A stretch of 64,000 nucleotides of DNA from Chlorobiota bacterium (GTDB lineage: Bacteria; Bacteroidota; Bacteroidia; Bacteroidales; F082). Below are positions 1-64,000 of the stretch, piece by piece. The notes under the pieces are model-generated. The model worked only from the letters and a program-made list of their open reading frames with translations, was not told where the DNA came from and searched no databases. The stretch spans positions 1 to 64,000 of the forward strand of contig JAUVKF010000002.1 in assembly GCA_030596395.1 (NCBI GenBank), written 5' to 3'. Every line of letters starts with the position of its first letter. The first letter of the stretch is position 1. Both the position numbers and the translations under genes were made by a program.

Positions 1-790
1 TATTATTACAACCTGTATTATTATTATTAATCTGATAATGTATACTACCTGAAAAGAGATAATCACAAACAAATTGCACATCACAAACTGATAGATTTAT
101 ATTTGAAGATATTTTCAAATACTCAATATTTTGCTCTTCAATATTGTCAAGCCCTTTTAAGTTTTCTAAACTTGGATTTTTTTCAATGTGTACCCAACCC
201 CCAACATGATTTAAGTTTGTCAGGCTATTAAAATCATGAAGAACCTGATTGTCCTGAACGAGAAAATCACCAGCTATTGATTCCAAACTATCTAAACCAG
301 ACAGATTAATTAATGCATCATTATCAGCAATACTAACATGCTGTCCTATCAATTTAATATTATTTAACCCATTCAAATTAACCATTGAAGAATTAAAATG
401 AATCCAAAGGCTTCCATCAATTATCTTTAGATTGTCTAATCCTGTCAAATTCAATAAACTGTCATTGTTATAAAACGATAAATCACCTCCAACACTTGTC
501 AAATTTTCTAAACCAATAAGGCTCTTCAAATTAGGATTTCCCGTTCCAGAATACTCACCAATAGTGAGATAACCATCAATTGAGGTTAAAACATTTAAAC
601 CACTTAATGAGAAAATATCATCGCCAACAATCCTAACTTTTCCTTCAATTTTGGAGCACCCTGGATAGTTGTTTTGAAAATTATCAATCTGCTCCTGTTT
701 TGTGAAAACAATTCCATCAGGCAAACATGTTTGAGCGAATAAGTCTTTAATAAAAAGGATAATCACTAAGAATAATATAAACTTCTTCAT
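1..790 (-). CDS. Secreted leucine-rich-repeat (receptor L-domain-like) protein, 3' end cut by window edge
   Basis: An open frame starts at the ATG at 790 and runs without a stop off the left edge, giving 263 codons. Residues 1-20 form a signal peptide (KKFILFLVIILFIKDLFAQ). The rest is a series of degenerate leucine-rich repeats of about 24 residues (L.GL..L..I.G.L.I..N..L.NL), typical of secreted Bacteroidota receptor-L-domain proteins. Near the edge the CDVQFVCDYL and NNTGCNN motifs mark the usual end of such a repeat block. A type IX sorting domain often follows in this family, but it would lie outside the window. The role is unknown; surface binding or adhesion is an inference. Gene 1048 is divergent. 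Confidence 0.82.
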   Translation of the reverse strand, partial: MKKFILFLVIILFIKDLFAQTCLPDGIVFTKQEQIDNFQNNYPGCSKIEGKVRIVGDDIFSLSGLNVLTSIDGYLTIGEYSGTGNPNLKSLIGLENLTSVGGDLSFYNNDSLLNLTGLDNLKIIDGSLWIHFNSSMVNLNGLNNIKLIGQHVSIADNDALINLSGLDSLESIAGDFLVQDNQVLHDFNSLTNLNHVGGWVHIEKNPSLENLKGLDNIEEQNIEYLKISSNINLSVCDVQFVCDYLFSGSIHYQINNNNTGCNN

Positions 791-1004
791 TTAGGTTTGT
801 TTAGTCGGTGAAAGTTATAAAATTTGGTTTAATGTATTATTTATTTGACAATGAAAATTGAGCTTAAGTTGCGCTTATAAAACAACAAAAGCATTATCAA
901 TTTTACTCACCCCCTTTGTCTCAGCCTCAGCCTTCGCCTACAACTCCACCTGAATTTTACCCTTTTTTAACAGAACCCTTTCAGTATCAACATTGAAATA
1001 TTTG

Positions 1005-1012
1005 TATCTTCG
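1005..1012 (+). promoter_or_regulatory. Candidate Bacteroidota -7 box (TATCTTCG) upstream of the TPR gene
   Basis: TATCTTCG matches the Bacteroidota -7 consensus TAnnTTTG at 7 of 8 positions and lies 35 bases upstream of the ATG at 1048. No clear TTTG/TTG element is seen at the usual distance upstream. The same TAnnTTCG variant precedes several other genes in the window. Confidence 0.35.
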
Positions 1013-1047
1013 CCGCCCAATTACGCAACAAATCAAAATTTTATAAA

Positions 1048-2013
1048 ATGAATATGTTTAAAAGATCATTATTTATTATTGGATTAACCATTATCACAAT
1101 GGGGTTGTTTGCCCAGTCGGTTGAAGAGGCCGGGGCAAAATACAACGACGCAAATACCGCTTTAAAAGAGAAACAATATGCAAATGCAGTTAGCCTGTAT
1201 GAAGAAGCTTTAAAAACCGCCGATGCTGCCGGACCGGATGCCGCCGACCTTAAAGGTAATATCGAGAAACAGTTGATGAGCGCTTATTATAAAAACGGTT
1301 TGACATTGTATAAAGGCAGAAAATATGACCTGGCAATAGGAAATCTTGAGAAATCATATGCGCTTGCCGGACAGCTTGGTGATGATGCCATGACCAAAAA
1401 GAATGTAACTTATATCGCAAGGGTAAGATCAACAAAAGGAAATAGCCTGGTTAAAGAAGGAAAACTTGATGAGGCTTATGCCGAATATGAAATGGCTCTT
1501 TCAATTAAACCCGACTGTGTGAATTCTTTTTACGGCAAAGGCCTTGTGTTTAAAGAAAAAGGCGATCTGGCCAAGATGATGGAAAACATGGATGAAGCCA
1601 TTAAGTATGGTGCTGATAACCCAAAAGCAGCCAAAACAGTAGCAAACGCGAAAAAAACCGCTTCAAAAACCCTTGTTAATGAAGCTGCCCGTGAAATACA
1701 AAAGGAACACGGTAAAGAAGCTGTTCAATTGATCAACGATTCGTTCAAATATGCGTCTGGTAATGCAGATACTTATTATTACCTGACCATTGCCTACAAC
1801 AAAACCAAACAGTTTGGCGAAGCCGTTGCAGCCGCCAATAAAGCAATCGAGCTAAAAGAAGGGGACAAATCAGATATCTATTTTGAGATGGGTCAGGCCC
1901 TTGAAGGCAAAGGTGATGCTACAGGTGCCTGTGATGCTTATAAAAAGGTAACTGCTGGCCCCAATGTTGAAGCTGCAAAATACCAGATGACGCAAACACT
2001 GAAGTGTGGGTAA
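1048..2013 (+). CDS. Exported tetratricopeptide-repeat protein
   Basis: This 321-residue protein has an N-terminal signal peptide (FIIGLTIITMGLFAQ) and several TPR units. These are visible as YNDANTALKEKQYANAVSLY (about 32-51), the stretch beginning KNGLTLYKGRKYDLAIGNLE, KGNSLVKEGKLDEAYAEYE and YYYLTIAYNKTKQFGEAVAA. The repeats predict a periplasmic protein-interaction scaffold with no catalytic role. It is monocistronic: a divergent gene lies upstream and a palindromic repeat downstream. The ATG at 1048 is chosen because it directly precedes the signal peptide; the ATG two codons later is also possible. The partner is not evident from the neighbours. Confidence 0.85.
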   Translation: MNMFKRSLFIIGLTIITMGLFAQSVEEAGAKYNDANTALKEKQYANAVSLYEEALKTADAAGPDAADLKGNIEKQLMSAYYKNGLTLYKGRKYDLAIGNLEKSYALAGQLGDDAMTKKNVTYIARVRSTKGNSLVKEGKLDEAYAEYEMALSIKPDCVNSFYGKGLVFKEKGDLAKMMENMDEAIKYGADNPKAAKTVANAKKTASKTLVNEAAREIQKEHGKEAVQLINDSFKYASGNADTYYYLTIAYNKTKQFGEAVAAANKAIELKEGDKSDIYFEMGQALEGKGDATGACDAYKKVTAGPNVEAAKYQMTQTLKCG

Positions 2014-2020
2014 CCCCCTC

Positions 2021-2055
2021 TGTCCTTCGGACATCTCCTCCGTCAGCTGACGGAG
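2021..2055. repeat. Double palindrome after the TPR gene (REP-like or terminator)
   Basis: Two adjacent hairpin-forming sequences start 7 bases after the TPR stop codon. TGTCCTTCGGACA is at 2021-2033, and the perfect 18-base palindrome CTCCGTCAGCTGACGGAG is at 2038-2055. The run is GC-rich against an AT-rich background and is not followed by a good T-tract on the plus strand. It could be an intergenic repeat of the REP type or an RNA 3'-end structure. Confidence 0.5.
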
Positions 2056-2118
2056 AGAAAATAGTTGTTTCAGTTATAAAAAAATGAGCGGTCTTCTGGA
2101 AATCCGGAATGCCGTTTT

Positions 2119-2396
2119 TTAATGTGTTGTTTTTCCCTCGTACATGTCGGTAAACACCTGATCAACAGGTTCCCATAGTTCAATTTTGTTGCTTTCGGGA
2201 TCCATGATGTGGACGAATTTGCCGTATTCAAATTCTTCAATTTCGTCACAGGCTTCAACCCCTGCTTCTTGTAATTCTTTTATAAGCTCCTCTATTTTTT
2301 CAAACCGGTAATTGATCATGAATTTTTTTTCGGATCGTTGCATTTGAAAAAGACACCTCCAATACCTGTTACCTTTTTGTATTTATACTTAGCCAT
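2119..2396 (-). pseudogene. VOC/glyoxalase family gene, internally deleted and frameshifted
   Basis: Two fragments of one VOC-fold protein lie in different frames. From the ATG at 2396, 26 codons read MAKYKYKKVTGIGGVFFKCN and so on, the typical first beta strand of a small VOC/bleomycin-resistance-type protein, and stop at 2316-2318. The second frame, open from 2343 to 2119, carries the C-terminal half: INYRFEKIEELIKELQEAGV, then GKFVHIMDPESNKIELWEP. Intact members are about 125-135 residues, whereas only about 90 codons remain. The middle (roughly 40 residues, normally containing EWY and a metal ligand) is missing, and the junction shifts the frame. I infer one internal deletion whose length was not a multiple of three. 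The short second frame could be annotated by itself as a protein, but it lacks half the fold. Confidence 0.75.
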
Positions 2397-2472
2397 AATT
2401 TTTCTTTTTATGATTTTAATCTAAAATACAAATCAACAGAGAATAAAAGGCTATTTTAGAAGAAAGAAAAGG

Positions 2473-2602
2473 TTGTCATCCTGATCGAAATCCCGTCCCG
2501 ATAGATATTGGGAATCGGGAGAAAAGAATGATCACCCGCCCTGGTATTACATTTCATCCCAATAATTATGTCGGAGATCCCTCACTTCGTTCAGGATGAC
2601 AA
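2473..2602. repeat. 130-bp element with near-perfect terminal inverted repeats (MITE/REP-like)
   Basis: The left end TTGTCATCCTGATCGAA (2473-2489) is the inverse complement of the right end TTCGTTCAGGATGACAA (2586-2602), with 16 of 17 positions matching. An inner inverted pair, TCCCGAT...ATCGGGA, sits at about 2495-2520. There is no open reading frame. From memory, ends of the GTCATCCTGA type recur between genes in Bacteroidota genomes. It lies between the VOC pseudogene and the 3' end of the lipoprotein gene. Confidence 0.7.
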
Positions 2603-2613
2603 ATTAATTTTGG

Positions 2614-3468
2614 TTATTGCCTCATATAAATGGTATAAACCTCTCCATCAATTTCAACAGTTGCAATACGATCGCATGCTCCATCGCCAAAATCCATGAT
2701 GGTTATGGGCCAGCCTTCAACAAGGATATTCAGTGTACCCGAAATAATCCATTTGCAGTTTAGTTCAACACGTAATGCCTTGGTGGTTGCCATTTCCCAG
2801 GTTTGCAGTACAGAAGTTGTTGATCCATCCATTTTTTGACTGGATGAGCCGTTAGCTATCCCGGTAATCAGGTAAACATCATCACCTATCTCAATAGTTT
2901 CCATGCCTTTAATCCATTCACGTGTACGGTTCGAATTCCAGGTAATTGTTCCGCCCTCATTTGCTTTATGGATTGTGCCTTCAACCTCAACTGTGTATTG
3001 TATATTCTGATTTTCGTTGAAGCCTGTGTTTGAAACAATCATTGATCCTTCTACTTTGTTCTCGTCTACGTAATAATTATCAAAGCCAATAGAAATCACA
3101 GTACCCGGTTCCCGGTACATGCCATTGAAAGTGACAAGGATCTTACCCTTCCGGTATCGTCCATCGTTACACAGGCAATTTGTATCGCCAAAATCAATGG
3201 TTAATTCATATGGATCGGTTCCAAAATCAAGGGTAATGTCAACACATTCGCTTAAATAATAACTTGTTGCTGAACCGGATTTAAAATTGTTTGAACCTGC
3301 TTCATATGCTTCATCAGCAATATTAGAAACATTTTTGAATAGATTTTCTGCAAGCGCATTGTCTTCAGAAAAGGAGGTGTCGTAGCGTTCTTTCTTTTTG
3401 TTACAGGAGGTAATGATGAAACCTGCAAGCACTAACGCCAATAATGCTAAAAAACTGTTTTGTCTCAT
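2614..3468 (-). CDS. Hypothetical lipoprotein
   Basis: A 284-residue protein with a lipoprotein signal peptide: hydrophobic residues 5-19, then lipobox ITSC with Cys22. After a short Lys-rich linker (NKKKERYDT) the mature part is rich in Thr, Asp and aromatic residues and looks all-beta. An example is the stretch DVTLDFG-like then ELTIDFGDTNCLCNDGRYRKG. I do not recognise a named domain. The alternating strand pattern and repeated DFG/DFGD motifs suggest a beta-sandwich on the outer membrane or periplasmic face. It is read alone on the minus strand; the next minus-strand gene upstream (5731-3659) is separated by its own terminator. Its function cannot be inferred from context. Confidence 0.75.
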   Translation of the reverse strand: MRQNSFLALLALVLAGFIITSCNKKKERYDTSFSEDNALAENLFKNVSNIADEAYEAGSNNFKSGSATSYYLSECVDITLDFGTDPYELTIDFGDTNCLCNDGRYRKGKILVTFNGMYREPGTVISIGFDNYYVDENKVEGSMIVSNTGFNENQNIQYTVEVEGTIHKANEGGTITWNSNRTREWIKGMETIEIGDDVYLITGIANGSSSQKMDGSTTSVLQTWEMATTKALRVELNCKWIISGTLNILVEGWPITIMDFGDGACDRIATVEIDGEVYTIYMRQ

Positions 3469-3590
3469 GATTTTTTGTTTTTGGTTTACAATTAAACATT
3501 TGATTGAAAATAGAATTGGCGTAAATGTTTTTCATCATGGTATATAAACCGGATAATGATGCAATTATTGCTTATTGCGACTCTGCATGA

Positions 3591-3632
3591 ATAAAAAACG
3601 GGTATAACTGTCTGCCTGACAACAATACCCGT
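3591..3632 (-). terminator. Rho-independent terminator of the 3659-5731 gene
   Basis: On the minus strand ACGGGTAT (3632-3625) pairs with ATACCCGT (3605-3598), giving an 8-bp perfect stem with a 19-base loop, followed directly by a run of T. It begins 27 bases after the stop codon of the type IX cargo gene. Confidence 0.7.
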
Positions 3633-3658
3633 AAGGAGAAATACTTACTTCAAATGGC

Positions 3659-5731
3659 TCAGTTTTTCAATATCTTAGCTGAGTACATTTTATTTTGATC
3701 GGTGATTTTTATAATGTATATCCCAATTTTAAGTTCGTTGATAGAAATTCGTAGTTCGCCTGAATTTGATAATTGCCCTACATTAACCAGTCTTCCGAAT
3801 GCATCATATATGGCAAATTCTATTGTTTGTCCTTCTGCAATATAGTCAAGCCGGATTTCATCTTTTGCGGGGTTTGGAAAAATTCTCAGGTTTTGCTTTT
3901 CCACTTTTCTTTCTTCATTTCCAAGCCATTTAAATCCAAAATTATCCGAATCCAGCTTATAGGATGAACGGATCGAATCAATATACACTTTAACCAGTTC
4001 AACAGAAGAATATGAGCCACCATCTCCCTGGGCAGTAACAAAAGCAATATCAATGTTTTGAAAGGTGTTTGGATAGAAAGTAAATGGTCCCATTGAGCCA
4101 AGGGCCCTCCTGTCACCCGGTTCATTTGGTAAACCCATGTATGCTGTTTCTTCTTTCCAATCCGGATCAGTATCGGGCACGATTCCTCCTGTTCCCCAGA
4201 AACAGGTATCGGATAAACCAGGATAAATAAAATTGGCATCAACTTTTGTCGAGTCATCTCCGGCCCAACCGAAAAAATAATATTTCATGTGATTGCCATC
4301 CTTCCAAATGGATTTTAAGTAATTGTAATAATCATATGCCCAATCAAGTGTTGGAGCCGGGCCTGGTGGACTGAATCCAAAAGAATTTGTCAGACCATAC
4401 CTTTCATTATCAACAATACCATCTGCAAAACCAATCCCGTTGATACTTTCATCACAACCACCATCAGGATCATCTGTAGCGTTGGCATCCATATAAGGAC
4501 CTCCTAAAAACACAACTGCGTGAGCAGGAGGATTCTCACCATAACCAAAGGTAGTATCCTGATTGTTATTAACATAATCCTCATCAAAATCATCCCCATT
4601 GTAACCAATTATTGCACCTCGGCTTACATCGGTTGATAGATAATCATCTTTCCAATTGCCGATGTCATAATCAGAATACATCCCAACATAGGTATCAGTG
4701 TATGTGTTTGATGACCGGTTAAAAATTTTGTAGCTTAAAAATATAGTATTTGTCAATGCATCGTTTTCCGGTTCATCGAAAGCATAGGCCATAGCATGAA
4801 TTTCTATACCCAGGGTGTCTCCCTTTGTTTCAGAATGATATGTCAAATCGTTGAATATGAAAAAAATAGCCTGATCTCCCCTGATTAGCGGATAATCTCC
4901 AGAATATGGATCGTATTTTTCGTCTCCATCTGTATCAACAAAAGGTGCCAGCTCATTGCTCTGATAAAGTGATTCATCACCATGGGCAGGCCAGGTTTTG
5001 ATATTCACAATGGGTTCGTAACCCTGTTCTTTCCAATGGTCAATATGGTATCTTACTTGCTCTGCTGATAGCTTCCAAACACGGTGCCAGCGGTAAGGGG
5101 TTATAGAATCAGCATAAATCTCCCCATTATTTGAAGACACAGGACCTGCCCAATAATCTATTCCTACACAACGATATTTTTCAGCGGCCAAATGAAGTTG
5201 ACCTGAGCCATCAAGGCCGCCAAGCCAAAGATTTGAAACAAAATTTACATGCCTTCCGCTTTCTTTCGGGAACTCAAAAAACTTTACAGGGTTGTTGGTG
5301 TAAGTGCAACCAGGAAAAAATAGCGGTCCATATGCAAAAAAGGCTGCTTTCACATTGCCGATATCAATTGTGTCAGAAAATTGGGAATTAAAAAATTCGA
5401 CGATAATATCTGCCTTGTGTGTCTGATTGTTTTCGTCGGTAATTTCATAAGTGCACCTTTTGTAATATCCATTAGAATGATTGTAATATGTCCAGTATTC
5501 CGGCGTAAATGTAATCGTACTATCTGTAAAAGTGTTAAGCGGATTGCCGGGGATAACTTTTGTTACGTTAAAGTTTACACCATCCGGGTGATAATCGTTA
5601 TAAACAACATTTACCGTTATTATTTCACCAAAAGAAGCTTTAACCGTATCGTTAATGGCGACAGGAGGATTTTGTGGCATCATTGTTACCGACAAAACAG
5701 AGATCAGAATATACAAAACCGATTTTTTCAT
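3659..5731 (-). CDS. Large secreted protein with type IX (Por) C-terminal sorting domain
   Basis: A 690-residue exported protein. Residues 1-20 are a signal peptide. A cadherin-like/Ig-like strand region (PPVAINDTVKASFGEIITVN, about 22-115) begins with the NDxxxVxxGE signature of tandem adhesive domains. The long central part (about 120-600) is rich in Trp, Tyr and Asp and includes the calcium-loop-like motif DTDGDEKYDPYSGDYP (about 266-281); I recognise no catalytic motif there. The last 75 residues start with IFPNPAKDEI and end in IYIIKITDQNKMYSAKILKN, a type A Por sorting domain. This implies export by the type IX system and anchoring to, or release from, the cell surface. No type IX machinery is encoded here. 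It is monocistronic, with a terminator just downstream. The function is unknown. Confidence 0.85.
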   Translation of the reverse strand: MKKSVLYILISVLSVTMMPQNPPVAINDTVKASFGEIITVNVVYNDYHPDGVNFNVTKVIPGNPLNTFTDSTITFTPEYWTYYNHSNGYYKRCTYEITDENNQTHKADIIVEFFNSQFSDTIDIGNVKAAFFAYGPLFFPGCTYTNNPVKFFEFPKESGRHVNFVSNLWLGGLDGSGQLHLAAEKYRCVGIDYWAGPVSSNNGEIYADSITPYRWHRVWKLSAEQVRYHIDHWKEQGYEPIVNIKTWPAHGDESLYQSNELAPFVDTDGDEKYDPYSGDYPLIRGDQAIFFIFNDLTYHSETKGDTLGIEIHAMAYAFDEPENDALTNTIFLSYKIFNRSSNTYTDTYVGMYSDYDIGNWKDDYLSTDVSRGAIIGYNGDDFDEDYVNNNQDTTFGYGENPPAHAVVFLGGPYMDANATDDPDGGCDESINGIGFADGIVDNERYGLTNSFGFSPPGPAPTLDWAYDYYNYLKSIWKDGNHMKYYFFGWAGDDSTKVDANFIYPGLSDTCFWGTGGIVPDTDPDWKEETAYMGLPNEPGDRRALGSMGPFTFYPNTFQNIDIAFVTAQGDGGSYSSVELVKVYIDSIRSSYKLDSDNFGFKWLGNEERKVEKQNLRIFPNPAKDEIRLDYIAEGQTIEFAIYDAFGRLVNVGQLSNSGELRISINELKIGIYIIKITDQNKMYSAKILKN

Positions 5732-5890
5732 GGTTTTGGTTGTAAATCCTTAAGAACAGGCAGCTAAATATAAGCATTTTTTATCAAATTGCTTAACTAT
5801 CAGTATCATTAAACAGGATATAATTGGAAGAATTGGTTGACTGTTTTAATTACCCGCTAACCGGCAACTAATCAAATTCCTGCGAATCTT

Positions 5891-5898
5891 TACATTTG
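5891..5898 (+). promoter_or_regulatory. Candidate -7 box TACATTTG
   Basis: TACATTTG is a perfect match to the Bacteroidota -7 consensus TAnnTTTG and lies 22 bases upstream of the ATG at 5921. No clear -33 element is seen, so it is only a candidate. It would serve the 5921 membrane-protein gene and perhaps the MutS-like gene after it. Confidence 0.45.
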
Positions 5899-5920
5899 TA
5901 TTTATTGACTGTTTTACCAG

Positions 5921-6433
5921 ATGCCCTATTACCTCAAAATTATTAATGTTTTTTTACTGGCAACAGTAAAATATTTTTATACACCCCTGGCGGCTTTTCT
6001 GTTAAAACTCTCCTTCCTGGAAACCATCATTGCGATGGTGAGCGGAGGAATTGTTTCATTTCTTGTATTTTACTACTTCGCTAATATTCTGATCGTTACA
6101 TCCGGTTATTTTAAATCTTTTATTACCAAAATTTTACCTAATAAGTGGCTTGATCAATATGAAGCCCGGAAACAAAAACGCGCAATTAAGCGGAAACACA
6201 GGAAAAAATTTACCCGTCGCAATAAATTGATCATTAAAATCCGAAGAAGCTATGGTTTCTGGGGGATTATCATTACAATGCCAATTTTTTTATCCATACC
6301 GCTTGGCGCTTTTTTATTGCACAAATATTTCAGTTATAAAAAGGGTGCGGTTTTATATTCGCTTATCGCGATTGCCGCCGAGGGAATTATTTTGTGTTTT
6401 CTTTACTACCTCATTCCGGGGTTACGGTCGTAG
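5921..6433 (+). CDS. Hypothetical integral membrane protein
   Basis: A 170-residue protein with hydrophobic segments at about 7-28, 33-60, 112-132 and 140-166. They are separated by a very basic cytoplasmic-looking stretch (about 85-108, ARKQKRAIKRKHRKKFTRRN). I do not recognise a named family. The segment pattern suggests three or four membrane helices and a positively charged loop that could contact lipid head groups or nucleic acid. It ends 64 bases before the membrane-anchored MutS-like gene on the same strand, so the two may share a transcript. It starts at the ATG at 5921, just after a candidate -7 box. Confidence 0.7.
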   Translation: MPYYLKIINVFLLATVKYFYTPLAAFLLKLSFLETIIAMVSGGIVSFLVFYYFANILIVTSGYFKSFITKILPNKWLDQYEARKQKRAIKRKHRKKFTRRNKLIIKIRRSYGFWGIIITMPIFLSIPLGAFLLHKYFSYKKGAVLYSLIAIAAEGIILCFLYYLIPGLRS

Positions 6434-6497
6434 TGCTAATTTTTTAACACAAACCATTCCGTATTAATTTGTTATTTTGTTTTTATAAAAGTAAGAC

Positions 6498-8309
6498 ATG
6501 CCTGAAACGAAGGATGAAATCCTAAAATACTATAATTCGCAGTTACATTTCTATTCTACACAACTCGAAGAAGCCAAAACAAAAATCCGGAAGACTTCCT
6601 TCATAAGGATCAGTATTTTTGTGATTACAATAATCGGCATTTACCTGGCATCGAACTATAACTGGATGCTTTTAACAGCAGTTGCTGTTATCGGTTTTTC
6701 TGCTTTTATTATCCTGGTGATCAGGCATGCAAAACTGTTTAAACAAAAACAATGGTTTGAATCGCTTCAGGTCATAAATCAAACGGAACTTGAGGTACTT
6801 TCGGGCAATACATCAGCAAAAGCCACAGGTAATGAGTGGCTTGATCCTGAACATCCTTTTGCTGACGATCTCGACATTTTCGGAAAAAATTCATTGTTCC
6901 AGCTTATCGACAGAAGTGCAACAATCGGTGGAAGAAAAAAGCTTGCAGCAGTTTTACAAAACCCTCAAAAAGACATTAATTCTATCAAGTTGCGGCAAAA
7001 AGCAATAGCTGAATTGTCGAATAAACCAGAATTCCGGCAACATTTTCAGGCATCAGGAAAAATAAACACTGAAGATACTGGGTCGATTACCGGATTGATT
7101 AATTGGGTTCAAAATAATGACGTTTTATTCAATACTGTTTTCAACCGGATTATGCTTATAATAAATCCCCTAATCGGTTTTACTGTTGTTGTGCTGATCG
7201 CTTTTAATGTACTGAATATTAACGCATTTTTCCTTTTTCTCGCATTACCGTTTATTTTCTTAATGCCAAAAATGAACCGTATCAACAAAGAGCATAGTCA
7301 GCTTAATAGAAAATCAGAATTGCTGGGAAAATATGCTGCGCTTTTAAACCTTGTTGAAAAAGAAAATTATAGTTCGGAAATCCTTGTCTCGGCTAAAAAT
7401 TCTTTGGTTACAGGAAAGTATTCTGCGTCAAATGCAATCAGGAAACTAACTGCTGTTTCAGCAGCATTCGATTACAGGCTGAACTTATTGGTAGGTGTCC
7501 TGCTCAATGTGTTTTTCCTTTGGGATATAATGCAGCTCATCAGGCTTGAGAAATGGAGGTTAGAAAACAAAAATTATATCAAAGACTGGTTTGAAAAACT
7601 GGCCCAATTTGATGAGTTGTGTTCTTTTTGTGGTTTTACTTTTAACAACCCTGATTCGGTGTTTCCTGAATTTTCAAATCATGAATTTGAACTGATTGGA
7701 AAAAATGTTAAACATCCTTTCATTTCATCTGATGTATGTATTGGGAATGATGTTTCCATTACTGATTGGGCACAATTCCATATTATCACAGGAGCTAACA
7801 TGGCCGGAAAAAGCACCTATTTACGCACGATCGGGATTAACATGGTTTTGGGTATGACGGGGGCGCCTGTGCTGGCTGATCGTTTTTTGTTTAAACCCGT
7901 TAATCTTTTCACGGGCATTAAAACCAGTGACTCGCTGCAGGAGGGTGAGTCATACTTTTTTGCTGAATTAAAACGGCTGGAAACCATTATTCGAAAACTT
8001 GATGGCGGTGAAAAACTTTTTATCATACTTGACGAGATCCTGCGTGGAACCAATTCGGCAGATAAGCAGAAAGGATCGAAGGCTTTGGTAGGCCAGTTAG
8101 TTAAACTAGAAGCCTCAGGAATGATCGCCACACACGATCTGACACTTGGCGAGCTGATAAAATCTTTTCCTGACCATATAGTCAATAAACGCTTTGAGGT
8201 TGAAATTACAAAAAACGAATTGGTATTTGATTACAAACTGAAAGATGGTATCTCTCAAAACCTCAATGCTACTTTTTTAATGAAGAAAATGGGAATTACA
8301 ATGGAATAA
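6498..8309 (+). CDS. Membrane-anchored MutS-family ATPase
   Basis: 603 residues. The C-terminal 200 residues are a MutS ATPase domain: Walker A GANMAGKST at 432-440, a signature-like segment SDSLQEGESYFFAELKRL, Walker B LFIILDEILRGTN with D512-E513, and the switch histidine in GMIATHDLTLGEL. Upstream is a helical core/clamp-like region. The N-terminal mismatch-recognition domain of MutS is absent; instead there are two hydrophobic hairpins, at about 33-72 and 210-250. This is the Bacteroidota membrane MutS-like group, often annotated as DNA mismatch repair protein. Because the DNA-reading domain is missing and the protein sits in the membrane, a role in mismatch repair should not be assumed. 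No Smr domain (as in MutS2) is present. It follows a small membrane protein gene on the same strand. Confidence 0.85.
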   Translation: MPETKDEILKYYNSQLHFYSTQLEEAKTKIRKTSFIRISIFVITIIGIYLASNYNWMLLTAVAVIGFSAFIILVIRHAKLFKQKQWFESLQVINQTELEVLSGNTSAKATGNEWLDPEHPFADDLDIFGKNSLFQLIDRSATIGGRKKLAAVLQNPQKDINSIKLRQKAIAELSNKPEFRQHFQASGKINTEDTGSITGLINWVQNNDVLFNTVFNRIMLIINPLIGFTVVVLIAFNVLNINAFFLFLALPFIFLMPKMNRINKEHSQLNRKSELLGKYAALLNLVEKENYSSEILVSAKNSLVTGKYSASNAIRKLTAVSAAFDYRLNLLVGVLLNVFFLWDIMQLIRLEKWRLENKNYIKDWFEKLAQFDELCSFCGFTFNNPDSVFPEFSNHEFELIGKNVKHPFISSDVCIGNDVSITDWAQFHIITGANMAGKSTYLRTIGINMVLGMTGAPVLADRFLFKPVNLFTGIKTSDSLQEGESYFFAELKRLETIIRKLDGGEKLFIILDEILRGTNSADKQKGSKALVGQLVKLEASGMIATHDLTLGELIKSFPDHIVNKRFEVEITKNELVFDYKLKDGISQNLNATFLMKKMGITME

Positions 8310-8386
8310 TGATTACCTTTTAGCGCTCAAAACACGGAACCGTCAGCATATAAATAAAGCAAAATATTTAAATCAATCTTTAAAAA

Positions 8387-8959
8387 ATGCCTTTTGAACA
8401 AATATATTTAAAAACATCTGATGAGTGGCGAAGCTGGCTTATGGAAAATCACAATAAAGAAAACGGCATCTGGCAGATCTATTTTAAAAAGCATACCGGA
8501 AGACCGCGAGTACCTTATAACGAAGCAGTTGAAGAGGCTTTGTGCTTTGGCTGGATAGATAGTACGGTAAAACGCATTGATGAAGCTACTTTTATGCAGA
8601 AGTTCACGCCGAGGAAACCTGTCAGTAAATGGTCGGAGCACAACAAAAAGCGTGCTGAAAAGATGATCAGGCTGGGAAAAATGACAGATGCAGGAATGCG
8701 TGCAGTTGAAATAGCAAAGCAGAACGGCAAATGGGACGAAGCCTACACATCACAATTGAACTTCGAATTATCAGAAGATTTGTTGGGCCTGTTAAAAAAG
8801 AACATCATTGCATTTGATGCATATTCGGGTATTTCACCATCACAAAAAAAGTTGTATAATAATTGGGTGATGAGCGCTAAAAAGTCAGAAACAAGGCTGA
8901 AACGATTCCATGAAATGATTGACCTGCTTGAAAAAGGACAAAGCTTGGGAATGAAATAG
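8387..8959 (+). CDS. YdeI/OmpD-associated family protein
   Basis: 190 residues with the family's hallmark stretches: WLMENHNKENGIWQIYFKK at about 16-34, then VPYNEAVEEALCFGWIDSTV, RFTPRKP-like MQKFTPRKPVSKWSEHNKKR, and the C-terminal helix SPSQKKLYNNWVMSAKKSET followed by R.KR. In other bacteria YdeI-like proteins are linked to resistance to antimicrobial peptides or stress, but the biochemical activity is not established. The protein is soluble, with no signal peptide. It stands 77 bases after the mutS-like gene with no obvious terminator between, so read-through is possible. Confidence 0.85.
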   Translation: MPFEQIYLKTSDEWRSWLMENHNKENGIWQIYFKKHTGRPRVPYNEAVEEALCFGWIDSTVKRIDEATFMQKFTPRKPVSKWSEHNKKRAEKMIRLGKMTDAGMRAVEIAKQNGKWDEAYTSQLNFELSEDLLGLLKKNIIAFDAYSGISPSQKKLYNNWVMSAKKSETRLKRFHEMIDLLEKGQSLGMK

Positions 8960-9023
8960 ATATGGAGTCTGTCTTCAACTAATTAATAATCATTTATCTT
9001 TAACAGACTAAAATAGTCAAGTC

Positions 9024-9572
9024 ATGAATTCAAATCCTTTTTCAAATTGGTGGTCATTTGCGCTAAGTGGTGTTATTGCTTTATTATATGGATTATTGGC
9101 GATTTATAATCCTGGAGATATGTTAACCAAAATCATTGGGTTTTTTGGAATTGTTATCCTTATTGTTGGTATTGCCATGGTTATTGGTGTTATCAACAAT
9201 ATCAAAAATAAGCGAACGTATGTTGCTGATTTGATTTGGGCGATAATAACGATTATTGTAGGGGGCATTTTAACATTTTATACCACCGAAACAGTAAAGA
9301 TTTTTGTGATCATAATGGGAGTGTGGGCGATACTTATTGGAGCCTTTCAGTTATACCTGATGACTAAACTCGATTCGTCGGACAAAAGCAGGAATATATT
9401 TTTAATCAATGGAGTTCTTACGGTAATTTTTGGGGTTATATTATTTTTCAACCCTTTTACTTCGGCCAAGGCCTTACTGATCCTGACGGGAATTATCGCC
9501 TTTATCATTGGAATAGTGATGATCATCATTTCCCTTAAAATGAAAAGCCTTTCGAAAGAGTTGGAAGCTTAA
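9024..9572 (+). CDS. HdeD-like (DUF308) membrane protein
   Basis: 182 residues made almost entirely of six hydrophobic helices in three pairs: about 9-27, 33-57, 66-86, 90-112, 123-143 and 147-170. Each pair has the Gly-rich pattern of DUF308/HdeD (SGVIALLYGLLAIYNPG, IITIIVGGILTFY, NGVLTVIFGVILFFNPF). In E. coli HdeD contributes to acid resistance; here only the fold is supported. A -7-like sequence TATCTTTA lies at 8995-9002. The stop codon overlaps that of the convergent recJ gene by 4 bases, leaving no space for a conventional terminator between them. Confidence 0.85.
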   Translation: MNSNPFSNWWSFALSGVIALLYGLLAIYNPGDMLTKIIGFFGIVILIVGIAMVIGVINNIKNKRTYVADLIWAIITIIVGGILTFYTTETVKIFVIIMGVWAILIGAFQLYLMTKLDSSDKSRNIFLINGVLTVIFGVILFFNPFTSAKALLILTGIIAFIIGIVMIIISLKMKSLSKELEA

Positions 9573-11317
9573 TTGAATTTAATATCCTTTACCCGTAGTT
9601 GTAGCGAGGTTTGGCCTAACCAGTGGTTTTCGTCAATATGGTAGCATATGCTGAATGGTTTTCCCGATTTCACCTCATTAATATGATATCCCTGGTTAAA
9701 AGCAATCGCCGGTAAAGGACTTCCTGTGCGGTCGGGGTGAACAACCGAAAATTTTAAATGTTCATGGCCGTTCTTTCCAACAACTTTGGCGTAACCCGTG
9801 TCGATCACATTATTGGTTTGAAAGAAAGGAGACATATTTCCGGGACCGAATGGGGCAAACTGTTTAAGTATTTTATAAAATTTGAAATTGATGTCACTTA
9901 CAAATAATTCTCCATCAATTTCAATTTCGGGCACAAGCATATTATCCGTTAGTCTTGCGGCAGCATATTTTTCAAATTCGTCAACAAATTCGTCAAAATT
10001 CTCAGGCTTCATGGCTAAACCAGCCGCATAAGTGTGCCCTCCGAAGTGTTCTAGCAAATGGTTGCTCGCATCAATGGCATCATAAATATCAAAATTTTTA
10101 ATGGATCGTGCTGAGCCGGTTATTAATCCTTCAGATTTTGTTAACACGATGGTGGGTTTATAAAAATTTTCTATAAGTCTGGAAGCCACAATACCAATAA
10201 CTCCTTTGTGCCAGTCTTCGCGATAAACAACAGTGGTTTTTTTCTTTTGCAGTTCAGGATTATCATTGATCAGAGCAATAGCTTCGCTGGTTATATTGGT
10301 GTCGAGATCTCGCCTGGTTAAATTTAGCTCGTTAATTTCTTTCCCAAGTTTTTCAGCATATTCCGATACGTTACTGATCAGCAACCTGACTGAGGCCACC
10401 GCGTTCTCAATCCTGCCGGCAGCATTTATTCGCGGACCAACCATAAACACAAGGTCGCTCACAGTTAATTCTTTATCAAAATAAACACCCGCGGGATCTT
10501 CGTTTTTTACCAGTCCTGCCGAATGTAATAATGAGCGCAATCCTACCCGTGGGTTTTTGTTTAGTTGTTTCAATCCGTAATAAGCAAGCACTCGATTTTC
10601 TCCGATAATCGGAACAATATCTGCGGCAATGCTGATGGCAACCAGATCAATTGATGAAAAAACCCTTCTATCGGGTATGTTCATTTTTTTTGCAACCGCC
10701 TGTATCAGTTTAAACCCAACTCCACAACCTGACAAATCTTTAAATGGATATGAACAATCGGGTTGTTTTGGGTCAAGTACCGCAGCGGCATCAGGCACCT
10801 TATCACCCGGCCTGTGGTGGTCACATATAATGATGTCTAACCCCTTCTTCTTTGCGTAATCAACTTTTTCTACGGCTTTGATCCCGCAATCCAAAGCGAT
10901 CATCAAGGAGTTTTTATTTTTAATGGCGGCATCAATTCCTATGTAAGAAATACCATAACCCTCTTTATACCTGTCAGGGATATAAAACTCGATTTTTTTA
11001 TGAAATCGTCGAAGGAAAGAATATACAAGCGAAACGGCAGTTGTTCCATCAACATCATAATCGCCATATACAACTATTTTTTCTCCTTTTTCATGTGCCA
11101 GAATAACTCGATCAACAGCTTTTTCCATGTCCTTCATTAAAAAAGGATCATGCAAATGTTCTAAACTGGGCCTGAAAAAATTTTTGGCTTCTTCAAAGGT
11201 GGAAATACCTCGTTTTAATAACAGATCACTAAGCCTCTCGTTGATATTAAGCGCTTTGGATAACTGTGTAACCATCTCATTACCTGCCCCTTCTCTCAAT
11301 ACCCAGCGCTTTTCCAT
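9569..11317 (-). CDS. recJ: Single-stranded-DNA-specific exonuclease RecJ
   Basis: 582 residues, normal length for RecJ. The DHH-family phosphoesterase motifs are in order: VVYGDYDVDGTTA (motif I, D86-D90), IALDCG, IICDHHRPG (motif III, about 164-172) and the GPRINAAGR segment. They are followed by the DHHA1 region with SARSIKNFDIYDAI and HFGGHTYAAGLAMK, then the C-terminal OB-type domain. RecJ degrades single-stranded DNA 5' to 3' in recombination and mismatch/base repair. It has a candidate upstream -7 box (TATCTTTA, reverse complement of 11338-11345). The gene is convergent with, and overlaps by 4 bases, the HdeD-like gene. Confidence 0.95.
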   Translation of the reverse strand: MEKRWVLREGAGNEMVTQLSKALNINERLSDLLLKRGISTFEEAKNFFRPSLEHLHDPFLMKDMEKAVDRVILAHEKGEKIVVYGDYDVDGTTAVSLVYSFLRRFHKKIEFYIPDRYKEGYGISYIGIDAAIKNKNSLMIALDCGIKAVEKVDYAKKKGLDIIICDHHRPGDKVPDAAAVLDPKQPDCSYPFKDLSGCGVGFKLIQAVAKKMNIPDRRVFSSIDLVAISIAADIVPIIGENRVLAYYGLKQLNKNPRVGLRSLLHSAGLVKNEDPAGVYFDKELTVSDLVFMVGPRINAAGRIENAVASVRLLISNVSEYAEKLGKEINELNLTRRDLDTNITSEAIALINDNPELQKKKTTVVYREDWHKGVIGIVASRLIENFYKPTIVLTKSEGLITGSARSIKNFDIYDAIDASNHLLEHFGGHTYAAGLAMKPENFDEFVDEFEKYAAARLTDNMLVPEIEIDGELFVSDINFKFYKILKQFAPFGPGNMSPFFQTNNVIDTGYAKVVGKNGHEHLKFSVVHPDRTGSPLPAIAFNQGYHINEVKSGKPFSICYHIDENHWLGQTSLQLRVKDIKFN

Positions 11318-11437
11318 TTTTATTGACGTTTAGCATGTAAAGATAGTTTTTTCTGGCAAATGAAAAAAATGTACTTCAATAACAAGGCTGGCTGAAAAGG
11401 TATTAATTTGTTATTTAATTAACTCCTTCGTTATCAT

Positions 11438-12679
11438 TTAAAAGCTTGATCTCATTGCCTCCACCGGGTCTAACCGGGAGGCGATAAAGGCAGGAATAAA
11501 CCCGGAAACCAATCCAATAATTGCGCTTACAAATACTCCAATCGATATGTTGGTCAAGGTTAAAATCAGCTTAAAGCTAAAAAGGGAGTCTGCCAAAAAG
11601 GTAAGACCGTACACAAGTAGAAGTCCTACTATTCCACCAATTATGGAAAGGAACACTGCTTCAAAAAGAAACTGAACCAAGATAAAATATCTTTTTGCAC
11701 CCAACGATTTCTGAATGCCGATTTGCGTTGTTCGTTCTTTTACCGAAACAAACATGATATTGGCAATGCCAAAACCACCAACAAGCAGCGAAAAGGCGCC
11801 TATTATCCAACCCACCATTTTGATAACCCCAAATAACTGGTCGAAGCCTTTGTTAATAATGTCCGTTTCGTTAAGGGCAAAATCATCAGCAGCCCGGGGA
11901 GGAAGTTTTCTAATCGACCGCATGATTCCGGTAAGCTCGTCCATCATATGTTCATTGGTAATGTTCGGTTTTGCTTTAACAATAATCGTTGATTGAATAT
12001 TACGATCATCAACAACATTACTGGCATATTTTACCGGGATTAAAACATAGTTGTCACGCGAATCGCCAAAAACGCTTTCGCCTTCTTTTTTTATTATTCC
12101 TATTACGTTCAGTTTACTTCCAAAAATTTTAATTGTTTTTCCAATAGGGTCGGCACCCTGGTATAAATTTTCAGCTATGTCTGAACCGATTATTGCAATA
12201 TTCCGTCCGCCATTTGATTCTATTTCAGTAAAATAGCGGCCGTCTTGCAGTTCTAAATCCATCACATTGGGATAATCATGCGAGACCGCAACAACTGGAA
12301 TTTCTTCCATTGAGTTGTTTTTGTAATATACATTACGCCTGACATTAAACATATAAGTTGAAGATTCAACCGTATTGCTTCGTTTTTGCAACTCTGCTAA
12401 TTCTTTTAATTTTGGTTCAGGCCGGTTCAGGTATTTCCACCAGGGATAATCACCGCCCATAGCCCATGGCCATTTTTGAATAAATATAACATTGCTGCCA
12501 AGTGAATTTATTTCGCTTTTAATTGCGCCTTCGAGGCTATCGAAAACGGTGAAAACAGAAATAATCGAAAAAATACCAATGGTAATTCCTAATAACGACA
12601 ATATCGTCCTTACTTTGTTAGTTATCAGGGCATTTATTGCAAAAATTAAACTCTCGTAAATCAGTTTTGCAATGATCAT
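11438..12679 (-). CDS. MacB-type ABC transporter permease
   Basis: 413 residues with the MacB/FtsX-like architecture: N-terminal helix at about 12-45 (KVRTILSLLGITIGIFSIIS), a MacB_PCD periplasmic domain (about 50-270), then three helices in the FtsX domain. The conserved NIMFVSVKERTTQIGIQKSL segment and the C-terminal ARLDPVEAMRSSF are present. It lacks its own ATPase and adaptor here, unlike the cluster at 32.5-39.7 kb, so its partner must be encoded elsewhere. It is divergent from purH and is the last gene of its short minus-strand run. Members export small molecules, peptides or lipoprotein-linked substrates by mechanotransmission; the substrate is unknown. Confidence 0.88.
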   Translation of the reverse strand: MIIAKLIYESLIFAINALITNKVRTILSLLGITIGIFSIISVFTVFDSLEGAIKSEINSLGSNVIFIQKWPWAMGGDYPWWKYLNRPEPKLKELAELQKRSNTVESSTYMFNVRRNVYYKNNSMEEIPVVAVSHDYPNVMDLELQDGRYFTEIESNGGRNIAIIGSDIAENLYQGADPIGKTIKIFGSKLNVIGIIKKEGESVFGDSRDNYVLIPVKYASNVVDDRNIQSTIIVKAKPNITNEHMMDELTGIMRSIRKLPPRAADDFALNETDIINKGFDQLFGVIKMVGWIIGAFSLLVGGFGIANIMFVSVKERTTQIGIQKSLGAKRYFILVQFLFEAVFLSIIGGIVGLLLVYGLTFLADSLFSFKLILTLTNISIGVFVSAIIGLVSGFIPAFIASRLDPVEAMRSSF

Positions 12680-12822
12680 AGGTTGCGATTATTATAAAAT
12701 GAAGAACCGATTGTTAAAGTGCTTCTAATTTATATGTAAAAGTATGATAAGTTTTGATTAAAACGTGTTAATTTGCAATTCGGTTCAGTTATCAAAAGGT
12801 ATCCCAAATATTTAAACGCCAT

Positions 12823-14343
12823 TTGTCCTTGAAAAAAGTTAAAAACGCATTAATTTCAGTATTTTATAAAGAAGGCCTCGATCAGGTTCTGGAAGTGTTG
12901 AATCAATTTGATATTAATTTTTATTCAACAGGCGGAACATACGATTATATAAAAGAGAAAGGTTATAAGGCCCAGACCATCGAATCGCTGACTTCATACC
13001 CATCTATTTTAGGCGGAAGGGTAAAAACACTCCACCCCAAAGTTTTCGGAGGTATCCTGGCAAGAAGGGAAAATGCCGAAGACCAACAACAGTTAGCTGA
13101 ATATGAAATTCCGCTTTTCGACCTTGTCATTGTTGATTTGTATCCTTTTGAAGAAACATTGAAAAAGACCGGTGATACACAATCTATTATTGAAAAAATA
13201 GATATTGGTGGTATCAGTCTGATCAGGGCTGCTGCAAAGAATTTTAACGATGTTTTGGTTGTTCCTTCATCTACAATGTATGATGAGTTGAAAAGGATAA
13301 TGGAGAAAAATGGAGGCGCTTCAACAAACGAAGACAGAAGATATTTTGCCGCCCAGGCATTTAATATCAGCTCGCATTATGACACTGCAATTTTTAACTG
13401 GATGAATCCCGGTAATATCGGAGTATTCAAGCAGAGTATCGGCAATGAAAATGTTTTGCGTTATGGTGAGAACCCACACCAAAAAGGCATTTTTTATGGC
13501 AACCTTGATGAAGTGTTTGAACAGCTTCATGGTAAGGCCATATCATACAATAATTTGCTCGACCTGAATGCTGCCATCGACCTGATCGGTGATTTTGAAG
13601 AAACGACCTTTGCGGTCATCAAACACAACAATGCCTGTGGGCTGGCCTCAAGATCCGACTTAAAACAAGCATGGATTGACGCGCTTGCCGGCGACCCGGT
13701 TTCAGCCTTTGGCGGAGTTCTGGTAACCAATAAAGAAATTGATAAAGAAACTGCCGTAGAAATAAATAAAATATTTTTTGAGATAATCATTGCTCCGGGA
13801 TATGCTGATGATGCACTGGAAATATTAAAATCCAAAAAAAACCGTATCATCTTAAAGAAGATTGCGTATAACTTTCCGGAATATCAATATCGTTCATTGC
13901 TTAATGGCGTATTAACTCAGGATAAAGACACCATTGCCGAAAGGAAAGAAAACCTGAATACTGTTACAAAATTGTCTCCAAACGAAAGACAAGTTGAAGA
14001 TTTGCTGTTTGCAAACAAGCTTGTAAAACATACAAAATCAAACACAATTGTTCTGGCTAATAACAAACAGCTGGTTGGTTCTGGAACTGGACAGACTTCA
14101 AGGGTTGACGCCCTGAAACAGGCAATTGAAAAGGCCAGAAACTTTGATTTGCCATTGGATGACGCAGTGATGGCTTCGGATGCATTTTTTCCGTTTGCCG
14201 ATTCAGTTGAGATTGCGGGAAAAGCAGGGATTAAGTCTGTGATTCAGCCCGGTGGGTCAATCAGGGATAAGGATTCCATTGAATATTGTGACAAAAACGG
14301 AATCGCAATGGTGTTCACAGGCACAAGACATTTTAAACATTAA
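12823..14343 (+). CDS. purH: Bifunctional AICAR transformylase/IMP cyclohydrolase PurH
   Basis: 506 residues. The N-terminal MGS-like IMP cyclohydrolase domain (about 1-190) has FYSTGGTYDYI, GGRVKTLHPKVFGGILARR and DLYPFE. The C-terminal AICAR formyltransferase domain (about 195-506) has LRYGENPHQKG, AVIKHNNACGLA, the stretch around GDPVSAFGGV, VGSGTGQTSRVDA and SDAFFPFADSVE. It performs the last two steps of purine synthesis in the cytoplasm. No in-frame ATG exists between the upstream stop at 12769-12771 and the conserved N-terminus, so translation must begin at TTG 12823 or TTG 12829. A TTAATTTG at 12768-12775 may be the -7 box. Confidence 0.95.
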   Translation: MSLKKVKNALISVFYKEGLDQVLEVLNQFDINFYSTGGTYDYIKEKGYKAQTIESLTSYPSILGGRVKTLHPKVFGGILARRENAEDQQQLAEYEIPLFDLVIVDLYPFEETLKKTGDTQSIIEKIDIGGISLIRAAAKNFNDVLVVPSSTMYDELKRIMEKNGGASTNEDRRYFAAQAFNISSHYDTAIFNWMNPGNIGVFKQSIGNENVLRYGENPHQKGIFYGNLDEVFEQLHGKAISYNNLLDLNAAIDLIGDFEETTFAVIKHNNACGLASRSDLKQAWIDALAGDPVSAFGGVLVTNKEIDKETAVEINKIFFEIIIAPGYADDALEILKSKKNRIILKKIAYNFPEYQYRSLLNGVLTQDKDTIAERKENLNTVTKLSPNERQVEDLLFANKLVKHTKSNTIVLANNKQLVGSGTGQTSRVDALKQAIEKARNFDLPLDDAVMASDAFFPFADSVEIAGKAGIKSVIQPGGSIRDKDSIEYCDKNGIAMVFTGTRHFKH

Positions 14344-14370
14344 GCATACAGAAAATTGCAATAATTTTTG

Positions 14371-14378
14371 TAGTTTCG
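14371..14378 (+). promoter_or_regulatory. Candidate -7 box TAGTTTCG before mreB
   Basis: TAGTTTCG matches TAnnTTTG at 7 of 8 positions and lies 31 bases upstream of the mreB ATG. No convincing -33 element is seen at 18-21 bases upstream. It may start the mreBCD transcript. Confidence 0.35.
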
Positions 14379-14409
14379 TTAGGGTTTGAATTTAAGTAGA
14401 TAAGCACAT

Positions 14410-15432
14410 ATGGGATTGTTTTCATTTTTAACTAAAGAGATTGCCATTGACCTTGGAACGGCCAATACGATCATTATTTATAACGACAAAGTTGTGGTTG
14501 ACGAACCGTCAATTGTGGCGATGGAAAGGAATACCGGCCGAATCCTTGCTGTTGGTAAAAGGGCGATGCTGATGCACGGCAAAACCCACGAAAATATAAA
14601 AACGATCAGGCCGCTGCGTGATGGTGTAATCGCAGATTTTGAATCTGCCGAATATATGATACGGGAGATGATAAAAATGATCGGTATAAAAAACACCCTT
14701 TTCCCTCCTGCATTAAGAATGGTAATTTGTATTCCTTCAGGTATTACCGGTGTTGAAGAACGCGCCGTAAAGGATTCTGCCGAACAAGCCGGCGCAAAAG
14801 ATATCAGGTTAATACACGAGCCAATGGCTGCGGCTATTGGTATTGGCATTGATGTACTTGAGCCAACAGGTAACATGATCATAGATATTGGTGGTGGAAC
14901 CAGCGAAATTGCTGTAATTGCGCTTGGCGGAATTGTTAACAACACCTCTATCCGTATAGCGGGTGATGACTTCAACGCTGATATTGAAGAATATATGCGC
15001 AAGAACCATAACATTAATATTGGTGAGCGAACTGCTGAGCGCATAAAAATTGAAGTTGGCGCTGCCGTCACCGACCTTGAAAATCCACCTGACGAATATG
15101 CTGTACACGGAAGAGATATGTTAACCGGTATCCCGAAAGAAATAAAGGTAAACTGTAAAGAAATTGCAAGCTGCCTCGATAAATCAATATCAAAAATTGA
15201 GGCCGCCGTTCTAAATACATTAGAAAAAACTCCACCCGAATTATCTGCTGATATTTATCGCACGGGTATTTACCTTGCAGGAGGGGGCTCAATGCTGCGC
15301 GGTCTCGACAAACGTCTGCACCTGAAAACGAAACTTTCGGTACATGTAGCCGAAGACCCTTTGCGAGCAGTTGCCCGTGGAACAGGAATTGCGCTGAAAA
15401 ACTTTGATAAGTTTACTTTCCTTATTAAGTAA
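14410..15432 (+). CDS. mreB: Rod shape-determining protein MreB
   Basis: 340 residues, the usual MreB length. Actin-fold phosphate and adenosine motifs are clear: IAIDLGTANTIIIY near the N-terminus, the conserved VCIPSGITGVEERAVKDSAE, HEPMAAAIGIGIDV, the phosphate-2 motif IIDIGGGTSEIAVIALGG, and the adenosine motif IYLAGGGSMLRGLDKRL. MreB polymerises under the inner membrane and guides peptidoglycan insertion. It is the first gene of mreBCD, 66 bases after purH; mreC follows after 93 bases. Confidence 0.97.
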   Translation: MGLFSFLTKEIAIDLGTANTIIIYNDKVVVDEPSIVAMERNTGRILAVGKRAMLMHGKTHENIKTIRPLRDGVIADFESAEYMIREMIKMIGIKNTLFPPALRMVICIPSGITGVEERAVKDSAEQAGAKDIRLIHEPMAAAIGIGIDVLEPTGNMIIDIGGGTSEIAVIALGGIVNNTSIRIAGDDFNADIEEYMRKNHNINIGERTAERIKIEVGAAVTDLENPPDEYAVHGRDMLTGIPKEIKVNCKEIASCLDKSISKIEAAVLNTLEKTPPELSADIYRTGIYLAGGGSMLRGLDKRLHLKTKLSVHVAEDPLRAVARGTGIALKNFDKFTFLIK

Positions 15433-15525
15433 AAAAATAGCAGCAAATAGTTTTTGGTTTGTTCATGTTTAAAACCCTTATTGTCATCAACACGTATAAT
15501 ACATGACATATAACGATTAACAAAG

Positions 15526-16341
15526 ATGCAGAACCTGTTTGCCTTTTTTTTGAAATACCATTTTTTTATCCTCTTTGTTGTCCTCGAAATTATATCACTG
15601 TCTTTTTTGTTTAATAGTTATTCTTATCATCGTTCGCTAAAATACAATGTGGTTAGCGATGCAAGCGGAAGTTTGTTTTCTGTGTCCACAAGCATAACAA
15701 ATTATTTTTCGCTTAAAAGTGAAAATGAAATTCTTATTGAAGAGAATACGGGACTAAGAAACAAGCTAAAATCCTCATTTTACAATCCTGATTCTACCGC
15801 TGATTATAAAGATAGTTTATATCAGTACATTTCGGCTAAAGTTGTGAGCAACAGTATAAATAAGCCAAATAATTTCATGTTGATCAATAAAGGTCATAAC
15901 CAGGGTCTGGAAAATGAAATGGGGGTTATCTCATCTTTTGGCGTTGCCGGAATCGTAGTAGGAACCTCAGGTAACTATTCCGCAATCATGTCGTTGTTGC
16001 ATCATAACACAAGAATTAGCGGGAGAATTAAAAATGGAGGACAATTGGTGAATATTGAATGGCCGGGTATTGATTATAGATTGGGGAAGGTTGTCGATAT
16101 TCCGTCGCATATTGTTTTGCGCCAGGGTGACTCGGTGATTACCAGTGGCAATTCTTTGATCTTTCCGGGGGGTATTTTAATTGGAACTATTGTTAATCAA
16201 GAAATTAATGCCAACGCAGAGCTCAGTGAAGCCACACTTAAATTCGCAACAAGTTTTAATACGCTTAAACATGTTTATGTGATAAAGAATAAAAATCGTG
16301 CAGAACAAATAGAGTTGTTAGAAGAATCGAGTGATGAGTAG
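15526..16341 (+). CDS. mreC: Rod shape-determining protein MreC
   Basis: 271 residues: a short cytoplasmic N-terminus, one membrane helix at about 11-30 (HFFILFVVLEIISLSFLF), a coiled-coil stretch around 58-85 (LKSENEILIEENTGLRNKLK), and the double-barrel periplasmic domain with AKVVSNSINKPNNFMLINKG, GLENEMGVISSFGVAGIVVG and VITSGNSLIFPGGILIGTIV. MreC links MreB to the periplasmic cell-wall synthases. The stop codon overlaps the start of mreD, indicating translational coupling. Confidence 0.95.
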   Translation: MQNLFAFFLKYHFFILFVVLEIISLSFLFNSYSYHRSLKYNVVSDASGSLFSVSTSITNYFSLKSENEILIEENTGLRNKLKSSFYNPDSTADYKDSLYQYISAKVVSNSINKPNNFMLINKGHNQGLENEMGVISSFGVAGIVVGTSGNYSAIMSLLHHNTRISGRIKNGGQLVNIEWPGIDYRLGKVVDIPSHIVLRQGDSVITSGNSLIFPGGILIGTIVNQEINANAELSEATLKFATSFNTLKHVYVIKNKNRAEQIELLEESSDE

Positions 16342-16846
16342 GCAGTTTTTCCGAAATATAATCCGGTTTTTGCTGCTTGTTTTGGTTCAGGTTTTAGTAC
16401 TGAACGAAATAAAACTTGGCGGATATATCAACCCGTATATTTATGTGATGTTTATTATTTTGTTGCCAGTGGATATCAGCAAGAGCTTGTTGTTAACACT
16501 CGCTTTTATTTTAGGGCTTACTATTGACTTTTTTGGGAATACCCTGGGTCTGCACGCAGCAGCAACAGTTTTAATGGCCTATGCCAGGCCCGGTACAATT
16601 AACCTGTTTTTTAGCAATCTTGAATTCAATTCAAATGAAGAGCCCAGTTTACAAAGATTAAAATTCAGTGGTTTTTTCCGTTATGTTTTTGTACTGGTTT
16701 TTATTCATAATTTCACTTTGTATATGCTCGAAGTATTTAGTTTTACTGACTTTTTATATACGCTATACCGTATTATGCTGAATACGCTTTTAACCATGTT
16801 GCTTATCTTTATTACAATGTTTATTTTCAATAAAAAAAGCAACTAA
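16334..16846 (+). CDS. mreD: Rod shape-determining protein MreD
   Basis: 170 residues with about five hydrophobic helices, in the position and size of MreD. The family-like segment GLTIDFFGNTLGLHAAATVLMA is reduced here to DFFGNTLGLHAAA followed by AYARP. It overlaps the mreC stop codon by 8 bases; ATG 16334 is preferred over the GTG at 16331 that directly precedes it. MreD is the integral membrane partner of MreC in the elongasome. The genes for PBP2 and RodA, which often follow in Bacteroidota, are not present; a thioredoxin-like lipoprotein follows instead. Confidence 0.88.
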   Translation: MSRQFFRNIIRFLLLVLVQVLVLNEIKLGGYINPYIYVMFIILLPVDISKSLLLTLAFILGLTIDFFGNTLGLHAAATVLMAYARPGTINLFFSNLEFNSNEEPSLQRLKFSGFFRYVFVLVFIHNFTLYMLEVFSFTDFLYTLYRIMLNTLLTMLLIFITMFIFNKKSN

Positions 16847-16883
16847 TTTTTTGAAAGTTTTCTTTTCATTTAGTCGCTATGCC

Positions 16884-16891
16884 TACATTTG
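16884..16891 (+). promoter_or_regulatory. Candidate -7 box TACATTTG
   Basis: A perfect TAnnTTTG match, 27 bases before the ATG of the thioredoxin-like lipoprotein. TTTC (16862-16865) sits 18 bases upstream in place of the -33 TTTG, so the pair is plausible but imperfect. Confidence 0.5.
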
Positions 16892-16918
16892 TACCCTTTT
16901 AACAAATTATAAATCAAT

Positions 16919-18028
16919 ATGAGAAAACTATTTTATTCAACAATATTATTTGTCATCGTTATTATTTTTAGTTCATGCGAAAGCGTAAACGAAAACGCAT
17001 ACACACTAGATATAGAATTAACAGGGGTTAACAGCAATTGGTTGTTTGTTCAAATTCGTGATCAGGGAGAGTGGGTAAAAATTGATTCGGTCGAATTAAA
17101 AGATGAGCACGCATCATTTTCGGGTACGATTGATATGCCCACAATGTACTACCTCACACCAAAGGGCTCCAGAAGTTATGTTCCTGTATTTGTTGAACAG
17201 GGTGATATTAAGGTTGTTGCAGATGCCAAAACCATGAAGGAGCCCAAAGTTGAAGGTTCCAAATCACACGAAATATATCAAGGTTTTATGGCCTCCCTAA
17301 AAGCATACGATCAAAAAGCAAGGAGTTTAAGCCAACAGTACAGGGAGGCGCAATCGAATGACGATGAAGCCCGGATGTTGAACATATCGCATGAATATGA
17401 GGCCCTGGGATCAGATAAAGCAAACGATATCAAAGATTTTGCAATTACAAATAATGCTTCGGTAGTTGCTCCATTTGTCATGATGGAATATTCTTATATG
17501 TTTGAACTTGAAGACCTGGAAAGTGTTTCTACTAATTTAGATCCGTCAATCGTTTCTTCGAATTATTCGATCGCACTAAATAACAGGGTTGGCATACTAA
17601 AACGGGTGGAAATAGGACAACCGTTTGTTGATTTTTCCTTAAATGATCCTGCGGGAAATCCGGTGCCTCTGTCGGCTATTGCAACAGGAAATTACATTCT
17701 TGTCGATTTTTGGGCATCATGGTGTGTACCCTGTCGCAAAGAAAATCCAAATGTTGTGAATGCTTTTAATACGTTTCATGATAAGGGTTTTGAGGTGTTT
17801 GGTGTGTCTTTCGATCGTGATTATGAAAAATGGGTAGAAGCCATAGAACAGGATGGTTTAATCTGGGCACATGTAAGCGATTTGAAATTTTGGGGATGCG
17901 AAGCCGGTAAACTTTACGGAGTCCAATCTATTCCTCATAGCGTTTTACTTGATCCGGAAGGCATAATTATCGCCAAAAATTTGAGGGGTGAGCAACTGCT
18001 AAATAAACTTGCCGAATTGCTTAATTAG
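16919..18028 (+). CDS. Thioredoxin-like (AhpC/TSA) lipoprotein with DUF4369-type N-terminal domain
   Basis: 369 residues. The lipoprotein signal peptide ends in FSSC (Cys20). The N-terminal domain (about 25-130) has the DUF4369 pattern VQIRDQGEWVKIDSVELKD and GTIDMPTMYYL. Helices follow, and then a thioredoxin fold (about 235-369) with the redox motif WASWCVPCRKE and the cis-proline loop VQSIPHSVLLDPEG. Such proteins are periplasmic, outer-membrane or inner-membrane anchored disulfide reductases of the TlpA/ResA type. The substrate cannot be told from the neighbours (mreD before, a BNR/PKD cargo protein after). Confidence 0.9.
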   Translation: MRKLFYSTILFVIVIIFSSCESVNENAYTLDIELTGVNSNWLFVQIRDQGEWVKIDSVELKDEHASFSGTIDMPTMYYLTPKGSRSYVPVFVEQGDIKVVADAKTMKEPKVEGSKSHEIYQGFMASLKAYDQKARSLSQQYREAQSNDDEARMLNISHEYEALGSDKANDIKDFAITNNASVVAPFVMMEYSYMFELEDLESVSTNLDPSIVSSNYSIALNNRVGILKRVEIGQPFVDFSLNDPAGNPVPLSAIATGNYILVDFWASWCVPCRKENPNVVNAFNTFHDKGFEVFGVSFDRDYEKWVEAIEQDGLIWAHVSDLKFWGCEAGKLYGVQSIPHSVLLDPEGIIIAKNLRGEQLLNKLAELLN

Positions 18029-18198
18029 TATCGTAATTTCTTAATTAAGTTCTTAAATGTTTTTGGTTATTATTTTTTCGTAAACATCCTGATATACAAT
18101 TGTATATATTTATATTTTTCTGCAACTTTTATGCAAATAAAGCGTATCCACATTAATAATAACAGGATTACAAATAATTCCGAAAAATATTTAACAAA

Positions 18199-21100
18199 AT
18201 GACTAAAAATTTATTGACCGTTCGTTTACAAATATTCACAATATTTTTTGTGATATTTTCTTTCATTTCAACGCTTTCTGCACAGGAATGGAAAAACTAT
18301 TTGCCAAAAGATAAAGCCGAAAACGGTACTTTAACTTTGTGGGATTACCAAAAAGCATTCAACCAATATTGGGATGCCTATGATGTTGTTGACGGCTATT
18401 ATATGCTGGATGGAGAAAAGCAAAAAGCATTTGGCTGGAAACAATTCAGGCGCTGGGAATGGTTTTGGGAAAGCCGTGTAAATCCGGTAACCGGTGCTTT
18501 TCCAGATAAGACCGCGTTTGATGTATTTAATGAATTCAACGCAGGACGTGGCACAAATACAAGTTCAGGTAACTGGAGCAGTATGGGCCCCACTTCAACA
18601 AGCGGTGGTTATGCCGGTTTAGGCCGTTTAAATTGTATTGGATTTCACCCTACAGATAATGATACTTTTTATGTAGGTGCTGCAGCTGGTGGTGTTTGGA
18701 AAACTACTGATGGGGGTTCAAACTGGGATCCAATTAGCGACACCATAGCCGCGCTGGGTATCAGCGATATAAAGGTTGTTGTTGATGGCAGTGACGAAAT
18801 CGTATATATCGCAACCGGAGACAGGGATCATTCTGATACTTACTCGGTTGGTGTGCTCAAATCTACTGATGGAGGGGCTACATGGAACACCACCGGCCTC
18901 AGCTGGACCCAGGATCAATATCGCATGGTTAACCGCCTATTAATGGATCCTGATGCACCCGACACCCTGTATGCAGCTACAAACATTGGGCTTTATCAAA
19001 CAGTTGACGGAGGAACTAACTGGACTCTAAAAACCAGTAATAATTACATCGATATTAAATTTCAGCCAGGCAATACGGCGCAGCTTTATGGCTCAAATAC
19101 CAATGGACAGGTTTACAGAAGCACTGATTATGGCTCAACCTGGTCATCGGTTTTGAGTAGTGGTGGAAAAAGAACTGAAATTGCAGTAACTGAAGATAAC
19201 TCCGCAATAGTTTATGCGGTAGTAGCTAACAGCAGTAGCGGTTTGAGCGGTGTTTATAAATCAACAAATAGTGGCGCAAGTTTTTCGTTGGTGTTTAGTG
19301 GGGCAACGGCAAATATGCTTGACTGGACCTGTACAGGATCAGGATCAGGCGGTCAGGGTTGGTACGACCTGTGTATTGCTTCCGATCCGAATGATGAAAA
19401 CGCTGTTTTTGTCGGCGGTGTTAACACCTGGAAATCTACAAACGGAGGTACGAGCTGGAGCATAAACAACCACTGGACTTCATCATATGGTTGTGGTGTG
19501 CCTGAGGTTCATGCAGATAAACACTTTTTTGCATTTCAAAACAGTTCATCAACATTGTTTGAATGTAACGATGGTGGATTGTATAGTACAAGTAACGGAG
19601 GAACCACCTGGAATCATTTGGGATCAGGTCTGATTATCAGCCAGATTTACCGCCTGGGTGTGGCACAAACAGTAGATGATGATGTTATAATTGGTTTGCA
19701 GGACAACGGTACAAAAGCATTAATATCCAACTCCTGGTACGATGTTATCGGTGGAGACGGTATGGATTGTCTTATTGACTATGCAGATGAGAATACTCAG
19801 TATGGATCTTTATATTATGGTCGCATATACAGAACAACTAATCACTGGTCATCCAGGACCAGAATAGATGACAATGGTATTTCAGAAAGCGGTGCATGGG
19901 TAACCCCTTATTGTTTGGATAAAAATGATCATCAAACAATCTATGCAGGCTTTAAAAATGTATGGAAATCAACCAACCAGGGTAACTCCTGGACAAAAAT
20001 CAGCACCTGGGGAAACAACTCTTTGCGCTCAATAGCAGCCGGTTATGATTCAGACTATATTTATGTTGCTACATACAGCACCATGTACATGACCTCAGAT
20101 GGAGGAAGTACCTGGACAAATATTACTTCCGGGCTTCCTGTTTCTTCTTCAAGCATTACGTTTATTTCTGTAAAGGATGATGATCCGAATACCGTTTGGG
20201 TTTCACTTAGCGGATTTAATGGTTACGGTGTTTATGAATCAACAGATGGCGGAAGTAGCTGGTCAAATATTTCAACCGGATTGCCTCAATTACCTGTAAA
20301 CTGTGTTATTCAGGACACATCAAATTCAGATGTTATTTTATTTGCAGGTACTGATGTAGGGATTTATGTAAAAGATGGTTCCAGTAACTGGGCAGCCTTT
20401 TATGACGAACTTCCAAATGTAGTAGTTACCGAGGTGGAGATTTACTATGACGATAACGATGAAGCAGATCACCGAATCAGGGCCGCTACCTTCGGCAGAG
20501 GTGTTTGGGAATCTGAATTATATACTACGGTGTTAGCGCCCGAAACTGATTTTTCTGCTGATAACACAACGCCTTATACTTCTGATACAGTATCATTTAC
20601 GGATATGTCAACAAATGCACCAACAGCCTGGGATTGGGATATCGATCCGGATACTTACACTTTTGTGGACGGAACAGATACAAATTCACAAAACCCAAAT
20701 GTCAGGTTTGATGCTGAGGGGCTTTATACCATTACGCTTACCGCATCAAATGCCGGAGGTTCCGATACTGAAACCAAGACCGATTATATCGACGTTACCT
20801 TACTTGTTCTGCCTCCGGTATGTGATTTTGTTGCTGATACTACCCATCCAAGCACTATTGATACGGTAACATTTTCTGATTTATCTGCCAATATTCCGGA
20901 TAACTGGGATTGGGATTTTGATCCTGAAACCGTTACATTTTTAGATGGAACCGATACAAATTCACAAAACCCAAAGGTGAGGTTTGATACCGAAGGGCTT
21001 TATGAAGTTACGCTTACGGTTTCTAATTCGGCAGGTTCCGATGATGAAATTAAGACCGATTACATTGATGCCGTTGGCGTGCTTTTAGTTGAAGCAACAG

Positions 21101-21822
21101 CCGATCCGGAAGAATTTTGTGAAGACGGATCCAGCCAGTTAAATGCTTCTACCGAAGGCGGTGATGGTAATTTTACATACTCATGGACTTCAGATCCTGC
21201 AGGATTTACATCAGACGAACAAAATCCTGTTGTTGAACCTGATGAAAACACGACATATTTTGTTGAAGTATCTGATGGTTTACAATCGGCTTCTGATGAT
21301 ATTATTGTTATTGTAAATCCATTGCCGGAAATTACACTGGAAGATTGGCCTGAAATTTTATGCAACCAGGAAGAACCTCCGGTGCAGTTAACAGCTAATC
21401 CTAATGGTGGTATTTACTCAGGCGATAATGTTACGGAAGAAGGTGTATTCTCCCCTGAAGAAGCAAGCCTGGGCTGGCATGTAATTACCTATACTTACGA
21501 AGATGAATATGGTTGTGAAAATAATGCGCAGGATTCAATCTTTGTTGACGATTGTGTTGGTATACATGCTCAGTTTGATAGTCAATCGCATCTGGTAATT
21601 TATCCAAATCCGAATAATGGCGAATTTGTGATTGAAAGTGATGCAACCATTCTTTCTGTTGAATTAATAAACCAGGTAGGCAAGCTTGTTCATTCTGTTG
21701 AGAATAAAAGCAATAATATACGTCTGAATCTTAAACTGGAAAAAGGTGTTTACTACTTGAAAGCCAAACTTAATGTTGATGGTAATGAGGTTTGGAAAAC
21801 GAAAAAATTATTAATTAATTAG
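18199..21822 (+). CDS. Giant secreted BNR/Asp-box beta-propeller protein with two PKD domains and type IX sorting domain
   Basis: 1207 residues. A signal peptide is followed by about 720 residues of beta-propeller repeats marked by many Asp-boxes (WKTTDGGSNW, LKSTDGGATW, YQTVDGGTNW, YMTSDGGSTW, YESTDGGSSW), the VPS10/sortilin or xyloglucanase-like type. Two consecutive PKD domains lie at about 780-870 and 875-960. They share long identical stretches (DGTDTNSQNP, VRFD.EGLY), so they look like a recent tandem duplication. A third Ig/PKD-like region (about 965-1110) has several Cys. The C-terminus (about 1135-1207, IYPNPNNGEFVIE to KTKKLLIN) is a Por sorting domain. It is probably a cell-surface or released hydrolase or adhesin; no catalytic residues could be assigned. 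Confidence 0.88.
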   Translation: MTKNLLTVRLQIFTIFFVIFSFISTLSAQEWKNYLPKDKAENGTLTLWDYQKAFNQYWDAYDVVDGYYMLDGEKQKAFGWKQFRRWEWFWESRVNPVTGAFPDKTAFDVFNEFNAGRGTNTSSGNWSSMGPTSTSGGYAGLGRLNCIGFHPTDNDTFYVGAAAGGVWKTTDGGSNWDPISDTIAALGISDIKVVVDGSDEIVYIATGDRDHSDTYSVGVLKSTDGGATWNTTGLSWTQDQYRMVNRLLMDPDAPDTLYAATNIGLYQTVDGGTNWTLKTSNNYIDIKFQPGNTAQLYGSNTNGQVYRSTDYGSTWSSVLSSGGKRTEIAVTEDNSAIVYAVVANSSSGLSGVYKSTNSGASFSLVFSGATANMLDWTCTGSGSGGQGWYDLCIASDPNDENAVFVGGVNTWKSTNGGTSWSINNHWTSSYGCGVPEVHADKHFFAFQNSSSTLFECNDGGLYSTSNGGTTWNHLGSGLIISQIYRLGVAQTVDDDVIIGLQDNGTKALISNSWYDVIGGDGMDCLIDYADENTQYGSLYYGRIYRTTNHWSSRTRIDDNGISESGAWVTPYCLDKNDHQTIYAGFKNVWKSTNQGNSWTKISTWGNNSLRSIAAGYDSDYIYVATYSTMYMTSDGGSTWTNITSGLPVSSSSITFISVKDDDPNTVWVSLSGFNGYGVYESTDGGSSWSNISTGLPQLPVNCVIQDTSNSDVILFAGTDVGIYVKDGSSNWAAFYDELPNVVVTEVEIYYDDNDEADHRIRAATFGRGVWESELYTTVLAPETDFSADNTTPYTSDTVSFTDMSTNAPTAWDWDIDPDTYTFVDGTDTNSQNPNVRFDAEGLYTITLTASNAGGSDTETKTDYIDVTLLVLPPVCDFVADTTHPSTIDTVTFSDLSANIPDNWDWDFDPETVTFLDGTDTNSQNPKVRFDTEGLYEVTLTVSNSAGSDDEIKTDYIDAVGVLLVEATADPEEFCEDGSSQLNASTEGGDGNFTYSWTSDPAGFTSDEQNPVVEPDENTTYFVEVSDGLQSASDDIIVIVNPLPEITLEDWPEILCNQEEPPVQLTANPNGGIYSGDNVTEEGVFSPEEASLGWHVITYTYEDEYGCENNAQDSIFVDDCVGIHAQFDSQSHLVIYPNPNNGEFVIESDATILSVELINQVGKLVHSVENKSNNIRLNLKLEKGVYYLKAKLNVDGNEVWKTKKLLIN

Positions 21823-21844
21823 TATCTGGACAAATACTAATTAA
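21815..21844. terminator. AT-rich hairpin shared by two convergent stop codons
   Basis: TTAATTAGTAT (21815-21825) is the exact reverse complement of ATACTAATTAA (21834-21844), with an 8-base loop. The TAG of the BNR/PKD gene lies in the left arm and the stop of lutB in the right arm. It is a possible bidirectional terminator, but the stem is AT-only apart from two G-C pairs. Confidence 0.4.
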
Positions 21845-23226
21845 TCATGCTTTTCTTTCCAGAGTTGATTAAATGATTTTTCAGCAATATCAGGAAATTC
21901 GCGGTTCTTGCCCCAGGGTTTAGCCGCGAATTTTTTTGCCATCGTATTTTTAGTACTTCCGCTGATCATATCCATCATTTTTCTTGAATTGAGCGCTTTT
22001 GTGGAAAATTTGATCACCTGTTTTTCTATGAATTTTGAATAGCCATTTTTAACAGCGTAATTTCTGTTAACAAGCAATAATTCATGTAAGGGTATTTTAA
22101 CTGGGCAAACTGTTGTGCACTTTCCACAAAGTGAAGAGGCAAAACTAAGGTGTTTATACCCGTTAAAATCTTTAATAAATGGCATTATGATTGATCCGAT
22201 AGGACCGGTATAAGTAGTATTGTAAGTATGTCCACCTATATTTTTATATACTGGACACGCATTTAAACAGGCACCACACCTGATACAGGATAATGCCTGG
22301 CGCTGCCGCTCATGAGCCAGTAAATTTGACCTTCCATTATCAAGTAAAACAAGATACATTTCATCTGGTCCGTCTTTTTCGCTGAACTTTTTTGGCCCTG
22401 AAATAATGGAATTATAAACCGTCATCTGCTGGCCGGTTCCATGTGTTGCCAATAATGGCCAGAAAAGGGCGATATCTTCAAAACGTGGTATAATTTTTTC
22501 GATGCCGGCAATTGCTATATGAATTTTGGGGAACGACATGGATAACATACCATTACCTTCGTTCTCGGTAACTGCAATAGAACCTGTATCAGCAATTAAA
22601 AAGTTTGCGCCGGTGATTCCTAAGTCTGCTTCCTGAAATTTTTCCCTTAACAGACCCCTTGTATAAAGTGTAAGTTGTTCAGGACTAAAGTCGGAGGGAG
22701 TATCGAATTTCTCGTTATATAACTCAGCAACATCTTCTTTCGACATGTGCATAGCTGGTGTAACAATATGATACGGTTTTTGACCAGCTTGCTGAACGAT
22801 GAATTCACCCAAATCTGTTTCAACAGTATCAACACCATTTTTTTCTAAAACCGGGTTCAACTCCAGTTCTTCAGTCGTCATCGACTTTGATTTGACAGCA
22901 GAGGAAATTCCATGTTTATTAACAATGCCAATAATTTCATTTAATGCTTCGGTAGAATCCCGTGCCCAAATTATTTTTCCACCGCTTTTTAAAAAATTAT
23001 CTTCAAATTCTATCAGGTATTTATCCAGTTCGTTAACTACTTTATTTTTAATATAACCAGCTCTTTTGCGTGCTAATTCTATATTACTATAAAGATTTTT
23101 ATGACCTTTATCTACCGCCAGATCATACTTTGAAATATTGAAGTTTATAGTTTTACGGTGGTCTTTGTCAAAGCCTTTCTGTTTTGCCTTTTCTAAAAAT
23201 CTCTTGTTTTCTGATGATGCATTCAC
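21841..23226 (-). CDS. lutB: LutB-type iron-sulfur protein (lactate utilization/LldF family)
   Basis: 461 residues. The N-terminal DUF162/LutC-like domain (about 70-300) contains the conserved ADLGITGANFLIADTGSIAV and TGQQMTVYNSIISGPKK segments. A ferredoxin-like domain follows with two 4Fe-4S motifs, CIRCGACLNACPVY and CGKCTTVCPVKIPLHELL. LutB works with LutA and LutC to oxidise L-lactate to pyruvate; neither partner gene is next to it here. The start is GTG at 23226, 5 bases after the rpiB stop, so it is co-transcribed with rpiB. The length matches the family. Confidence 0.9.
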   Translation of the reverse strand: MNASSENKRFLEKAKQKGFDKDHRKTINFNISKYDLAVDKGHKNLYSNIELARKRAGYIKNKVVNELDKYLIEFEDNFLKSGGKIIWARDSTEALNEIIGIVNKHGISSAVKSKSMTTEELELNPVLEKNGVDTVETDLGEFIVQQAGQKPYHIVTPAMHMSKEDVAELYNEKFDTPSDFSPEQLTLYTRGLLREKFQEADLGITGANFLIADTGSIAVTENEGNGMLSMSFPKIHIAIAGIEKIIPRFEDIALFWPLLATHGTGQQMTVYNSIISGPKKFSEKDGPDEMYLVLLDNGRSNLLAHERQRQALSCIRCGACLNACPVYKNIGGHTYNTTYTGPIGSIIMPFIKDFNGYKHLSFASSLCGKCTTVCPVKIPLHELLLVNRNYAVKNGYSKFIEKQVIKFSTKALNSRKMMDMISGSTKNTMAKKFAAKPWGKNREFPDIAEKSFNQLWKEKHD

Positions 23227-23231
23227 AGCTA

Positions 23232-23687
23232 CTAATTGTTTATTAATTGCGATATTTTTTCAACTCTTCGGGAGTGTCTTCCCCCTTCAAAATTGGTATT
23301 TAAAAAACGATTTACTATTTTCCAGGCCAGTTCAAAAGATACAAATCGTCCTGGTAATGATATGATATTGGAATCATTATGTTCACGGGCAAGCTTTGCC
23401 TGCTCTTCGCTCCAGCCAAGGGCAGCTCGTACATTTGCATATTTGTTGGCTGTAATTTGAGCACCGTTGCCACTTCCACATAAAATAATCCCTCTTTTCA
23501 ATTTTCCTGAGTTGATATCACTTGCAAGCGGATGTATAAAATCAGGATAGTCAACACTTGATTCTGAATGGGTTCCATAATCATTAACTTTATATCCGGC
23601 TTCTTTCAATTTTTCTGCTAAAAATTGTTTCATTTCATAGCCACCATGATCAGAAGCTATACCCAAAATTTTGCCAGAATCATTCAT
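23232..23687 (-). CDS. rpiB: Ribose-5-phosphate isomerase B
   Basis: 151 residues from the ATG at 23687. Motifs of the RpiB/LacA family are present: IASDHGGYEMKQFL, DYGTHSESSVDYPDF, the active-site CGSGNGAQITANKY (catalytic Cys), the stretch AREHNDSNIISLPGRF, and the C-terminal FEGGRHSRRV with phosphate-binding residues. It interconverts ribose 5-phosphate and ribulose 5-phosphate in the cytoplasm. A longer frame to 23720 exists, but family members begin just before the first strand (GKILGIASDH), so the internal ATG is preferred. It is directly followed by lutB. Confidence 0.93.
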   Translation of the reverse strand: MNDSGKILGIASDHGGYEMKQFLAEKLKEAGYKVNDYGTHSESSVDYPDFIHPLASDINSGKLKRGIILCGSGNGAQITANKYANVRAALGWSEEQAKLAREHNDSNIISLPGRFVSFELAWKIVNRFLNTNFEGGRHSRRVEKISQLINN

Positions 23688-24225
23688 TGTTAATATCTCT
23701 TGATCGACAAATTTATACAATTTTAAAGGTTGCCCTTAAGTATCATGATAATGAAGCGATTTTGTAAATCATAATTTCAATCACAATTGCATTAAATAGT
23801 TCACCTTCAATTTTTTAAAATTAATAACAAGTTTGTTGTTAATATCTGCTTAATTTTGTTCGTTACTCGTTTATAAAATTTCTGTTATCAACAGCAATTA
23901 TGTGGTGAAAAATACATGGGTATCTCTTTCTTATTTTTATGAATATTTGTTACCAGTAATCAACATAAATATGAACGATACTTTACAACTTTTTATCAAA
24001 CAAGTATCAAAAAATAGTATTGTTCATTTTATATTAATCAATATTATATCAGTAAATTACATGGTAAGAAAGTGTAGGTAAATTGTTAATAAAATGATAA
24101 AATTCAAATATCAAAATCTTTTATCATAAATTAATACAACTTCTTAACAGCATATTAATATTATATATTATTTATTTAAACTATTATTATAATTATATAT
24201 TGAATTATTGAAAAGTATCTAGCTA
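23688..24225. other. Long, very AT-rich intergenic region between divergent rpiB and nadA
   Basis: About 540 bases with no open frame of note. The half near nadA is nearly pure A/T (runs such as TATTAATATTATATATTATT at about 24152-24171). There are weak look-alikes of the DnaA box TTATCCACA: TTATCAACA at 23885-23893 (one mismatch), TAATCAACA at 23957-23965 and TGTGGTGAA at 23901-23909 (two mismatches each). It must hold the promoters of both flanking units, but I cannot place them with confidence. Confidence 0.5.
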
Positions 24226-25161
24226 ATGAACTTCACAGAAGAAGTAATCAAATATAAAACGAAAAAAAATGCGGTCATATTGGCTCATTATTACCAGGTA
24301 CCCGAAATCCAGGATATAGCAGATTATGTTGGTGATAGTTTGGGATTGTCGCAAAGAGCAAAAGAAGTTAAAACAAACTTAATTGTTTTTGCTGGGGTTC
24401 ATTTTATGGCTGAAACCGCCAAAATGCTGAGTCCTGAAACAAAAGTTGTTTTGCCCGATCTGGAAGCAAGATGTTCACTTGCCGAATCCTGTCCACTGGA
24501 TAAATTTGTTGAATTCAAAGCAAAATATTCTGATCATATTGTTATATCATATATCAATACTACTGCAGCAATTAAAACCGAAACTGATGTTGTCTGTACC
24601 TCAGGCAACGCCATTCAAATTGTTGAATCATTTCCAAAAGATCAAAAAATAATATTTGCTCCTGATAAAAACCTTGGTGGATATATTAACAGTGTAACCG
24701 GACGTAATATGGTGCTGTGGGACGGAATCTGTGAAGTACACGATATTTTAAGTACTGAAGCTATTTTCAAAATGAAAACTGAAAATCCAGATGCTATGCT
24801 TGTTGCACACCCCGAATGCAATGCGCCTGTACTTGAACTGGCTGATTACATCGGTTCTACTACCGGAATGCTTAAATACACTGAAAAAAGTGAAGCTGAG
24901 AAATTTATTGTGGCTTCTGAAACCGGTATTTTACATCAAATGAAATTGAGTTCGCCGGCTAAACAATTTTTAGTTGTTCCCTCTGATGAAAACTGCTCAT
25001 GCAACGATTGCCCTTATATGAAACTCAATACAATGGAAAAACTGTATTTTGCATTAAGGGATGAGAAACCTGAAATAGTACTGGATGATGACATTATCGA
25101 AAAAGCAAAAAAACCAATTGAAAGAATGCTTGATATCTCCAAAAGATTAAATTTGATCTGA
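24226..25161 (+). CDS. nadA: Quinolinate synthase A
   Basis: 311 residues, the length of the short NadA group. It condenses iminoaspartate with dihydroxyacetone phosphate to quinolinate, the precursor of NAD. It shows the three pseudo-repeated domains with HYYQVPEIQDIADYVGDSLG, VHFMAETAKMLSP, TSGNA, PDKNLGGY, STTGML and the three 4Fe-4S cysteines, C83 (ARCSLAESC), C198 (HPECNAP) and one of the C-terminal CSCNDCPYM cysteines, most likely C262. nadB and nadC are not adjacent. It is followed after 16 bases by the MORN-repeat gene, probably on the same transcript. Confidence 0.96.
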   Translation: MNFTEEVIKYKTKKNAVILAHYYQVPEIQDIADYVGDSLGLSQRAKEVKTNLIVFAGVHFMAETAKMLSPETKVVLPDLEARCSLAESCPLDKFVEFKAKYSDHIVISYINTTAAIKTETDVVCTSGNAIQIVESFPKDQKIIFAPDKNLGGYINSVTGRNMVLWDGICEVHDILSTEAIFKMKTENPDAMLVAHPECNAPVLELADYIGSTTGMLKYTEKSEAEKFIVASETGILHQMKLSSPAKQFLVVPSDENCSCNDCPYMKLNTMEKLYFALRDEKPEIVLDDDIIEKAKKPIERMLDISKRLNLI

Positions 25162-25177
25162 TTTGTAAATATACCTG

Positions 25178-26704
25178 ATGAAAATTCATTTCAAAATAAT
25201 TATACTGCTAACCCTTGTTTTTATTTTTTCTTTTTGGTCAATTGGTCAGGATACAACCAGTTTAAATCCAAATGGCTATAATAAGTTTCATTATGAAGAC
25301 GGAACACTTGCCAGTGAGGGATTCATGGAGAATGGTACTCCAAACGGATATTGGAAAAACTACTATCAAAACGGACGTTTAAAATCCGAAGGAAATCGAA
25401 AAAATTTCCTGCTCGACAGCCTCTGGAAATTTTTTAATGAAGAAGGACAAATAGTTCTTGAAATTAATTATCAGGAAGGAAAAAAACAAGGTTTCAGAAC
25501 AACTTACCAGGGTAGTGAAACAACCAAAGAAACTTTTGTTAATGATATTAAGGAAGGGCCTACTTATATTCTGTATCCGAATGGAAGTATAAAATCAAAA
25601 ATACCTTTTATAAATGGCCTTGAACAAGGTATTGCCCGTGATTATAATTTAGATGGAAATGTAATACAACTTATTGTTTATAAAAAAGGATATGTAGTTG
25701 AAAGGGAACGAATTAACCGATATGATACCGACAGCCTTGCCCATGGAAAATGGAAATGGTTTTACGATGATGACTTGTTACATATGGAAGGCGCTTTTAA
25801 ACATGGCCTAAAAGATGGTTATTTTAAAGAGTATGACCGTAACGGTAACTTAACTGTTGCCACAAAATATGTGGATGGTGAAAAGGAAGAAATGGCCGAG
25901 GAATTAATGAAGCTGGAAGTCAGAACTGATTATTATCCAAACGGAAGGGTAAAAGTTGTTGGAACATACAACAAAGACGGCTTGCCTGAAGGTGTTCGTC
26001 GTGAGTATAATGATGAAGGAAAAGTTGAAAAAGCATATATATTCAGGTATGGTAGAATAATTGCTGAAGGCATATTTACCGATGCTGGTGAAAAAGAAGG
26101 CCATTGGAAAGAATATTTTCCTGATGGAAAATTAAAAGCCACAGGCAGATATACTAAAGACAACAAAAATAGCCTCTGGAAATTCTATTTCAATTCAGGA
26201 CAACTTGAACAGATAGGCGCATACAAAAACGGTTCACCTGATTCTACCTGGAGATGGTATTATTCAAATGGAAAAATCATGCGCGAAGAGTTTTTCTACA
26301 ATGGCCTGTCGGATGGATTGATGACCGAATATAATTTCAGCGGCAAAGTTATTACGCAGGGGGATTACATTGAAGGCAAAAGAGAAGGCAAATGGTTTTA
26401 TGATGCCGGCGACAACCGGGATGAAGGTGAATATATTGAAGATATGCGCAATGGTATGTGGCAATCAACTTACCCGGATGGTATGATCAGTTTTAAAGGA
26501 AAATTTGTTGACGACCTGCCCAATGGAAAACATTCGTGGTATTGGGACAATGGTAAAATTAAACAGGAAGGTACTTACATAATGGGCCGTAAAAATGGTG
26601 AATGGAAAAAGTACGATAAAGAAGGATTTCCGATAATAATAATTTCTTACAAGGCAGGTAAAGAAATAAAATACGATGGAATTAATATTGAGACAGAAGA
26701 TTAA
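25178..26704 (+). CDS. Secreted MORN-repeat (YwqK-like) protein
   Basis: 508 residues with a signal peptide (about 1-24, ILLTLVFIFSFWSIGQ). The rest is about 18-20 copies of a MORN-variant repeat of 20-24 residues with the pattern G.W..YY.NG.LK.EG.Y..G. An example is ENGTPNGYWKNYYQNGRLKS. This is the YwqK/MORN_2 family. Database names such as antitoxin come from a Bacillus pair and should not be carried over: there is no toxin gene nearby, and the protein is exported. It probably forms an extended beta-hairpin solenoid in the periplasm or on the surface. It lies 16 bases after nadA. Confidence 0.87.
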   Translation: MKIHFKIIILLTLVFIFSFWSIGQDTTSLNPNGYNKFHYEDGTLASEGFMENGTPNGYWKNYYQNGRLKSEGNRKNFLLDSLWKFFNEEGQIVLEINYQEGKKQGFRTTYQGSETTKETFVNDIKEGPTYILYPNGSIKSKIPFINGLEQGIARDYNLDGNVIQLIVYKKGYVVERERINRYDTDSLAHGKWKWFYDDDLLHMEGAFKHGLKDGYFKEYDRNGNLTVATKYVDGEKEEMAEELMKLEVRTDYYPNGRVKVVGTYNKDGLPEGVRREYNDEGKVEKAYIFRYGRIIAEGIFTDAGEKEGHWKEYFPDGKLKATGRYTKDNKNSLWKFYFNSGQLEQIGAYKNGSPDSTWRWYYSNGKIMREEFFYNGLSDGLMTEYNFSGKVITQGDYIEGKREGKWFYDAGDNRDEGEYIEDMRNGMWQSTYPDGMISFKGKFVDDLPNGKHSWYWDNGKIKQEGTYIMGRKNGEWKKYDKEGFPIIIISYKAGKEIKYDGINIETED

Positions 26705-26717
26705 TTTAATATCTTCG
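26688..26717 (+). promoter_or_regulatory. Candidate promoter: TTG - 19 bases - TATCTTCG
   Basis: TTG at 26688-26690 and TATCTTCG at 26710-26717 are separated by 19 bases, the Bacteroidota -33/-7 arrangement. It would drive the OB-fold lipoprotein and PepSY genes; the ATG is at 26744. The upstream element overlaps the end of the MORN-repeat gene. Confidence 0.5.
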
Positions 26718-26743
26718 CCCTTCCAAATTTAAAGCATACAAAT

Positions 26744-27361
26744 ATGAAAAAAATTCTTTTTAGCATGGTTGCGTTATTGATTATAGTAACCGCATGCGAA
26801 AATACTACGCAAAATGCTGATACACAAAATAAAGAACAGGTTGATTTTGAAGAAATTATTTTCATCAACATAAAGGATTTTGATGACAAAGCTGCTGACT
26901 TTGTTGGAAAAAAAATCAAACTTACAGGAACAATTGACCACGTGTGTGAACATGGGGGCAAAAAAATGTTTATCGTTAGCGAAGATTCGGAAAACAGGGT
27001 AAAAATTGTTACCGGAGAAAATATGGCAGCTTTTAATACTGAACTGGAGGGAGAATCGTTGGCAGTAATTGGTACTGTTGACGAGTTAAGAATAGATGAA
27101 GAATATTTGCGCGAATGGGAAGAAGAAATAAAAGATAATAGTGGAGAAGAAGAAAATGATGCCATGCATGCCGGTGAGAAAAAAGGTAAACCTCATGCCG
27201 ACGATGCTGATCACCACGAAGAAGATATAAGTAACGAGATGAATCAAATCAACAACCTGAGACAACAACTCACTGATTCGGGAAAAGAACACCTCTCTTT
27301 CTTTTCGGTTATTTGTGTTGAATACGAAGTTACTACCGTAGAGGAAAAAGAGGGAGTATAA
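26744..27361 (+). CDS. OB-fold-like lipoprotein
   Basis: 205 residues. The signal peptide ends in the lipobox VTAC (Cys18). Residues about 40-125 look like a tRNA_anti-like OB-fold: FVGKKIKLTGTIDHVC, then EHGGKKMFIVSEDSENRVKI and ESLAVIGTVDELRIDEEYL. The C-terminal third is highly charged and His/Asp/Glu-rich (HADDADHHEEDISNE), which could bind metal, and ends in a helical segment. Related lipoproteins carry the same HVCEHGGKKMF pattern, but a function is not known to me. It is followed after 31 bases by the PepSY membrane protein, suggesting joint action in the envelope. Confidence 0.75.
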   Translation: MKKILFSMVALLIIVTACENTTQNADTQNKEQVDFEEIIFINIKDFDDKAADFVGKKIKLTGTIDHVCEHGGKKMFIVSEDSENRVKIVTGENMAAFNTELEGESLAVIGTVDELRIDEEYLREWEEEIKDNSGEEENDAMHAGEKKGKPHADDADHHEEDISNEMNQINNLRQQLTDSGKEHLSFFSVICVEYEVTTVEEKEGV

Positions 27362-27392
27362 CAGCGCATCCATTTAATTTCAATATCTTATC

Positions 27393-27947
27393 ATGACTTT
27401 TAATTGGCGAAAGTGGAACAAGGCCATTCATCGTGATTTTGGCTACTTTTTCCTGGGCATGACTATTATTTATGGTTTGTCAGGAATTGCCCTCAACCAC
27501 ATGCAAGATTGGAATCCCAATTATGTGATCATAAATAAAGAAATTCGGATAGATCCTACAAACAAAAAACTTGATAAAGCTCAAATAAAAGCAATACTGG
27601 ACAATTATGATGAAGCAGGAAATTATAAAAACCATTACTATCCCAACGACAATATCCTGAAGGTTTTTATTGAAGACGGAACAGTTATAATCAATATAAA
27701 AACCGGAGAAGGCCTGTTGGAAAAAACAAAACGACGCCCTTTATTTCGGGAAGTAAACTATCTTCATTATAATCCAATTAAATACTGGACATGGTATTCT
27801 GATATATTCTCAGGAGCCTTGATTTTACTTGGGATTACCGGAATATTAATTCCACGGGGCGCAAAAGGAATCAAAAAACGCGGCGCATGGCTAACAATTA
27901 TCGGAATTGTTATTCCTATCATTTATTTATTCGCATATTTTTATTAA
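27393..27947 (+). CDS. PepSY-associated transmembrane protein
   Basis: 184 residues. The N-terminus WRKWNKAIHRDFGYFFLGMTIIYGLSGIAL is the standard PepSY-TM start, with a helix at about 14-34. A periplasmic PepSY-like segment follows (about 40-110, ILDNYDEAGNYKNHYY), then LHYNPIKYWTWYSDIFSGALILLGITG with a second helix, and a third at the C-terminus. PepSY-TM proteins often act in metal or heme reduction and uptake; here there is no further clue. The order OB-fold lipoprotein, PepSY protein, 60-residue membrane protein suggests one transcript. Confidence 0.85.
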   Translation: MTFNWRKWNKAIHRDFGYFFLGMTIIYGLSGIALNHMQDWNPNYVIINKEIRIDPTNKKLDKAQIKAILDNYDEAGNYKNHYYPNDNILKVFIEDGTVIINIKTGEGLLEKTKRRPLFREVNYLHYNPIKYWTWYSDIFSGALILLGITGILIPRGAKGIKKRGAWLTIIGIVIPIIYLFAYFY

Positions 27948-27951
27948 TACA

Positions 27952-28134
27952 ATGACTGAAATAATTATAGTATTTGCTTTTTTGTTGTGGTATGTATTAT
28001 CAATGGTAATATCCGAACAGATAGGAAAAAACCGGAAAATTGGTGTTGAGTGGTCGTTTTTTATTTGTTTTATGCTTAGCCCGCTTGTTGGTTATGTGAT
28101 CACCACAATTAGCCCAAAAACAAATAGCGTTTAA
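27952..28134 (+). CDS. Small membrane protein, 60 residues
   Basis: The ATG at 27952 lies 4 bases after the PepSY gene stop. The product (MTEIIIVFAFLLWYVLSMVI and so on) has two hydrophobic helices, at about 3-20 and 33-52, with a basic turn (GKNRKIGVEW). Longer frames start upstream inside the PepSY gene, but close spacing favours this ATG. Similar short proteins of the pattern W.FF..LL.P..GY are common in Bacteroidota, and their function is unknown. Its stop overlaps the end of hemW by 4 bases on the opposite strand. Confidence 0.65.
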   Translation: MTEIIIVFAFLLWYVLSMVISEQIGKNRKIGVEWSFFICFMLSPLVGYVITTISPKTNSV

Positions 28135-29258
28135 TAAAATAAATCAGCAGCAATTGCATCTGCAAAAAGCTTTCCTTTATCGGTTAGAAAATATTGCGAA
28201 TTTTCATTTCTCACATTGCTTTCGGCCACAAACTGTTTAATCGAATTTAAAAAATGCAAACAGTATTTCTCTCCAAAAACATTCTGAATATGTTCAGCAT
28301 CACAACCCCACGAAGTTCGAATTGACGTCATAACATATTCATTATATCGTTGTCCGAGACTTAAAATTTCCTTTTCATCAACAATCTTATCAATCTTATC
28401 AGCCTCAACGTATTGCTTCATATTCGAAACATTCCATTGCCTTGAAAATCCATTAAATGAGTGAGCCGAAGGTCCAAGTCCAATATAATGGCCGCCTAAC
28501 CAATAAATACTATTGTGTTTAGAGTAATATCCTTTTTTAGCAAAATTTGAAATCTCATAATGAATATAATTATGCTTTCCGGTTTCTTGTAAAAGAATTT
28601 GAAAATGCCTGATACTTTGTTGTTCATTAACAGCCTGCATTTTTCCTTTGTTGATTAAAGTATTTAATGCCGTTTTGGGCTCAACCGTTAATGAATATGA
28701 TGAAAGGTGCGATATTTCAAACGAAAAGAAATAATCAAGATTTCGTTTCCATTTTTCAGTAGTTAGCGTTGGTATTCCGTAGATCAGATCAATGGTAAGA
28801 TTATTAAAACCCGCTTTCTGCGCCATTTCAATTGAATTAATAGCCTGATTACCATTATGAACCCGGTTCAGATATTTAAGGTCGTCATCAAAAAAACTTT
28901 GAATACCGATACTCAAACGATTGATGGATGTTTGGTTGCGAAGCAGTTTTATTTTATCCTCATTCAGGTCATCAGGATTGGCTTCTAAAGTTATTTCGGT
29001 CCCCGGGTTAACAATAAACTTTTGCCTGATTGAATCAATTATCCGGTTTATTTCGGATGTGTAGAGCAGTGATGGCGTTCCTCCACCAAAATAGATCGTG
29101 TTAATTGGCTCTCCTTTCAAATAAACAGACCGCCCCTCTATTTCTTTGATCAATGCATCAACAAATGAAAACCGGTATTTTTTCGAGGCGATGGAATAGA
29201 AATTACAATAATGGCACTTTTGTTTACAATATGGGATATGGATGTAAATGCCTGCCAC
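28131..29258 (-). CDS. hemW: Radical SAM heme chaperone HemW
   Basis: About 375 residues. The N-terminus GIYIHIPYCKQKCHYCNFYS carries the radical SAM motif CxxxCxxC followed by x-Phe. The Phe in place of a fourth Cys marks HemW and excludes true coproporphyrinogen oxidase HemN. Also present are TIYFGGGTPSLL, LEANPDDLN, RLSIGIQSFFDDDLKYLNRVH, DLIYGIPTLT and the C-terminal HemW domain (GQRYNEYVMTSIRT). HemW inserts heme into respiratory proteins. The start is uncertain: GTG 29258 gives the typical MAGIYIHIP beginning, and TTG 29282 would add eight residues; no ATG is available. Confidence 0.9.
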   Translation of the reverse strand: MAGIYIHIPYCKQKCHYCNFYSIASKKYRFSFVDALIKEIEGRSVYLKGEPINTIYFGGGTPSLLYTSEINRIIDSIRQKFIVNPGTEITLEANPDDLNEDKIKLLRNQTSINRLSIGIQSFFDDDLKYLNRVHNGNQAINSIEMAQKAGFNNLTIDLIYGIPTLTTEKWKRNLDYFFSFEISHLSSYSLTVEPKTALNTLINKGKMQAVNEQQSIRHFQILLQETGKHNYIHYEISNFAKKGYYSKHNSIYWLGGHYIGLGPSAHSFNGFSRQWNVSNMKQYVEADKIDKIVDEKEILSLGQRYNEYVMTSIRTSWGCDAEHIQNVFGEKYCLHFLNSIKQFVAESNVRNENSQYFLTDKGKLFADAIAADLFY

Positions 29259-29328
29259 AACAAAAATTTTTGTTCTAGGCAAAAATAGACTTATTGAAAT
29301 GGATTAAGAAGGAAGATTGATTTTGAAA

Positions 29329-29976
29329 TTAAATGTATTTATCAATTTCAATTTTTGATTCTTCTATCTCTTTATCTTCATCTGTGGCCACGCAATATTC
29401 CTCGTAAAGGGCTGTTTTTGTTTCGTTGTCAGCCAGGTAATTCAGGTAAAAACTCACATAATCAAAAACAAACAGAATGCTATTATGCTCATCAATCAAT
29501 TTGATATCGAAATCTTTTACCTGTTTTCTTTCGGTTACACCGGTATATTTTATTAAGGCTTGTTTTACAATTTGTTGTTTACGCTCGACCGAAATGCCTT
29601 TAGGTACAGATATTCTTGTACTTGCAAAGAAAAACTGATTATTTATAAAGTGAAACTGTATCAATAGCTTATAAAATCCAACCCTGTCGCGAAAGAAATA
29701 TATTTTGTGCTTTTCAATATTGAAATCGTTTTTAAGAATATATGAGGGAGCACCAAATTTTGCTTTAAGCTTTTTTATAGTAATATCATTGATGGCCAAT
29801 TCGTTAATGGCAATAACTTTTTTTGTTGTGACTGGTTTGACATTCGGGAGCGGATTTAAAACAGCTTTGAGGTCTCCGTAACCCTGGATCACATTTTCCT
29901 GGATGAAATATGAAGCATTTCTACCCCGAATTTTTGAAATTTTCTTTTTTAGACGTTTAATTAGTTTGGCTGCCAT
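29329..29976 (-). CDS. Conserved hypothetical cytoplasmic protein
   Basis: 215 residues, no signal peptide and no membrane helix. The N-terminus is very basic (AAKLIKRLKKKISKIRGRN), the middle is alpha/beta (KLKAKFGAPSYILKNDFNIE, IYFFRDRVGFYKLLIQFHFI), and the C-terminus is acidic (EEYCVATDEDKEIEESKIE). I recognise no named domain. It lies between hemW and the racemase-like gene on the same strand, with gaps of 70 and 60 bases, so it may or may not share their transcript. The codon pattern and amino-acid balance support a real gene. Confidence 0.65.
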   Translation of the reverse strand: MAAKLIKRLKKKISKIRGRNASYFIQENVIQGYGDLKAVLNPLPNVKPVTTKKVIAINELAINDITIKKLKAKFGAPSYILKNDFNIEKHKIYFFRDRVGFYKLLIQFHFINNQFFFASTRISVPKGISVERKQQIVKQALIKYTGVTERKQVKDFDIKLIDEHNSILFVFDYVSFYLNYLADNETKTALYEEYCVATDEDKEIEESKIEIDKYI

Positions 29977-30036
29977 ATTGAGATATAAATTACTTTAATT
30001 GGCAAAAATAAAATCTTCTGCTTAAATGTAATGAAT

Positions 30037-30738
30037 TTATTTTCCCTTTTCGTTTAGTGCAAAATCTACTATGGCGCTGGCATGGATTTCAAGCGTGTTG
30101 AACAAAGGAATATCAGTGTGTTCCTGTTGAATAAGCAAGGGTATTTCGGTACAGCCCAAAATAATCCCCTGGGCACCCTGTCGTTTTAGACGATCAATAA
30201 TTTTAAGATAACCGGTTCTGGATTCTTCATTAAATTTCTCGTTTACAAGTTCATTATAAATTATATCGTTAATAAAAACCCGATCGAACTTTTCAGGAAC
30301 CAGTGTTAAAATTCCAAAATTTTGCAATACCCGTGTATAAAAATCCATTTCCATGGTATATTTTGTGCCCAGTAAACCAACCTTCGAAAACCCTGCTTGC
30401 TTTACAACCCTTGCGGTTGCCTCTGCGATATGAATGATTGGAACATTGATTTCGGACTTTAACCTTTCAGCATATTTGTGCATTGTGTTGGCGCACAATG
30501 CGATGCCATCTGCTCCTGAATGAATCAAATTAATCGCTGCATTATGGATCATTGTATAAATGGAATCAGTATCATTTTTTTCCTGGAACGAAAGAATTTC
30601 CTGAAAGTTAAATGAATGTACCAGGCATCTCGCTGAGAACGATCCACCGAGCCTTTTATTGGTTTCCTGGTTTATCAGGCGATAATATTCAACTGTAGAT
30701 ACCCACACCGCTCCTCCAATAAGCCCAATTGTTTTCAT
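30037..30738 (-). CDS. Aspartate/glutamate racemase family protein
   Basis: 233 residues from the ATG at 30738 (MKTIGLIGG). Family signatures are IGLIGGAVWVSTVEYYRLIN, the first catalytic Cys in ADGIALCANTMHK and the second in GIILGCTEIPLLI. The two-Cys arrangement is that of PLP-independent amino-acid racemases. Members in this size class act on aspartate or glutamate, or are broad-specificity racemases; the substrate is not settled by sequence. A TTG start five codons upstream is possible. It begins 18 bases after the histidine kinase stop, on the same strand, so the two are probably co-transcribed. Confidence 0.88.
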   Translation of the reverse strand: MKTIGLIGGAVWVSTVEYYRLINQETNKRLGGSFSARCLVHSFNFQEILSFQEKNDTDSIYTMIHNAAINLIHSGADGIALCANTMHKYAERLKSEINVPIIHIAEATARVVKQAGFSKVGLLGTKYTMEMDFYTRVLQNFGILTLVPEKFDRVFINDIIYNELVNEKFNEESRTGYLKIIDRLKRQGAQGIILGCTEIPLLIQQEHTDIPLFNTLEIHASAIVDFALNEKGK

Positions 30739-30756
30739 ATTGTAACGATTCAAATG

Positions 30757-32268
30757 TTACGCTTTCCTCATAATTATTCTAAAGGTGCTTCCCTTGCCCG
30801 GCGTAGAACTTTTAACAAAAATCTTTCCTTTGTGATAATCCCGGATTATCCGTTTCGAAAGCGATAAGCCAAGGCCCCAGCCTCGCTTTTTGCTCGTATA
30901 ACCTGGGTTGAATATCGCTTTTTGCTCTGTTAGCGAAATACCTTTCCCAGTGTCGGTAATATCAATGATCAGGTTTTTTGATTCGTCCCTGGCCATGATT
31001 GTGATCGTTCCTTCACCGACCATGGCGTCAATGGCATTTTTACAGAGGTTTTCAATTACCCAGCTAAACAAAGCTTTATTAACAGGGATAAAAATCTCAA
31101 GGTTTTCGTCAATTTCTAAATTGTATTTTACCTTTTTAGGCGAGCGGGGTTTGAGGTATTCAACACTATCGTAAATTATCCGTACAACATCATTTTGTTC
31201 AAGTCTCGGCGTTGAGCCTATTTTTGAAAATCTTTCTGTAATAACTTCCAACCGGTTAATATCCTTCTCAATTTCTTCTGCGGCTTGGTGCGCATTACCC
31301 TCGCCCATTTTTAACAATTCCATCCAGGCCATTATCGAAGATAAAGGAGTTCCGATTTGATGTGCTGTTTCTTTTGCCATCCCGGCCCAAACCCTGTTTT
31401 GTTCGGCGTTTCGTGCATAACTGAATAACAAATATGCAACAGCAAGAAAAACAGCAATTATTAGTATCTGAGCCAGCGGAAAAAAACGCATTATAGTCAA
31501 TAATTCAGAATCCTGGTAAAATATATAACTTGTTCCCTGGTCGGCAAATGACACTTCTATTGGACGGTTTTCATCATCCATTTCTTCCAGTTTTCGGCTA
31601 ACATAGGTGGGGTCGCTCATCCTTATGTCGTTCAGGTTCCCGAATTGAATAATATTTTTCCTGGTACTATCAGTAATTATAACCGGAACGCTGGATGAAT
31701 TCAATGCCACTTCCGACATAAAAGAAGTGATATAATCGTTTAATACTTCTTTTAACTCTATAAAAAATCTTGAATCCTGGTAATAAAGGTAATTACTCTT
31801 TGAAGGAGAGTAAGGAACCTCAATAGGAGGGTATTTTGAAAACTCATCCAACAGGGCGCCACTGAGAAAAGTTACGCTATCGTTCGGAAAATCAAGATTT
31901 TTTTGGCTAATTATTTTCCCAGCATCGTTTGTGTATATTACCGGAATAGTAGTGTTATTATGAATAATGTCGAGGTAAAAAGTCAGGTCCGAATCGTCTT
32001 TATCGGATAATAATTGTTTATATACCTCGGCAAACAGTTCAACCCGTTTTCTTTCTTCTTCCTGTAATTGTTTAAAAAAGAACTCAGTGTATTTTACTAA
32101 ACTGGCTTTACGATGTACTGCCGCAGCCCACAATTGAACATTTTTTCGCTCTTGTTTGGCAAACTGATTAACCAAAAGATTGGTATAGAAAATAGAAGAG
32201 CCAATAATAATAAGCGCAAGAATGAAAAGTAAAATCTTCGAGCGTTTTTTCTGGGTATAAATATCCAA
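30757..32268 (-). CDS. Membrane sensor histidine kinase (orphan)
   Basis: 503 residues. TM1 is at about 13-33 and TM2 at about 267-288; they enclose a large periplasmic sensor domain of about 230 residues. The kinase core has the H-box MAKETAHQIGTPLSSIMAW (phospho-acceptor His303), N-box NLCKNAIDAM, G1 DITDTGKGI and G2 GWGLGLSLSKRI. No HAMP domain is obvious. Translation starts at TTG 32268; the upstream frame has a TGA and no ATG. No response regulator is adjacent. The gene is divergent from the ABC export cluster across a 270-base region containing a sigma-54-like module, so it may sense the stress that this cluster relieves, through an NtrC-type regulator encoded elsewhere. Confidence 0.9.
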   Translation of the reverse strand: MDIYTQKKRSKILLFILALIIIGSSIFYTNLLVNQFAKQERKNVQLWAAAVHRKASLVKYTEFFFKQLQEEERKRVELFAEVYKQLLSDKDDSDLTFYLDIIHNNTTIPVIYTNDAGKIISQKNLDFPNDSVTFLSGALLDEFSKYPPIEVPYSPSKSNYLYYQDSRFFIELKEVLNDYITSFMSEVALNSSSVPVIITDSTRKNIIQFGNLNDIRMSDPTYVSRKLEEMDDENRPIEVSFADQGTSYIFYQDSELLTIMRFFPLAQILIIAVFLAVAYLLFSYARNAEQNRVWAGMAKETAHQIGTPLSSIMAWMELLKMGEGNAHQAAEEIEKDINRLEVITERFSKIGSTPRLEQNDVVRIIYDSVEYLKPRSPKKVKYNLEIDENLEIFIPVNKALFSWVIENLCKNAIDAMVGEGTITIMARDESKNLIIDITDTGKGISLTEQKAIFNPGYTSKKRGWGLGLSLSKRIIRDYHKGKIFVKSSTPGKGSTFRIIMRKA

Positions 32269-32384
32269 TTTGCTAAATATTAACTGTCAAAAATACTAAC
32301 AAATAACAAAACAGAATATTGCTCCATTATTTAAGTGTATTCAATATTGTTGTTCAAAATAGTTCCTTGGTATAAGCAGTTGAA

Positions 32385-32487
32385 CGATTTCGCTCACCTT
32401 GTGTATGGTTCACGAACACTTTTGTAAATAGCAACTTCGGCAAACCACTCAAAACAAAACACTTACCGTGATTGGCACAATTACTGA
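32385..32487 (+). promoter_or_regulatory. Sigma-54-like promoter module 1, upstream of permease A1
   Basis: TGGCACAATTACTGA at 32473-32487 resembles the -24/-12 element (TGGCAC, then N5, then TTGC-like, here CTGA; GG-N10-GA). Upstream, CGATTTCGC (32385) and CGAACACTTTT (from 32413) recur at the same distances in module 2: GAACAC lies 59 bases before TGGCAC in both. GTTCACGAAC (32409-32418) is a small dyad. The upstream elements would suit an enhancer-binding regulator. The -12 GC being GA is a deviation from the standard consensus. Confidence 0.6.
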
Positions 32488-32538
32488 AATAGCTTAGTAT
32501 TAATTAAATTCAATAAACAAGAAGTAATTTCCGCTAGG

Positions 32539-33777
32539 ATGTTTGAAGTTGATAAGTGGCAGGAGATTTACAGCACCATTAAAAAAAACAAGCTAAGGAC
32601 TTTTCTTACCGGCTTTAGTGTTGCGTGGGGAATTTTTATGCTGATCATTTTACTGGGCTCGGGAACAGGTCTTGAGAATGGTGTTCGGGAACAATTCAAA
32701 GGAAGCGCAACCAATGGCATTTGGGTGAGTAGTGGTGTTACCAGTAAAGAGTTTAAAGGCCTGAATGCCGGACGAATGATCAGTTTTACCAATGAAGATT
32801 ATTCAGGCATCAAAACCAACGTTAAAGGACACGACCGCATCTCTTCCAGAATGTTTATGGGTAATATGCTGGTGTCTTACAATGATCAATACGGCTCATT
32901 TTATCTTTCGCCCTGCCATCCTGATTACGGAATTATTAAAGAAGTAAAAATGCTGAACGGCAGATTTCTAAATCAGATTGATATCAATAAAACCCGAAAA
33001 GTAGCCACAATTGGCGAGCAGGTGAAAAGCTCGCTTTTTAAAGGGAACGATACAATTGCAGTTGGCAAGTTTATCAAAATAAACAGCGTACTGTTTAAGG
33101 TAATCGGGGTTTTTCGCGATTTCAGCCGAAATGATGATGAAATGAAACGAATTTATATACCGATAACTACTGCTCAAAGGGTGTATTTTGGAAATAATGT
33201 TATTAACCAGATATCATTTACAACAGGTGATGCAAGCCCGGAACAAGCCAATACTATGGTAAGCAACACAAAAACACTTCTTGCCAAGCGTCATGCTTTT
33301 GATGAAACGGACGACCGGGCAATTTCAATTTGGAATAAAAGCGAGGAGGTTAGGAAGTTTCAGGCATTATTTGGTGGAATCAGGTTATTTATCTGGGTTA
33401 TTGGTATTGGAACCATCATTGCGGGCGTTGTTGGCGTTAGTAACATTATGATTATCGTTGTTAAAGAGCGGACCAAAGAAATTGGTATTCGCAAAGCGAT
33501 GGGTGCAACTCCGTCTTCGATAATATCGCTTATTCTGCAAGAGTCGGTTTTGATAACCGGATTTGCCGGGTATATTGGATTGATATTGGGTGTAGGCCTA
33601 CTTGAATTGGTTTCAAAATATATGCCTGAATCAGAATTTTTTAAAAACCCGGAAGCTGATTTTTCATTGGCATTAAGTGCTACAATTTTGTTGGTAATAG
33701 TGGGTGCAATTGCAGGTTTTGTCCCGGCCATGAAAGCAGCCAGGATAAAACCGGTTGAAGCCCTGAAAGATGAATAA
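32539..33777 (+). CDS. MacB-type ABC permease A1
   Basis: 412 residues: N-terminal helix in KNKLRTFLTGFSVAWGIFML (about 15-45), MacB periplasmic domain (about 50-270), FtsX domain with three helices (about 283-400) and IMIIVVKERTKEIGIRKAMG. The end ARIKPVEALKDE is standard. It is much closer to permease A2 (36048) than to its immediate neighbour B1, as shown by the shared SVAWGIFMLIILLGSGTGLE. It has its own sigma-54-like upstream region and no ATPase directly before it. It probably acts with the ATPase at 35305 and the adaptor at 38643. Confidence 0.9.
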   Translation: MFEVDKWQEIYSTIKKNKLRTFLTGFSVAWGIFMLIILLGSGTGLENGVREQFKGSATNGIWVSSGVTSKEFKGLNAGRMISFTNEDYSGIKTNVKGHDRISSRMFMGNMLVSYNDQYGSFYLSPCHPDYGIIKEVKMLNGRFLNQIDINKTRKVATIGEQVKSSLFKGNDTIAVGKFIKINSVLFKVIGVFRDFSRNDDEMKRIYIPITTAQRVYFGNNVINQISFTTGDASPEQANTMVSNTKTLLAKRHAFDETDDRAISIWNKSEEVRKFQALFGGIRLFIWVIGIGTIIAGVVGVSNIMIIVVKERTKEIGIRKAMGATPSSIISLILQESVLITGFAGYIGLILGVGLLELVSKYMPESEFFKNPEADFSLALSATILLVIVGAIAGFVPAMKAARIKPVEALKDE

Positions 33778-33801
33778 CCCCCCTAATCCCCCAAAAAGGG
33801 G
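33778..33801. repeat. C-rich/G-rich hairpin between permeases A1 and B1
   Basis: CCCCCC TAAT CCCCC AAAAA GGGG lies directly after the A1 stop; the CCCC and GGGG runs can pair. A decayed equivalent follows A2 (about 37282-37315, with CTCCC, CCTCTT, AAAAGGG and GAAGGG). The identical position in both A-B pairs supports their origin by duplication. Similar CCCCCTAATCCCCC strings are, from memory, common between Bacteroidota genes. Confidence 0.55.
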
Positions 33802-33826
33802 AAAGGAATAGAATAAAGAAATAAAC

Positions 33827-35089
33827 ATGTTTGATCTGGATCGCTGGCAGGAGATTTATCAGGTTTTAAGCAAAAACAAGCTTCGGACTTTTTTAACCGC
33901 ATTTGGTGTGTTCTGGGGAATTTTTATGCTGGTTGTGATGCTGGGGGCTGGAAACGGCTTGCAAAACGGGGTATCACAAAATCTGGGAGATATGGCAACC
34001 AACAGTGTATTTATCTGGGCACAACAAACGTCAATTTCATACAACGGATTTCCACGAGGAAGAAATTATAGTTTCAAAAACCAGGATGTGGAAATATTAA
34101 AACATGAAATTCCTGAAATGAAACACATTGCCCCCCGCTTGCGCATAGGTGGTTTCGACCAGGCTAATAATGTAATCAGGGGTAAAAAATCTGGAGGATT
34201 CTCAATAATGGGCGAATACCCGATTATCAATATTATCGATCCGGTTAATCTACAGCAAGGCCGATTTATTAACAAATTAGATATTATCGAAAAAAGAAAA
34301 ATTGTTGTTGTTGGCACCCGGGTGGTTGAAATATTATTTGAAAAAGATGAAGATCCCATTGATGAATACATTCAGATTCAGGGTGTATATTTTAAAATCG
34401 TGGGCGTTTTTAAATCCAAACGATCCGGAGAACAGGCCAATCGCGAAAACCAAAATGTTTATATGCCTTTTACAACCTTGCAAAAAACCTATAATCTTGG
34501 AAATAGTATTGGTTTTTTTGCAATTACTTCAAAAGACGACATACCCGTTTCGATTGTTGAAGACAAGGCAATCGAAGTATTAAAAAAAAGGCATTCGGTT
34601 GCCCCGGAAGATGAAAGAGCAGTTGGCCATTTTAACCTGGAAAAAGAGTTTGGGCAAATGATGGGATTGTTTGCCGGTATTCGCGGTCTGATATGGATAG
34701 TTGGAGCAGGAACCTTATTGGCAGGAGTAATTGGTGTAAGCAACATCATGCTTGTTGTGGTTAAGGAGCGAACGAAAGAATTTGGTATACAAAGGGCAAT
34801 CGGGGCTACACCCTATGCCGTAATGCGCCAGGTAATTACCGAGTCAATTGTTTTAACAACAACAGCCGGTTATTTTGGGCTTGTAGTTGGCGTTGGTTTA
34901 CTCGAACTGATCAACAATTTACTTGGAGGCCCCGGAGAGAATACGGAAATGTTTCTGCATCCGGGAATAAATTTTAATATAGGTTTGCTTGCGCTTACTA
35001 TTTTGATCATATCGGGTGCAATGGCAGGGATAATTCCTGCCAAAAGGGCCGTTTCGGTAAAACCAATTGACGCCCTCCGATTTGAATAA
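33827..35089 (+). CDS. MacB-type ABC permease B1
   Basis: 420 residues with the same architecture as A1. Its sequence class is B: it shares TAFGVFWGIFMLV, GDMATNSVFIWAQQT, the R..SG....RE/D periplasmic insert and FNLEKEFGQMMGLFAGIRGL with permease B2 (37329). The conserved FtsX segment is NIMLVVVKERTKEFGIQRAIG, and the end is AVSVKPIDALRFE. A and B classes probably form a heterodimeric permease. It is 49 bases downstream of A1. The C-terminal region has a short Gly/Glu-rich loop (GGPGENTEM) not present in A1. Confidence 0.9.
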   Translation: MFDLDRWQEIYQVLSKNKLRTFLTAFGVFWGIFMLVVMLGAGNGLQNGVSQNLGDMATNSVFIWAQQTSISYNGFPRGRNYSFKNQDVEILKHEIPEMKHIAPRLRIGGFDQANNVIRGKKSGGFSIMGEYPIINIIDPVNLQQGRFINKLDIIEKRKIVVVGTRVVEILFEKDEDPIDEYIQIQGVYFKIVGVFKSKRSGEQANRENQNVYMPFTTLQKTYNLGNSIGFFAITSKDDIPVSIVEDKAIEVLKKRHSVAPEDERAVGHFNLEKEFGQMMGLFAGIRGLIWIVGAGTLLAGVIGVSNIMLVVVKERTKEFGIQRAIGATPYAVMRQVITESIVLTTTAGYFGLVVGVGLLELINNLLGGPGENTEMFLHPGINFNIGLLALTILIISGAMAGIIPAKRAVSVKPIDALRFE

Positions 35090-35158
35090 TAAATTCTAAT
35101 AATCAGTTGATTGGTGAACAACCAGCTAACAAAAGCGCTTATCTTTAAACCAAATGGT

Positions 35159-35261
35159 CGTTTTCGCACACATATTGTCGACTTGGTGAACACTTTTATT
35201 AACACTACTTTTTATAAATCGCTGATAATAAATATTTTTCATAAACTGGCACAATTACTGA
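35159..35261 (+). promoter_or_regulatory. Sigma-54-like promoter module 2, upstream of the ABC ATPase
   Basis: TGGCACAATTACTGA at 35247-35261 is identical over 15 bases to module 1. CGTTTTCGCACAC (35159) and GAACACTTTT (35188-35197) align without gaps to module 1: the 29-base and 59-base spacings are the same, and about 31 of 47 bases match in the upstream block. ATG 35305 is 43 bases downstream of the box. The conserved elements stand out from the otherwise different flanking DNA. Confidence 0.6.
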
Positions 35262-35304
35262 TCAAGCTTTTTCGTTTGTAAATACTACTAAACAACAGCT
35301 ATTC

Positions 35305-36048
35305 ATGATCACACTTAAAAACATAAATAAAACTTACCGGATGGGCAAAACCGGTGGGCTTCATGTGCTAAAGGGGATCGACCTGAAAGTAGAAAGAGGG
35401 GAGCTGGTTTCGGTAATGGGTTCATCTGGATCGGGTAAATCTACACTTCTTAATATTATTGGATTGCTTGATGAATATGATATCGGTGAATATCAGCTCA
35501 ACGGAACCGTCATGGCCAATCTAAAAGAAAGCAAAGCTGCGTATTATCGCAACCAGATGCTGGGCTTTGTTTTTCAGTCATTCAACCTGATACCATTTAA
35601 AAATGCCATGGAAAATGTGGCCCTGCCTTTATACTATCAAAAAGTAAGCAGAAGAAAAAGAAATAAAATTGCCCTGCAGTATCTCGAAAGAATGGGTTTA
35701 AAAGAGTGGGCACACCACTTACCCAACGAACTTTCGGGGGGTGAGAAACAAAGACTTGCAATTGCCAGGGCGCTTATAGCGGAACCCAAGTTAATTTTAG
35801 CCGATGAGCCGACAGGAGCACTTGATTCAACAACATCTCAGGAAATCATGGATATCCTTAAAGAAATAAATAATAAGGGAACAACCATGATTATTGTTAC
35901 GCACGAAAATGATATCGCCGCACAAACCGACCGGATCATACATATTAAGGATGGAATTATTGAAAACGATGCCAATGGTCATGATAGTAAAAATCAGGTA
36001 TTAAAAACCCTTGAAGAAGAGGTAAACGGCGTAAACGGAATTGCATAA
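35305..36048 (+). CDS. ABC transporter ATP-binding protein (MacB/LolD type)
   Basis: 247 residues. Walker A GSSGSGKSTLLNIIG, Q-loop GFVFQSFNLIPFKNAMENV, signature LSGGEKQRLAIARAL, Walker B LILADEPTGALD and the H-loop IIVTHENDIAAQ are all intact. It energises a MacB-type exporter. It is the only ATPase in a cluster with four permeases and one adaptor. Its stop codon overlaps the start of permease A2 by one base (TAATG), indicating translational coupling. A C-terminal extension of about 20 residues after the ATPase fold is charged and probably disordered. Confidence 0.95.
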   Translation: MITLKNINKTYRMGKTGGLHVLKGIDLKVERGELVSVMGSSGSGKSTLLNIIGLLDEYDIGEYQLNGTVMANLKESKAAYYRNQMLGFVFQSFNLIPFKNAMENVALPLYYQKVSRRKRNKIALQYLERMGLKEWAHHLPNELSGGEKQRLAIARALIAEPKLILADEPTGALDSTTSQEIMDILKEINNKGTTMIIVTHENDIAAQTDRIIHIKDGIIENDANGHDSKNQVLKTLEEEVNGVNGIA

Positions 36049-37283
36049 TGTTTGATATCGATAAGTGGCAGGAAATTTTCAGCACGATCAGCAAAAATAA
36101 ATTGCGTACTGCTTTAACAGGCTTCAGTGTGGCCTGGGGAATTTTTATGCTTATTATTCTTTTGGGTTCGGGAACAGGCCTTGAAAACGGGGTAGAAGAA
36201 CAATTTGCCGACGACGCAACCAACAGCCTGTGGATTTATGCACGTCAAACCACAAAAGCATATCGGGGTTATAATTCAGGACGTCAAATCAGGTTCACTA
36301 ACGAAGATTACGACCGCATTAAGCATTCGATAGAACAAGCAGATCATATTACCGGCAGGTTTTATATCAGCAGCAGTAACACAACAAATTATAAAAATAA
36401 TTTTGGAACCTATGAAATAAGGTCGGTTCACCCCGGACACCAATATTTAGAAAACACCATCATCACGGAAGGCCGTTATATTAACGAGTTGGATTTGGAT
36501 CAATACAGCAAAGTTGCTGTAATTGGCAACCTGATTAAACAAGACCTGTTTAAGAATGGAGAAAACCCAATTGGTGAATACATCAAGGTAGGTAACATTC
36601 CTTTTAAAGTAGTGGGTGTATTTACTGATAAAGGTGGTGAAGGTGAAATGCGAAAAATTTATTTACCGATAACAACTGCGCAAAGGGTGTTTAATGGCGC
36701 CAACCGAATACATCAGTTGATGTTTACTATGGGAGATGCTACTATCGACGAAAGCAAACAAATTGAAGAACAGATTCAGGCAGAATTTGCACAGGCCCAT
36801 CATTTTGATCCAGAGGATCAGCGGGCAATTGGTATCAACAACAGCCTTGAAGACTATACCAGGGTGCAAAACCTTTTTCTTGGTATCAGGATATTCATAT
36901 GGATTGTTGGAATAGGAACCATAATAGCAGGAATTGTTGGTGTTGGCAATATTATGATGATTGTGGTAAAAGAAAGAACGAAAGAAATCGGGGTTAGAAA
37001 AGCATTGGGCGCCACTCCGCGTTCAATAATCGGCCTGATTTTGTTAGAGTCAATTGTAATAACCAGCCTGGCAGGGTATATTGGCCTGGTAATGGGTGTA
37101 GGCTTGCTTGAGTTAGTGAGGGCCAATATGCCACCCAGCGATTTTTTTATGAATCCTGAAGCTAATATATCGATTGCGCTTACGGCTGTTGCGTTGTTGG
37201 TTTTTTCAGGCACACTGGCCGGATTTATACCTGCCAGAAAGGCTGCGGCCATTAAACCAATTGAAGCATTAAGAGATGAATAA
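36048..37283 (+). CDS. MacB-type ABC permease A2
   Basis: 411 residues, class A. It is the paralogue of A1, with long common stretches (SVAWGIFMLIILLGSGTGLE, YLPITTAQRVFN/YIPITTAQRVYF, NIMMIVVKERTKEIGVRKAL). The periplasmic domain differs more than the membrane helices, as expected if it contacts the substrate or adaptor. The start overlaps the ATPase stop by one base. It ends AAIKPIEALRDE. Confidence 0.92.
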   Translation: MFDIDKWQEIFSTISKNKLRTALTGFSVAWGIFMLIILLGSGTGLENGVEEQFADDATNSLWIYARQTTKAYRGYNSGRQIRFTNEDYDRIKHSIEQADHITGRFYISSSNTTNYKNNFGTYEIRSVHPGHQYLENTIITEGRYINELDLDQYSKVAVIGNLIKQDLFKNGENPIGEYIKVGNIPFKVVGVFTDKGGEGEMRKIYLPITTAQRVFNGANRIHQLMFTMGDATIDESKQIEEQIQAEFAQAHHFDPEDQRAIGINNSLEDYTRVQNLFLGIRIFIWIVGIGTIIAGIVGVGNIMMIVVKERTKEIGVRKALGATPRSIIGLILLESIVITSLAGYIGLVMGVGLLELVRANMPPSDFFMNPEANISIALTAVALLVFSGTLAGFIPARKAAAIKPIEALRDE

Positions 37284-37328
37284 CTCCCTTATCCTCTTAA
37301 AAGGGTGAAGGGAAAGAATAAAGAAAAA

Positions 37329-38597
37329 ATGAACGTTTTTGATCTGGATAACTGGCAGGAAGTTTTCAACGCCTTAAAAAAGAACAAGGTTCGCACCTTC
37401 TTTACTGCTTTTGGCGTTTTCTGGGGGATATTTATGCTGGTTTTGATGCTGGGCTCAGGAAATGGTTTAAAAAATGCAGCTTATAATGGTTGGGGCGACT
37501 TTGCCACAAACAGTTTTTTTATGTGGACCCAGCGCACCACTATGCCATATAAAGGTTTTAAAAGAGGGCGTTCATTTAATTTCAATAATAAAGATACCGA
37601 AGCCATTCGTGAAAAAATACCAGAGGTTAAAACACTTGCGCCACGTTTGCAGGCCGGAGGATATCGGGGAGCAAGCAATGTTGTAAGGGGCAAGGAAACA
37701 GGTGCATTTAATATATATGGAGATTATCCCGAATTTATGGATATTGATCCTGTTACTATTACCCAGGGCCGGTTCATCAACCATAATGATATTAATGATA
37801 TGCGAAAAGTAGCTATTATTGGAAATTCAGTTGTTGATGCATTGTTTAATAAAGATGAAGACCCTATTGGGGATTATATCAAAATCCAGGGTGTTTATTT
37901 TAACGTGGTTGGAACATTTAAATCTAAAAAATCAGGAGGCGAAGCAGATCGTGACGGGAATAGTATTTTCCTGCCGTTTTCAACAATGCAAAAAACTTAC
38001 AATTACGGCGATGCCGTTTTCTGGTATGCCATTACTTCTCAGGAAAATATTCCGGCCTCAGTTACCGAGGAAAAAGTAGTAACACTGATGAAGCAATCCC
38101 ATAAAGTACACCCTGATGACGACCAGGCCATTGGCCATTTTAACGTTGAAACAGAGTTCAAAAAAATGGAAGGCTTGTTTACAGGAATTGACGGGTTGAT
38201 CTGGGTGGTTGGAATAGGAACTTTGCTTGCCGGAATTATTGGGGTTTCAAATATAATGCTGATCATTATAAAAGAAAGGACCAACGAAATTGGTGTAAAA
38301 CGCGCACTCGGTGCCACTCCATTAAATATTATTTCACAGGTAATCCTTGAATCGGTGTTTTTAACAACGCTGGCTGGTTACTTCGGATTGGTTTTGGGTG
38401 TAGGTGTACTCGGGATTCTTGACAATGCCATGCAAAATATGGAAGCAGACAGCCAGTTTTTTCTGCATCCGGAAATCAATTTCTCCGTAGGAATTTTAGC
38501 CTTGATAATCCTTGTTTTTTCCGGAATATTAGCCGGATTGATACCGGCCAAAAGGGCTGTAAGCATAAGACCTGTTGATGCACTAAGAGATGAATAA
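37329..38597 (+). CDS. MacB-type ABC permease B2
   Basis: 422 residues from the ATG at 37329 (MNVFDLDNWQEV). A GTG at 37305 would add eight Lys-rich residues with no counterpart in the paralogues, so the ATG is preferred. It is the paralogue of B1 (TAFGVFWGIFMLV, GDFATNSFFMWTQRT, FNVETEFKKMEGLFTGIDGL, NIMLIIIKERTNEIGVKRAL). It lies downstream of A2 after the decayed C/G-rich spacer. It ends AVSIRPVDALRDE and is followed after 45 bases by the membrane-fusion protein. Confidence 0.92.
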   Translation: MNVFDLDNWQEVFNALKKNKVRTFFTAFGVFWGIFMLVLMLGSGNGLKNAAYNGWGDFATNSFFMWTQRTTMPYKGFKRGRSFNFNNKDTEAIREKIPEVKTLAPRLQAGGYRGASNVVRGKETGAFNIYGDYPEFMDIDPVTITQGRFINHNDINDMRKVAIIGNSVVDALFNKDEDPIGDYIKIQGVYFNVVGTFKSKKSGGEADRDGNSIFLPFSTMQKTYNYGDAVFWYAITSQENIPASVTEEKVVTLMKQSHKVHPDDDQAIGHFNVETEFKKMEGLFTGIDGLIWVVGIGTLLAGIIGVSNIMLIIIKERTNEIGVKRALGATPLNIISQVILESVFLTTLAGYFGLVLGVGVLGILDNAMQNMEADSQFFLHPEINFSVGILALIILVFSGILAGLIPAKRAVSIRPVDALRDE

Positions 38598-38642
38598 CCA
38601 ATAAATTTTAATAATTGATCAAAAAACGTAAAAAAAGAACAT

Positions 38643-39722
38643 ATGAAAACATTTTTTAAAGTTCTGGGAATTGTCGTGATACTAGGCATTTTTGGATATA
38701 CCCTGTATTTTTTATGGGACAAATCGAAAGAAAAACCTGTGGTTTTTGAAACAGAAACACCTTTTTATTCAGACGTGATCAAGAAAACTGTGGCCACAGG
38801 CTCGGTAGTACCACGATTTGAAATAGAGATTAAACCTGTGGTTTCAGGGATTGTGGACGAACTCTTTGTTGAGGAAGGTGATAAAATTAAAAAGGGGGAT
38901 TTGATTGCAAAGATTCGAATCATCCCCAACATGATCAACTTAAACAATGCAAAAGCCAGGATTGATCGCGCCAGGATCAACCTGAAAGATGCAAAACGCA
39001 ATTATGACCGCCAGTTTGGTTTGCTGGAAAAAGGCGTAATAGCAAAAGCTGATTTTGAATCGTATGAGGTGGCTTATCAAAATGCCAGGGAAGAACTTGA
39101 AACGGCGGAGGAAACACGGCAACTTATTCAGGAGGGGCAGCTAAAAAAATCAGGAACACCAACAAATACCCTCGTTCGTTCAACAATTGATGGTATGGTG
39201 CTTTCTGTTCCGGTTGAAGTTGGGAACCAGGTAATTGAAGCTAATAATTTTAATGCCGGAACTACAATTGCCGCTGTTGCCGATATGAATGATATGATTT
39301 TTAAAGGAAAAATAGACGAAACAGAGGTTGGGAAAATCCATGAAAAAATGAATTTAATTCTCTCAATTGGCGCCATTGATGATTTAAAATTTCAAGCCAA
39401 ACTGACTAAAATTGCCCCGAAAGGAGTAGAAGAAAACGGAGCCATCCAGTTTGAAATAGAAGCTAACGTAAAATTACTTGACGAACAGTTCATCAGGGCC
39501 GGTTACAGTGCTAATGCCGACATTGTCCTTGAAAGGGCCGATAGTGTTATGGTGATTTCCGAAAGCCTGTTAAAGTTTGACGATGACACCACCTATGTTG
39601 AGATAGAAACCGGAGAGCAACAATTTGAAAAAAGGGTTATTGAAACCGGTCTGTCCGATGGCATCAATATTCAGGTTCTGTCAGGACTAAACGAAGAAGA
39701 TAAAATTAAGAAAGCATCATAG
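38643..39722 (+). CDS. Membrane-fusion protein (HlyD/RND-type periplasmic adaptor, MacA-like)
   Basis: 359 residues. One N-terminal membrane helix is at about 5-25 (VLGIVVILGIFGYTLYFLW). The barrel-lipoyl-hairpin order follows: VVSGIVDELFVEEGDKIKKG (lipoyl half), a long coiled-coil hairpin of about 70 residues (NNAKARIDRARINLKDAKRN), LVRSTIDGMVLSVPVEVGNQ (second lipoyl half), a beta-barrel and the membrane-proximal domain. It connects the ABC permeases to an outer-membrane channel. No TolC-like gene is present in the window. A terminator follows at 39758. Confidence 0.92.
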   Translation: MKTFFKVLGIVVILGIFGYTLYFLWDKSKEKPVVFETETPFYSDVIKKTVATGSVVPRFEIEIKPVVSGIVDELFVEEGDKIKKGDLIAKIRIIPNMINLNNAKARIDRARINLKDAKRNYDRQFGLLEKGVIAKADFESYEVAYQNAREELETAEETRQLIQEGQLKKSGTPTNTLVRSTIDGMVLSVPVEVGNQVIEANNFNAGTTIAAVADMNDMIFKGKIDETEVGKIHEKMNLILSIGAIDDLKFQAKLTKIAPKGVEENGAIQFEIEANVKLLDEQFIRAGYSANADIVLERADSVMVISESLLKFDDDTTYVEIETGEQQFEKRVIETGLSDGINIQVLSGLNEEDKIKKAS

Positions 39723-39757
39723 AACGCTTAATTTCTGTTGTTTAACAAATGGTTTTT

Positions 39758-39799
39758 AAAGAAGAATGTTTTTTTCGAGGCATTCTTCTTTTTTATTTT
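39758..39799 (+). terminator. Rho-independent terminator of the ABC export cluster
   Basis: AAAGAAGAATG (39758-39768) pairs perfectly with CATTCTTCTTT (39781-39791) and is followed by TTTATTTTT. The loop is 12 bases. It closes the transcript 36 bases after the adaptor gene. Confidence 0.75.
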
Positions 39800-39811
39800 T
39801 CGCAAATAGCA

Positions 39812-39819
39812 TAATTTCG
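39812..39819 (+). promoter_or_regulatory. Candidate -7 box TAATTTCG
   Basis: A TAnnTTTG match at 7 of 8 positions, 31 bases before the ATG of the triple-TonB-domain protein and just after the terminator of the previous operon. No clear -33 element was found. Confidence 0.35.
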
Positions 39820-39850
39820 CCTACTCTATTAACCCGCTTAATCCTACATA

Positions 39851-40885
39851 ATGAAAATAACCACTACCCTAATTATCATTGCTATTTTTACAAAAGCAAT
39901 TATTGCCCAGGAAAAGGCTATTGTTTCTGAGAACGACTCAATCTATTCATTTGTCGATCAGCCTCCCGAATTCCTTGGAGGAATTTCAGAAATAGGAAAT
40001 TATCTAAGTCTCTCTCTGTCCTATCCTGCCCAGGCTTTAAAAGACAGTATTGAAGGCAAGGTTTACGTTGGGTTTGTTGTTGAAATAGATGGTAGTGTGT
40101 CAGAAGTAAAACTATTAAGAGGTATTGGTGGTGGGTGCGATGAAGAAGCGGTCCGTGTAGTGGGGGAAATGCCCAAATGGAATCCTGGTAAGTTAAAAGG
40201 GGCCCCTGTAAGGGTTTCAAAAACATTACCAATTAATTTTAGCCTTGCTACCCCAGCACAAAGCCAAACCAAAATATATCGTGAGGCAGATACACTTCCT
40301 GAATTTGTAGGGGGTCAGGTCGGGCTGAACAAGTACTTAGTTGACAATATTACAGGTCACAAAAAAGTGTCTGATACGATAAATGAGCTTGAGGTTAAGG
40401 TCTATTTTGTTGTAGAAACTGATGGAAGCCTGTCAAGTATTATGGTTGTTGATAGTATTGGATATGGTCTGGATAAAAAGGCAATTGACATTGTAAAAAA
40501 CATGCCAAAATGGAAACCGGGAAAAATAGGTAACACAAAAGTTCGTGTATTACTTTATTTGCTTATTGATTTTGCTGTTTATGGTGTTGTTGATACCATG
40601 CCTGAATTTTCGGGAGGGATAAATAACCTGATGTATTATCTGGCAACTAATATAAATTATCCTGTATATGCTTACAATAATGGTATTCAGGGCAGGGTGT
40701 TTATAAACTTCTTTGTCGAGGGAGATGGAACAGTTTCGAACGTGACAGTTAAAAGAGGGGTTGGCGGTGGGTGTGATGAAGAAGCCATGCGTGTTGTAAA
40801 AAACATGCCAAAATGGAAAGCGGGCATTCATAGGGGTAAACCGGTTAGGGTTTCATATAATTTGCCTGTTAATTTTACATTATAA
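39851..40885 (+). CDS. Exported protein with three TonB C-terminal domains and no membrane anchor
   Basis: 344 residues. After a signal peptide (about 1-19, ITTTLIIIAIFTKAIIAQ) there are three consecutive TonB_C-like domains, at about 33-133, 146-235 and 243-344. Each begins with the lead P(E/D)F.GG (QPPEFLGGI, LPEFVGGQ, MPEFSGGI) and carries YPA.A....G.V...F.VE.DG and MPKW.PGK/AG.....VRVS. Domains 1 and 3 are nearly complete and resemble each other strongly (LRGIGGGCDEEAVRVV and KRGVGGGCDEEAMRVV). Domain 2 is shorter and lacks the YP motif. Classical TonB has one such domain after a Pro-rich spanner and an N-terminal helix; here both are missing, so energy coupling through ExbB/D is unlikely. 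A binding role at TonB boxes or at peptidoglycan is only a guess. Confidence 0.85.
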   Translation: MKITTTLIIIAIFTKAIIAQEKAIVSENDSIYSFVDQPPEFLGGISEIGNYLSLSLSYPAQALKDSIEGKVYVGFVVEIDGSVSEVKLLRGIGGGCDEEAVRVVGEMPKWNPGKLKGAPVRVSKTLPINFSLATPAQSQTKIYREADTLPEFVGGQVGLNKYLVDNITGHKKVSDTINELEVKVYFVVETDGSLSSIMVVDSIGYGLDKKAIDIVKNMPKWKPGKIGNTKVRVLLYLLIDFAVYGVVDTMPEFSGGINNLMYYLATNINYPVYAYNNGIQGRVFINFFVEGDGTVSNVTVKRGVGGGCDEEAMRVVKNMPKWKAGIHRGKPVRVSYNLPVNFTL

Positions 40886-40912
40886 CAACAGGAAAATGGT
40901 ACATATATTTTG

Positions 40913-40920
40913 TAATTTCG
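40913..40920 (+). promoter_or_regulatory. Candidate -7 box TAATTTCG
   Basis: TAATTTCG, 28 bases before the ATG of the M49 peptidase gene, matches TAnnTTTG at 7 of 8 positions. The -33 element is not clear. Confidence 0.35.
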
Positions 40921-40948
40921 TACGCTTAAAACCCCAAAATCAAAAAAC

Positions 40949-42595
40949 ATGTTTAAGAAAAATTTATCAATTGTAGTCGTAATTCTGGTTGCTGTTTTTT
41001 TAGCCGGATGTGAAAGTGCTGATAAGAAAACCAAGGAAGCAACAGAAGAAAAACCTACTTACGAAATGGCAAAATACGCTACAGTAAAACTTAAAACCGA
41101 TATTTCGCATTTAAGTGATAACCAAAAAGAAATGCTGAAGGTATTATTTGAAGCAGCCGATATCATGGACGAAATATTCTGGTTACAGAATGTTGGTGAA
41201 AAAGAATCATTTTTAAATGGCATTGAAGATAAGGATTTGAGAAATTATGCCAGAATAAACTATGGCCCGTGGGATGAACTGAATAATCTTGCCCCGTTTG
41301 TTGAAGGCTATGGTAAAAAACCTGCCGGGGCTGAGTTTTATCCGCACGATATGACCAAAGAAGAATTTGAAGCTTTTGATCACCCGGATAAAACCGACCT
41401 TTATACTCTGCTCAGAAGGGATGAAAACAATGAATTAAAAGTTGTTTGGTATCATGAAGCCTTTAAAAATCAATCAGAAAAAGCGGCTGACTTATTGAAA
41501 CAGGCTGCCGAACTTGCTGAAGATGCCGGGTTTGCTAATTACCTCAATTTACGTGCACAGGCGTTGTTAACCGATGATTATTTTGAAAGTGATATGGCAT
41601 GGCTCGATATGAAAAACAACCTGGTTGACATGGTTGTTGGCCCCATCGAAAATTATACCGACGGCCTTTTTGGTTACAAAGCCGCACACGAATCATTTAT
41701 CCTGATTAAAGACGTAGAATGGAGCGCCAAACTTGCCAAGTATGCTGCTTTCCTTCCTCAACTACAAACCGAATTACCGGTTGAACCTGAATACAAAAAG
41801 GAAACTCCTGGCTCCGATGTTGACTTGAATGCTTATGATGTGATTTACTATACCGGTGATTGCAACATGGCGGGTAAAACCATAGCCATCAATTTGCCTA
41901 ATGATGAAAAAGTGCAGCTACAAAAAGGAACCAGGAAACTGCAATTGAAAAATGCCATGCGCGCTAAATTCGATCATATTCTTGTTCCTATTTCTGAAGT
42001 TTTGATCAGCGAGGACCAAAGAAAACACGTAACTTTCGATGCCTTTTTCTCCAACACCATGTTCCACGAAGTATCTCATGGGATGGGTATAAAAAATACA
42101 ATTAACGGAAAAGGCCCGGCCCGCAAAGCTTTAAAAGAAAAATATTCTGCAATTGAAGAAGGTAAAGCAGATATCCTTGGACTTTACCTTGTTACCAAAC
42201 TTCACGAAATGGGCGAGTTTACCGAAACAGACCTGATGGACAACTATGTCACATTTATGGCAGGTATTTTCAGGTCGGTTCGCTTTGGTGCTTCCAGCGC
42301 ACACGGAATGGCCAACATGCTCCGTTTCAACTATTTTCTTGAAAAAGGCGCCTTTACAAGAAATGATGACGGAACCTATTCAACGAATCTTGAAAAAATG
42401 AAAATAGCTTCAACAGATCTTACTCAAAAGATATTGAAAATGCAAGGTGATGGCGATTATGAGGGAGCTAAAAAATGGATTGAAACCGACGGAATTATAA
42501 AAGTACAATTACAAAAAGACCTACTCAGGATTACCGAAGAAGGAATTCCTGTTGATATTGTTTTTGAGCAGGGACCTGAAATGTTTGGTCTTTAA
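40949..42595 (+). CDS. Dipeptidyl-peptidase III-like M49 metallopeptidase, lipoprotein
   Basis: 548 residues, shorter than eukaryotic DPP III (about 730). The lipoprotein signal ends in LAGC (Cys21). The zinc site is H373-E-V-S-H377, followed at 403-408 by EEGKAD, which stands for the EExRAE/D second motif of M49. Most M49 enzymes carry the hexapeptide HEXXGH; here the extra residue is absent. From memory a pentapeptide form (HEISH) is known from Caldithrix. The enzyme would release dipeptides from oligopeptides in the periplasm. The neighbouring S46 peptidase points to a shared job in peptide use. Confidence 0.88.
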   Translation: MFKKNLSIVVVILVAVFLAGCESADKKTKEATEEKPTYEMAKYATVKLKTDISHLSDNQKEMLKVLFEAADIMDEIFWLQNVGEKESFLNGIEDKDLRNYARINYGPWDELNNLAPFVEGYGKKPAGAEFYPHDMTKEEFEAFDHPDKTDLYTLLRRDENNELKVVWYHEAFKNQSEKAADLLKQAAELAEDAGFANYLNLRAQALLTDDYFESDMAWLDMKNNLVDMVVGPIENYTDGLFGYKAAHESFILIKDVEWSAKLAKYAAFLPQLQTELPVEPEYKKETPGSDVDLNAYDVIYYTGDCNMAGKTIAINLPNDEKVQLQKGTRKLQLKNAMRAKFDHILVPISEVLISEDQRKHVTFDAFFSNTMFHEVSHGMGIKNTINGKGPARKALKEKYSAIEEGKADILGLYLVTKLHEMGEFTETDLMDNYVTFMAGIFRSVRFGASSAHGMANMLRFNYFLEKGAFTRNDDGTYSTNLEKMKIASTDLTQKILKMQGDGDYEGAKKWIETDGIIKVQLQKDLLRITEEGIPVDIVFEQGPEMFGL

Positions 42596-42760
42596 AAAAC
42601 AGGTGTACGGTGAATGATTTGACGTGTTCAGTTTCGGTCAATTTTGTTTTAAAGAAAACCATATTTATCCAATAAACAATTGTTTTTCAAAGGATTGATT
42701 TACATGGTACAGTTTATGATATTATTACAAATTCTTAAAAATTAAACCAAATTAAATAAT

Positions 42761-45034
42761 ATGAAAAGATTCTATTACCTATTTTTAGCTGTTTTTATCC
42801 TTTCTGGTATTGGAAAAGCACGCGCAGACGAAGGCATGTGGCTCCCTATGTTTATCGAAAGGTTGAACTACACCGATATGCAGAAACTGGGATTGCAACT
42901 TACTGCCGAAGAAATCTATAGTGTTAACCACTCAAGCATGAAAGATGCAATTGTAGGACTCTCAAACGAACCGTTACCAACCGGCTATTTCTGTACAGGG
43001 GAAATTGTTTCTCCTGAAGGCTTGATGTTTACTAATTATCATTGCGGATTTGGCAACATCCAAAAACACAGTTCTGTTGAGCACGATTATCTTGCTGACG
43101 GATTTTGGGCGATGAACCGCGAAGAAGAATTACCAAATGAAGGCCTTACTGCCTCTATTTTATTTCGTATGGCTGATGTCACCGATAGTATCATACCTAT
43201 GATTTCGGATACCTTAACAGGAAATGAAAGAAAATCTGCCATTAGAAAAATTACCGGAAGACTAAAAAAAGCTGCTTCCGAAGATGGCAAGTACAATGTT
43301 GTACTTAAAAGTTTTTTTGAAGGAAATGAGTATTATATGTTTGTGTATGAGGTATTCAAGGACGTAAGGCTTGTTGGTGCACCACCATCATCAATAGGTA
43401 AATACGGAGGCGATACCGATAACTGGATGTGGCCACGGCACACCGGTGACTTTTCAATTTTCAGAATTTACACAGCTCCTGACGGATCACCCGCTGAATA
43501 TGCTGAAGAAAATATTCCGCTAAAGCCAAAATATTATTTGCCTGTTTCCCTTGATGGTATCCAGGAAGGAGATTTTGCAATGATCTGGGGTTTTCCTGGA
43601 GGTACTGAGCGTTTTAATACTTCTGCAGGCATCCAGTTTAAGCTTGATCATCTATATCCACCATTGATTAAAGTATGGGGCGAAAAACTTGGCATATGGA
43701 AAGAACATATGGATGCCAGCCGGGATGTAAAAATTAAATATGCATCGAAATATGCGGGTGTGGCCAATACCTGGAAATATATGATTGGCCAGGATAAAGG
43801 CGTGAGGAATCTTGATGTAGTAGGTAATAAGCAAAAGTTTGAAAAGGAATTTATTGAATGGATTGATGAAGATCAGGATAGAAAAGAAAAATACAGAAAT
43901 GTATTATCTGATATGAAGGAAGTTTATGCTGAAAGATCAGTAAGTTTTAACCCCCTGGTTTATGCCAGCCTTACCGGAGTTGGCGGTTCGGAGATTATTG
44001 GTTATGCCCAGGATTTTATGGGTATGCAGGGTTTATTGCAACAGCAAAAAGAGGAAAAGGACAAAGAGAAAAAAGTAAAAAAGGAAGAACAAATACAAAA
44101 AGCTGCCGATGGTCTTAAAGCATCACTTGAAGAGCATTTCAAAGACTATGATATGGCAACGGATATTGATGTTTTTGCTTCAATGACTGAGATGTATTAC
44201 AACAATATGCCCGATTCGCTAAAGCCTGATGTCTTGAAAAAGATGGCAGGGAAATTCAAAGGTGATTTTTCAGAATATGCTAATTATATTTTCGACAATT
44301 CGTTTATGTCTGATAAGCAAAGCACAATGACCTTTCTGGATGATCCAAACCTGAAAGTTATTGATAAAGACCCGGCATTTCAGTTAATGCAAGGATATAT
44401 GGAAAATATTATGTCAGCATCGGCTAACTACCGAAAAAGCAGTGGAAAATTAAGTACAGCAGAACGATTGTATGTTAAGGCTGTACGAGAAATGAACCCT
44501 GATTATAAATATTATCCCGATGCCAATTCAACACTGAGGTTTTCATACGGAAAGGTATTGGATTATTATCCTGCCGATGCCATCCAGTACGATTATAAAA
44601 CACACCTGAGTGGTGTTATGGAAAAAGAAGACCCTAACAATGATGAGTTTATTGTTTCTGACAGACTTAAAGAACTTTTCGAAACAAAAGATTATGGCCC
44701 TTATGCCAACGAAGACGGTAGCATGGTAGTTTGTTTCCTTACCGATAACGATATTACCGGTGGCAATTCCGGTTCGCCCGTTGTGAATGGAAAAGGCGAA
44801 TTGATTGGCCTTGCATTTGACGGTAACTGGGAGGCCATGAGCAGTGATATTGCCTTTGCTCCCGGACTACAAAGAACCATCGTAGTGGACTCAAGGTATA
44901 TTTTGTTTATTATTGATAAATATGCCGGAGCCGGCCACCTTGTTGATGAATTAACAATCAGAAAGTCGATGCCGGAACCTTCAAGAATTGAAAAAATGGC
45001 TGAACCGGTTTTGGAAGAGGCAGCAGTGAATTAA
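42761..45034 (+). CDS. S46 family dipeptidyl-peptidase, DPP7-like
   Basis: 757 residues with a signal peptide. The S46 catalytic triad is visible: His94 in MFTNYHCGFGN, Asp230 in DNWMWPRHTGDF and Ser670 in GGNSGSPV. The specificity position 18 residues after the serine is Gly688 (LAFDGNWEAM). In this family Gly marks DPP7-type enzymes preferring hydrophobic residues, and Arg marks DPP11 (acidic residues). There is a helical domain with a Lys/Glu-rich coiled segment at about 425-450. It is expected in the periplasm, feeding dipeptides to uptake systems. It follows the M49 peptidase gene by 165 bases and has its own terminator. Confidence 0.93.
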   Translation: MKRFYYLFLAVFILSGIGKARADEGMWLPMFIERLNYTDMQKLGLQLTAEEIYSVNHSSMKDAIVGLSNEPLPTGYFCTGEIVSPEGLMFTNYHCGFGNIQKHSSVEHDYLADGFWAMNREEELPNEGLTASILFRMADVTDSIIPMISDTLTGNERKSAIRKITGRLKKAASEDGKYNVVLKSFFEGNEYYMFVYEVFKDVRLVGAPPSSIGKYGGDTDNWMWPRHTGDFSIFRIYTAPDGSPAEYAEENIPLKPKYYLPVSLDGIQEGDFAMIWGFPGGTERFNTSAGIQFKLDHLYPPLIKVWGEKLGIWKEHMDASRDVKIKYASKYAGVANTWKYMIGQDKGVRNLDVVGNKQKFEKEFIEWIDEDQDRKEKYRNVLSDMKEVYAERSVSFNPLVYASLTGVGGSEIIGYAQDFMGMQGLLQQQKEEKDKEKKVKKEEQIQKAADGLKASLEEHFKDYDMATDIDVFASMTEMYYNNMPDSLKPDVLKKMAGKFKGDFSEYANYIFDNSFMSDKQSTMTFLDDPNLKVIDKDPAFQLMQGYMENIMSASANYRKSSGKLSTAERLYVKAVREMNPDYKYYPDANSTLRFSYGKVLDYYPADAIQYDYKTHLSGVMEKEDPNNDEFIVSDRLKELFETKDYGPYANEDGSMVVCFLTDNDITGGNSGSPVVNGKGELIGLAFDGNWEAMSSDIAFAPGLQRTIVVDSRYILFIIDKYAGAGHLVDELTIRKSMPEPSRIEKMAEPVLEEAAVN

Positions 45035-45054
45035 TACGATTAATTTCAGAAAAG

Positions 45055-45089
45055 AAAAGCACCGGGTTAAATAATCTGGTGCTTTTTTG
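45055..45089 (+). terminator. Rho-independent terminator of the S46 peptidase gene
   Basis: AAAAGCACC (45055-45063, counting the A-run) pairs with GGTGCTTTTTT (45078-45088). The stem is about 9 bp with a loop of about 14 bases and a T-tract. It lies 20 bases after the stop codon. Confidence 0.75.
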
Positions 45090-45091
45090 TT

Positions 45092-45160
45092 TTAAAACCC
45101 CACCACAGCTCTTATAATCAAAAAAATCCCGAATAAAAACAAACCGATTTTGTTAACCAA
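45092..45160 (-). pseudogene. Remnant of a second lysE copy (last about 22 codons only)
   Basis: Read on the minus strand, this stretch encodes NKIGLFLFGIFLIIRAVVGF and a stop. It repeats the last codons of the intact LysE gene at 46119 (NKIAGTGLFLFGIFLIVRAV, then VGF). Only four substitutions and one 9-base gap separate the two DNA copies over about 69 bases. The remnant is cut at 45160 exactly where the inverted-repeat element begins. There is no start and no other part of the gene. Confidence 0.8.
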
Positions 45161-45424
45161 CTGGCGCAAGTCTGAAGTGTAAGCCAAAGCGTGGGGACTT
45201 GTGCCTGTAATTAGTCCCAGGTTTTAACAGGCACCAAAAGTTATTATATTTGGACTATGAGCCGAAAATATAAACACACCTGAATGTTATGATTGGAGTA
45301 GTGCTATTGACTATACGGGCGGAAAAGGTTTTGTAGAGATTGAATTATTACAATAAAACGATTATATGAGTAAAAACCGGGCACAAGTCCCATCACGCGA
45401 ACCTCCGCTTCAGACTTCCGCCAG
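45161..45424. mobile_element. 264-bp inverted-repeat element with RAYT remnant
   Basis: The ends are inverted copies of about 47-48 bases (45161-45207 and 45377-45424). The outer 17 bases match at 16 positions (CTGGCGGAAGTCTGAAG against CTGGCGCAAGTCTGAAG), and the inner GGGACTTGTGCC matches at 12 of 12. The centre of each arm is diverged. A further small hairpin, GTGCCTGT/ACAGGCAC, is at 45201-45208/45227-45234. The interior carries the two ends of a REP-associated tyrosine transposase. It looks like a non-autonomous derivative of an IS200/RAYT-type element flanked by its own REP sequences. Confidence 0.72.
45257..45356 (+). pseudogene. Internally deleted REP-associated tyrosine transposase (RAYT/Y1_Tnp)
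   Basis: The ATG at 45257 opens MSRKYKHT and then stops. In the next frame, TPECYDWSSAIDYTGGKGFV followed by EIELLQ and a stop at 45354-45356 is the typical C-terminus of Bacteroidota RAYT proteins (P..Y..SSA.DY.GGKG...IE). Full-length relatives are about 180 residues; only about 7 N-terminal and 25 C-terminal residues remain. The catalytic HUH motif and Tyr are gone, so it cannot act by itself. One out-of-frame internal deletion explains it. Confidence 0.7.
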
Positions 45425-45467
45425 ATGGGGGTTATAATTTTTCTTATTCACTTTATCCCTATTAAAT

Positions 45468-46055
45468 ATGAAAACTTATATAAAATTAGCGGTGATTTTT
45501 ATATTTATATTTAGTTTGAATTCTTGCTTAATATTCCCTAACAGTAAGAAAGGATTTAATGTTTACAAAGATCCTATTAAAAATAAATGCATTGAGGGAA
45601 AAGTTCTAACAACAGGAGTTTATGCACCTACATCTTCGGCAAAAGGAGTCCTGTTTTACTTTTACAATGATGGCAAAGTAAAAGTAATTGGTTGGACATC
45701 TGATTTCTTTGACGATGCGGAGAATATCCTTCATGAATTCAATTTGGATCATCAATTTAATTCGAAAGAAAACTGGGGTCATTATTCAATTAATTGTGAC
45801 ACATTAACAATTCAAGGTTTTAACCGCAACAATATGGAGTTTTTCAAGCGTCAGGTGATAGAAAGAAAATGTCAAATAATAAATGATTCGTCTCTTAAAT
45901 TGGTTTCATCAATTAATAGTTTAATAAATTATCAGTTTGTGAATGAACCTATTACATATTATTTTTATCCGACGAGTAAAAAACCAGACAGCACAAAAGC
46001 ATGGTTTAACAATAAAAGATGGTATAAAAACAATTTGCATGAAAGCCGTAAATAG
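45468..46055 (+). CDS. Hypothetical lipoprotein
   Basis: 195 residues. The lipoprotein signal peptide ends at LNSC (Cys20). The mature part is soluble and rich in Tyr, Phe and Asn, with LFYFYNDGKVKVIGWTSDFF, WGHYSINCDTLTIQGFNRN and a C-terminal basic tail. It resembles the many short Bacteroidota lipoproteins with a DGKV..IG..W..Y.I..D.L.I pattern (lipocalin-like stress proteins), but I cannot name a family. It sits between the RAYT-derived element and a hairpin, flanked by the two lysE 3' copies. It may therefore have arrived with the same rearrangement. Confidence 0.7.
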   Translation: MKTYIKLAVIFIFIFSLNSCLIFPNSKKGFNVYKDPIKNKCIEGKVLTTGVYAPTSSAKGVLFYFYNDGKVKVIGWTSDFFDDAENILHEFNLDHQFNSKENWGHYSINCDTLTIQGFNRNNMEFFKRQVIERKCQIINDSSLKLVSSINSLINYQFVNEPITYYFYPTSKKPDSTKAWFNNKRWYKNNLHESRK

Positions 46056-46069
46056 GATTATCCCCCACT

Positions 46070-46115
46070 AGCCCAGGTCTTCCCGTGCAGGCAATTGCGC
46101 TGGCAGGACTGGGCT
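46070..46115. terminator. Long GC-rich hairpin between convergent genes
   Basis: AGCCCAG (46070-46076) pairs with CTGGGCT (46109-46115), and the stem continues with interruptions inward. On the plus strand it is followed by ATTTTAAAA. It can serve both the lipoprotein gene and, less convincingly, lysE. The sequence is far more GC-rich than its surroundings, as for a REP-type repeat. Confidence 0.5.
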
Positions 46116-46118
46116 ATT

Positions 46119-46745
46119 TTAAAACCCCACTACAGCTCTTACAATTAAAAAAATCCCGAATAAAAACAAACCTGTACCTGCGATTTTGTTAATCATAACA
46201 AGAAACCTGTCGGTAAGTAAATATTTAAGGCGTGATGCGGTAAATACTTTCAGGATGTCGGTGATTAAAATAATACCAAGGGCTGTGGCGAAAAATAGTG
46301 TTAAACTGTAAGTGTCTGCTTTGTAGGTCGCGGTCGCACTCATAGCAACAGTTATCCAAAACAACCATACAAATGGATTGGCAAGATTCAGTAAAAATCC
46401 TTTTCCAATATAAATAAAATGATGGTTATCATCTGATTTGTCTTCTTTGCTGTGTTTTGTAAGCTGTTTTCTACGAAATGTAATAATGCCAAAAATGATA
46501 AGCAGTGAACCTCCAATTATACCAAGCAACTTATAGTTTTCCAAGCCCCGAATTAAACTTACCGATCCCAGCAAAGCAAGTACCACAACGGTTAGGTCAT
46601 TCAAAAAAATCCCAAATGCCAGCAATACACCCTGCCAGAACCCACGGTGTAACGCAGTTTGAATGAGCGCGAAAAAAGCAGGACCAAAGCCAAAAATAAA
46701 AGCCAGAGAAAGGCCCAGTGCAGCTCCTTCAAATAGTGCATTCAT
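46119..46745 (-). CDS. LysE/RhtB family exporter
   Basis: 208 residues with six hydrophobic helices. The first helices carry the family pattern GLSLAFIFGFGPAFFALIQTAL (in the family, G...G..PGP....), followed by GFWQGVLLAFGIFLNDLTVV. Then come a basic cytoplasmic loop (RRKQLTKHSKEDKSDDNHH) and NPFVWLFWITV. It exports amino acids or related small molecules. It is 14 bases downstream of the GH3-family gene on the same strand. Its last 22 codons are duplicated at 45092-45160. Confidence 0.88.
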   Translation of the reverse strand: MNALFEGAALGLSLAFIFGFGPAFFALIQTALHRGFWQGVLLAFGIFLNDLTVVVLALLGSVSLIRGLENYKLLGIIGGSLLIIFGIITFRRKQLTKHSKEDKSDDNHHFIYIGKGFLLNLANPFVWLFWITVAMSATATYKADTYSLTLFFATALGIILITDILKVFTASRLKYLLTDRFLVMINKIAGTGLFLFGIFLIVRAVVGF

Positions 46746-46759
46746 TTTTTAAGGTTTTG

Positions 46760-48304
46760 TTAATCAATATATTTCCTTGATCTAAGGAAATTTTCCCAGT
46801 CGTCAATTCTCGAATTTTTTAATACACGAGGAAACTTATTTGCACTACCCTCTTTACCTTTTAATTTCATGTATTCATAAAACACTTTTGTCGGCAGGGC
46901 CACAACATAAACATCTTTGATCGCCTCAAGACGCTCAACCCGGTAATCGTCATTCAGGTTTTTTAAATATTCGTCAATTTTTAACCTTGCCTGCCCGGTA
47001 TCCAGCTGATCGTCAGTTCCAATGTACCAGCGGTGCGCAAACAAGCTGCCGTGCCTGATACCCATGCCTGTGAACTCTTTGATATCCACATTCATATCTT
47101 CTTCAAGGAGTTCAATGGCCCGGTTCATATTTTCCTGCGATAGGTGTTCTCCACAAATACTGATAAAATGTTTGGTACGCCCCGTAATAACTATTTCGCT
47201 TTCTTTTTTGTTGACAAACTTTACTGTATCACCGATCAAATATCGCCACGCGCCGGCATTGGTTGATAACAGCAAGGCATAATCCTTATTTTCTTCAACA
47301 TCTGAAATACTCAACACTTCCGGGCTTTCCTTTAAATTGCCTTCTTCATCAAAATTAGTATCAGTAAAAGGAACAAATTCATAATAAATCCCATTATCCA
47401 AAATCAGTTCCATACCAACTGTTTCAGGATTGTTTTGAAATGCAATGTATCCTTCTGATGCCAGGTACGATTCGCTATAGATTATTGGTTTTGAAAATAG
47501 TTTCTCGAAACTTTTCAAATAAGGCTTAAAAGAAACACCGCTATGAACATATATTGAAAGGTTCGGCCAGATATCATGGATAGATTTTACTTTATATTCC
47601 TGAATGATCTTTTCGATAAGTATCTGTACCCATGCCGGAACACCAACAATGACACCAATATCCCAGGTAGGCGCTTTTTTAACCATTTCCTGAAGCATAC
47701 TGTTCCAGTCAGCCGAGCGGGATATACGCCTTCCGGGTTTATAAAAGTGCTGAAACCAGAATGGAAGGTTACCTGTGGTTATCCCCGACAGATCGCCCTC
47801 GTAATAGGTGCCGTTATATTGTAAGTGAGTGCTGCCACCAATCATCAGGATGCCCTTCTCAAAAAATTCGAGCGGAAAATCATACGTAACCATTGTAACC
47901 AGCTGCCTGATACTGGCTTTCCGGATTCCTCGTAACATTTCTGAAGTAACAGGAATATATTTGCTTGAAGCTTCGGAGGTACCTGAACTGAGTGCAAAAT
48001 ATTTTATTTTTCCAGGCCAGGTTACATAAGTTTCACCATTTAATGCGCGGTACCACCATCGTTTGTACATCGATTTGTAATCGTGCAGGGGTACAGTTTC
48101 TTTAAATGCTTTTTCAATATTATCAGACGCAAGTAATTTTGAAAATTTGTAATGTTCTCCAAATGCAGTGAATTGAGTCTTACGGATGAGTTTTTTAAGC
48201 TGTTGTTGCTGGGCTAATTTCGGATCTAATGCTCCCAATTTCTTTTCAATTGGTATATGGCGTAAGGCATATGCTCTTTTAATAATGCTTCCTAATAATG
48301 GCAT
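46760..48304 (-). CDS. GH3-family acyl-adenylate protein
   Basis: 514 residues, normal for bacterial GH3 auxin-responsive-promoter-family members. The nucleotide-binding P-loop is YFALSSGTSEASSKYIPVT (about 100-120). Further family segments are VGVPAWVQILIEKI, YSESYLASEGYIAFQ, YYEFVPF and the C-terminal hinge WRYLIGDTVKFV and VITGRTKHFISICGEHL. Plant homologues conjugate amino acids to jasmonate or auxin by adenylation. In bacteria the substrate is unknown. It is transcribed with lysE (14-base gap), so a conjugation-and-export link to an amino acid is possible but is an inference. Confidence 0.9.
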   Translation of the reverse strand: MPLLGSIIKRAYALRHIPIEKKLGALDPKLAQQQQLKKLIRKTQFTAFGEHYKFSKLLASDNIEKAFKETVPLHDYKSMYKRWWYRALNGETYVTWPGKIKYFALSSGTSEASSKYIPVTSEMLRGIRKASIRQLVTMVTYDFPLEFFEKGILMIGGSTHLQYNGTYYEGDLSGITTGNLPFWFQHFYKPGRRISRSADWNSMLQEMVKKAPTWDIGVIVGVPAWVQILIEKIIQEYKVKSIHDIWPNLSIYVHSGVSFKPYLKSFEKLFSKPIIYSESYLASEGYIAFQNNPETVGMELILDNGIYYEFVPFTDTNFDEEGNLKESPEVLSISDVEENKDYALLLSTNAGAWRYLIGDTVKFVNKKESEIVITGRTKHFISICGEHLSQENMNRAIELLEEDMNVDIKEFTGMGIRHGSLFAHRWYIGTDDQLDTGQARLKIDEYLKNLNDDYRVERLEAIKDVYVVALPTKVFYEYMKLKGKEGSANKFPRVLKNSRIDDWENFLRSRKYID

Positions 48305-48329
48305 AATCCGATAAATTTTCTACGGCCGT

Positions 48330-48337
48330 CAAATTTA
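48330..48337 (-). promoter_or_regulatory. Candidate -7 box TAAATTTG for the GH3-lysE unit
   Basis: On the minus strand TAAATTTG is a perfect TAnnTTTG match, 25 bases upstream of the GH3-family ATG. A -33 TTTG at the expected distance is not evident. Confidence 0.4.
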
Positions 48338-48555
48338 TTAAAAAATCAAAAGAGTAATCTAAAAGTATATTTTTCGCGGTAGCGTTATTTGATGATTAAG
48401 AATTCTCGTGCTATTGCTGAAATAATGAGCAATATGGGTATAGAAATAATTATTGCTCAAACTTTTGTTTATTTATGCGCTACAGTGAAACTATAATATA
48501 TATTTTTAACTGGTTTTTTAATTAACGAACGAATTTTTGAAATAAATCAATTGCT

Positions 48556-49617
48556 ATGAAATCGATACTGAAGATTCTTTTATGGATTATTATCATTGTT
48601 GTTCTGGCCTTTGCCGGGTTTTTATTATACGTTTCAATTACAGATTATCAGCCTGATAAGATAGAAGTAATATCACAAAAAAGAGCTGTTATTCCACTTG
48701 AGAGGGATACATTAAGCCTTATGATTTGGAATATTGGCTATGCCGGACTTGGAGCCGAAATGGATTTCTTTTATGATGATGGTCAAAAAGTAAGGCCTTC
48801 AAAAAAAATGTCCCGAAAGTATCTTGACGGGATTAAAACATTTATTGATCAAAATAATGATATTGATTTCTTGCTGTTACAGGAAGTAGATGTTGAAGCA
48901 AGGCGTAGTCATTATAAAAACGAAGTTGAAGAAATAAAATACATCCTAACTTCGCATTACCCTGTTTTTGCAATGAATTATAATGTTCCTTTTGTTCCGG
49001 TTCCGGTTTATGAACCGCTGGGTTTTGTAAAAGGAGGAATGCTAACACTATCCAAATATACACCTTTGTTGGCAGAGCGATATGCTTATCCGTTAATTGC
49101 ATCCTGGCCAAATAAGTTGTTTTTGCTCGACCGCTGTTTTATCCTTAATCGCTATCCGCTGATGAACGGCAAGGACCTGGTTGTTATAAACACGCACAAC
49201 TCAGCTTACGTTTATGACTCGGTCTTAAGATTAAAAGAACTACAGATTATCAAAGAAAAAATGATGGAGGAAAGCACCGCGGGCAACTATGTTATTGCAG
49301 GAGGAGACTGGAATGCAAATCCACCATATTTTCGACCTGAAGAAGGATTTAACGGACATAGGTTTGTTCCGTCAAAAGTTAAAATGAACCCCGATTTATT
49401 ATCTGGAGGATGGCAATGGGCTTTTGATCCAATGGCGCCAACAAACCGGCAAAATTATCAGGCTTTTAAAAAAGGAGAAAATGGGACGACTTATTTAGAC
49501 TATTTTGTTGTTTCACCAAATATTGAAATAGTGGAGGTGAAAACTATTGATTTGAATTTTGAGAATAGCGACCACAACCCTGTTTATCTCAGGATAAGCT
49601 TAAATAATCAGAATTAA
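48556..49617 (+). CDS. Membrane-tethered endonuclease/exonuclease/phosphatase (EEP) family protein
   Basis: 353 residues. One N-terminal membrane helix is at about 4-27 (ILKILLWIIIIVVLAFAGFL). The EEP fold follows with the active-site motifs LMIWNIGYAGLG, LLLQEVD (Glu metal ligand), INTHNSAY, GGDWNANPP (Asp/Asn) and the C-terminal NSDHNPVYLRI (Asp-His pair). Members hydrolyse phosphodiester or phosphomonoester bonds in nucleic acids, lipids or inositol phosphates. The tether suggests an envelope substrate. It is convergent with the arginase-family gene, with 16 bases between stops. Confidence 0.88.
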   Translation: MKSILKILLWIIIIVVLAFAGFLLYVSITDYQPDKIEVISQKRAVIPLERDTLSLMIWNIGYAGLGAEMDFFYDDGQKVRPSKKMSRKYLDGIKTFIDQNNDIDFLLLQEVDVEARRSHYKNEVEEIKYILTSHYPVFAMNYNVPFVPVPVYEPLGFVKGGMLTLSKYTPLLAERYAYPLIASWPNKLFLLDRCFILNRYPLMNGKDLVVINTHNSAYVYDSVLRLKELQIIKEKMMEESTAGNYVIAGGDWNANPPYFRPEEGFNGHRFVPSKVKMNPDLLSGGWQWAFDPMAPTNRQNYQAFKKGENGTTYLDYFVVSPNIEIVEVKTIDLNFENSDHNPVYLRISLNNQN

Positions 49618-49633
49618 AATAAGGGAATAAAAA

Positions 49634-50809
49634 TTACATTAATTTTTGCTGTACTTTCCACCAGCGATCGGGAATATCATGGTTTAAGGCATCCTGATAA
49701 TCCTGGTACGAACAAGGCACATATTGATGCCTTTTGTATTTGTTCATGAACTTGGTATCGGTTTGCACCTCCATCCACCAGCGCTCCGACTTTTTACTCT
49801 TCAGAAATACAAGGTCCTCATCACCATTACCTGCAGTAACAGTAAATTTAATATAATCATCAGTTTTTGCTTCGGGCAGATCATCATTTCGGTTCATAAA
49901 ACCATCAATGAAATACCAGATCATTTGCGCTGCAAGTTGGGCAGTCTGTCCGTGATTGTCATATTCCGGATTAATCTCGTAAAGGCCAAAGCTGCTTAAC
50001 TTGTCACTCATACCGGCATACCGGCATATCCTGCATGCTTCTTCTCCATAAAAACCATTGGGACCTGAGTAATAAGAACCCGGGGCATCTGATTGTCTGA
50101 TGGAAGATATGTCAAAACTTAAGATGTCAGCATCGCGAATTATGGGTTCCGCTTCTTCAATTCCTGTACGCATATTACCCAGGCGATACACATCAAAGTA
50201 AAGGTTATTCATCAATGATATGGCATCCTGATCAACATGATAACTCTGGTATCCTATATTCGCGTAATTGAACAAGTAGTTGGGTTGATGAAGAATGATA
50301 TGGCTTAAAAACGATTGCGAATTCAAATCGCTTTCATCGCTTCCCAGGTCAAATTGCTGATCAATAGTGGCAATATTAACAATTTGCCCAATATCCTGGT
50401 AAGCAAGATAATTGGCATATGTCAAATCATGACTGCCGCCTATTATAATTGGAACAATATCGTTACTTAAAAGGGCTGCAACAACTTCTTTCAAGGCAAA
50501 ATACGTATCCTGAATGGTGTTTCCCCTTTTAATGTTGCCGAGGTCGGCGAAGTTAAGCTGGTTCCAGTGTGAATACATTCTGAAAAAGAAATCTCTGACC
50601 ACATCAGGTGCTTTCGCACAACCCTTATTTTGAAGCCCCCCCCGATCTTCACTAACACCAATTAATGCCAACTGTATTCCTTCAAGATCGGGAAAATCTC
50701 CATCCTGAACATAAACAGAAGCAATATTGCCTATACGATTCCAGTCGGTTTGCTTTACAAACTCGTGATCTTCAAGGCTAACCGGTTCAAAATAGTGAGA
50801 GATGTCCAT
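49634..50809 (-). CDS. Arginase/formiminoglutamase family protein with altered metal site
   Basis: 391 residues. The arginase fold is visible through ALIGVSEDRGGLQNKGCAKA, PIIIGGSHDLTYANYLAYQD, VNIATIDQQFDLG and ILSFDISSIRQSDAPG. In canonical members these are GGDHS, DAHxD and SxDxDxxDP. Here the second motif reads DQQFD (His replaced) and the third reads FDISSI (second Asp replaced by Ser), so two or more Mn ligands are lost. Bacteroidota relatives are often named formimidoylglutamase; the activity should be treated as unproven. No other histidine-degradation gene is nearby. It is 49 bases downstream of topA on the same strand and probably co-transcribed. Confidence 0.82.
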   Translation of the reverse strand: MDISHYFEPVSLEDHEFVKQTDWNRIGNIASVYVQDGDFPDLEGIQLALIGVSEDRGGLQNKGCAKAPDVVRDFFFRMYSHWNQLNFADLGNIKRGNTIQDTYFALKEVVAALLSNDIVPIIIGGSHDLTYANYLAYQDIGQIVNIATIDQQFDLGSDESDLNSQSFLSHIILHQPNYLFNYANIGYQSYHVDQDAISLMNNLYFDVYRLGNMRTGIEEAEPIIRDADILSFDISSIRQSDAPGSYYSGPNGFYGEEACRICRYAGMSDKLSSFGLYEINPEYDNHGQTAQLAAQMIWYFIDGFMNRNDDLPEAKTDDYIKFTVTAGNGDEDLVFLKSKKSERWWMEVQTDTKFMNKYKRHQYVPCSYQDYQDALNHDIPDRWWKVQQKLM

Positions 50810-50858
50810 TCGTAAAAATGCTTACTTTTCTTACACAACGTAATTTATATAAAAAAGG

Positions 50859-53180
50859 TTACTTCTTTTTACGATAGTAACGCTTCTTAGGCTTATTATC
50901 AGGGTCTTCAGCAATTTTATAACAATCCTCCAAAGTTAAACTTTTTGGATCAATATTCTTTGGAATTTTAAAATTTTGCTTTTTAATTACAAGATATGGT
51001 CCGTAACGGCCATTTAATATCATCACATCTTCATCTTCAGGGAACGATTTAATAACCTTTTCTTTTTCGGCTTTTCTTTTTTCTTCAATAAGTTCAATGG
51101 CCCTCTCCTGGTTGATTGCCTGCGGATCGTCATTCTTATTCAATGAATAAAATTTGCCATTATGTTTAACATATGGGCCAAACCTTCCGATAGCAACTGT
51201 CAATTCTTTATCTTCAAAGTTTCCCAGGTTTCGCGGAAAATCAAAAAGTTTAATGGCCTCCTCAAGTGTTATTGTATCAATACTCTGGTCTTTTCTGAGC
51301 CCTGCAAATTTTGGCTTTTCTTCTGCATCGGTATCCCCCAGTTGCGCAATTGGGCCGTACCTCCCAATTTTTACATACATGTTTTTTCCTGATTCAGGAT
51401 CTATACCAAGAAGCCGTTCGCCTGTAAACTTACCGGCTTCACCCTGAGTAGTTTCAATTTGTTCGTGAAAAGGACCATAGAATTCTTTAATCATTTCATT
51501 CCACTCCTTTTTACCGACTGATATTTCATCGAATTCTTTTTCTACGTTAGCGGTAAAATTGTAGTCAATTATATTCTGAAAATAATTCGAGAGAAATCGA
51601 TTTACCAGGGTCCCGATATCAGTAGGATAAAGTCTGGTTTTACCAGAGTCGATATTTTCACTTACGATTTTTTCTTTTACAGCGCTATCGTTTAAAGTAA
51701 ACAATAAAATATCGCGTTTTTTAGCAGTTCTGGCTTCTTTAACAATGTATTCTCTTTTCTCGATGGTAGAAATAGTTGGTGCATAGGTAGATGGCCTGCC
51801 GATACCAAGCTCTTCCATTTTTTTTACGAGACTTGCTTCTGTGTATCGTGATGGCTGTCGTGTGAATCTTTGTCGAGCCCTCATTTCGAGCATATTCATC
51901 GCATCACCATTTTTCATTTCGGGTAAAATTCCCGGATGATCACCATTTTCATCATCAGTACCTTCCATATAAACTTTGAGGAAGCCATCGAATTTGACAA
52001 CTTCACCACTGGCAACAAAATTTTCATCAGCTGCTGATGAAGAAATCTCGACAGATGTTTTTTCAAGCTGAGCTTCACTCATCTGAGATGCGATGGTTCT
52101 TTTCCAGATAAGGCTGTATAATTTTTGTTCTGCATCGCCACCTTCAATGGTTTGCGTGCTGAGATAAGTAGGCCTGATGGCTTCGTGTGCTTCCTGGGCA
52201 CCTTTGGTTTTGGTTGTATATTTCCGGGTTCTTATATAGTTTTCACCATAAAGTTTGGCAATTTCCTTTTTTGCCATCCCAATAGCAGTATTTGAAAGGT
52301 TAACCGAATCAGTACGCATATAAGTAATCTTACCCGATTCGTAAAGCTGTTGAGCAATGCGCATGGTATTTGCAACCGAAAACCCCAATTTTCTCGAAGC
52401 TTCCTGTTGAAGAGTAGAAGTAGTAAAAGGAGGCGCGGGAGATTTCATTCCCGGTTTTTTTTCAGTTGAAGCAACCTCAAAATTGCTTTTTATGTGTTTT
52501 TCAAGGAAAGATTTTGCTTCTTCTGCACTTGTAAATCGTTTTGGATATTCGGCAGGAATAACCTGGTCCGCATCATTATCCGATAGTTTTAGATCTACAA
52601 TGATCCGGTAAGATGAAGTGCTGTTAAAATTTTTGATTTCTTCTTCTCGGTCAACGACTAGCCGAACGGCGACTGATTGGACCCTGCCAGCCGAAAGTGC
52701 CGGTTTAACTTTTCTCCAAAGCAAAGGTGATAATTCGTATCCAACCAATCTATCGAGGACTCGCCTGGCCTGCTGTGCATTAACAAGATTTCTGTCAATG
52801 CTTCTTGGATTTTCTATTGCATTAGTTATAGCGCTTTTAGTTATTTCGTGAAACACAATACGCTTTGTACTATCTTCTTTAAGTTTCAAAGCATTAAAAA
52901 GGTGCCACGAAATAGCCTCTCCCTCACGGTCTTCGTCAGACGCTAACCAAACCATGTCAGCATCTTTGGCCATTTTTTTTAATTCACCAACAACTTTCTT
53001 CTTATCAGGACTGATTTCGTAATTCGGTTCGAAGTCTTTTTCAAGATCAACACTTAGCTTGGTTTTGTTCAAATCCATTACATGTCCAAAACTAGAGCGC
53101 ACAACAAAATCTTTCCCAAGAAATTTTTCAATTGTTTTTGCTTTTGCCGGCGACTCTACAATAACCAGGTTTTTTGCCAT
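50859..53180 (-). CDS. topA: DNA topoisomerase I
   Basis: 773 residues. The N-terminal Toprim domain is NLVIVESPAKAKTIEKFLG and VWLASDEDREGEAISWHL (DxD-type acidic cluster). The catalytic domain has GRVQSVAVRLV and the active-site Tyr in GKITYMRTDSVNLS. The C-terminus has GRPSTYAPTISTI and then three topo-C repeats of the type GRYGPYLVIKK (GRYGPIAQLG, GRFGPYVKHNG, GRYGPYLVIK), with no Cys4 zinc fingers. It ends in a basic tail KKRYYRKKK. It relaxes negative supercoils. The order topA to arginase-family gene is, from memory, common in Bacteroidota. Confidence 0.96.
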   Translation of the reverse strand: MAKNLVIVESPAKAKTIEKFLGKDFVVRSSFGHVMDLNKTKLSVDLEKDFEPNYEISPDKKKVVGELKKMAKDADMVWLASDEDREGEAISWHLFNALKLKEDSTKRIVFHEITKSAITNAIENPRSIDRNLVNAQQARRVLDRLVGYELSPLLWRKVKPALSAGRVQSVAVRLVVDREEEIKNFNSTSSYRIIVDLKLSDNDADQVIPAEYPKRFTSAEEAKSFLEKHIKSNFEVASTEKKPGMKSPAPPFTTSTLQQEASRKLGFSVANTMRIAQQLYESGKITYMRTDSVNLSNTAIGMAKKEIAKLYGENYIRTRKYTTKTKGAQEAHEAIRPTYLSTQTIEGGDAEQKLYSLIWKRTIASQMSEAQLEKTSVEISSSAADENFVASGEVVKFDGFLKVYMEGTDDENGDHPGILPEMKNGDAMNMLEMRARQRFTRQPSRYTEASLVKKMEELGIGRPSTYAPTISTIEKREYIVKEARTAKKRDILLFTLNDSAVKEKIVSENIDSGKTRLYPTDIGTLVNRFLSNYFQNIIDYNFTANVEKEFDEISVGKKEWNEMIKEFYGPFHEQIETTQGEAGKFTGERLLGIDPESGKNMYVKIGRYGPIAQLGDTDAEEKPKFAGLRKDQSIDTITLEEAIKLFDFPRNLGNFEDKELTVAIGRFGPYVKHNGKFYSLNKNDDPQAINQERAIELIEEKRKAEKEKVIKSFPEDEDVMILNGRYGPYLVIKKQNFKIPKNIDPKSLTLEDCYKIAEDPDNKPKKRYYRKKK

Positions 53181-53419
53181 GATAGTCTTAATTAGATATT
53201 TTGATTTTTAAAGAGCGGTGCAAAAGTAAAATAATAATAGAATATGAATTAAACAATTAATAACCGCAAGACTCGATGAAGAAATAAGGAGCAAAACTAA
53301 AATGTTGCGAATTCAAGCCTGGAAAGGCTAAACGTTTGATAACAAGTCTGTAATTTTTCAAACTTATATAAAAACGGCCAACGGCATAGCAAAAGTTTTA
53401 TGATGCAATTAACGATCTG

Positions 53420-55324
53420 TTATTTGAGATTTACAGTCTCAATTTCTTCAAGTGTATCAGGGTTGATTACTTTCATTTTTACGGTATTGCCGTCAATATA
53501 AATCAGGTTTAGTGCGTATTGTGTTGAAAACATTTCAACATAACTGCTCCAGGGCAAATCTTCCTGGCCATAATATGGGGCTCCTGCAGAACCATTAGTG
53601 ATCTGCCAGATTGACCGGGAAATTTTTAATTTTTTACCCGAATAATATTCAGGGTAAATAGATGTTTTTTTGGTAATTTTTAAACGGCTGTAATTGTGCT
53701 CATCACCACAAAGAAGTGCCACAACTTTAGTGCTTTTGTTTATGATAATGTTTAGAAACTCATCCCTGCGCTCAATAATTCCTTTTTCAACCGGAATCCC
53801 TGCTACTGTTGGCCGTACTCGGTTATTACCACCATACCACATATCATCTTTTGAATGTCCGCCATTTGGGAAGGGTGGTGTATGAATGGTAACAAAAACA
53901 TGATCAATATTTGAATCATTTTCTAACAAATCAATTGTTTGTTTCAGCCAATTGAGTTGATTGTCCATGATATAACCATGCGGATTGCCACCAATTTCGG
54001 GAATTTTATAGGTAGAGGGTGTATACCAGTAATTTGAGTTAAGGACAACAATCGCAGTATTTCCATGTGTATAGTAGAATACGTTTTCCTTATAAGACGG
54101 AAAATTTTGTTTCGAAAGATCAGGATCATAGGCAGCACCATCCTCGCTTTCGGGACCATTTATGGGGTTTACAAAATTGTTTGCAAAAATTCTCTCGGCA
54201 GAATTTGTCTGAAATGGGAATTTATCAACCTGAACGCCATATTTTGATTCGCCCTTAAAAATAGTTACCACAGCTTCGTGGTTCCCAAATCCCACATTAA
54301 AAGGTATATAATGCCAGAAAGACTGAAGGTTTCTTTTCCAGTTAACGAATTGTAAATTTGTTTCATCAATACTATGTGAGCAACCGTTTATCATATCGCC
54401 TGTAAACTGAAAAAATGACGCCTCGTATTTTACTGCCAATGCAGCCATTTTTTTCATGATATATGCATTGGTTCCATAGATGTCACGTTCACCACCGCCT
54501 TGTCCTGCCCTGGAATCACTTGCAAAAGCAAAGACGTATGCTTGTCTGCTACCAGGTTTAGGAGCTGTTTTAAATTGATACTTTTCAGAATAATTGCCAT
54601 ATGAAACGACATATTCATATGTTGAATCGGCAATGAGATGATGAACATTAATTTCGTGGTAGATATCGCCCATCGGATTCATCATTCGGCTTTGGGCCCT
54701 GTATTCACGATTATTAACAACAACAAACGGGCTGCAGGGCTTATTTGTTTTTAAAGAAATGGTTGCGCCCTGATCAGAAACCTTATTAACAAATGGTCCT
54801 TCAATAATTGATAAGCCGACTTTGAAAGGCCCTTTTCCTTCGATATTTAGTTGACCATCGTAAATAATTCTGCCAAAATTATTAACAATCCGGTATCCCA
54901 ACTTTGAAGTCCCCGTTTCCTCCCATCCGCCAATATCATATTTGCCTTTTAATACCGCAATATTAACTAAAGCTCTTCCGTTACTGATTTTTGCTCTTCT
55001 TTTGAAATACACAACCTGGGGATGTTTTGGTAACTCTTTTGAATAAAGTCCGTAGTAAATGATACCGCTAAAATGTTCGTTCTTAAAATCGAAAAGCAGA
55101 CCCTCAATTGTTCCTTCTGGTGTAATTTGAATGTTTGACAATGTGTAAAAAGGATGTTTATCAATCTGTTTACCACCGTTAAATGTAAGAGTTCCTTCAT
55201 TATCAGGAACAATATTTGAGAAAACAATCGGGATTTGATTGTATGCTTTTTTTACTACTTCACTTTGAGCTAACACACATATGTTTATTAATATTAATGA
55301 ACATAGTATCGAATATTGGCGCAT
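53420..55324 (-). CDS. Secreted metallophosphoesterase (purple acid phosphatase-like)
   Basis: 634 residues. A signal peptide (about 1-18) is followed by an N-terminal beta region of about 230 residues ending in a fibronectin-like segment (KVSDQGATISLKTNKPCSPF). The calcineurin-like domain follows: AFASDSRAGQGGG (motif D.R), FQFTGDMINGCSHS (GD), GFGNHEAV (GNHE), VTIHTPPFPNGGHSKDD (H) and LLCGDEHNYSRL (GDxHxY/R). The first Asp-x-His is Asp-x-Arg here. It probably acts on organic phosphate esters in the periplasm or outside the cell. A TAAATTTG box lies on the minus strand at 55345-55352. It is divergent from the polysaccharide locus. Confidence 0.87.
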   Translation of the reverse strand: MRQYSILCSLILINICVLAQSEVVKKAYNQIPIVFSNIVPDNEGTLTFNGGKQIDKHPFYTLSNIQITPEGTIEGLLFDFKNEHFSGIIYYGLYSKELPKHPQVVYFKRRAKISNGRALVNIAVLKGKYDIGGWEETGTSKLGYRIVNNFGRIIYDGQLNIEGKGPFKVGLSIIEGPFVNKVSDQGATISLKTNKPCSPFVVVNNREYRAQSRMMNPMGDIYHEINVHHLIADSTYEYVVSYGNYSEKYQFKTAPKPGSRQAYVFAFASDSRAGQGGGERDIYGTNAYIMKKMAALAVKYEASFFQFTGDMINGCSHSIDETNLQFVNWKRNLQSFWHYIPFNVGFGNHEAVVTIFKGESKYGVQVDKFPFQTNSAERIFANNFVNPINGPESEDGAAYDPDLSKQNFPSYKENVFYYTHGNTAIVVLNSNYWYTPSTYKIPEIGGNPHGYIMDNQLNWLKQTIDLLENDSNIDHVFVTIHTPPFPNGGHSKDDMWYGGNNRVRPTVAGIPVEKGIIERRDEFLNIIINKSTKVVALLCGDEHNYSRLKITKKTSIYPEYYSGKKLKISRSIWQITNGSAGAPYYGQEDLPWSSYVEMFSTQYALNLIYIDGNTVKMKVINPDTLEEIETVNLK

Positions 55325-55449
55325 TTTGATTTTCTTTGATTATTCAAATTTAATAAGATTATAATTATTACACAGGATTTATTGAATTTGAAAAAGTTAG
55401 ATTATATTGTATTGAAAGAAAAACATCTATCGGACATAACCGTTTTTTC

Positions 55450-55479
55450 TTTGAAATTTAAAAAGATAACCTAAATTTG
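55450..55479 (+). promoter_or_regulatory. Strong candidate promoter of the polysaccharide locus: TTTG - 18 - TAAATTTG
   Basis: TTTG at 55450-55453 and TAAATTTG at 55472-55479 both match the Bacteroidota -33/-7 consensus exactly, with an 18-base spacer. The first gene of the export/biosynthesis locus starts 63 bases downstream. The leader between them could host antitermination, but no clear hairpin was found. Confidence 0.6.
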
Positions 55480-55542
55480 CCTGCGATAAAATCAACTTGA
55501 GATTATACACAAAACATCAATTCATATTATAACTAAAATTTG

Positions 55543-56340
55543 ATGAAAAAACATTTTCTTAAACTTTCCAAGTCATTCATTTGGGTTAGTCTTGCAGCAG
55601 TTTTGTTGTCATCATGCGTTCCTTTAAAGAAAACTGCCTATTTACGCATTGTAGATGATGCTGACACAGTTTCCACATTCGTAAATGAAAGAAAGATTGA
55701 TTACCGAATGCAACCTGGTGATAACCTGTATATCAGGGTTGTTACCCTTGATGCCACTACAACTCTTTTATTAAACCCGCTTATGATGGGTGGTGGTGGC
55801 TCTGTTGCTACAAATGATGCCGGCATATACCTCATGAGTTATACTGTAAATGAAGCTGGGTATCTTGATTTTCCGATGATTGGCGAAATCTTTGTTCGAA
55901 ACATGAATGTTGAAGAGATAAAAGAAGAGATAACAGAAAAATTAAAAGAGTATTTAAGAGAACTTGTTGTTGTTGTTAAACTGGTCAATTACAATATTAC
56001 CCTTCTTGGGGAGGTTGAGGCTCCTGGCCAGTATAAAGTTTACCAAACAGACATAAACTTGTTTGAAGCAATTTCAATGGCGCGCGACATGACCGATTTT
56101 GCCAATGCACAAAAAGTGTCAGTCATCCGGCAAACAAAAACAGGAACCACAGTTGAGATGCTCGACATGACAAAAAGATCCATATTGTCATCAGATTATT
56201 TTTATTTAAAACCAAATGATATTGTTTACGTTAGACCTGTTAAAGGAAAACAATTTACGTTTGCCCAATTTCCTTATGGGGTAATTTTTGGTTTTCTTTC
56301 AACGACAATTTTATTACTTAATTATTTTCAGACTAACTAA
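55543..56340 (+). CDS. Wza-like polysaccharide export lipoprotein
   Basis: 265 residues from the ATG at 55543 (a TTG lies directly before it). The lipoprotein signal is LLSSC (Cys25 or nearby). The Poly_export domain (about 55-150) has DYRMQPGDNLYIRVVTLD and NEAGYLDFPMIGEIFVRNMN with VEEIKEEITEKLKEYL. A SLBB-like segment follows (about 155-240), VKLVNYNITLLGEVEAPGQY with DFANAQKVSVIRQ. A C-terminal hydrophobic helix is at about 245-262. It forms the outer-membrane exit pore for capsular or exopolysaccharide. It is followed after 12 bases by the Wzc-like kinase. Confidence 0.93.
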   Translation: MKKHFLKLSKSFIWVSLAAVLLSSCVPLKKTAYLRIVDDADTVSTFVNERKIDYRMQPGDNLYIRVVTLDATTTLLLNPLMMGGGGSVATNDAGIYLMSYTVNEAGYLDFPMIGEIFVRNMNVEEIKEEITEKLKEYLRELVVVVKLVNYNITLLGEVEAPGQYKVYQTDINLFEAISMARDMTDFANAQKVSVIRQTKTGTTVEMLDMTKRSILSSDYFYLKPNDIVYVRPVKGKQFTFAQFPYGVIFGFLSTTILLLNYFQTN

Positions 56341-56352
56341 TTTATTTAAACA

Positions 56353-58815
56353 ATGGCAGGGGATAGAATCGAAGGAATTCAGCATCAGGAAGAAAGCATA
56401 GATATAAAAGTAATATTTTTAAAATTAGCCAGATATTGGTATTTATTTGCACTTACAATATTTGTTGCCATTTCGGTTGCGTTTTTATTTAACAAATACA
56501 CCAGCCCGGTTTACGAGGTAAACGCAAGCGTGCTGGTTGAAACAGAAAAAAGTATTGACGCCAGTGCAATGATTGGAATTGGCGGGGCACTTTCATCAGG
56601 ATATGAAATTTCTAATGAAATAGGAAAATTGACCTCCTTTTCGCTTATTTACCGGACTATTAAAAATTTAGATTTTGAGGTTTCTTATTTTATAGACGAG
56701 GGTCTTGTTAAAACAGAGCTTTATCAAAGGGCGCCGTTTGAAATTATATTTGATACCACAGTACCCCAGGCGGTAGGCTTATCTTATAAATTGACTTTTA
56801 TCAATAATAATGAGTTTCTGCTTGAAGCTGAAGCTGATTTAATTAAAAAATACGATTTTTCTAAAACAGAGTTTGGTTCTGAAATTTTTGAACAAATAGC
56901 CTGGAGCAGAAACTATCGGTTTGGTGACATAGTACAAAATCCCTATAACACTTTCCAGATTGTACTAAATGAAAGATTTAATTCAAATGAAGATATTAAT
57001 AATATTTACACCTTTATTTTTACTGATTATTTTAGTTTGGCCCAGCGATTCCGGGGTGTTGAGATAGAGCCTATTGAAAGAGAATCTTCACTTTTAAATA
57101 TTAAATTTAAAACAAACAATGTTTTAAAAGGAGTAAACTTTCTGAATCGGTATGTTGATACTTATTTAAATCAAAGTCTTGATAAGAAAAATCAGATAGC
57201 GGAGAGCACCATTATTTTTATTGAAAACCAACTTGAAATTATAGCCGATACATTAGAAAGTGCTGAATCCGACCTCCAAAACTTCCAATCATCCAGAGAA
57301 GTTATGGATGTGGGTATGCAATCTGGTATCGTTTTTCAAGGAATTGAAGATTTACAAAATCAAAAAGCAGAGCTTATAGTAAAATCCAATTACTACACTA
57401 ATTTAAGGCATTATATCCAAAGTAATTCTGAAAATTTAGATGCGTTAGTTGCTCCATCTGCAATGGGTATCGAAGACCCTGTTTTAAATAAACTAGTTGC
57501 CGAGTTAATAAACCTGTACAATACAAAAGCAGAACAACTGCTATACTCAACCGAAAAAAGCCCAACAGTAATAGCAATAAATAATCATATTCGGAATACA
57601 CAGTTGGCGATTATTGAAAACATGAATAATATCATTAAGAATTCGGATCAGGCTCTCAGGGTTATTAACGACAGGATTAACGTGTATGTTGATAAAGCGC
57701 GGTTTTTGCCGGTCACACAAAGAGAAATGCTCAATTACCAGCGATCGTATAATCTTGCGGATGAAATCTATACATTTCTATTAAACAAACGTACTGAGGC
57801 ACAAATTACTAAAGCATCAAATGCGCCTGATAATGAAATTATTGATTATGCAATGGTTGAAATAAATCAACAGGTATATCCGAAAAAATCGCTTAATTAT
57901 TTAATTGCCCTTGTACTTGGCCTTGCGTTTCCGGTACTGTATGTATTAGGGAAAGAATACTTTAACGACACGATTGTTGAAAGAAAAGACATAGAAAATA
58001 TTACCAACCTCCCCATCATTGGTCAAATTTTGCATTCCAACAAGAAAACTGAGCTGGTTGTTGTGGAGTCGCCAAAGTCCAGTATTAGTGAATCTTTCCG
58101 ATCGTTAAGGACAAACATCCAATACATGTCCAAAGGAAAATCGAAAAATACGATTATGGTAACCGCTGATATGGTTGGCGTTGGGAAAACCTTTATCGCT
58201 ATCAACATTGCCTGTATCTATGCGCAATATGGAAAAAAGACAATTTTGCTAGGATTCGACCTGAGAAAACCCAAGATTTACCAGGAGTTTGGACTTTCCA
58301 ATAAAGCCGGATTGACATCTTATCTTATTAACAAAGCATCTTTAGAAGAAATAATTCAACCATCTGTTAAAGTTGATAATCTTGATATCATTCTTTCCGG
58401 GCCGGTTCCACCAAATCCGGCAGAACTTATTGCTTCTGATAAAACTACCGAATTGTTTTCCAGGTTACGTGAATTATATGATTATATCATCATAGATACT
58501 CCACCAGTTGGGCTTGTAACAGATGCTTTTCTGTTGTATGACCATTCTGATGTTAACATATTTTTAATTCGACAAAACTTTTCGCATAAAAAAGTTTTGG
58601 CCACAATTATGAAAGACATCGAAACACGAAATATGAAAATGAATGTGGTAGTAAATGATATAAAAATGTCCGGAGGTTATGGTTATGGTTATGGTTATGG
58701 CTATGGTTATGGCTACGGTTATGGCTACGGTTATGGCTACGGTTATGGCTATTATACAGATGATAAGCCAGAGAAGAAAAAATCATTTACAAAGCGACTA
58801 TTTAATAAACTTTAG
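56353..58815 (+). CDS. Wzc-like polysaccharide co-polymerase/BY-tyrosine kinase with Gly-Tyr repeat tail
   Basis: 820 residues. The N-terminal Wzz domain begins with TM1 (about 33-53) and a periplasmic region with coiled coils and a GNVR-like segment (about 450-490, PVTQREMLNYQRSYNLADEI). TM2 is at about 515-533. The cytoplasmic BY-kinase has Walker A TADMVGVGKTFIA (GxGKT at 609-613), A' LLGFDLRKP and Walker B YDYIIIDTPP. The C-terminus has 13 consecutive Gly-Tyr units (775-800) and YTDD, then a basic tail. Tyrosine clusters of this kind are autophosphorylated in Wzc and control chain length and export. The repeat DNA is an in-frame hexanucleotide tract. Confidence 0.94.
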   Translation: MAGDRIEGIQHQEESIDIKVIFLKLARYWYLFALTIFVAISVAFLFNKYTSPVYEVNASVLVETEKSIDASAMIGIGGALSSGYEISNEIGKLTSFSLIYRTIKNLDFEVSYFIDEGLVKTELYQRAPFEIIFDTTVPQAVGLSYKLTFINNNEFLLEAEADLIKKYDFSKTEFGSEIFEQIAWSRNYRFGDIVQNPYNTFQIVLNERFNSNEDINNIYTFIFTDYFSLAQRFRGVEIEPIERESSLLNIKFKTNNVLKGVNFLNRYVDTYLNQSLDKKNQIAESTIIFIENQLEIIADTLESAESDLQNFQSSREVMDVGMQSGIVFQGIEDLQNQKAELIVKSNYYTNLRHYIQSNSENLDALVAPSAMGIEDPVLNKLVAELINLYNTKAEQLLYSTEKSPTVIAINNHIRNTQLAIIENMNNIIKNSDQALRVINDRINVYVDKARFLPVTQREMLNYQRSYNLADEIYTFLLNKRTEAQITKASNAPDNEIIDYAMVEINQQVYPKKSLNYLIALVLGLAFPVLYVLGKEYFNDTIVERKDIENITNLPIIGQILHSNKKTELVVVESPKSSISESFRSLRTNIQYMSKGKSKNTIMVTADMVGVGKTFIAINIACIYAQYGKKTILLGFDLRKPKIYQEFGLSNKAGLTSYLINKASLEEIIQPSVKVDNLDIILSGPVPPNPAELIASDKTTELFSRLRELYDYIIIDTPPVGLVTDAFLLYDHSDVNIFLIRQNFSHKKVLATIMKDIETRNMKMNVVVNDIKMSGGYGYGYGYGYGYGYGYGYGYGYGYGYYTDDKPEKKKSFTKRLFNKL
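58675..58752 (+). repeat. 13-copy GGYTAY hexanucleotide tract coding Gly-Tyr
   Basis: Thirteen units of GGTTAT or GGCTAY follow without interruption, arranged partly as a 12-base GGTTATGGCTAC period. Each unit codes Gly-Tyr in the Wzc-like kinase. Gain or loss of units keeps the frame and would change the number of phosphorylatable tyrosines. Confidence 0.9.
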
Positions 58816-58833
58816 TAAACTCACCGTCCTCGT

Positions 58834-59784
58834 ATGTCAAATAAACAAACCAAGAAATTTGCTCTTATAGGTGCTGCCGGTTATATTGCCCCAAGGCACA
58901 TGAGGGCCATCAAAGAAACCGGAAACGAACTGGTTGCGGCACTCGACCCTTTTGATAGCGTTGGTATTATTGATAGTTTTTTCCCGGATGCAGACTTTTT
59001 TATTGAGCCTGAACGATTTGACAGGCACCTTGATAAGCTAAGGAGATTTGGGGAAAAACCGGTGGATTATGTAAGCATATGTTCCCCAAATTTTTTACAT
59101 GATGCCCATATCAGGCTGGCATTGAGGAACGATGCACATGCTATTTGTGAAAAACCCCTACTGCTTAATCCCTGGAATATAAATGGGCTGGAAGAAATAG
59201 AAAGGGAAACAGGTAAAAGGATTTACAATATTTTACAATTGCGATTTCATCCATCTATTATTGCATTAAAAGAAAAGTTTGATTCCTTAACTGATGATAA
59301 AATACATGATATTGAATTGACGTATATAACTTCTCGGGGAAAATGGTATTTCTATTCATGGAAAGGAGAATTGAAAAAATCAGGTGGAGTGGTTACTAAT
59401 ATCGGTATTCATTTTTTTGATATGCTGAGCTGGATTTTTGGTGAAGCAAAGAGCAGTAAAGTTCATCTATCAGAAGAAAATAAAGCTTCTGGATTATTGG
59501 GACTCAAAAAAGCGAATGTTAAATGGTTTCTTAGTTTAGACAAGAATGATCTTCCAAAAAAAATCAAGGAAAAAGGTCAATCAACATATCGCTCAATTTC
59601 AATTGATAAAAAAGAAATAGAATTTAGTACTGGGTTCACCGATTTGCATACTTTTAGTTATCAGGACATTCTAGGTGGCAAAGGCTTTGGTATTTCAGAT
59701 TCCATAAATAGTATTGAAATTGCTCATATGATTCGCAATCAGAAGCCCATTGGTAAAAGAGGTGAACACCACCCTTTAATATAA
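58834..59784 (+). CDS. UDP-sugar oxidoreductase of the WlbA/WbpB type (Gfo/Idh/MocA family)
   Basis: 316 residues. The Rossmann start FALIGAAGYIAPRHMRAIKE is characteristic of WlbA/WbpB, not of generic GFO/IDH enzymes. It is followed by LVAALDPFDSVGIIDSFFPD, DYVSICSPNFLHDAHIRLAL, the catalytic CEKPLLLNPWN, and YNILQLRFHPSI. These enzymes oxidise the 3-position of UDP-N-acetylglucosaminuronate on the way to di-N-acetylated mannuronate-type sugars found in O-antigens and capsules. The rest of that pathway (WbpE/D/A homologues) would be expected to the right of the window. It lies 18 bases after the Wzc-like gene. Confidence 0.88.
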   Translation: MSNKQTKKFALIGAAGYIAPRHMRAIKETGNELVAALDPFDSVGIIDSFFPDADFFIEPERFDRHLDKLRRFGEKPVDYVSICSPNFLHDAHIRLALRNDAHAICEKPLLLNPWNINGLEEIERETGKRIYNILQLRFHPSIIALKEKFDSLTDDKIHDIELTYITSRGKWYFYSWKGELKKSGGVVTNIGIHFFDMLSWIFGEAKSSKVHLSEENKASGLLGLKKANVKWFLSLDKNDLPKKIKEKGQSTYRSISIDKKEIEFSTGFTDLHTFSYQDILGGKGFGISDSINSIEIAHMIRNQKPIGKRGEHHPLI

Positions 59785-59824
59785 CCCGCATTATTTCCTG
59801 TTTAATTAAAAGTTGATAATTACT

Positions 59825-60322
59825 GTGAAAACCTGGTATGCAATTTACGTTAGGTCAAGAGCCGAAAAAAAAGTTGCTTCTGAATTATTACGGATGGATA
59901 TCGACCATTATTTACCGTTAAAAAAAGTATTAAAACAATGGAGCGACAGAAAAAAGTGGGTTGATGAACCTCTGTTCAAGTCATATATTTTTGTTTGCAT
60001 TGAACAAAAGGATTATTATTCGGTCCTCCAAATACAAGGTGCCGTAAAATATATCATTTTTGAAAATAAGGCTGTAGCAATTCCACCTCAGCAAATTGAT
60101 GCAATACGCTATTATTTAAGCGAAAAGACCCCTGAGGAAATTGATTCTTATCAATGGGAGAAGGGACAAAAGGTTGAAGTAATTTCAGGAAGCATGGCTG
60201 GTCTTGTTGGGAAGCTGATTGAAATAAAAGGAAAACATTGGCTTATTATTGAAATTGAAGCCATTGGGCACAGTTTAAATATAAAAATTCAAAAAAGTAA
60301 ATTAAAACCCCTATTATCATAA
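59825..60322 (+). CDS. NusG-like antiterminator of the UpxY type
   Basis: 165 residues from GTG 59825 (MKTWYAIYVRSRAEKKVASE); TTG 59813 would add four residues. The NGN domain has WYAIYVRSRAEKKV, HYLPLKKVLKQWSDRKKWV and LFKSYIFV. The C-terminal KOW domain has GQKVEVISGSMAGLVGKLIE. The size and the locus context fit the UpxY family, specialised NusG paralogues that promote read-through of long Bacteroidota polysaccharide operons. In Bacteroides, UpxY is usually the first gene of the locus; here it is fourth, after wza/wzc-like and wlbA-like genes. Confidence 0.85.
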   Translation: MKTWYAIYVRSRAEKKVASELLRMDIDHYLPLKKVLKQWSDRKKWVDEPLFKSYIFVCIEQKDYYSVLQIQGAVKYIIFENKAVAIPPQQIDAIRYYLSEKTPEEIDSYQWEKGQKVEVISGSMAGLVGKLIEIKGKHWLIIEIEAIGHSLNIKIQKSKLKPLLS

Positions 60323-60393
60323 AACGGGCTTACAATAGTAAAAACAGATTACCTTATCTTAGCCACAATTTTTTAATAAGAGATTAAATTATT

Positions 60394-61302
60394 ATGAATT
60401 CTTACAGTATAAATAACCTTAGGGAACTCGAGGCAGAATCCATCCACATCATAAGAGAAGTTGCAGCTGAATTTGAAAACCCTGTTATGCTATATTCAAT
60501 CGGAAAAGATTCATCTGTGATGGTGCGACTTGCTGAAAAAGCGTTTTATCCAGGAAAAGTCCCGTTTCCGCTGATGCATATCGACTCAAAATGGAAATTT
60601 AAAGAAATGGTTGAATTTCGCGATAAATATGCTAAAGAAAAAGGCTGGGATTTGATTGTTCATTACAACAAAGAAGGTTTTGAATCAGGGGTTGGTCCAT
60701 ATACACACGGAAGTAAGGTTCATACTGATATTATGAAAACGCAGGCCTTATTAGCCGGGTTGGATAAATATAAGTTTGATGCTGCATATGGTGGTGCCCG
60801 AAGGGATGAGGAAAAATCTCGTGCCAAAGAACGTATATTTTCATTCAGAGACCGACAGCATCAGTGGGATCCTAAAAACCAAAGGCCTGAATTATGGAAT
60901 ATTTATAATGCAAAAGTTCATAAGGGTGAATCTATTCGTGTATTTCCATTATCAAACTGGACTGAATTAGATATCTGGCAATACATACGCCTTGAAGAAA
61001 TTCCTATAGTTCCATTATATTATGCAAAAGAGCGGCCAATTGTTGAAGTAGATGGTCACCTTATTTTGACTGATGACGAAAGAATGCCTGAAGAATTAAG
61101 GAAAAAAGCAAAAATGAGGAAAGTTCGTTTTAGAACCTTAGGTTGTTATCCTTTAACAGGGGCTATTGATTCGGAAGCAGATACGATTGAAAAAATTGTT
61201 GAAGAAATGATGACAGTTACTAAATCGGAAAGAACAACAAGAGTTATTGATTTCGACCAGGAAGGATCAATGGAACAAAAGAAAAGAGAAGGTTACTTTT
61301 AA
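60394..61302 (+). CDS. cysD: Sulfate adenylyltransferase subunit 2
   Basis: 302 residues, standard CysD length. The PP-loop reads [20 protein letters not shown] (SxGKDS). Further conserved stretches are [65 protein letters not shown] and [14 protein letters not shown]. With CysN it makes adenosine 5'-phosphosulfate from sulfate and ATP. A possible -7 box, TATCTTAG, lies at 60355-60362. It is followed after 20 bases by cysN. Its place in a polysaccharide locus suggests sulfate donor supply for sugar sulfation, though assimilation is equally possible. Confidence 0.96.
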
Positions 61303-61322
61303 TTGAAAATTGTTTATTAGGC

Positions 61323-63230
61323 ATGGATATTAGAGAATATTTAGATCAGGATCAAAAAAAAGACTTACTCCGGTTACTCACCGCTGGGTCAGTAGATGAT
61401 GGCAAATCGACACTCATTGGGCGGCTATTGTTTGACAGTAAAAAATTATATGAGGACCAATTGACCGCATTACATCGTGACAGTAAAAGAATAGGACATG
61501 CCGGAGAGGATATTGATTATGCTTTATTGCTTGACGGCTTAAAAGCAGAAAGAGAACAGGGGATAACTATTGATGTAGCATACCGTTATTTCTCGACTGC
61601 AAAAAGAAAGTTTATTGTCGCCGATACACCTGGCCATGAACAATATACAAGAAATATGGTGACGGGAGCTTCAACAGCAAACCTTGCCATAATTTTAGTA
61701 GATGCCAGGCAGGGTGTAATTACCCAAACCAAACGGCATACTTTTATTGTTTCATTGTTGGGTATAAAGCATGTTGTACTCGCAGTAAACAAAATGGACC
61801 TGGTAGATTTTTCAGAGGATGTTTTCAATAAAATATGTGATGACTACAGGTCATTTGTTACGCAACTCGACATTCCCGATATTACTTTTATTCCAATGTC
61901 TGCCTTAAAAGGCGATAATGTAGTTGATGTTTCTGAACGCACTCCATGGTACCACGGTAAAAGTATGCTTGAATTTCTTGAAACAGTACATGTAAGCAGC
62001 GATAGAAACTTTGAAGAACTCAGGTACCCTGTACAATTTGTTGTCAGGCCATCATTGCATTATAGAGGTTTTACCTCGTCTATTGCATCTGGTGTAATTA
62101 GAAAAGAGGACGAAATAATGGTTCTCCCATCCCGGAAAACATCAAAAGTTACTACCATCACAACATCTGATGGTGAGGTTGATTATGCTTATCCGCCTCA
62201 GGCAGTATCAATTACCCTTGAAGATGAAATTGATATTTCCAGGGGAGACATGATCGTTCATCCAAACCATTTACCTAAAGTAGACCGTCATTTTGAAGCC
62301 ATGCTGGTTTGGATGGATGAAAAACCGATGAATCCTGATACACGATTTTTTATTAAACAAACAACCAATACGACAAAAGCACATCTTGATACCATCAGAT
62401 ACAAAATTGATGTTAACACACTTGAGAAATCAGAGGGTGATAAATTTTCCTTAAATGAAATAGGAAGGGTCATTATTACGACCAATAAACCGCTTTTCTT
62501 CGATCCCTATATGAAGAACAAAAACACAGGCTCGTTCGTCTTAATTGATCCTGTAACACATAAAACCTGTGCGGTAGGTATGATCATAGATCGGTTTACA
62601 GGAAAGGATCTGGAACTAACAATTTCAGGCGCCGATAAAGAAAAAATCCTAAAAGGTGAAAGCCTTATTAAACGAAAAGAGCGTACTAAACTATATAACC
62701 AAAAAAGTGCAACAATTTGGATTACCGGCTTACATGGTAGTGGCAAAAATGAACTTGCATACTTGCTGGAACGAAGACTATTTGATTTAGGCGCAACAAC
62801 AGTATTACTGGATGGCAAATCTACCCGATCAGGAATATCACGTGAATTAGACTTTACACCTGCTGACCGTGCTGAACACCTGAGGAGGATTGCGCATATT
62901 TCGAAATTATTAAATGACCAGGGAATTATTACGATCTGTTCCTTTATTTCACCTGATGATTCAATTCGCAAACAAGTTGCTGAAATTATTGGGAAAGAGA
63001 ACTTTTATATGGTTCATTTAAATGCCAACCTGGAGTATTGTCGGAAAAACGATGAATACGGATTATACAAAAAAGCCGATACAGGAGAATTAAAATACTT
63101 ACCCGGAGTTGATATGGATTTTGATATTCCAACAAATGCAGATTTAAATTTTACTCCCGAAAATAAAGAAGATAGCATTAAACAATTACTTGATTTCTTG
63201 TCAAATAATAAGATTTATCCGGCAGAATAA
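61323..63230 (+). CDS. cysN: CysN GTPase fused to APS-kinase-like (CysC) domain
   Basis: 635 residues. The N-terminal EF-Tu-like GTPase (about 1-230) has [32 protein letters not shown] and NKMDL. Beta-barrel domains run to about 430. The C-terminal APS-kinase-like domain (about 463-625) has [12 protein letters not shown] and the lid [18 protein letters not shown]. Its P-loop is GLHGSGKN (469-476), where family enzymes have GLSGSGKS/T. The segment normally DGDNVRHGL is DGKSTRSGI (497-505). The Walker Lys475 remains, but the Ser/Thr magnesium ligand and APS-binding Asp/Asn are changed. Sulfurylation of ATP is well supported; phosphorylation of APS to PAPS is doubtful. Confidence 0.93.
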
Positions 63231-63253
63231 AAAAGTTAAAGATTTGGTTTTGT

Positions 63254-63288
63254 AAAAAGATTGAGTAAATTTGTTGCTCAATCTTTTT
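63254..63288 (+). terminator. Rho-independent terminator after cysN
   Basis: AAAAAGATTGAG (63254-63265) pairs perfectly with CTCAATCTTTTT (63277-63288), an 11-base loop between. The T-run within the right arm completes an intrinsic terminator. It would end or attenuate transcription between cysN and the HTH gene, a possible target for the upstream UpxY-like factor. Confidence 0.72.
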
Positions 63289-63371
63289 AGTTATTTTACA
63301 TAACTAATTGACAAACAAATATTAACAGCTAAACGAAATTAATCTGATTTTAACCAAAATCTCACCTGGTT

Positions 63372-63905
63372 ATGCTGGAAATCCTGATCACATCTAAAAC
63401 CAGAATAAACCTCCTGCTCAAATTTTTCCTGAACAGTAAAAATACAGCATGGTTGCGCTCTTTGGAATCAGAGTTTCCTGAAACCAGTAATGCAATCAGG
63501 CTTGAGCTTTTAAGACTTGAAAGAGCAGAGCTGTTGAAGTCGAAATTTGTTGGAAATAAGAAGGTTTACCAGGCCAATACGAAACACCCGCTATTCCCAG
63601 AAATTAACAGTTTATTAATGAAACATTTTGGGTTAGATGAAGTAGTAGAAAGGGTAACAAAAAAACTGGGTGATTTGGATAAAGTGTACCTGGTTGGAAA
63701 ACTCGCTAAGGGACAGGAAAGTAAGATGGTTGACTTTTGGTTTGTTGGTGAAAAAATTGATAAAAATTATTTACTGAAGGTGATTGAAAAAGCAGAAATA
63801 AAAATTGGCCGGAAAATCCGGTATATAACCCTCAGTAAAAGTGAATTTAAAGACTTTTCGAAGAATGTAAAAGAGAACGAGCTTTTGCTGCTTTGGAAAC
63901 CATAG
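63372..63905 (+). CDS. Winged-helix protein with nucleotidyltransferase-like C-terminal domain
   Basis: 177 residues. Residues about 1-80 form an ArsR-like winged helix: SKTRINLLLKFFLNSKNTAW, then NAIRLELLRLERAELLKSKF and the wing VGNKKVYQANTKHPLF. Residues about 95-177 resemble a minimal nucleotidyltransferase fold (KLGDLDKVYLVGKLAKGQES, MVDFWFVGE, IRYITLSKSEFKDF), but the GS and DxD catalytic pattern is not intact (GKLAKG and VDFWFV). Such fusions recur in Bacteroidota polysaccharide loci and probably act as local regulators. The 95 bases downstream to the window edge hold no recognisable feature. Confidence 0.72.
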   Translation: MLEILITSKTRINLLLKFFLNSKNTAWLRSLESEFPETSNAIRLELLRLERAELLKSKFVGNKKVYQANTKHPLFPEINSLLMKHFGLDEVVERVTKKLGDLDKVYLVGKLAKGQESKMVDFWFVGEKIDKNYLLKVIEKAEIKIGRKIRYITLSKSEFKDFSKNVKENELLLLWKP

Positions 63906-64000
63906 TTGGTTAAAAAACAACAAATTAACATTCAGTTACATAAAAAATATATGTGACTTACGAGGCGAAGCTGTAAGTGTTGCTATCCTGATATAATGTA

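Follow-up and report, generated by a model that had tools for sequence, protein, structure and literature searches.

The exporter locus and its two putative promoter modules

The window, i.e. the whole stretch of 64,000 nucleotides analysed here, carries on its forward strand the genes of permeases A1 (32539..33777) and A2 (33827..35089), an ABC ATPase (35305..36048), permeases B1 (36048..37283) and B2 (37305..38597) and a periplasmic adaptor of the HlyD/RND_mfp type (38643..39722). MacB_PCD and FtsX domains are present in all four permeases, and the exporter therefore resembles the MacB class. It falls outside the MacB macrolide exporters as defined by the curated model, whose cut-off of 966 is above the scores of both A1 (114.8) and the ATPase (238.1), and its ATPase and permeases are separate genes. 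An orphan histidine kinase is encoded divergently on the reverse strand (30757..32268), preceded by a housekeeping-type box of its own, TATTTTTG (TAnnTTTG; 32288..32295, reverse strand).

Two modules, one preceding permease A1 (P1) and the other the ATPase (P2), have TGGCACAATTACTGA in common (at 32473 and 35247), preceded 59 bp upstream in both by GAACACTTTT (32414 and 35188) and, a further 29 bp upstream, by CGATTTCGCTCAC in P1 (from 32385) and CGTTTTCGCACAC in P2 (from 35159), while the flanks and spacers differ despite these shared blocks. The common exact element and the two equally spaced upstream blocks of the original prediction are thus confirmed, with the correction that each block belongs to a dyad, the two dyads TGNNCG-N4-CGNNCA (16 bp) and TGT-N8-[CT]GAACA lying about 22 bp apart. 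On the forward strand of P1, the 16-bp dyad UAS1 (TGAACGATTTCGCTCA; TGNNCG-N4-CGNNCA) lies at 32381..32396, the half-dyad UAS2 (TGT-N8-CGAACA) follows about 22 bp downstream at 32402..32418, and the -24/-12-like element TGGCACAATTACTGAA occupies 32473..32488, with a start predicted near 32498. The P2 counterparts, also on the forward strand, are UAS1 TGGTCGTTTTCGCACA (35155..35170), UAS2 TGTCGACTTGGTGAACA (35176..35192) and the -24/-12-like element TGGCACAATTACTGAT (35247..35262), with a start predicted near 35272. UAS2 is an imperfect dyad, and some genera show an upstream dyad in its place.

Both modules have the GG at -24 within a TGGCAC box, and the distance from this GG to the -12 G is 10 nt, as for sigma-54 promoters. 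The -12 element is CTGA in both, i.e. GA instead of the canonical GC (TTGC), which counts against a sigma-54 reading; validated sigma-54 promoters that deviate from the consensus, such as E. coli dcuD, xapBp3 and glpQp, are mentioned in PMC12316311. Housekeeping TAnnTTTG boxes, named beforehand as a possible sign of another promoter type, have no exact occurrence on the exporter strand of P1 or P2.

Significance of the module in the window and the genome

The 15-mer TGGCACAATTACTGA occurs exactly twice in the window, and of the 42 genome-wide matches to TGGCACNNNNNNTGA only the P1 and P2 sites read TGGCACAATTACTGA. Single elements are uninformative when taken alone: TGGCAC-N6-TGC with up to two mismatches gave 117 matches for 116 expected, and GAACACTTTT with up to one mismatch gave 6 for 9.2 expected. 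Given the first of these counts and the 42 genome-wide matches, judging by the -24/-12 pattern alone was rejected. The ordered and spaced combination is far beyond chance, since a leave-genus-out weight matrix, derived from 17 orthologous promoters, none of them from the source genus, gives P1 and P2 the two highest scores of the window (79.0 and 58.7), against -21.9 for the next best window place and a maximum of -4.7 over 5.1 Mb of random sequence. In the whole-genome matrix scan that had been proposed as a check, the two window sites came out on top with 75.2 and 63.5 bits, the third place reaching 26.6, so that random occurrence genome-wide did not hold; P1 and P2 are both in the training set of this profile, and the leave-genus-out matrix also puts both first in the window.

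Profile scanning of the source genome also marked two genes for small secreted proteins and the promoter of a candidate regulator, EBP_C10, which ranked fifth with the profile built from exporter promoters only (R1) and was found with it in at least 17 relatives. Near-matches on contigs C18 and C70 lie where none of the query proteins has a match. The small-protein matches number 29, one of which (L226) was omitted from one comparison and included in the paired-dyad one.

Conservation in relatives

The original prediction proposed a search for the same arrangement before other exporters, and a TGNNCG-N4-CGNNCA dyad 83-115 bp before a -24/-12-like element was indeed found ahead of 34 exporter genes out of 45, a set hand-chosen from the loci at hand that includes the window and counts two regions each for G000 and G005. 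Shuffled sets of the exporter regions held a mean of 0.02 modules (maximum 1 in 100 sets), and the reverse strand held none. The distance from the dyad to TGG is mostly 91-95 bp, and the variants of 83, 103 and 113-115 bp differ from this by roughly one or two turns of the helix; one alignment comprised 25 regions with a spacing of 91-93, leaving out G032, G017 and G052, which have such a spacing. In 38 aligned elements, a set that excludes G029 and G041, GGCA and the 10-nt spacing from GG to the -12 G are both invariant (38/38), though the search pattern demanded both; shuffles searched with this pattern yield almost no modules. The base after the -12 G is A in 23, C in 11, T in 3 and G in 1.

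The strict module is missing from six of the 40 regions of the family, three of which (G036, G046 and G045) carry off-pattern versions, the others being G018, G029 and G041. In exporter regions from other families it was found in 0 of 5, G052 having a -24-like element alone. As a control, four standalone A1/A2-like permease pairs without an ATPase (G019, G032, G036 and G046) showed no module in the 400 bases upstream, which speaks against a trivial link of the module with the permease family. R1 matched all seven Marinifilum exporter loci and just 22 of 80 loci in a wider ATPase set, at least 8 of these 22 being contigs already used. In relatives it also matched away from exporter and regulator, and the two such places inspected (L175 and L176) precede unrelated genes.

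RpoN and the candidate regulator

The source genome encodes RpoN (Sigma54_DBD, 1.5e-51; intact ORF with the ARRTVAKYRE box), and the objection that rpoN might be missing can be set aside. The search for an NtrC-family regulator with a co-occurring kinase gene led to EBP_C10 on contig C10, an NtrC-type response regulator with receiver, Sigma54_activat (AAA+) and Fis HTH domains, adjoined by a kinase gene different from the one in the window. We consider EBP_C10 the best candidate for a regulator of P1 and P2. Upstream of its own gene, a dyad precedes TGGCAY-N7-G in all 30 orthologue loci (24 exact, 6 with one mismatch), and 29 of the 30 have two dyads at a spacing of 22 bp, the closer of which lies 79-80 bp upstream of TGG. 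The Marinifilum homologue (58-59%) likewise has a dyad before its own gene in 5/5 genomes searched. When dyad pairs of exporters and regulators were aligned jointly with MAFFT (39 of the 49 listed pairs), the exporter UAS1 fell opposite the regulator's second dyad, and no model was made from this alignment. The sigma-54 contact loop reads GAFTDA, not GAFTGA, in 35 of 35 homologues; GAFTDA is counted among the loop variants expected to keep activity in PMC4641369, while PMC10714721 leaves its activity open for another protein.

Two genomes, G029 and G041, have kept the exporter and lost the module, and EBP_C10 has no match in either at E <= 1e-90; TAnnTTTG housekeeping boxes stand at -62 and -64 before their exporters. 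Across the family, 34 genomes have both exporter and EBP_C10 orthologue, three the exporter only, three the regulator only and eight neither (Fisher p 5.8e-5, not corrected for kinship). This table was made from hand-entered lists in which EBP matches of 44-50% count as non-orthologous, G027 counts as exporter-positive because its ATPase adjoins the kinase where the contig ends, and G014, as well as G018 and G043 with their permeases of 38-39%, count as exporter-negative. G012 and G016 have the regulator and no exporter match, as does G014, although there a contig breaks off next to the kinase and the module was still found. The 83% complete G011, with the module and no EBP_C10 match, counts against EBP_C10.

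Interpretation and alternative explanations

We favour, at a probability of roughly 0.8, the reading of P1 and P2 as sigma-54-type promoters of one MacB-like exporter that would be driven in trans by EBP_C10 and its adjacent kinase. It is based on the module with its conservation and spacing, the presence of rpoN, the dyads of the regulator promoter and the absence of the module from two genomes lacking the regulator; we infer operon structure, binding, RpoN dependence, signal and exported substrate. Weighing against it are the GA at -12, the GAFTDA loop, the imperfect UAS2, the genomes with module or regulator in isolation, the family regions that miss the strict module and its absence from other families, the small share of matches in the wider ATPase set, the R1 matches before unrelated genes and the want of a clear EBP_C20 orthologue in G029. 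Each promoter would consist of a -24/-12-like element YGGCAY-N7-G and an activator dyad pair about 22 bp apart, some 80-120 bp before the predicted start. The kinase next to EBP_C10 would activate it by phosphorylation, and the phosphorylated regulator would bind both dyads and contact the RpoN-polymerase by looping, so that P1 (A1-A2) and P2 (ATPase-B1-B2-adaptor) are driven jointly. Further targets of EBP_C10 would be the promoter of its own locus and, at a minimum, two genes encoding small secreted proteins.

The activator of such sigma-54 promoters could instead be another protein, EBP_C20 or EBP_C84 of the source genome or one missing from the assembly, the dyad likeness to the EBP_C10 promoter then reflecting a preference common to some EBP subfamily. 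The 94% completeness of the source genome, the several EBPs of its relatives and G011 are in line with this idea, which we nevertheless regard as rather improbable: EBP_C20 has no Fis HTH match, the EBP_C84 orthologue is retained in both G029 and G041 and that of EBP_C20 in G041 (G029 has no clear one), yet the module is gone from both, and the EBP_C10 promoter carries the same kind of paired dyads in nearly all of its loci. It is scarcely credible, furthermore, that the likeness of P1 and P2 is a residue of copying, P1-A1-A2 having arisen as a duplicate of part of the exporter. An A1/A2 pair between kinase and ATPase, as such a duplication would have it, is confined to G000 and G005 among the compared kinase loci, but A1 and B1 are just 55% identical, the flanks and spacers differ as described, and relatives with a single exporter copy bear the same module.

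In the original prediction an NtrC-type link ran through the neighbouring kinase, and this part was not supported, while the conserved UAS pair, the -24/-12-type promoter before both units and rpoN sustain the reading as sigma-54 promoters with an activator site. Kinase and exporter are divergently oriented at 20 of 30 compared kinase loci, which would suit an action of the window kinase on the exporter via an NtrC partner. Against such a role, a TAnnTTTG box lies 26-41 bp before the kinase start in 20/20 kinase/exporter regions, none of the three EBPs adjoins it in 20/20 neighbourhoods, and EBP_C10 has its own adjacent kinase. A full-length orthologue is present in 47 of the 48 family genomes (all but G016), including G008, G010 and G015 (92-98% complete), in which neither an exporter permease nor an EBP_C10 orthologue was found. 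The window kinase was rejected as the cognate partner, a role that we judge very improbable.

Relation to known systems and significance

The receiver, AAA+ and Fis HTH domains of EBP_C10 are common to NtrC-family EBPs, and the NCBIfam models AtoC, ZraR and PEP-CTERM response regulator match most of its length. It stays under the curated cut-off of each (PEP_resp_reg 396.2 of 502.6, AtoC 345 of 714, ZraR 312 of 760) and is therefore none of these named proteins; its contact loop also reads GAFTDA instead of GAFTGA. ZraSR-type envelope stress systems also combine an NtrC-type pair, sigma-54 and a small secreted protein in the regulon, whereas the main predicted targets here are MacB-like exporters. 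For Bacteroidia, PMC12316311 predicts that ABC antimicrobial-peptide-type permeases (COG0577, FtsX-like) are under sigma-54 control; sigma factor, permease type and class of bacteria are the same as here, and both that study and ours are computational. The available text of that paper gives class-wise enrichment and mentions neither an operator nor an activator for these exporters, whereas the present analysis offers a dyad pair and a candidate regulator, together with two genomes in which both are absent.

In open-licence papers on Bacteroidota we found nothing that describes the present system, be it as a sigma-54 regulon, an EBP or an envelope system, and little on sigma-54 activators of these bacteria. 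The present sequences allow an operator and a promoter to be named, along with a candidate regulator, its partner kinase and a small regulon, and cultured relatives (Marinifilum) exist. On balance, our data suggest a so far unnamed sigma-54 two-component regulon in one Bacteroidota family and Marinifilum, in which one NtrC-type regulator, acting at tandem 16-bp dyads with a 22-bp spacing, would control two exporters of the MacB-like kind together with small secreted TonB_C-like proteins and perhaps a protein resembling LolA. The two regulator-less genomes constitute a natural experiment on promoter replacement, in which the exporter promoter would have been rebuilt as a housekeeping promoter upon loss of the regulator.

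Architecture of the two promoter modules

The control regions before permease A1 (P1) and before the ABC ATPase (P2) share, as originally noted, an exact repeat of TGGCACAATTACTGA at 32473 and 35247 of the window, with GAACACTTTT lying 59 bp ahead of both copies and CG-TTTCGC-CAC 29 bp farther upstream, within surrounding DNA that is unlike. Taken singly, the elements of the module say little: when as many as two mismatches are allowed, TGGCAC-N6-TGC gives 117 matches in the window against 116 expected, GAACACTTTT is not enriched there, and TGGCAC-N6-TGA occurs 42 times genome-wide. The combination of elements at P1 and P2 is not due to chance: a weight matrix drawn only from other genera (17 orthologous promoters) scored 79.0 and 58.7 at the two module places, the next place in the window reaching -21.9 and the maximum in 5.1 Mb of random sequence being -4.7. 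The proviso that the motif might recur at random across the genome does not apply to the combined module.

The modules belong to a MacB-like exporter cluster (permeases A1 and A2, ATPase, permeases B1 and B2, periplasmic adaptor) in a genome of 3.42 Mb that is 94% complete, with a histidine kinase gene divergent from the cluster. The exporter adjoins the kinase in 20 of the 30 kinase loci compared and is located away from it in other relatives; only this genome and one relative (G005) have A1 and A2 in between, the ATPase being directly beside the kinase in the remaining 18. Directly downstream of the adaptor gene, positions 39851-40885 encode a protein of 344 aa in which TonB_C stretches occur three times. 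Standalone A1/A2-like permease pairs with no ATPase nearby and no module were also seen at four loci of two genera (L064, L067, L069 and L074).

Conservation in relatives

The order recurring in relatives is a dyad TGNNCG-N4-CGNNCA followed by YGGCAY-N7-G, and in many of them a second half-dyad (UAS2) ending in CGAACA lies about 22 bp after the first dyad; in genera g3, g8 and g13, several members carry instead of UAS2 an upstream dyad of the type TGTTCG-N4-CGAATA. Calling a module where a dyad (at most one mismatch) and the promoter element were both present, we found it in 34 of 45 exporter upstream regions; when the full set was dinucleotide-shuffled 100 times, the average was 0.02 with never more than 1, and the reverse strand had none. 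All positives fell among the 40 same-family regions, the misses being G029, G041, G036, G046, G045 and G018, of which G036, G046 and G045 have off-pattern versions; the five regions from other families were negative, one of them (G052) having only a -24-like element. Dyad and TGG are mostly 91-95 bp apart, with five regions at 83, 103 or 113-115 bp, steps of roughly one or two helical turns that would fit a protein held on one face of the DNA.

Promoter type

The genome has an intact rpoN, RpoN box included, so that the sigma-54 reading does not fail for want of its sigma factor. All 38 of 38 elements share GGCA and the -12 G, but both were demanded by the search pattern; at the free positions, T precedes the -12 G in 34/38, and A, C, T and G follow it in 23, 11, 3 and 1, respectively. 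Both P1 and P2 have GA where the consensus has GC, departing from the canonical -12; deviations from the consensus do occur among validated promoters (PMC12316311). The competing possibility, that transcription starts at TAnnTTTG boxes, finds no exact box on the exporter strand of P1 or P2. Of 20 kinase/exporter regions, P1 being one, 17 lack such a box on that strand and three (G029, G041 and G039) have it, whereas all 20 have one on the kinase strand, 26-41 bp ahead of the kinase start.

A candidate regulator and its putative regulon

A PF00158 profile search of this genome gave six places, three of them strong. Of these three enhancer-binding proteins (EBPs), named here by contig, EBP_C20 has receiver and AAA+ domains with no match to the Fis HTH, EBP_C84 has AAA+ and HTH with no match to the receiver, and EBP_C10 has all three; the gene of EBP_C10 adjoins a kinase gene and is divergent from a different ABC ATPase gene. 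Just ahead of that ATPase start (2805 in locus L002, a stretch of contig C10), from about 2770, there is a long dyad, TGTCTGGAATGTTCCGGACA, unlike the EBP dyads and possibly another operator.

Dyad and promoter element precede EBP_C10 and its orthologues at 30/30 loci (six with one mismatch), with paired dyads 22 bp apart at 29 of them, the exception being L125. Typical dyads are TGTTCAC-N3-TGTACA and TGGACGATTTCGAACA, and the nearer one lies 79-80 bp ahead of TGGCAY-N7-G, a layout that, judged by sequence, corresponds to that of the exporter shifted by about one turn. R1, a profile made from exporter promoters only (P1 and P2 included), ranks P2 first (75.2 bits) and P1 second (63.5 bits) in this genome, followed by sites before small protein genes at C36:6654 (26.6 bits) and C60:32013 (20.3 bits), the regulator's own promoter at C10:50285 (fifth, 20.2 bits, E 0.0017) and a site before a LolA-like protein gene at C86:2908 (sixth, 18.1 bits). 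It also matches the regulator promoter in at least 17 relatives. The C86 gene is a doubtful member of the putative regulon because its -24 looks poor, although its dyads look good.

The C36 and C60 sites precede genes for two paralogues, 116 and 118 residues long, whose start is signal-like and whose likeness to TonB_C is weak and sub-threshold; the 344-aa protein after the exporter adaptor has TonB_C stretches as well. Among 29 such genes from 21 genomes, 16 have dyad and promoter element, 3 the element only and 10 neither; the latter include the third paralogue of this genome (C60:24258) and the four genes whose genomes have no EBP_C10 match (G029, G041, G015 and G074). Further R1 matches in relatives lie at neither exporter nor regulator, and two (L175 in G012:C106, L176 in G025:C31) precede genes unrelated to exporters; such module-like sites may belong to paralogous EBPs or to a wider regulon.

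Within the family, 34 genomes have both exporter and EBP_C10 orthologue, 3 the exporter only, 3 the regulator only and 8 neither (Fisher p 5.8e-5, uncorrected for kinship). Of the exporter-only genomes, G011 (83% complete) keeps the module, whereas G029 (93%) and G041 (86%), which belong to one genus, lack it. Since these two have no EBP_C10 match (E ≤ 1e-90) and yet retain EBP_C84 (80-81% identity) and, in G041, EBP_C20 (73%; no clear orthologue was found in G029), the comparison points more to EBP_C10 than to EBP_C20 or EBP_C84 as the probable activator. A TAnnTTTG box lies ahead of their ATPase, at 62 bp in G029 and 64 bp in G041. The permease B1 match of G041 is split into two pieces, apparently out of frame (L132, G041:C44, about 3366-3534), as if the exporter were decaying.

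Beyond the family, 22 of 80 ATPase loci of named records match R1 (E ≤0.1), at least 8 of these being contigs of genomes already compared. All 7 of 7 Marinifilum loci are among them; TGTACGTATTCGTACA is an example of their dyads, and 6/7 carry TGGCACGAGTATTGA. The Bacteroides and Phocaeicola loci of this set (L266, L271, L275 and L311) have no R1 match. An EBP_C10 homologue was found at E ≤ 1e-80 in 6/7 named genomes searched; the five Marinifilum among them have one with 58-59% identity, besides other paralogues, and a dyad precedes its own gene in 5/5.

Proposed mechanism

An NtrC-type activator likely binds the paired upstream dyads and acts on RpoN-polymerase. The limits of class membership for this NtrC/sigma-54 reading are the GA at -12, the GAFTDA loop, present in 35/35 EBP_C10 homologues, and the lack of any score above cut-off among the equivalog matches listed. 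No description of this regulon was found in the literature searched. A 2025 genome survey (PMC12316311) predicted that COG0577 permeases of Bacteroidia are under sigma-54 control, and to this the present case adds an operator, a candidate regulator and a putative regulon.
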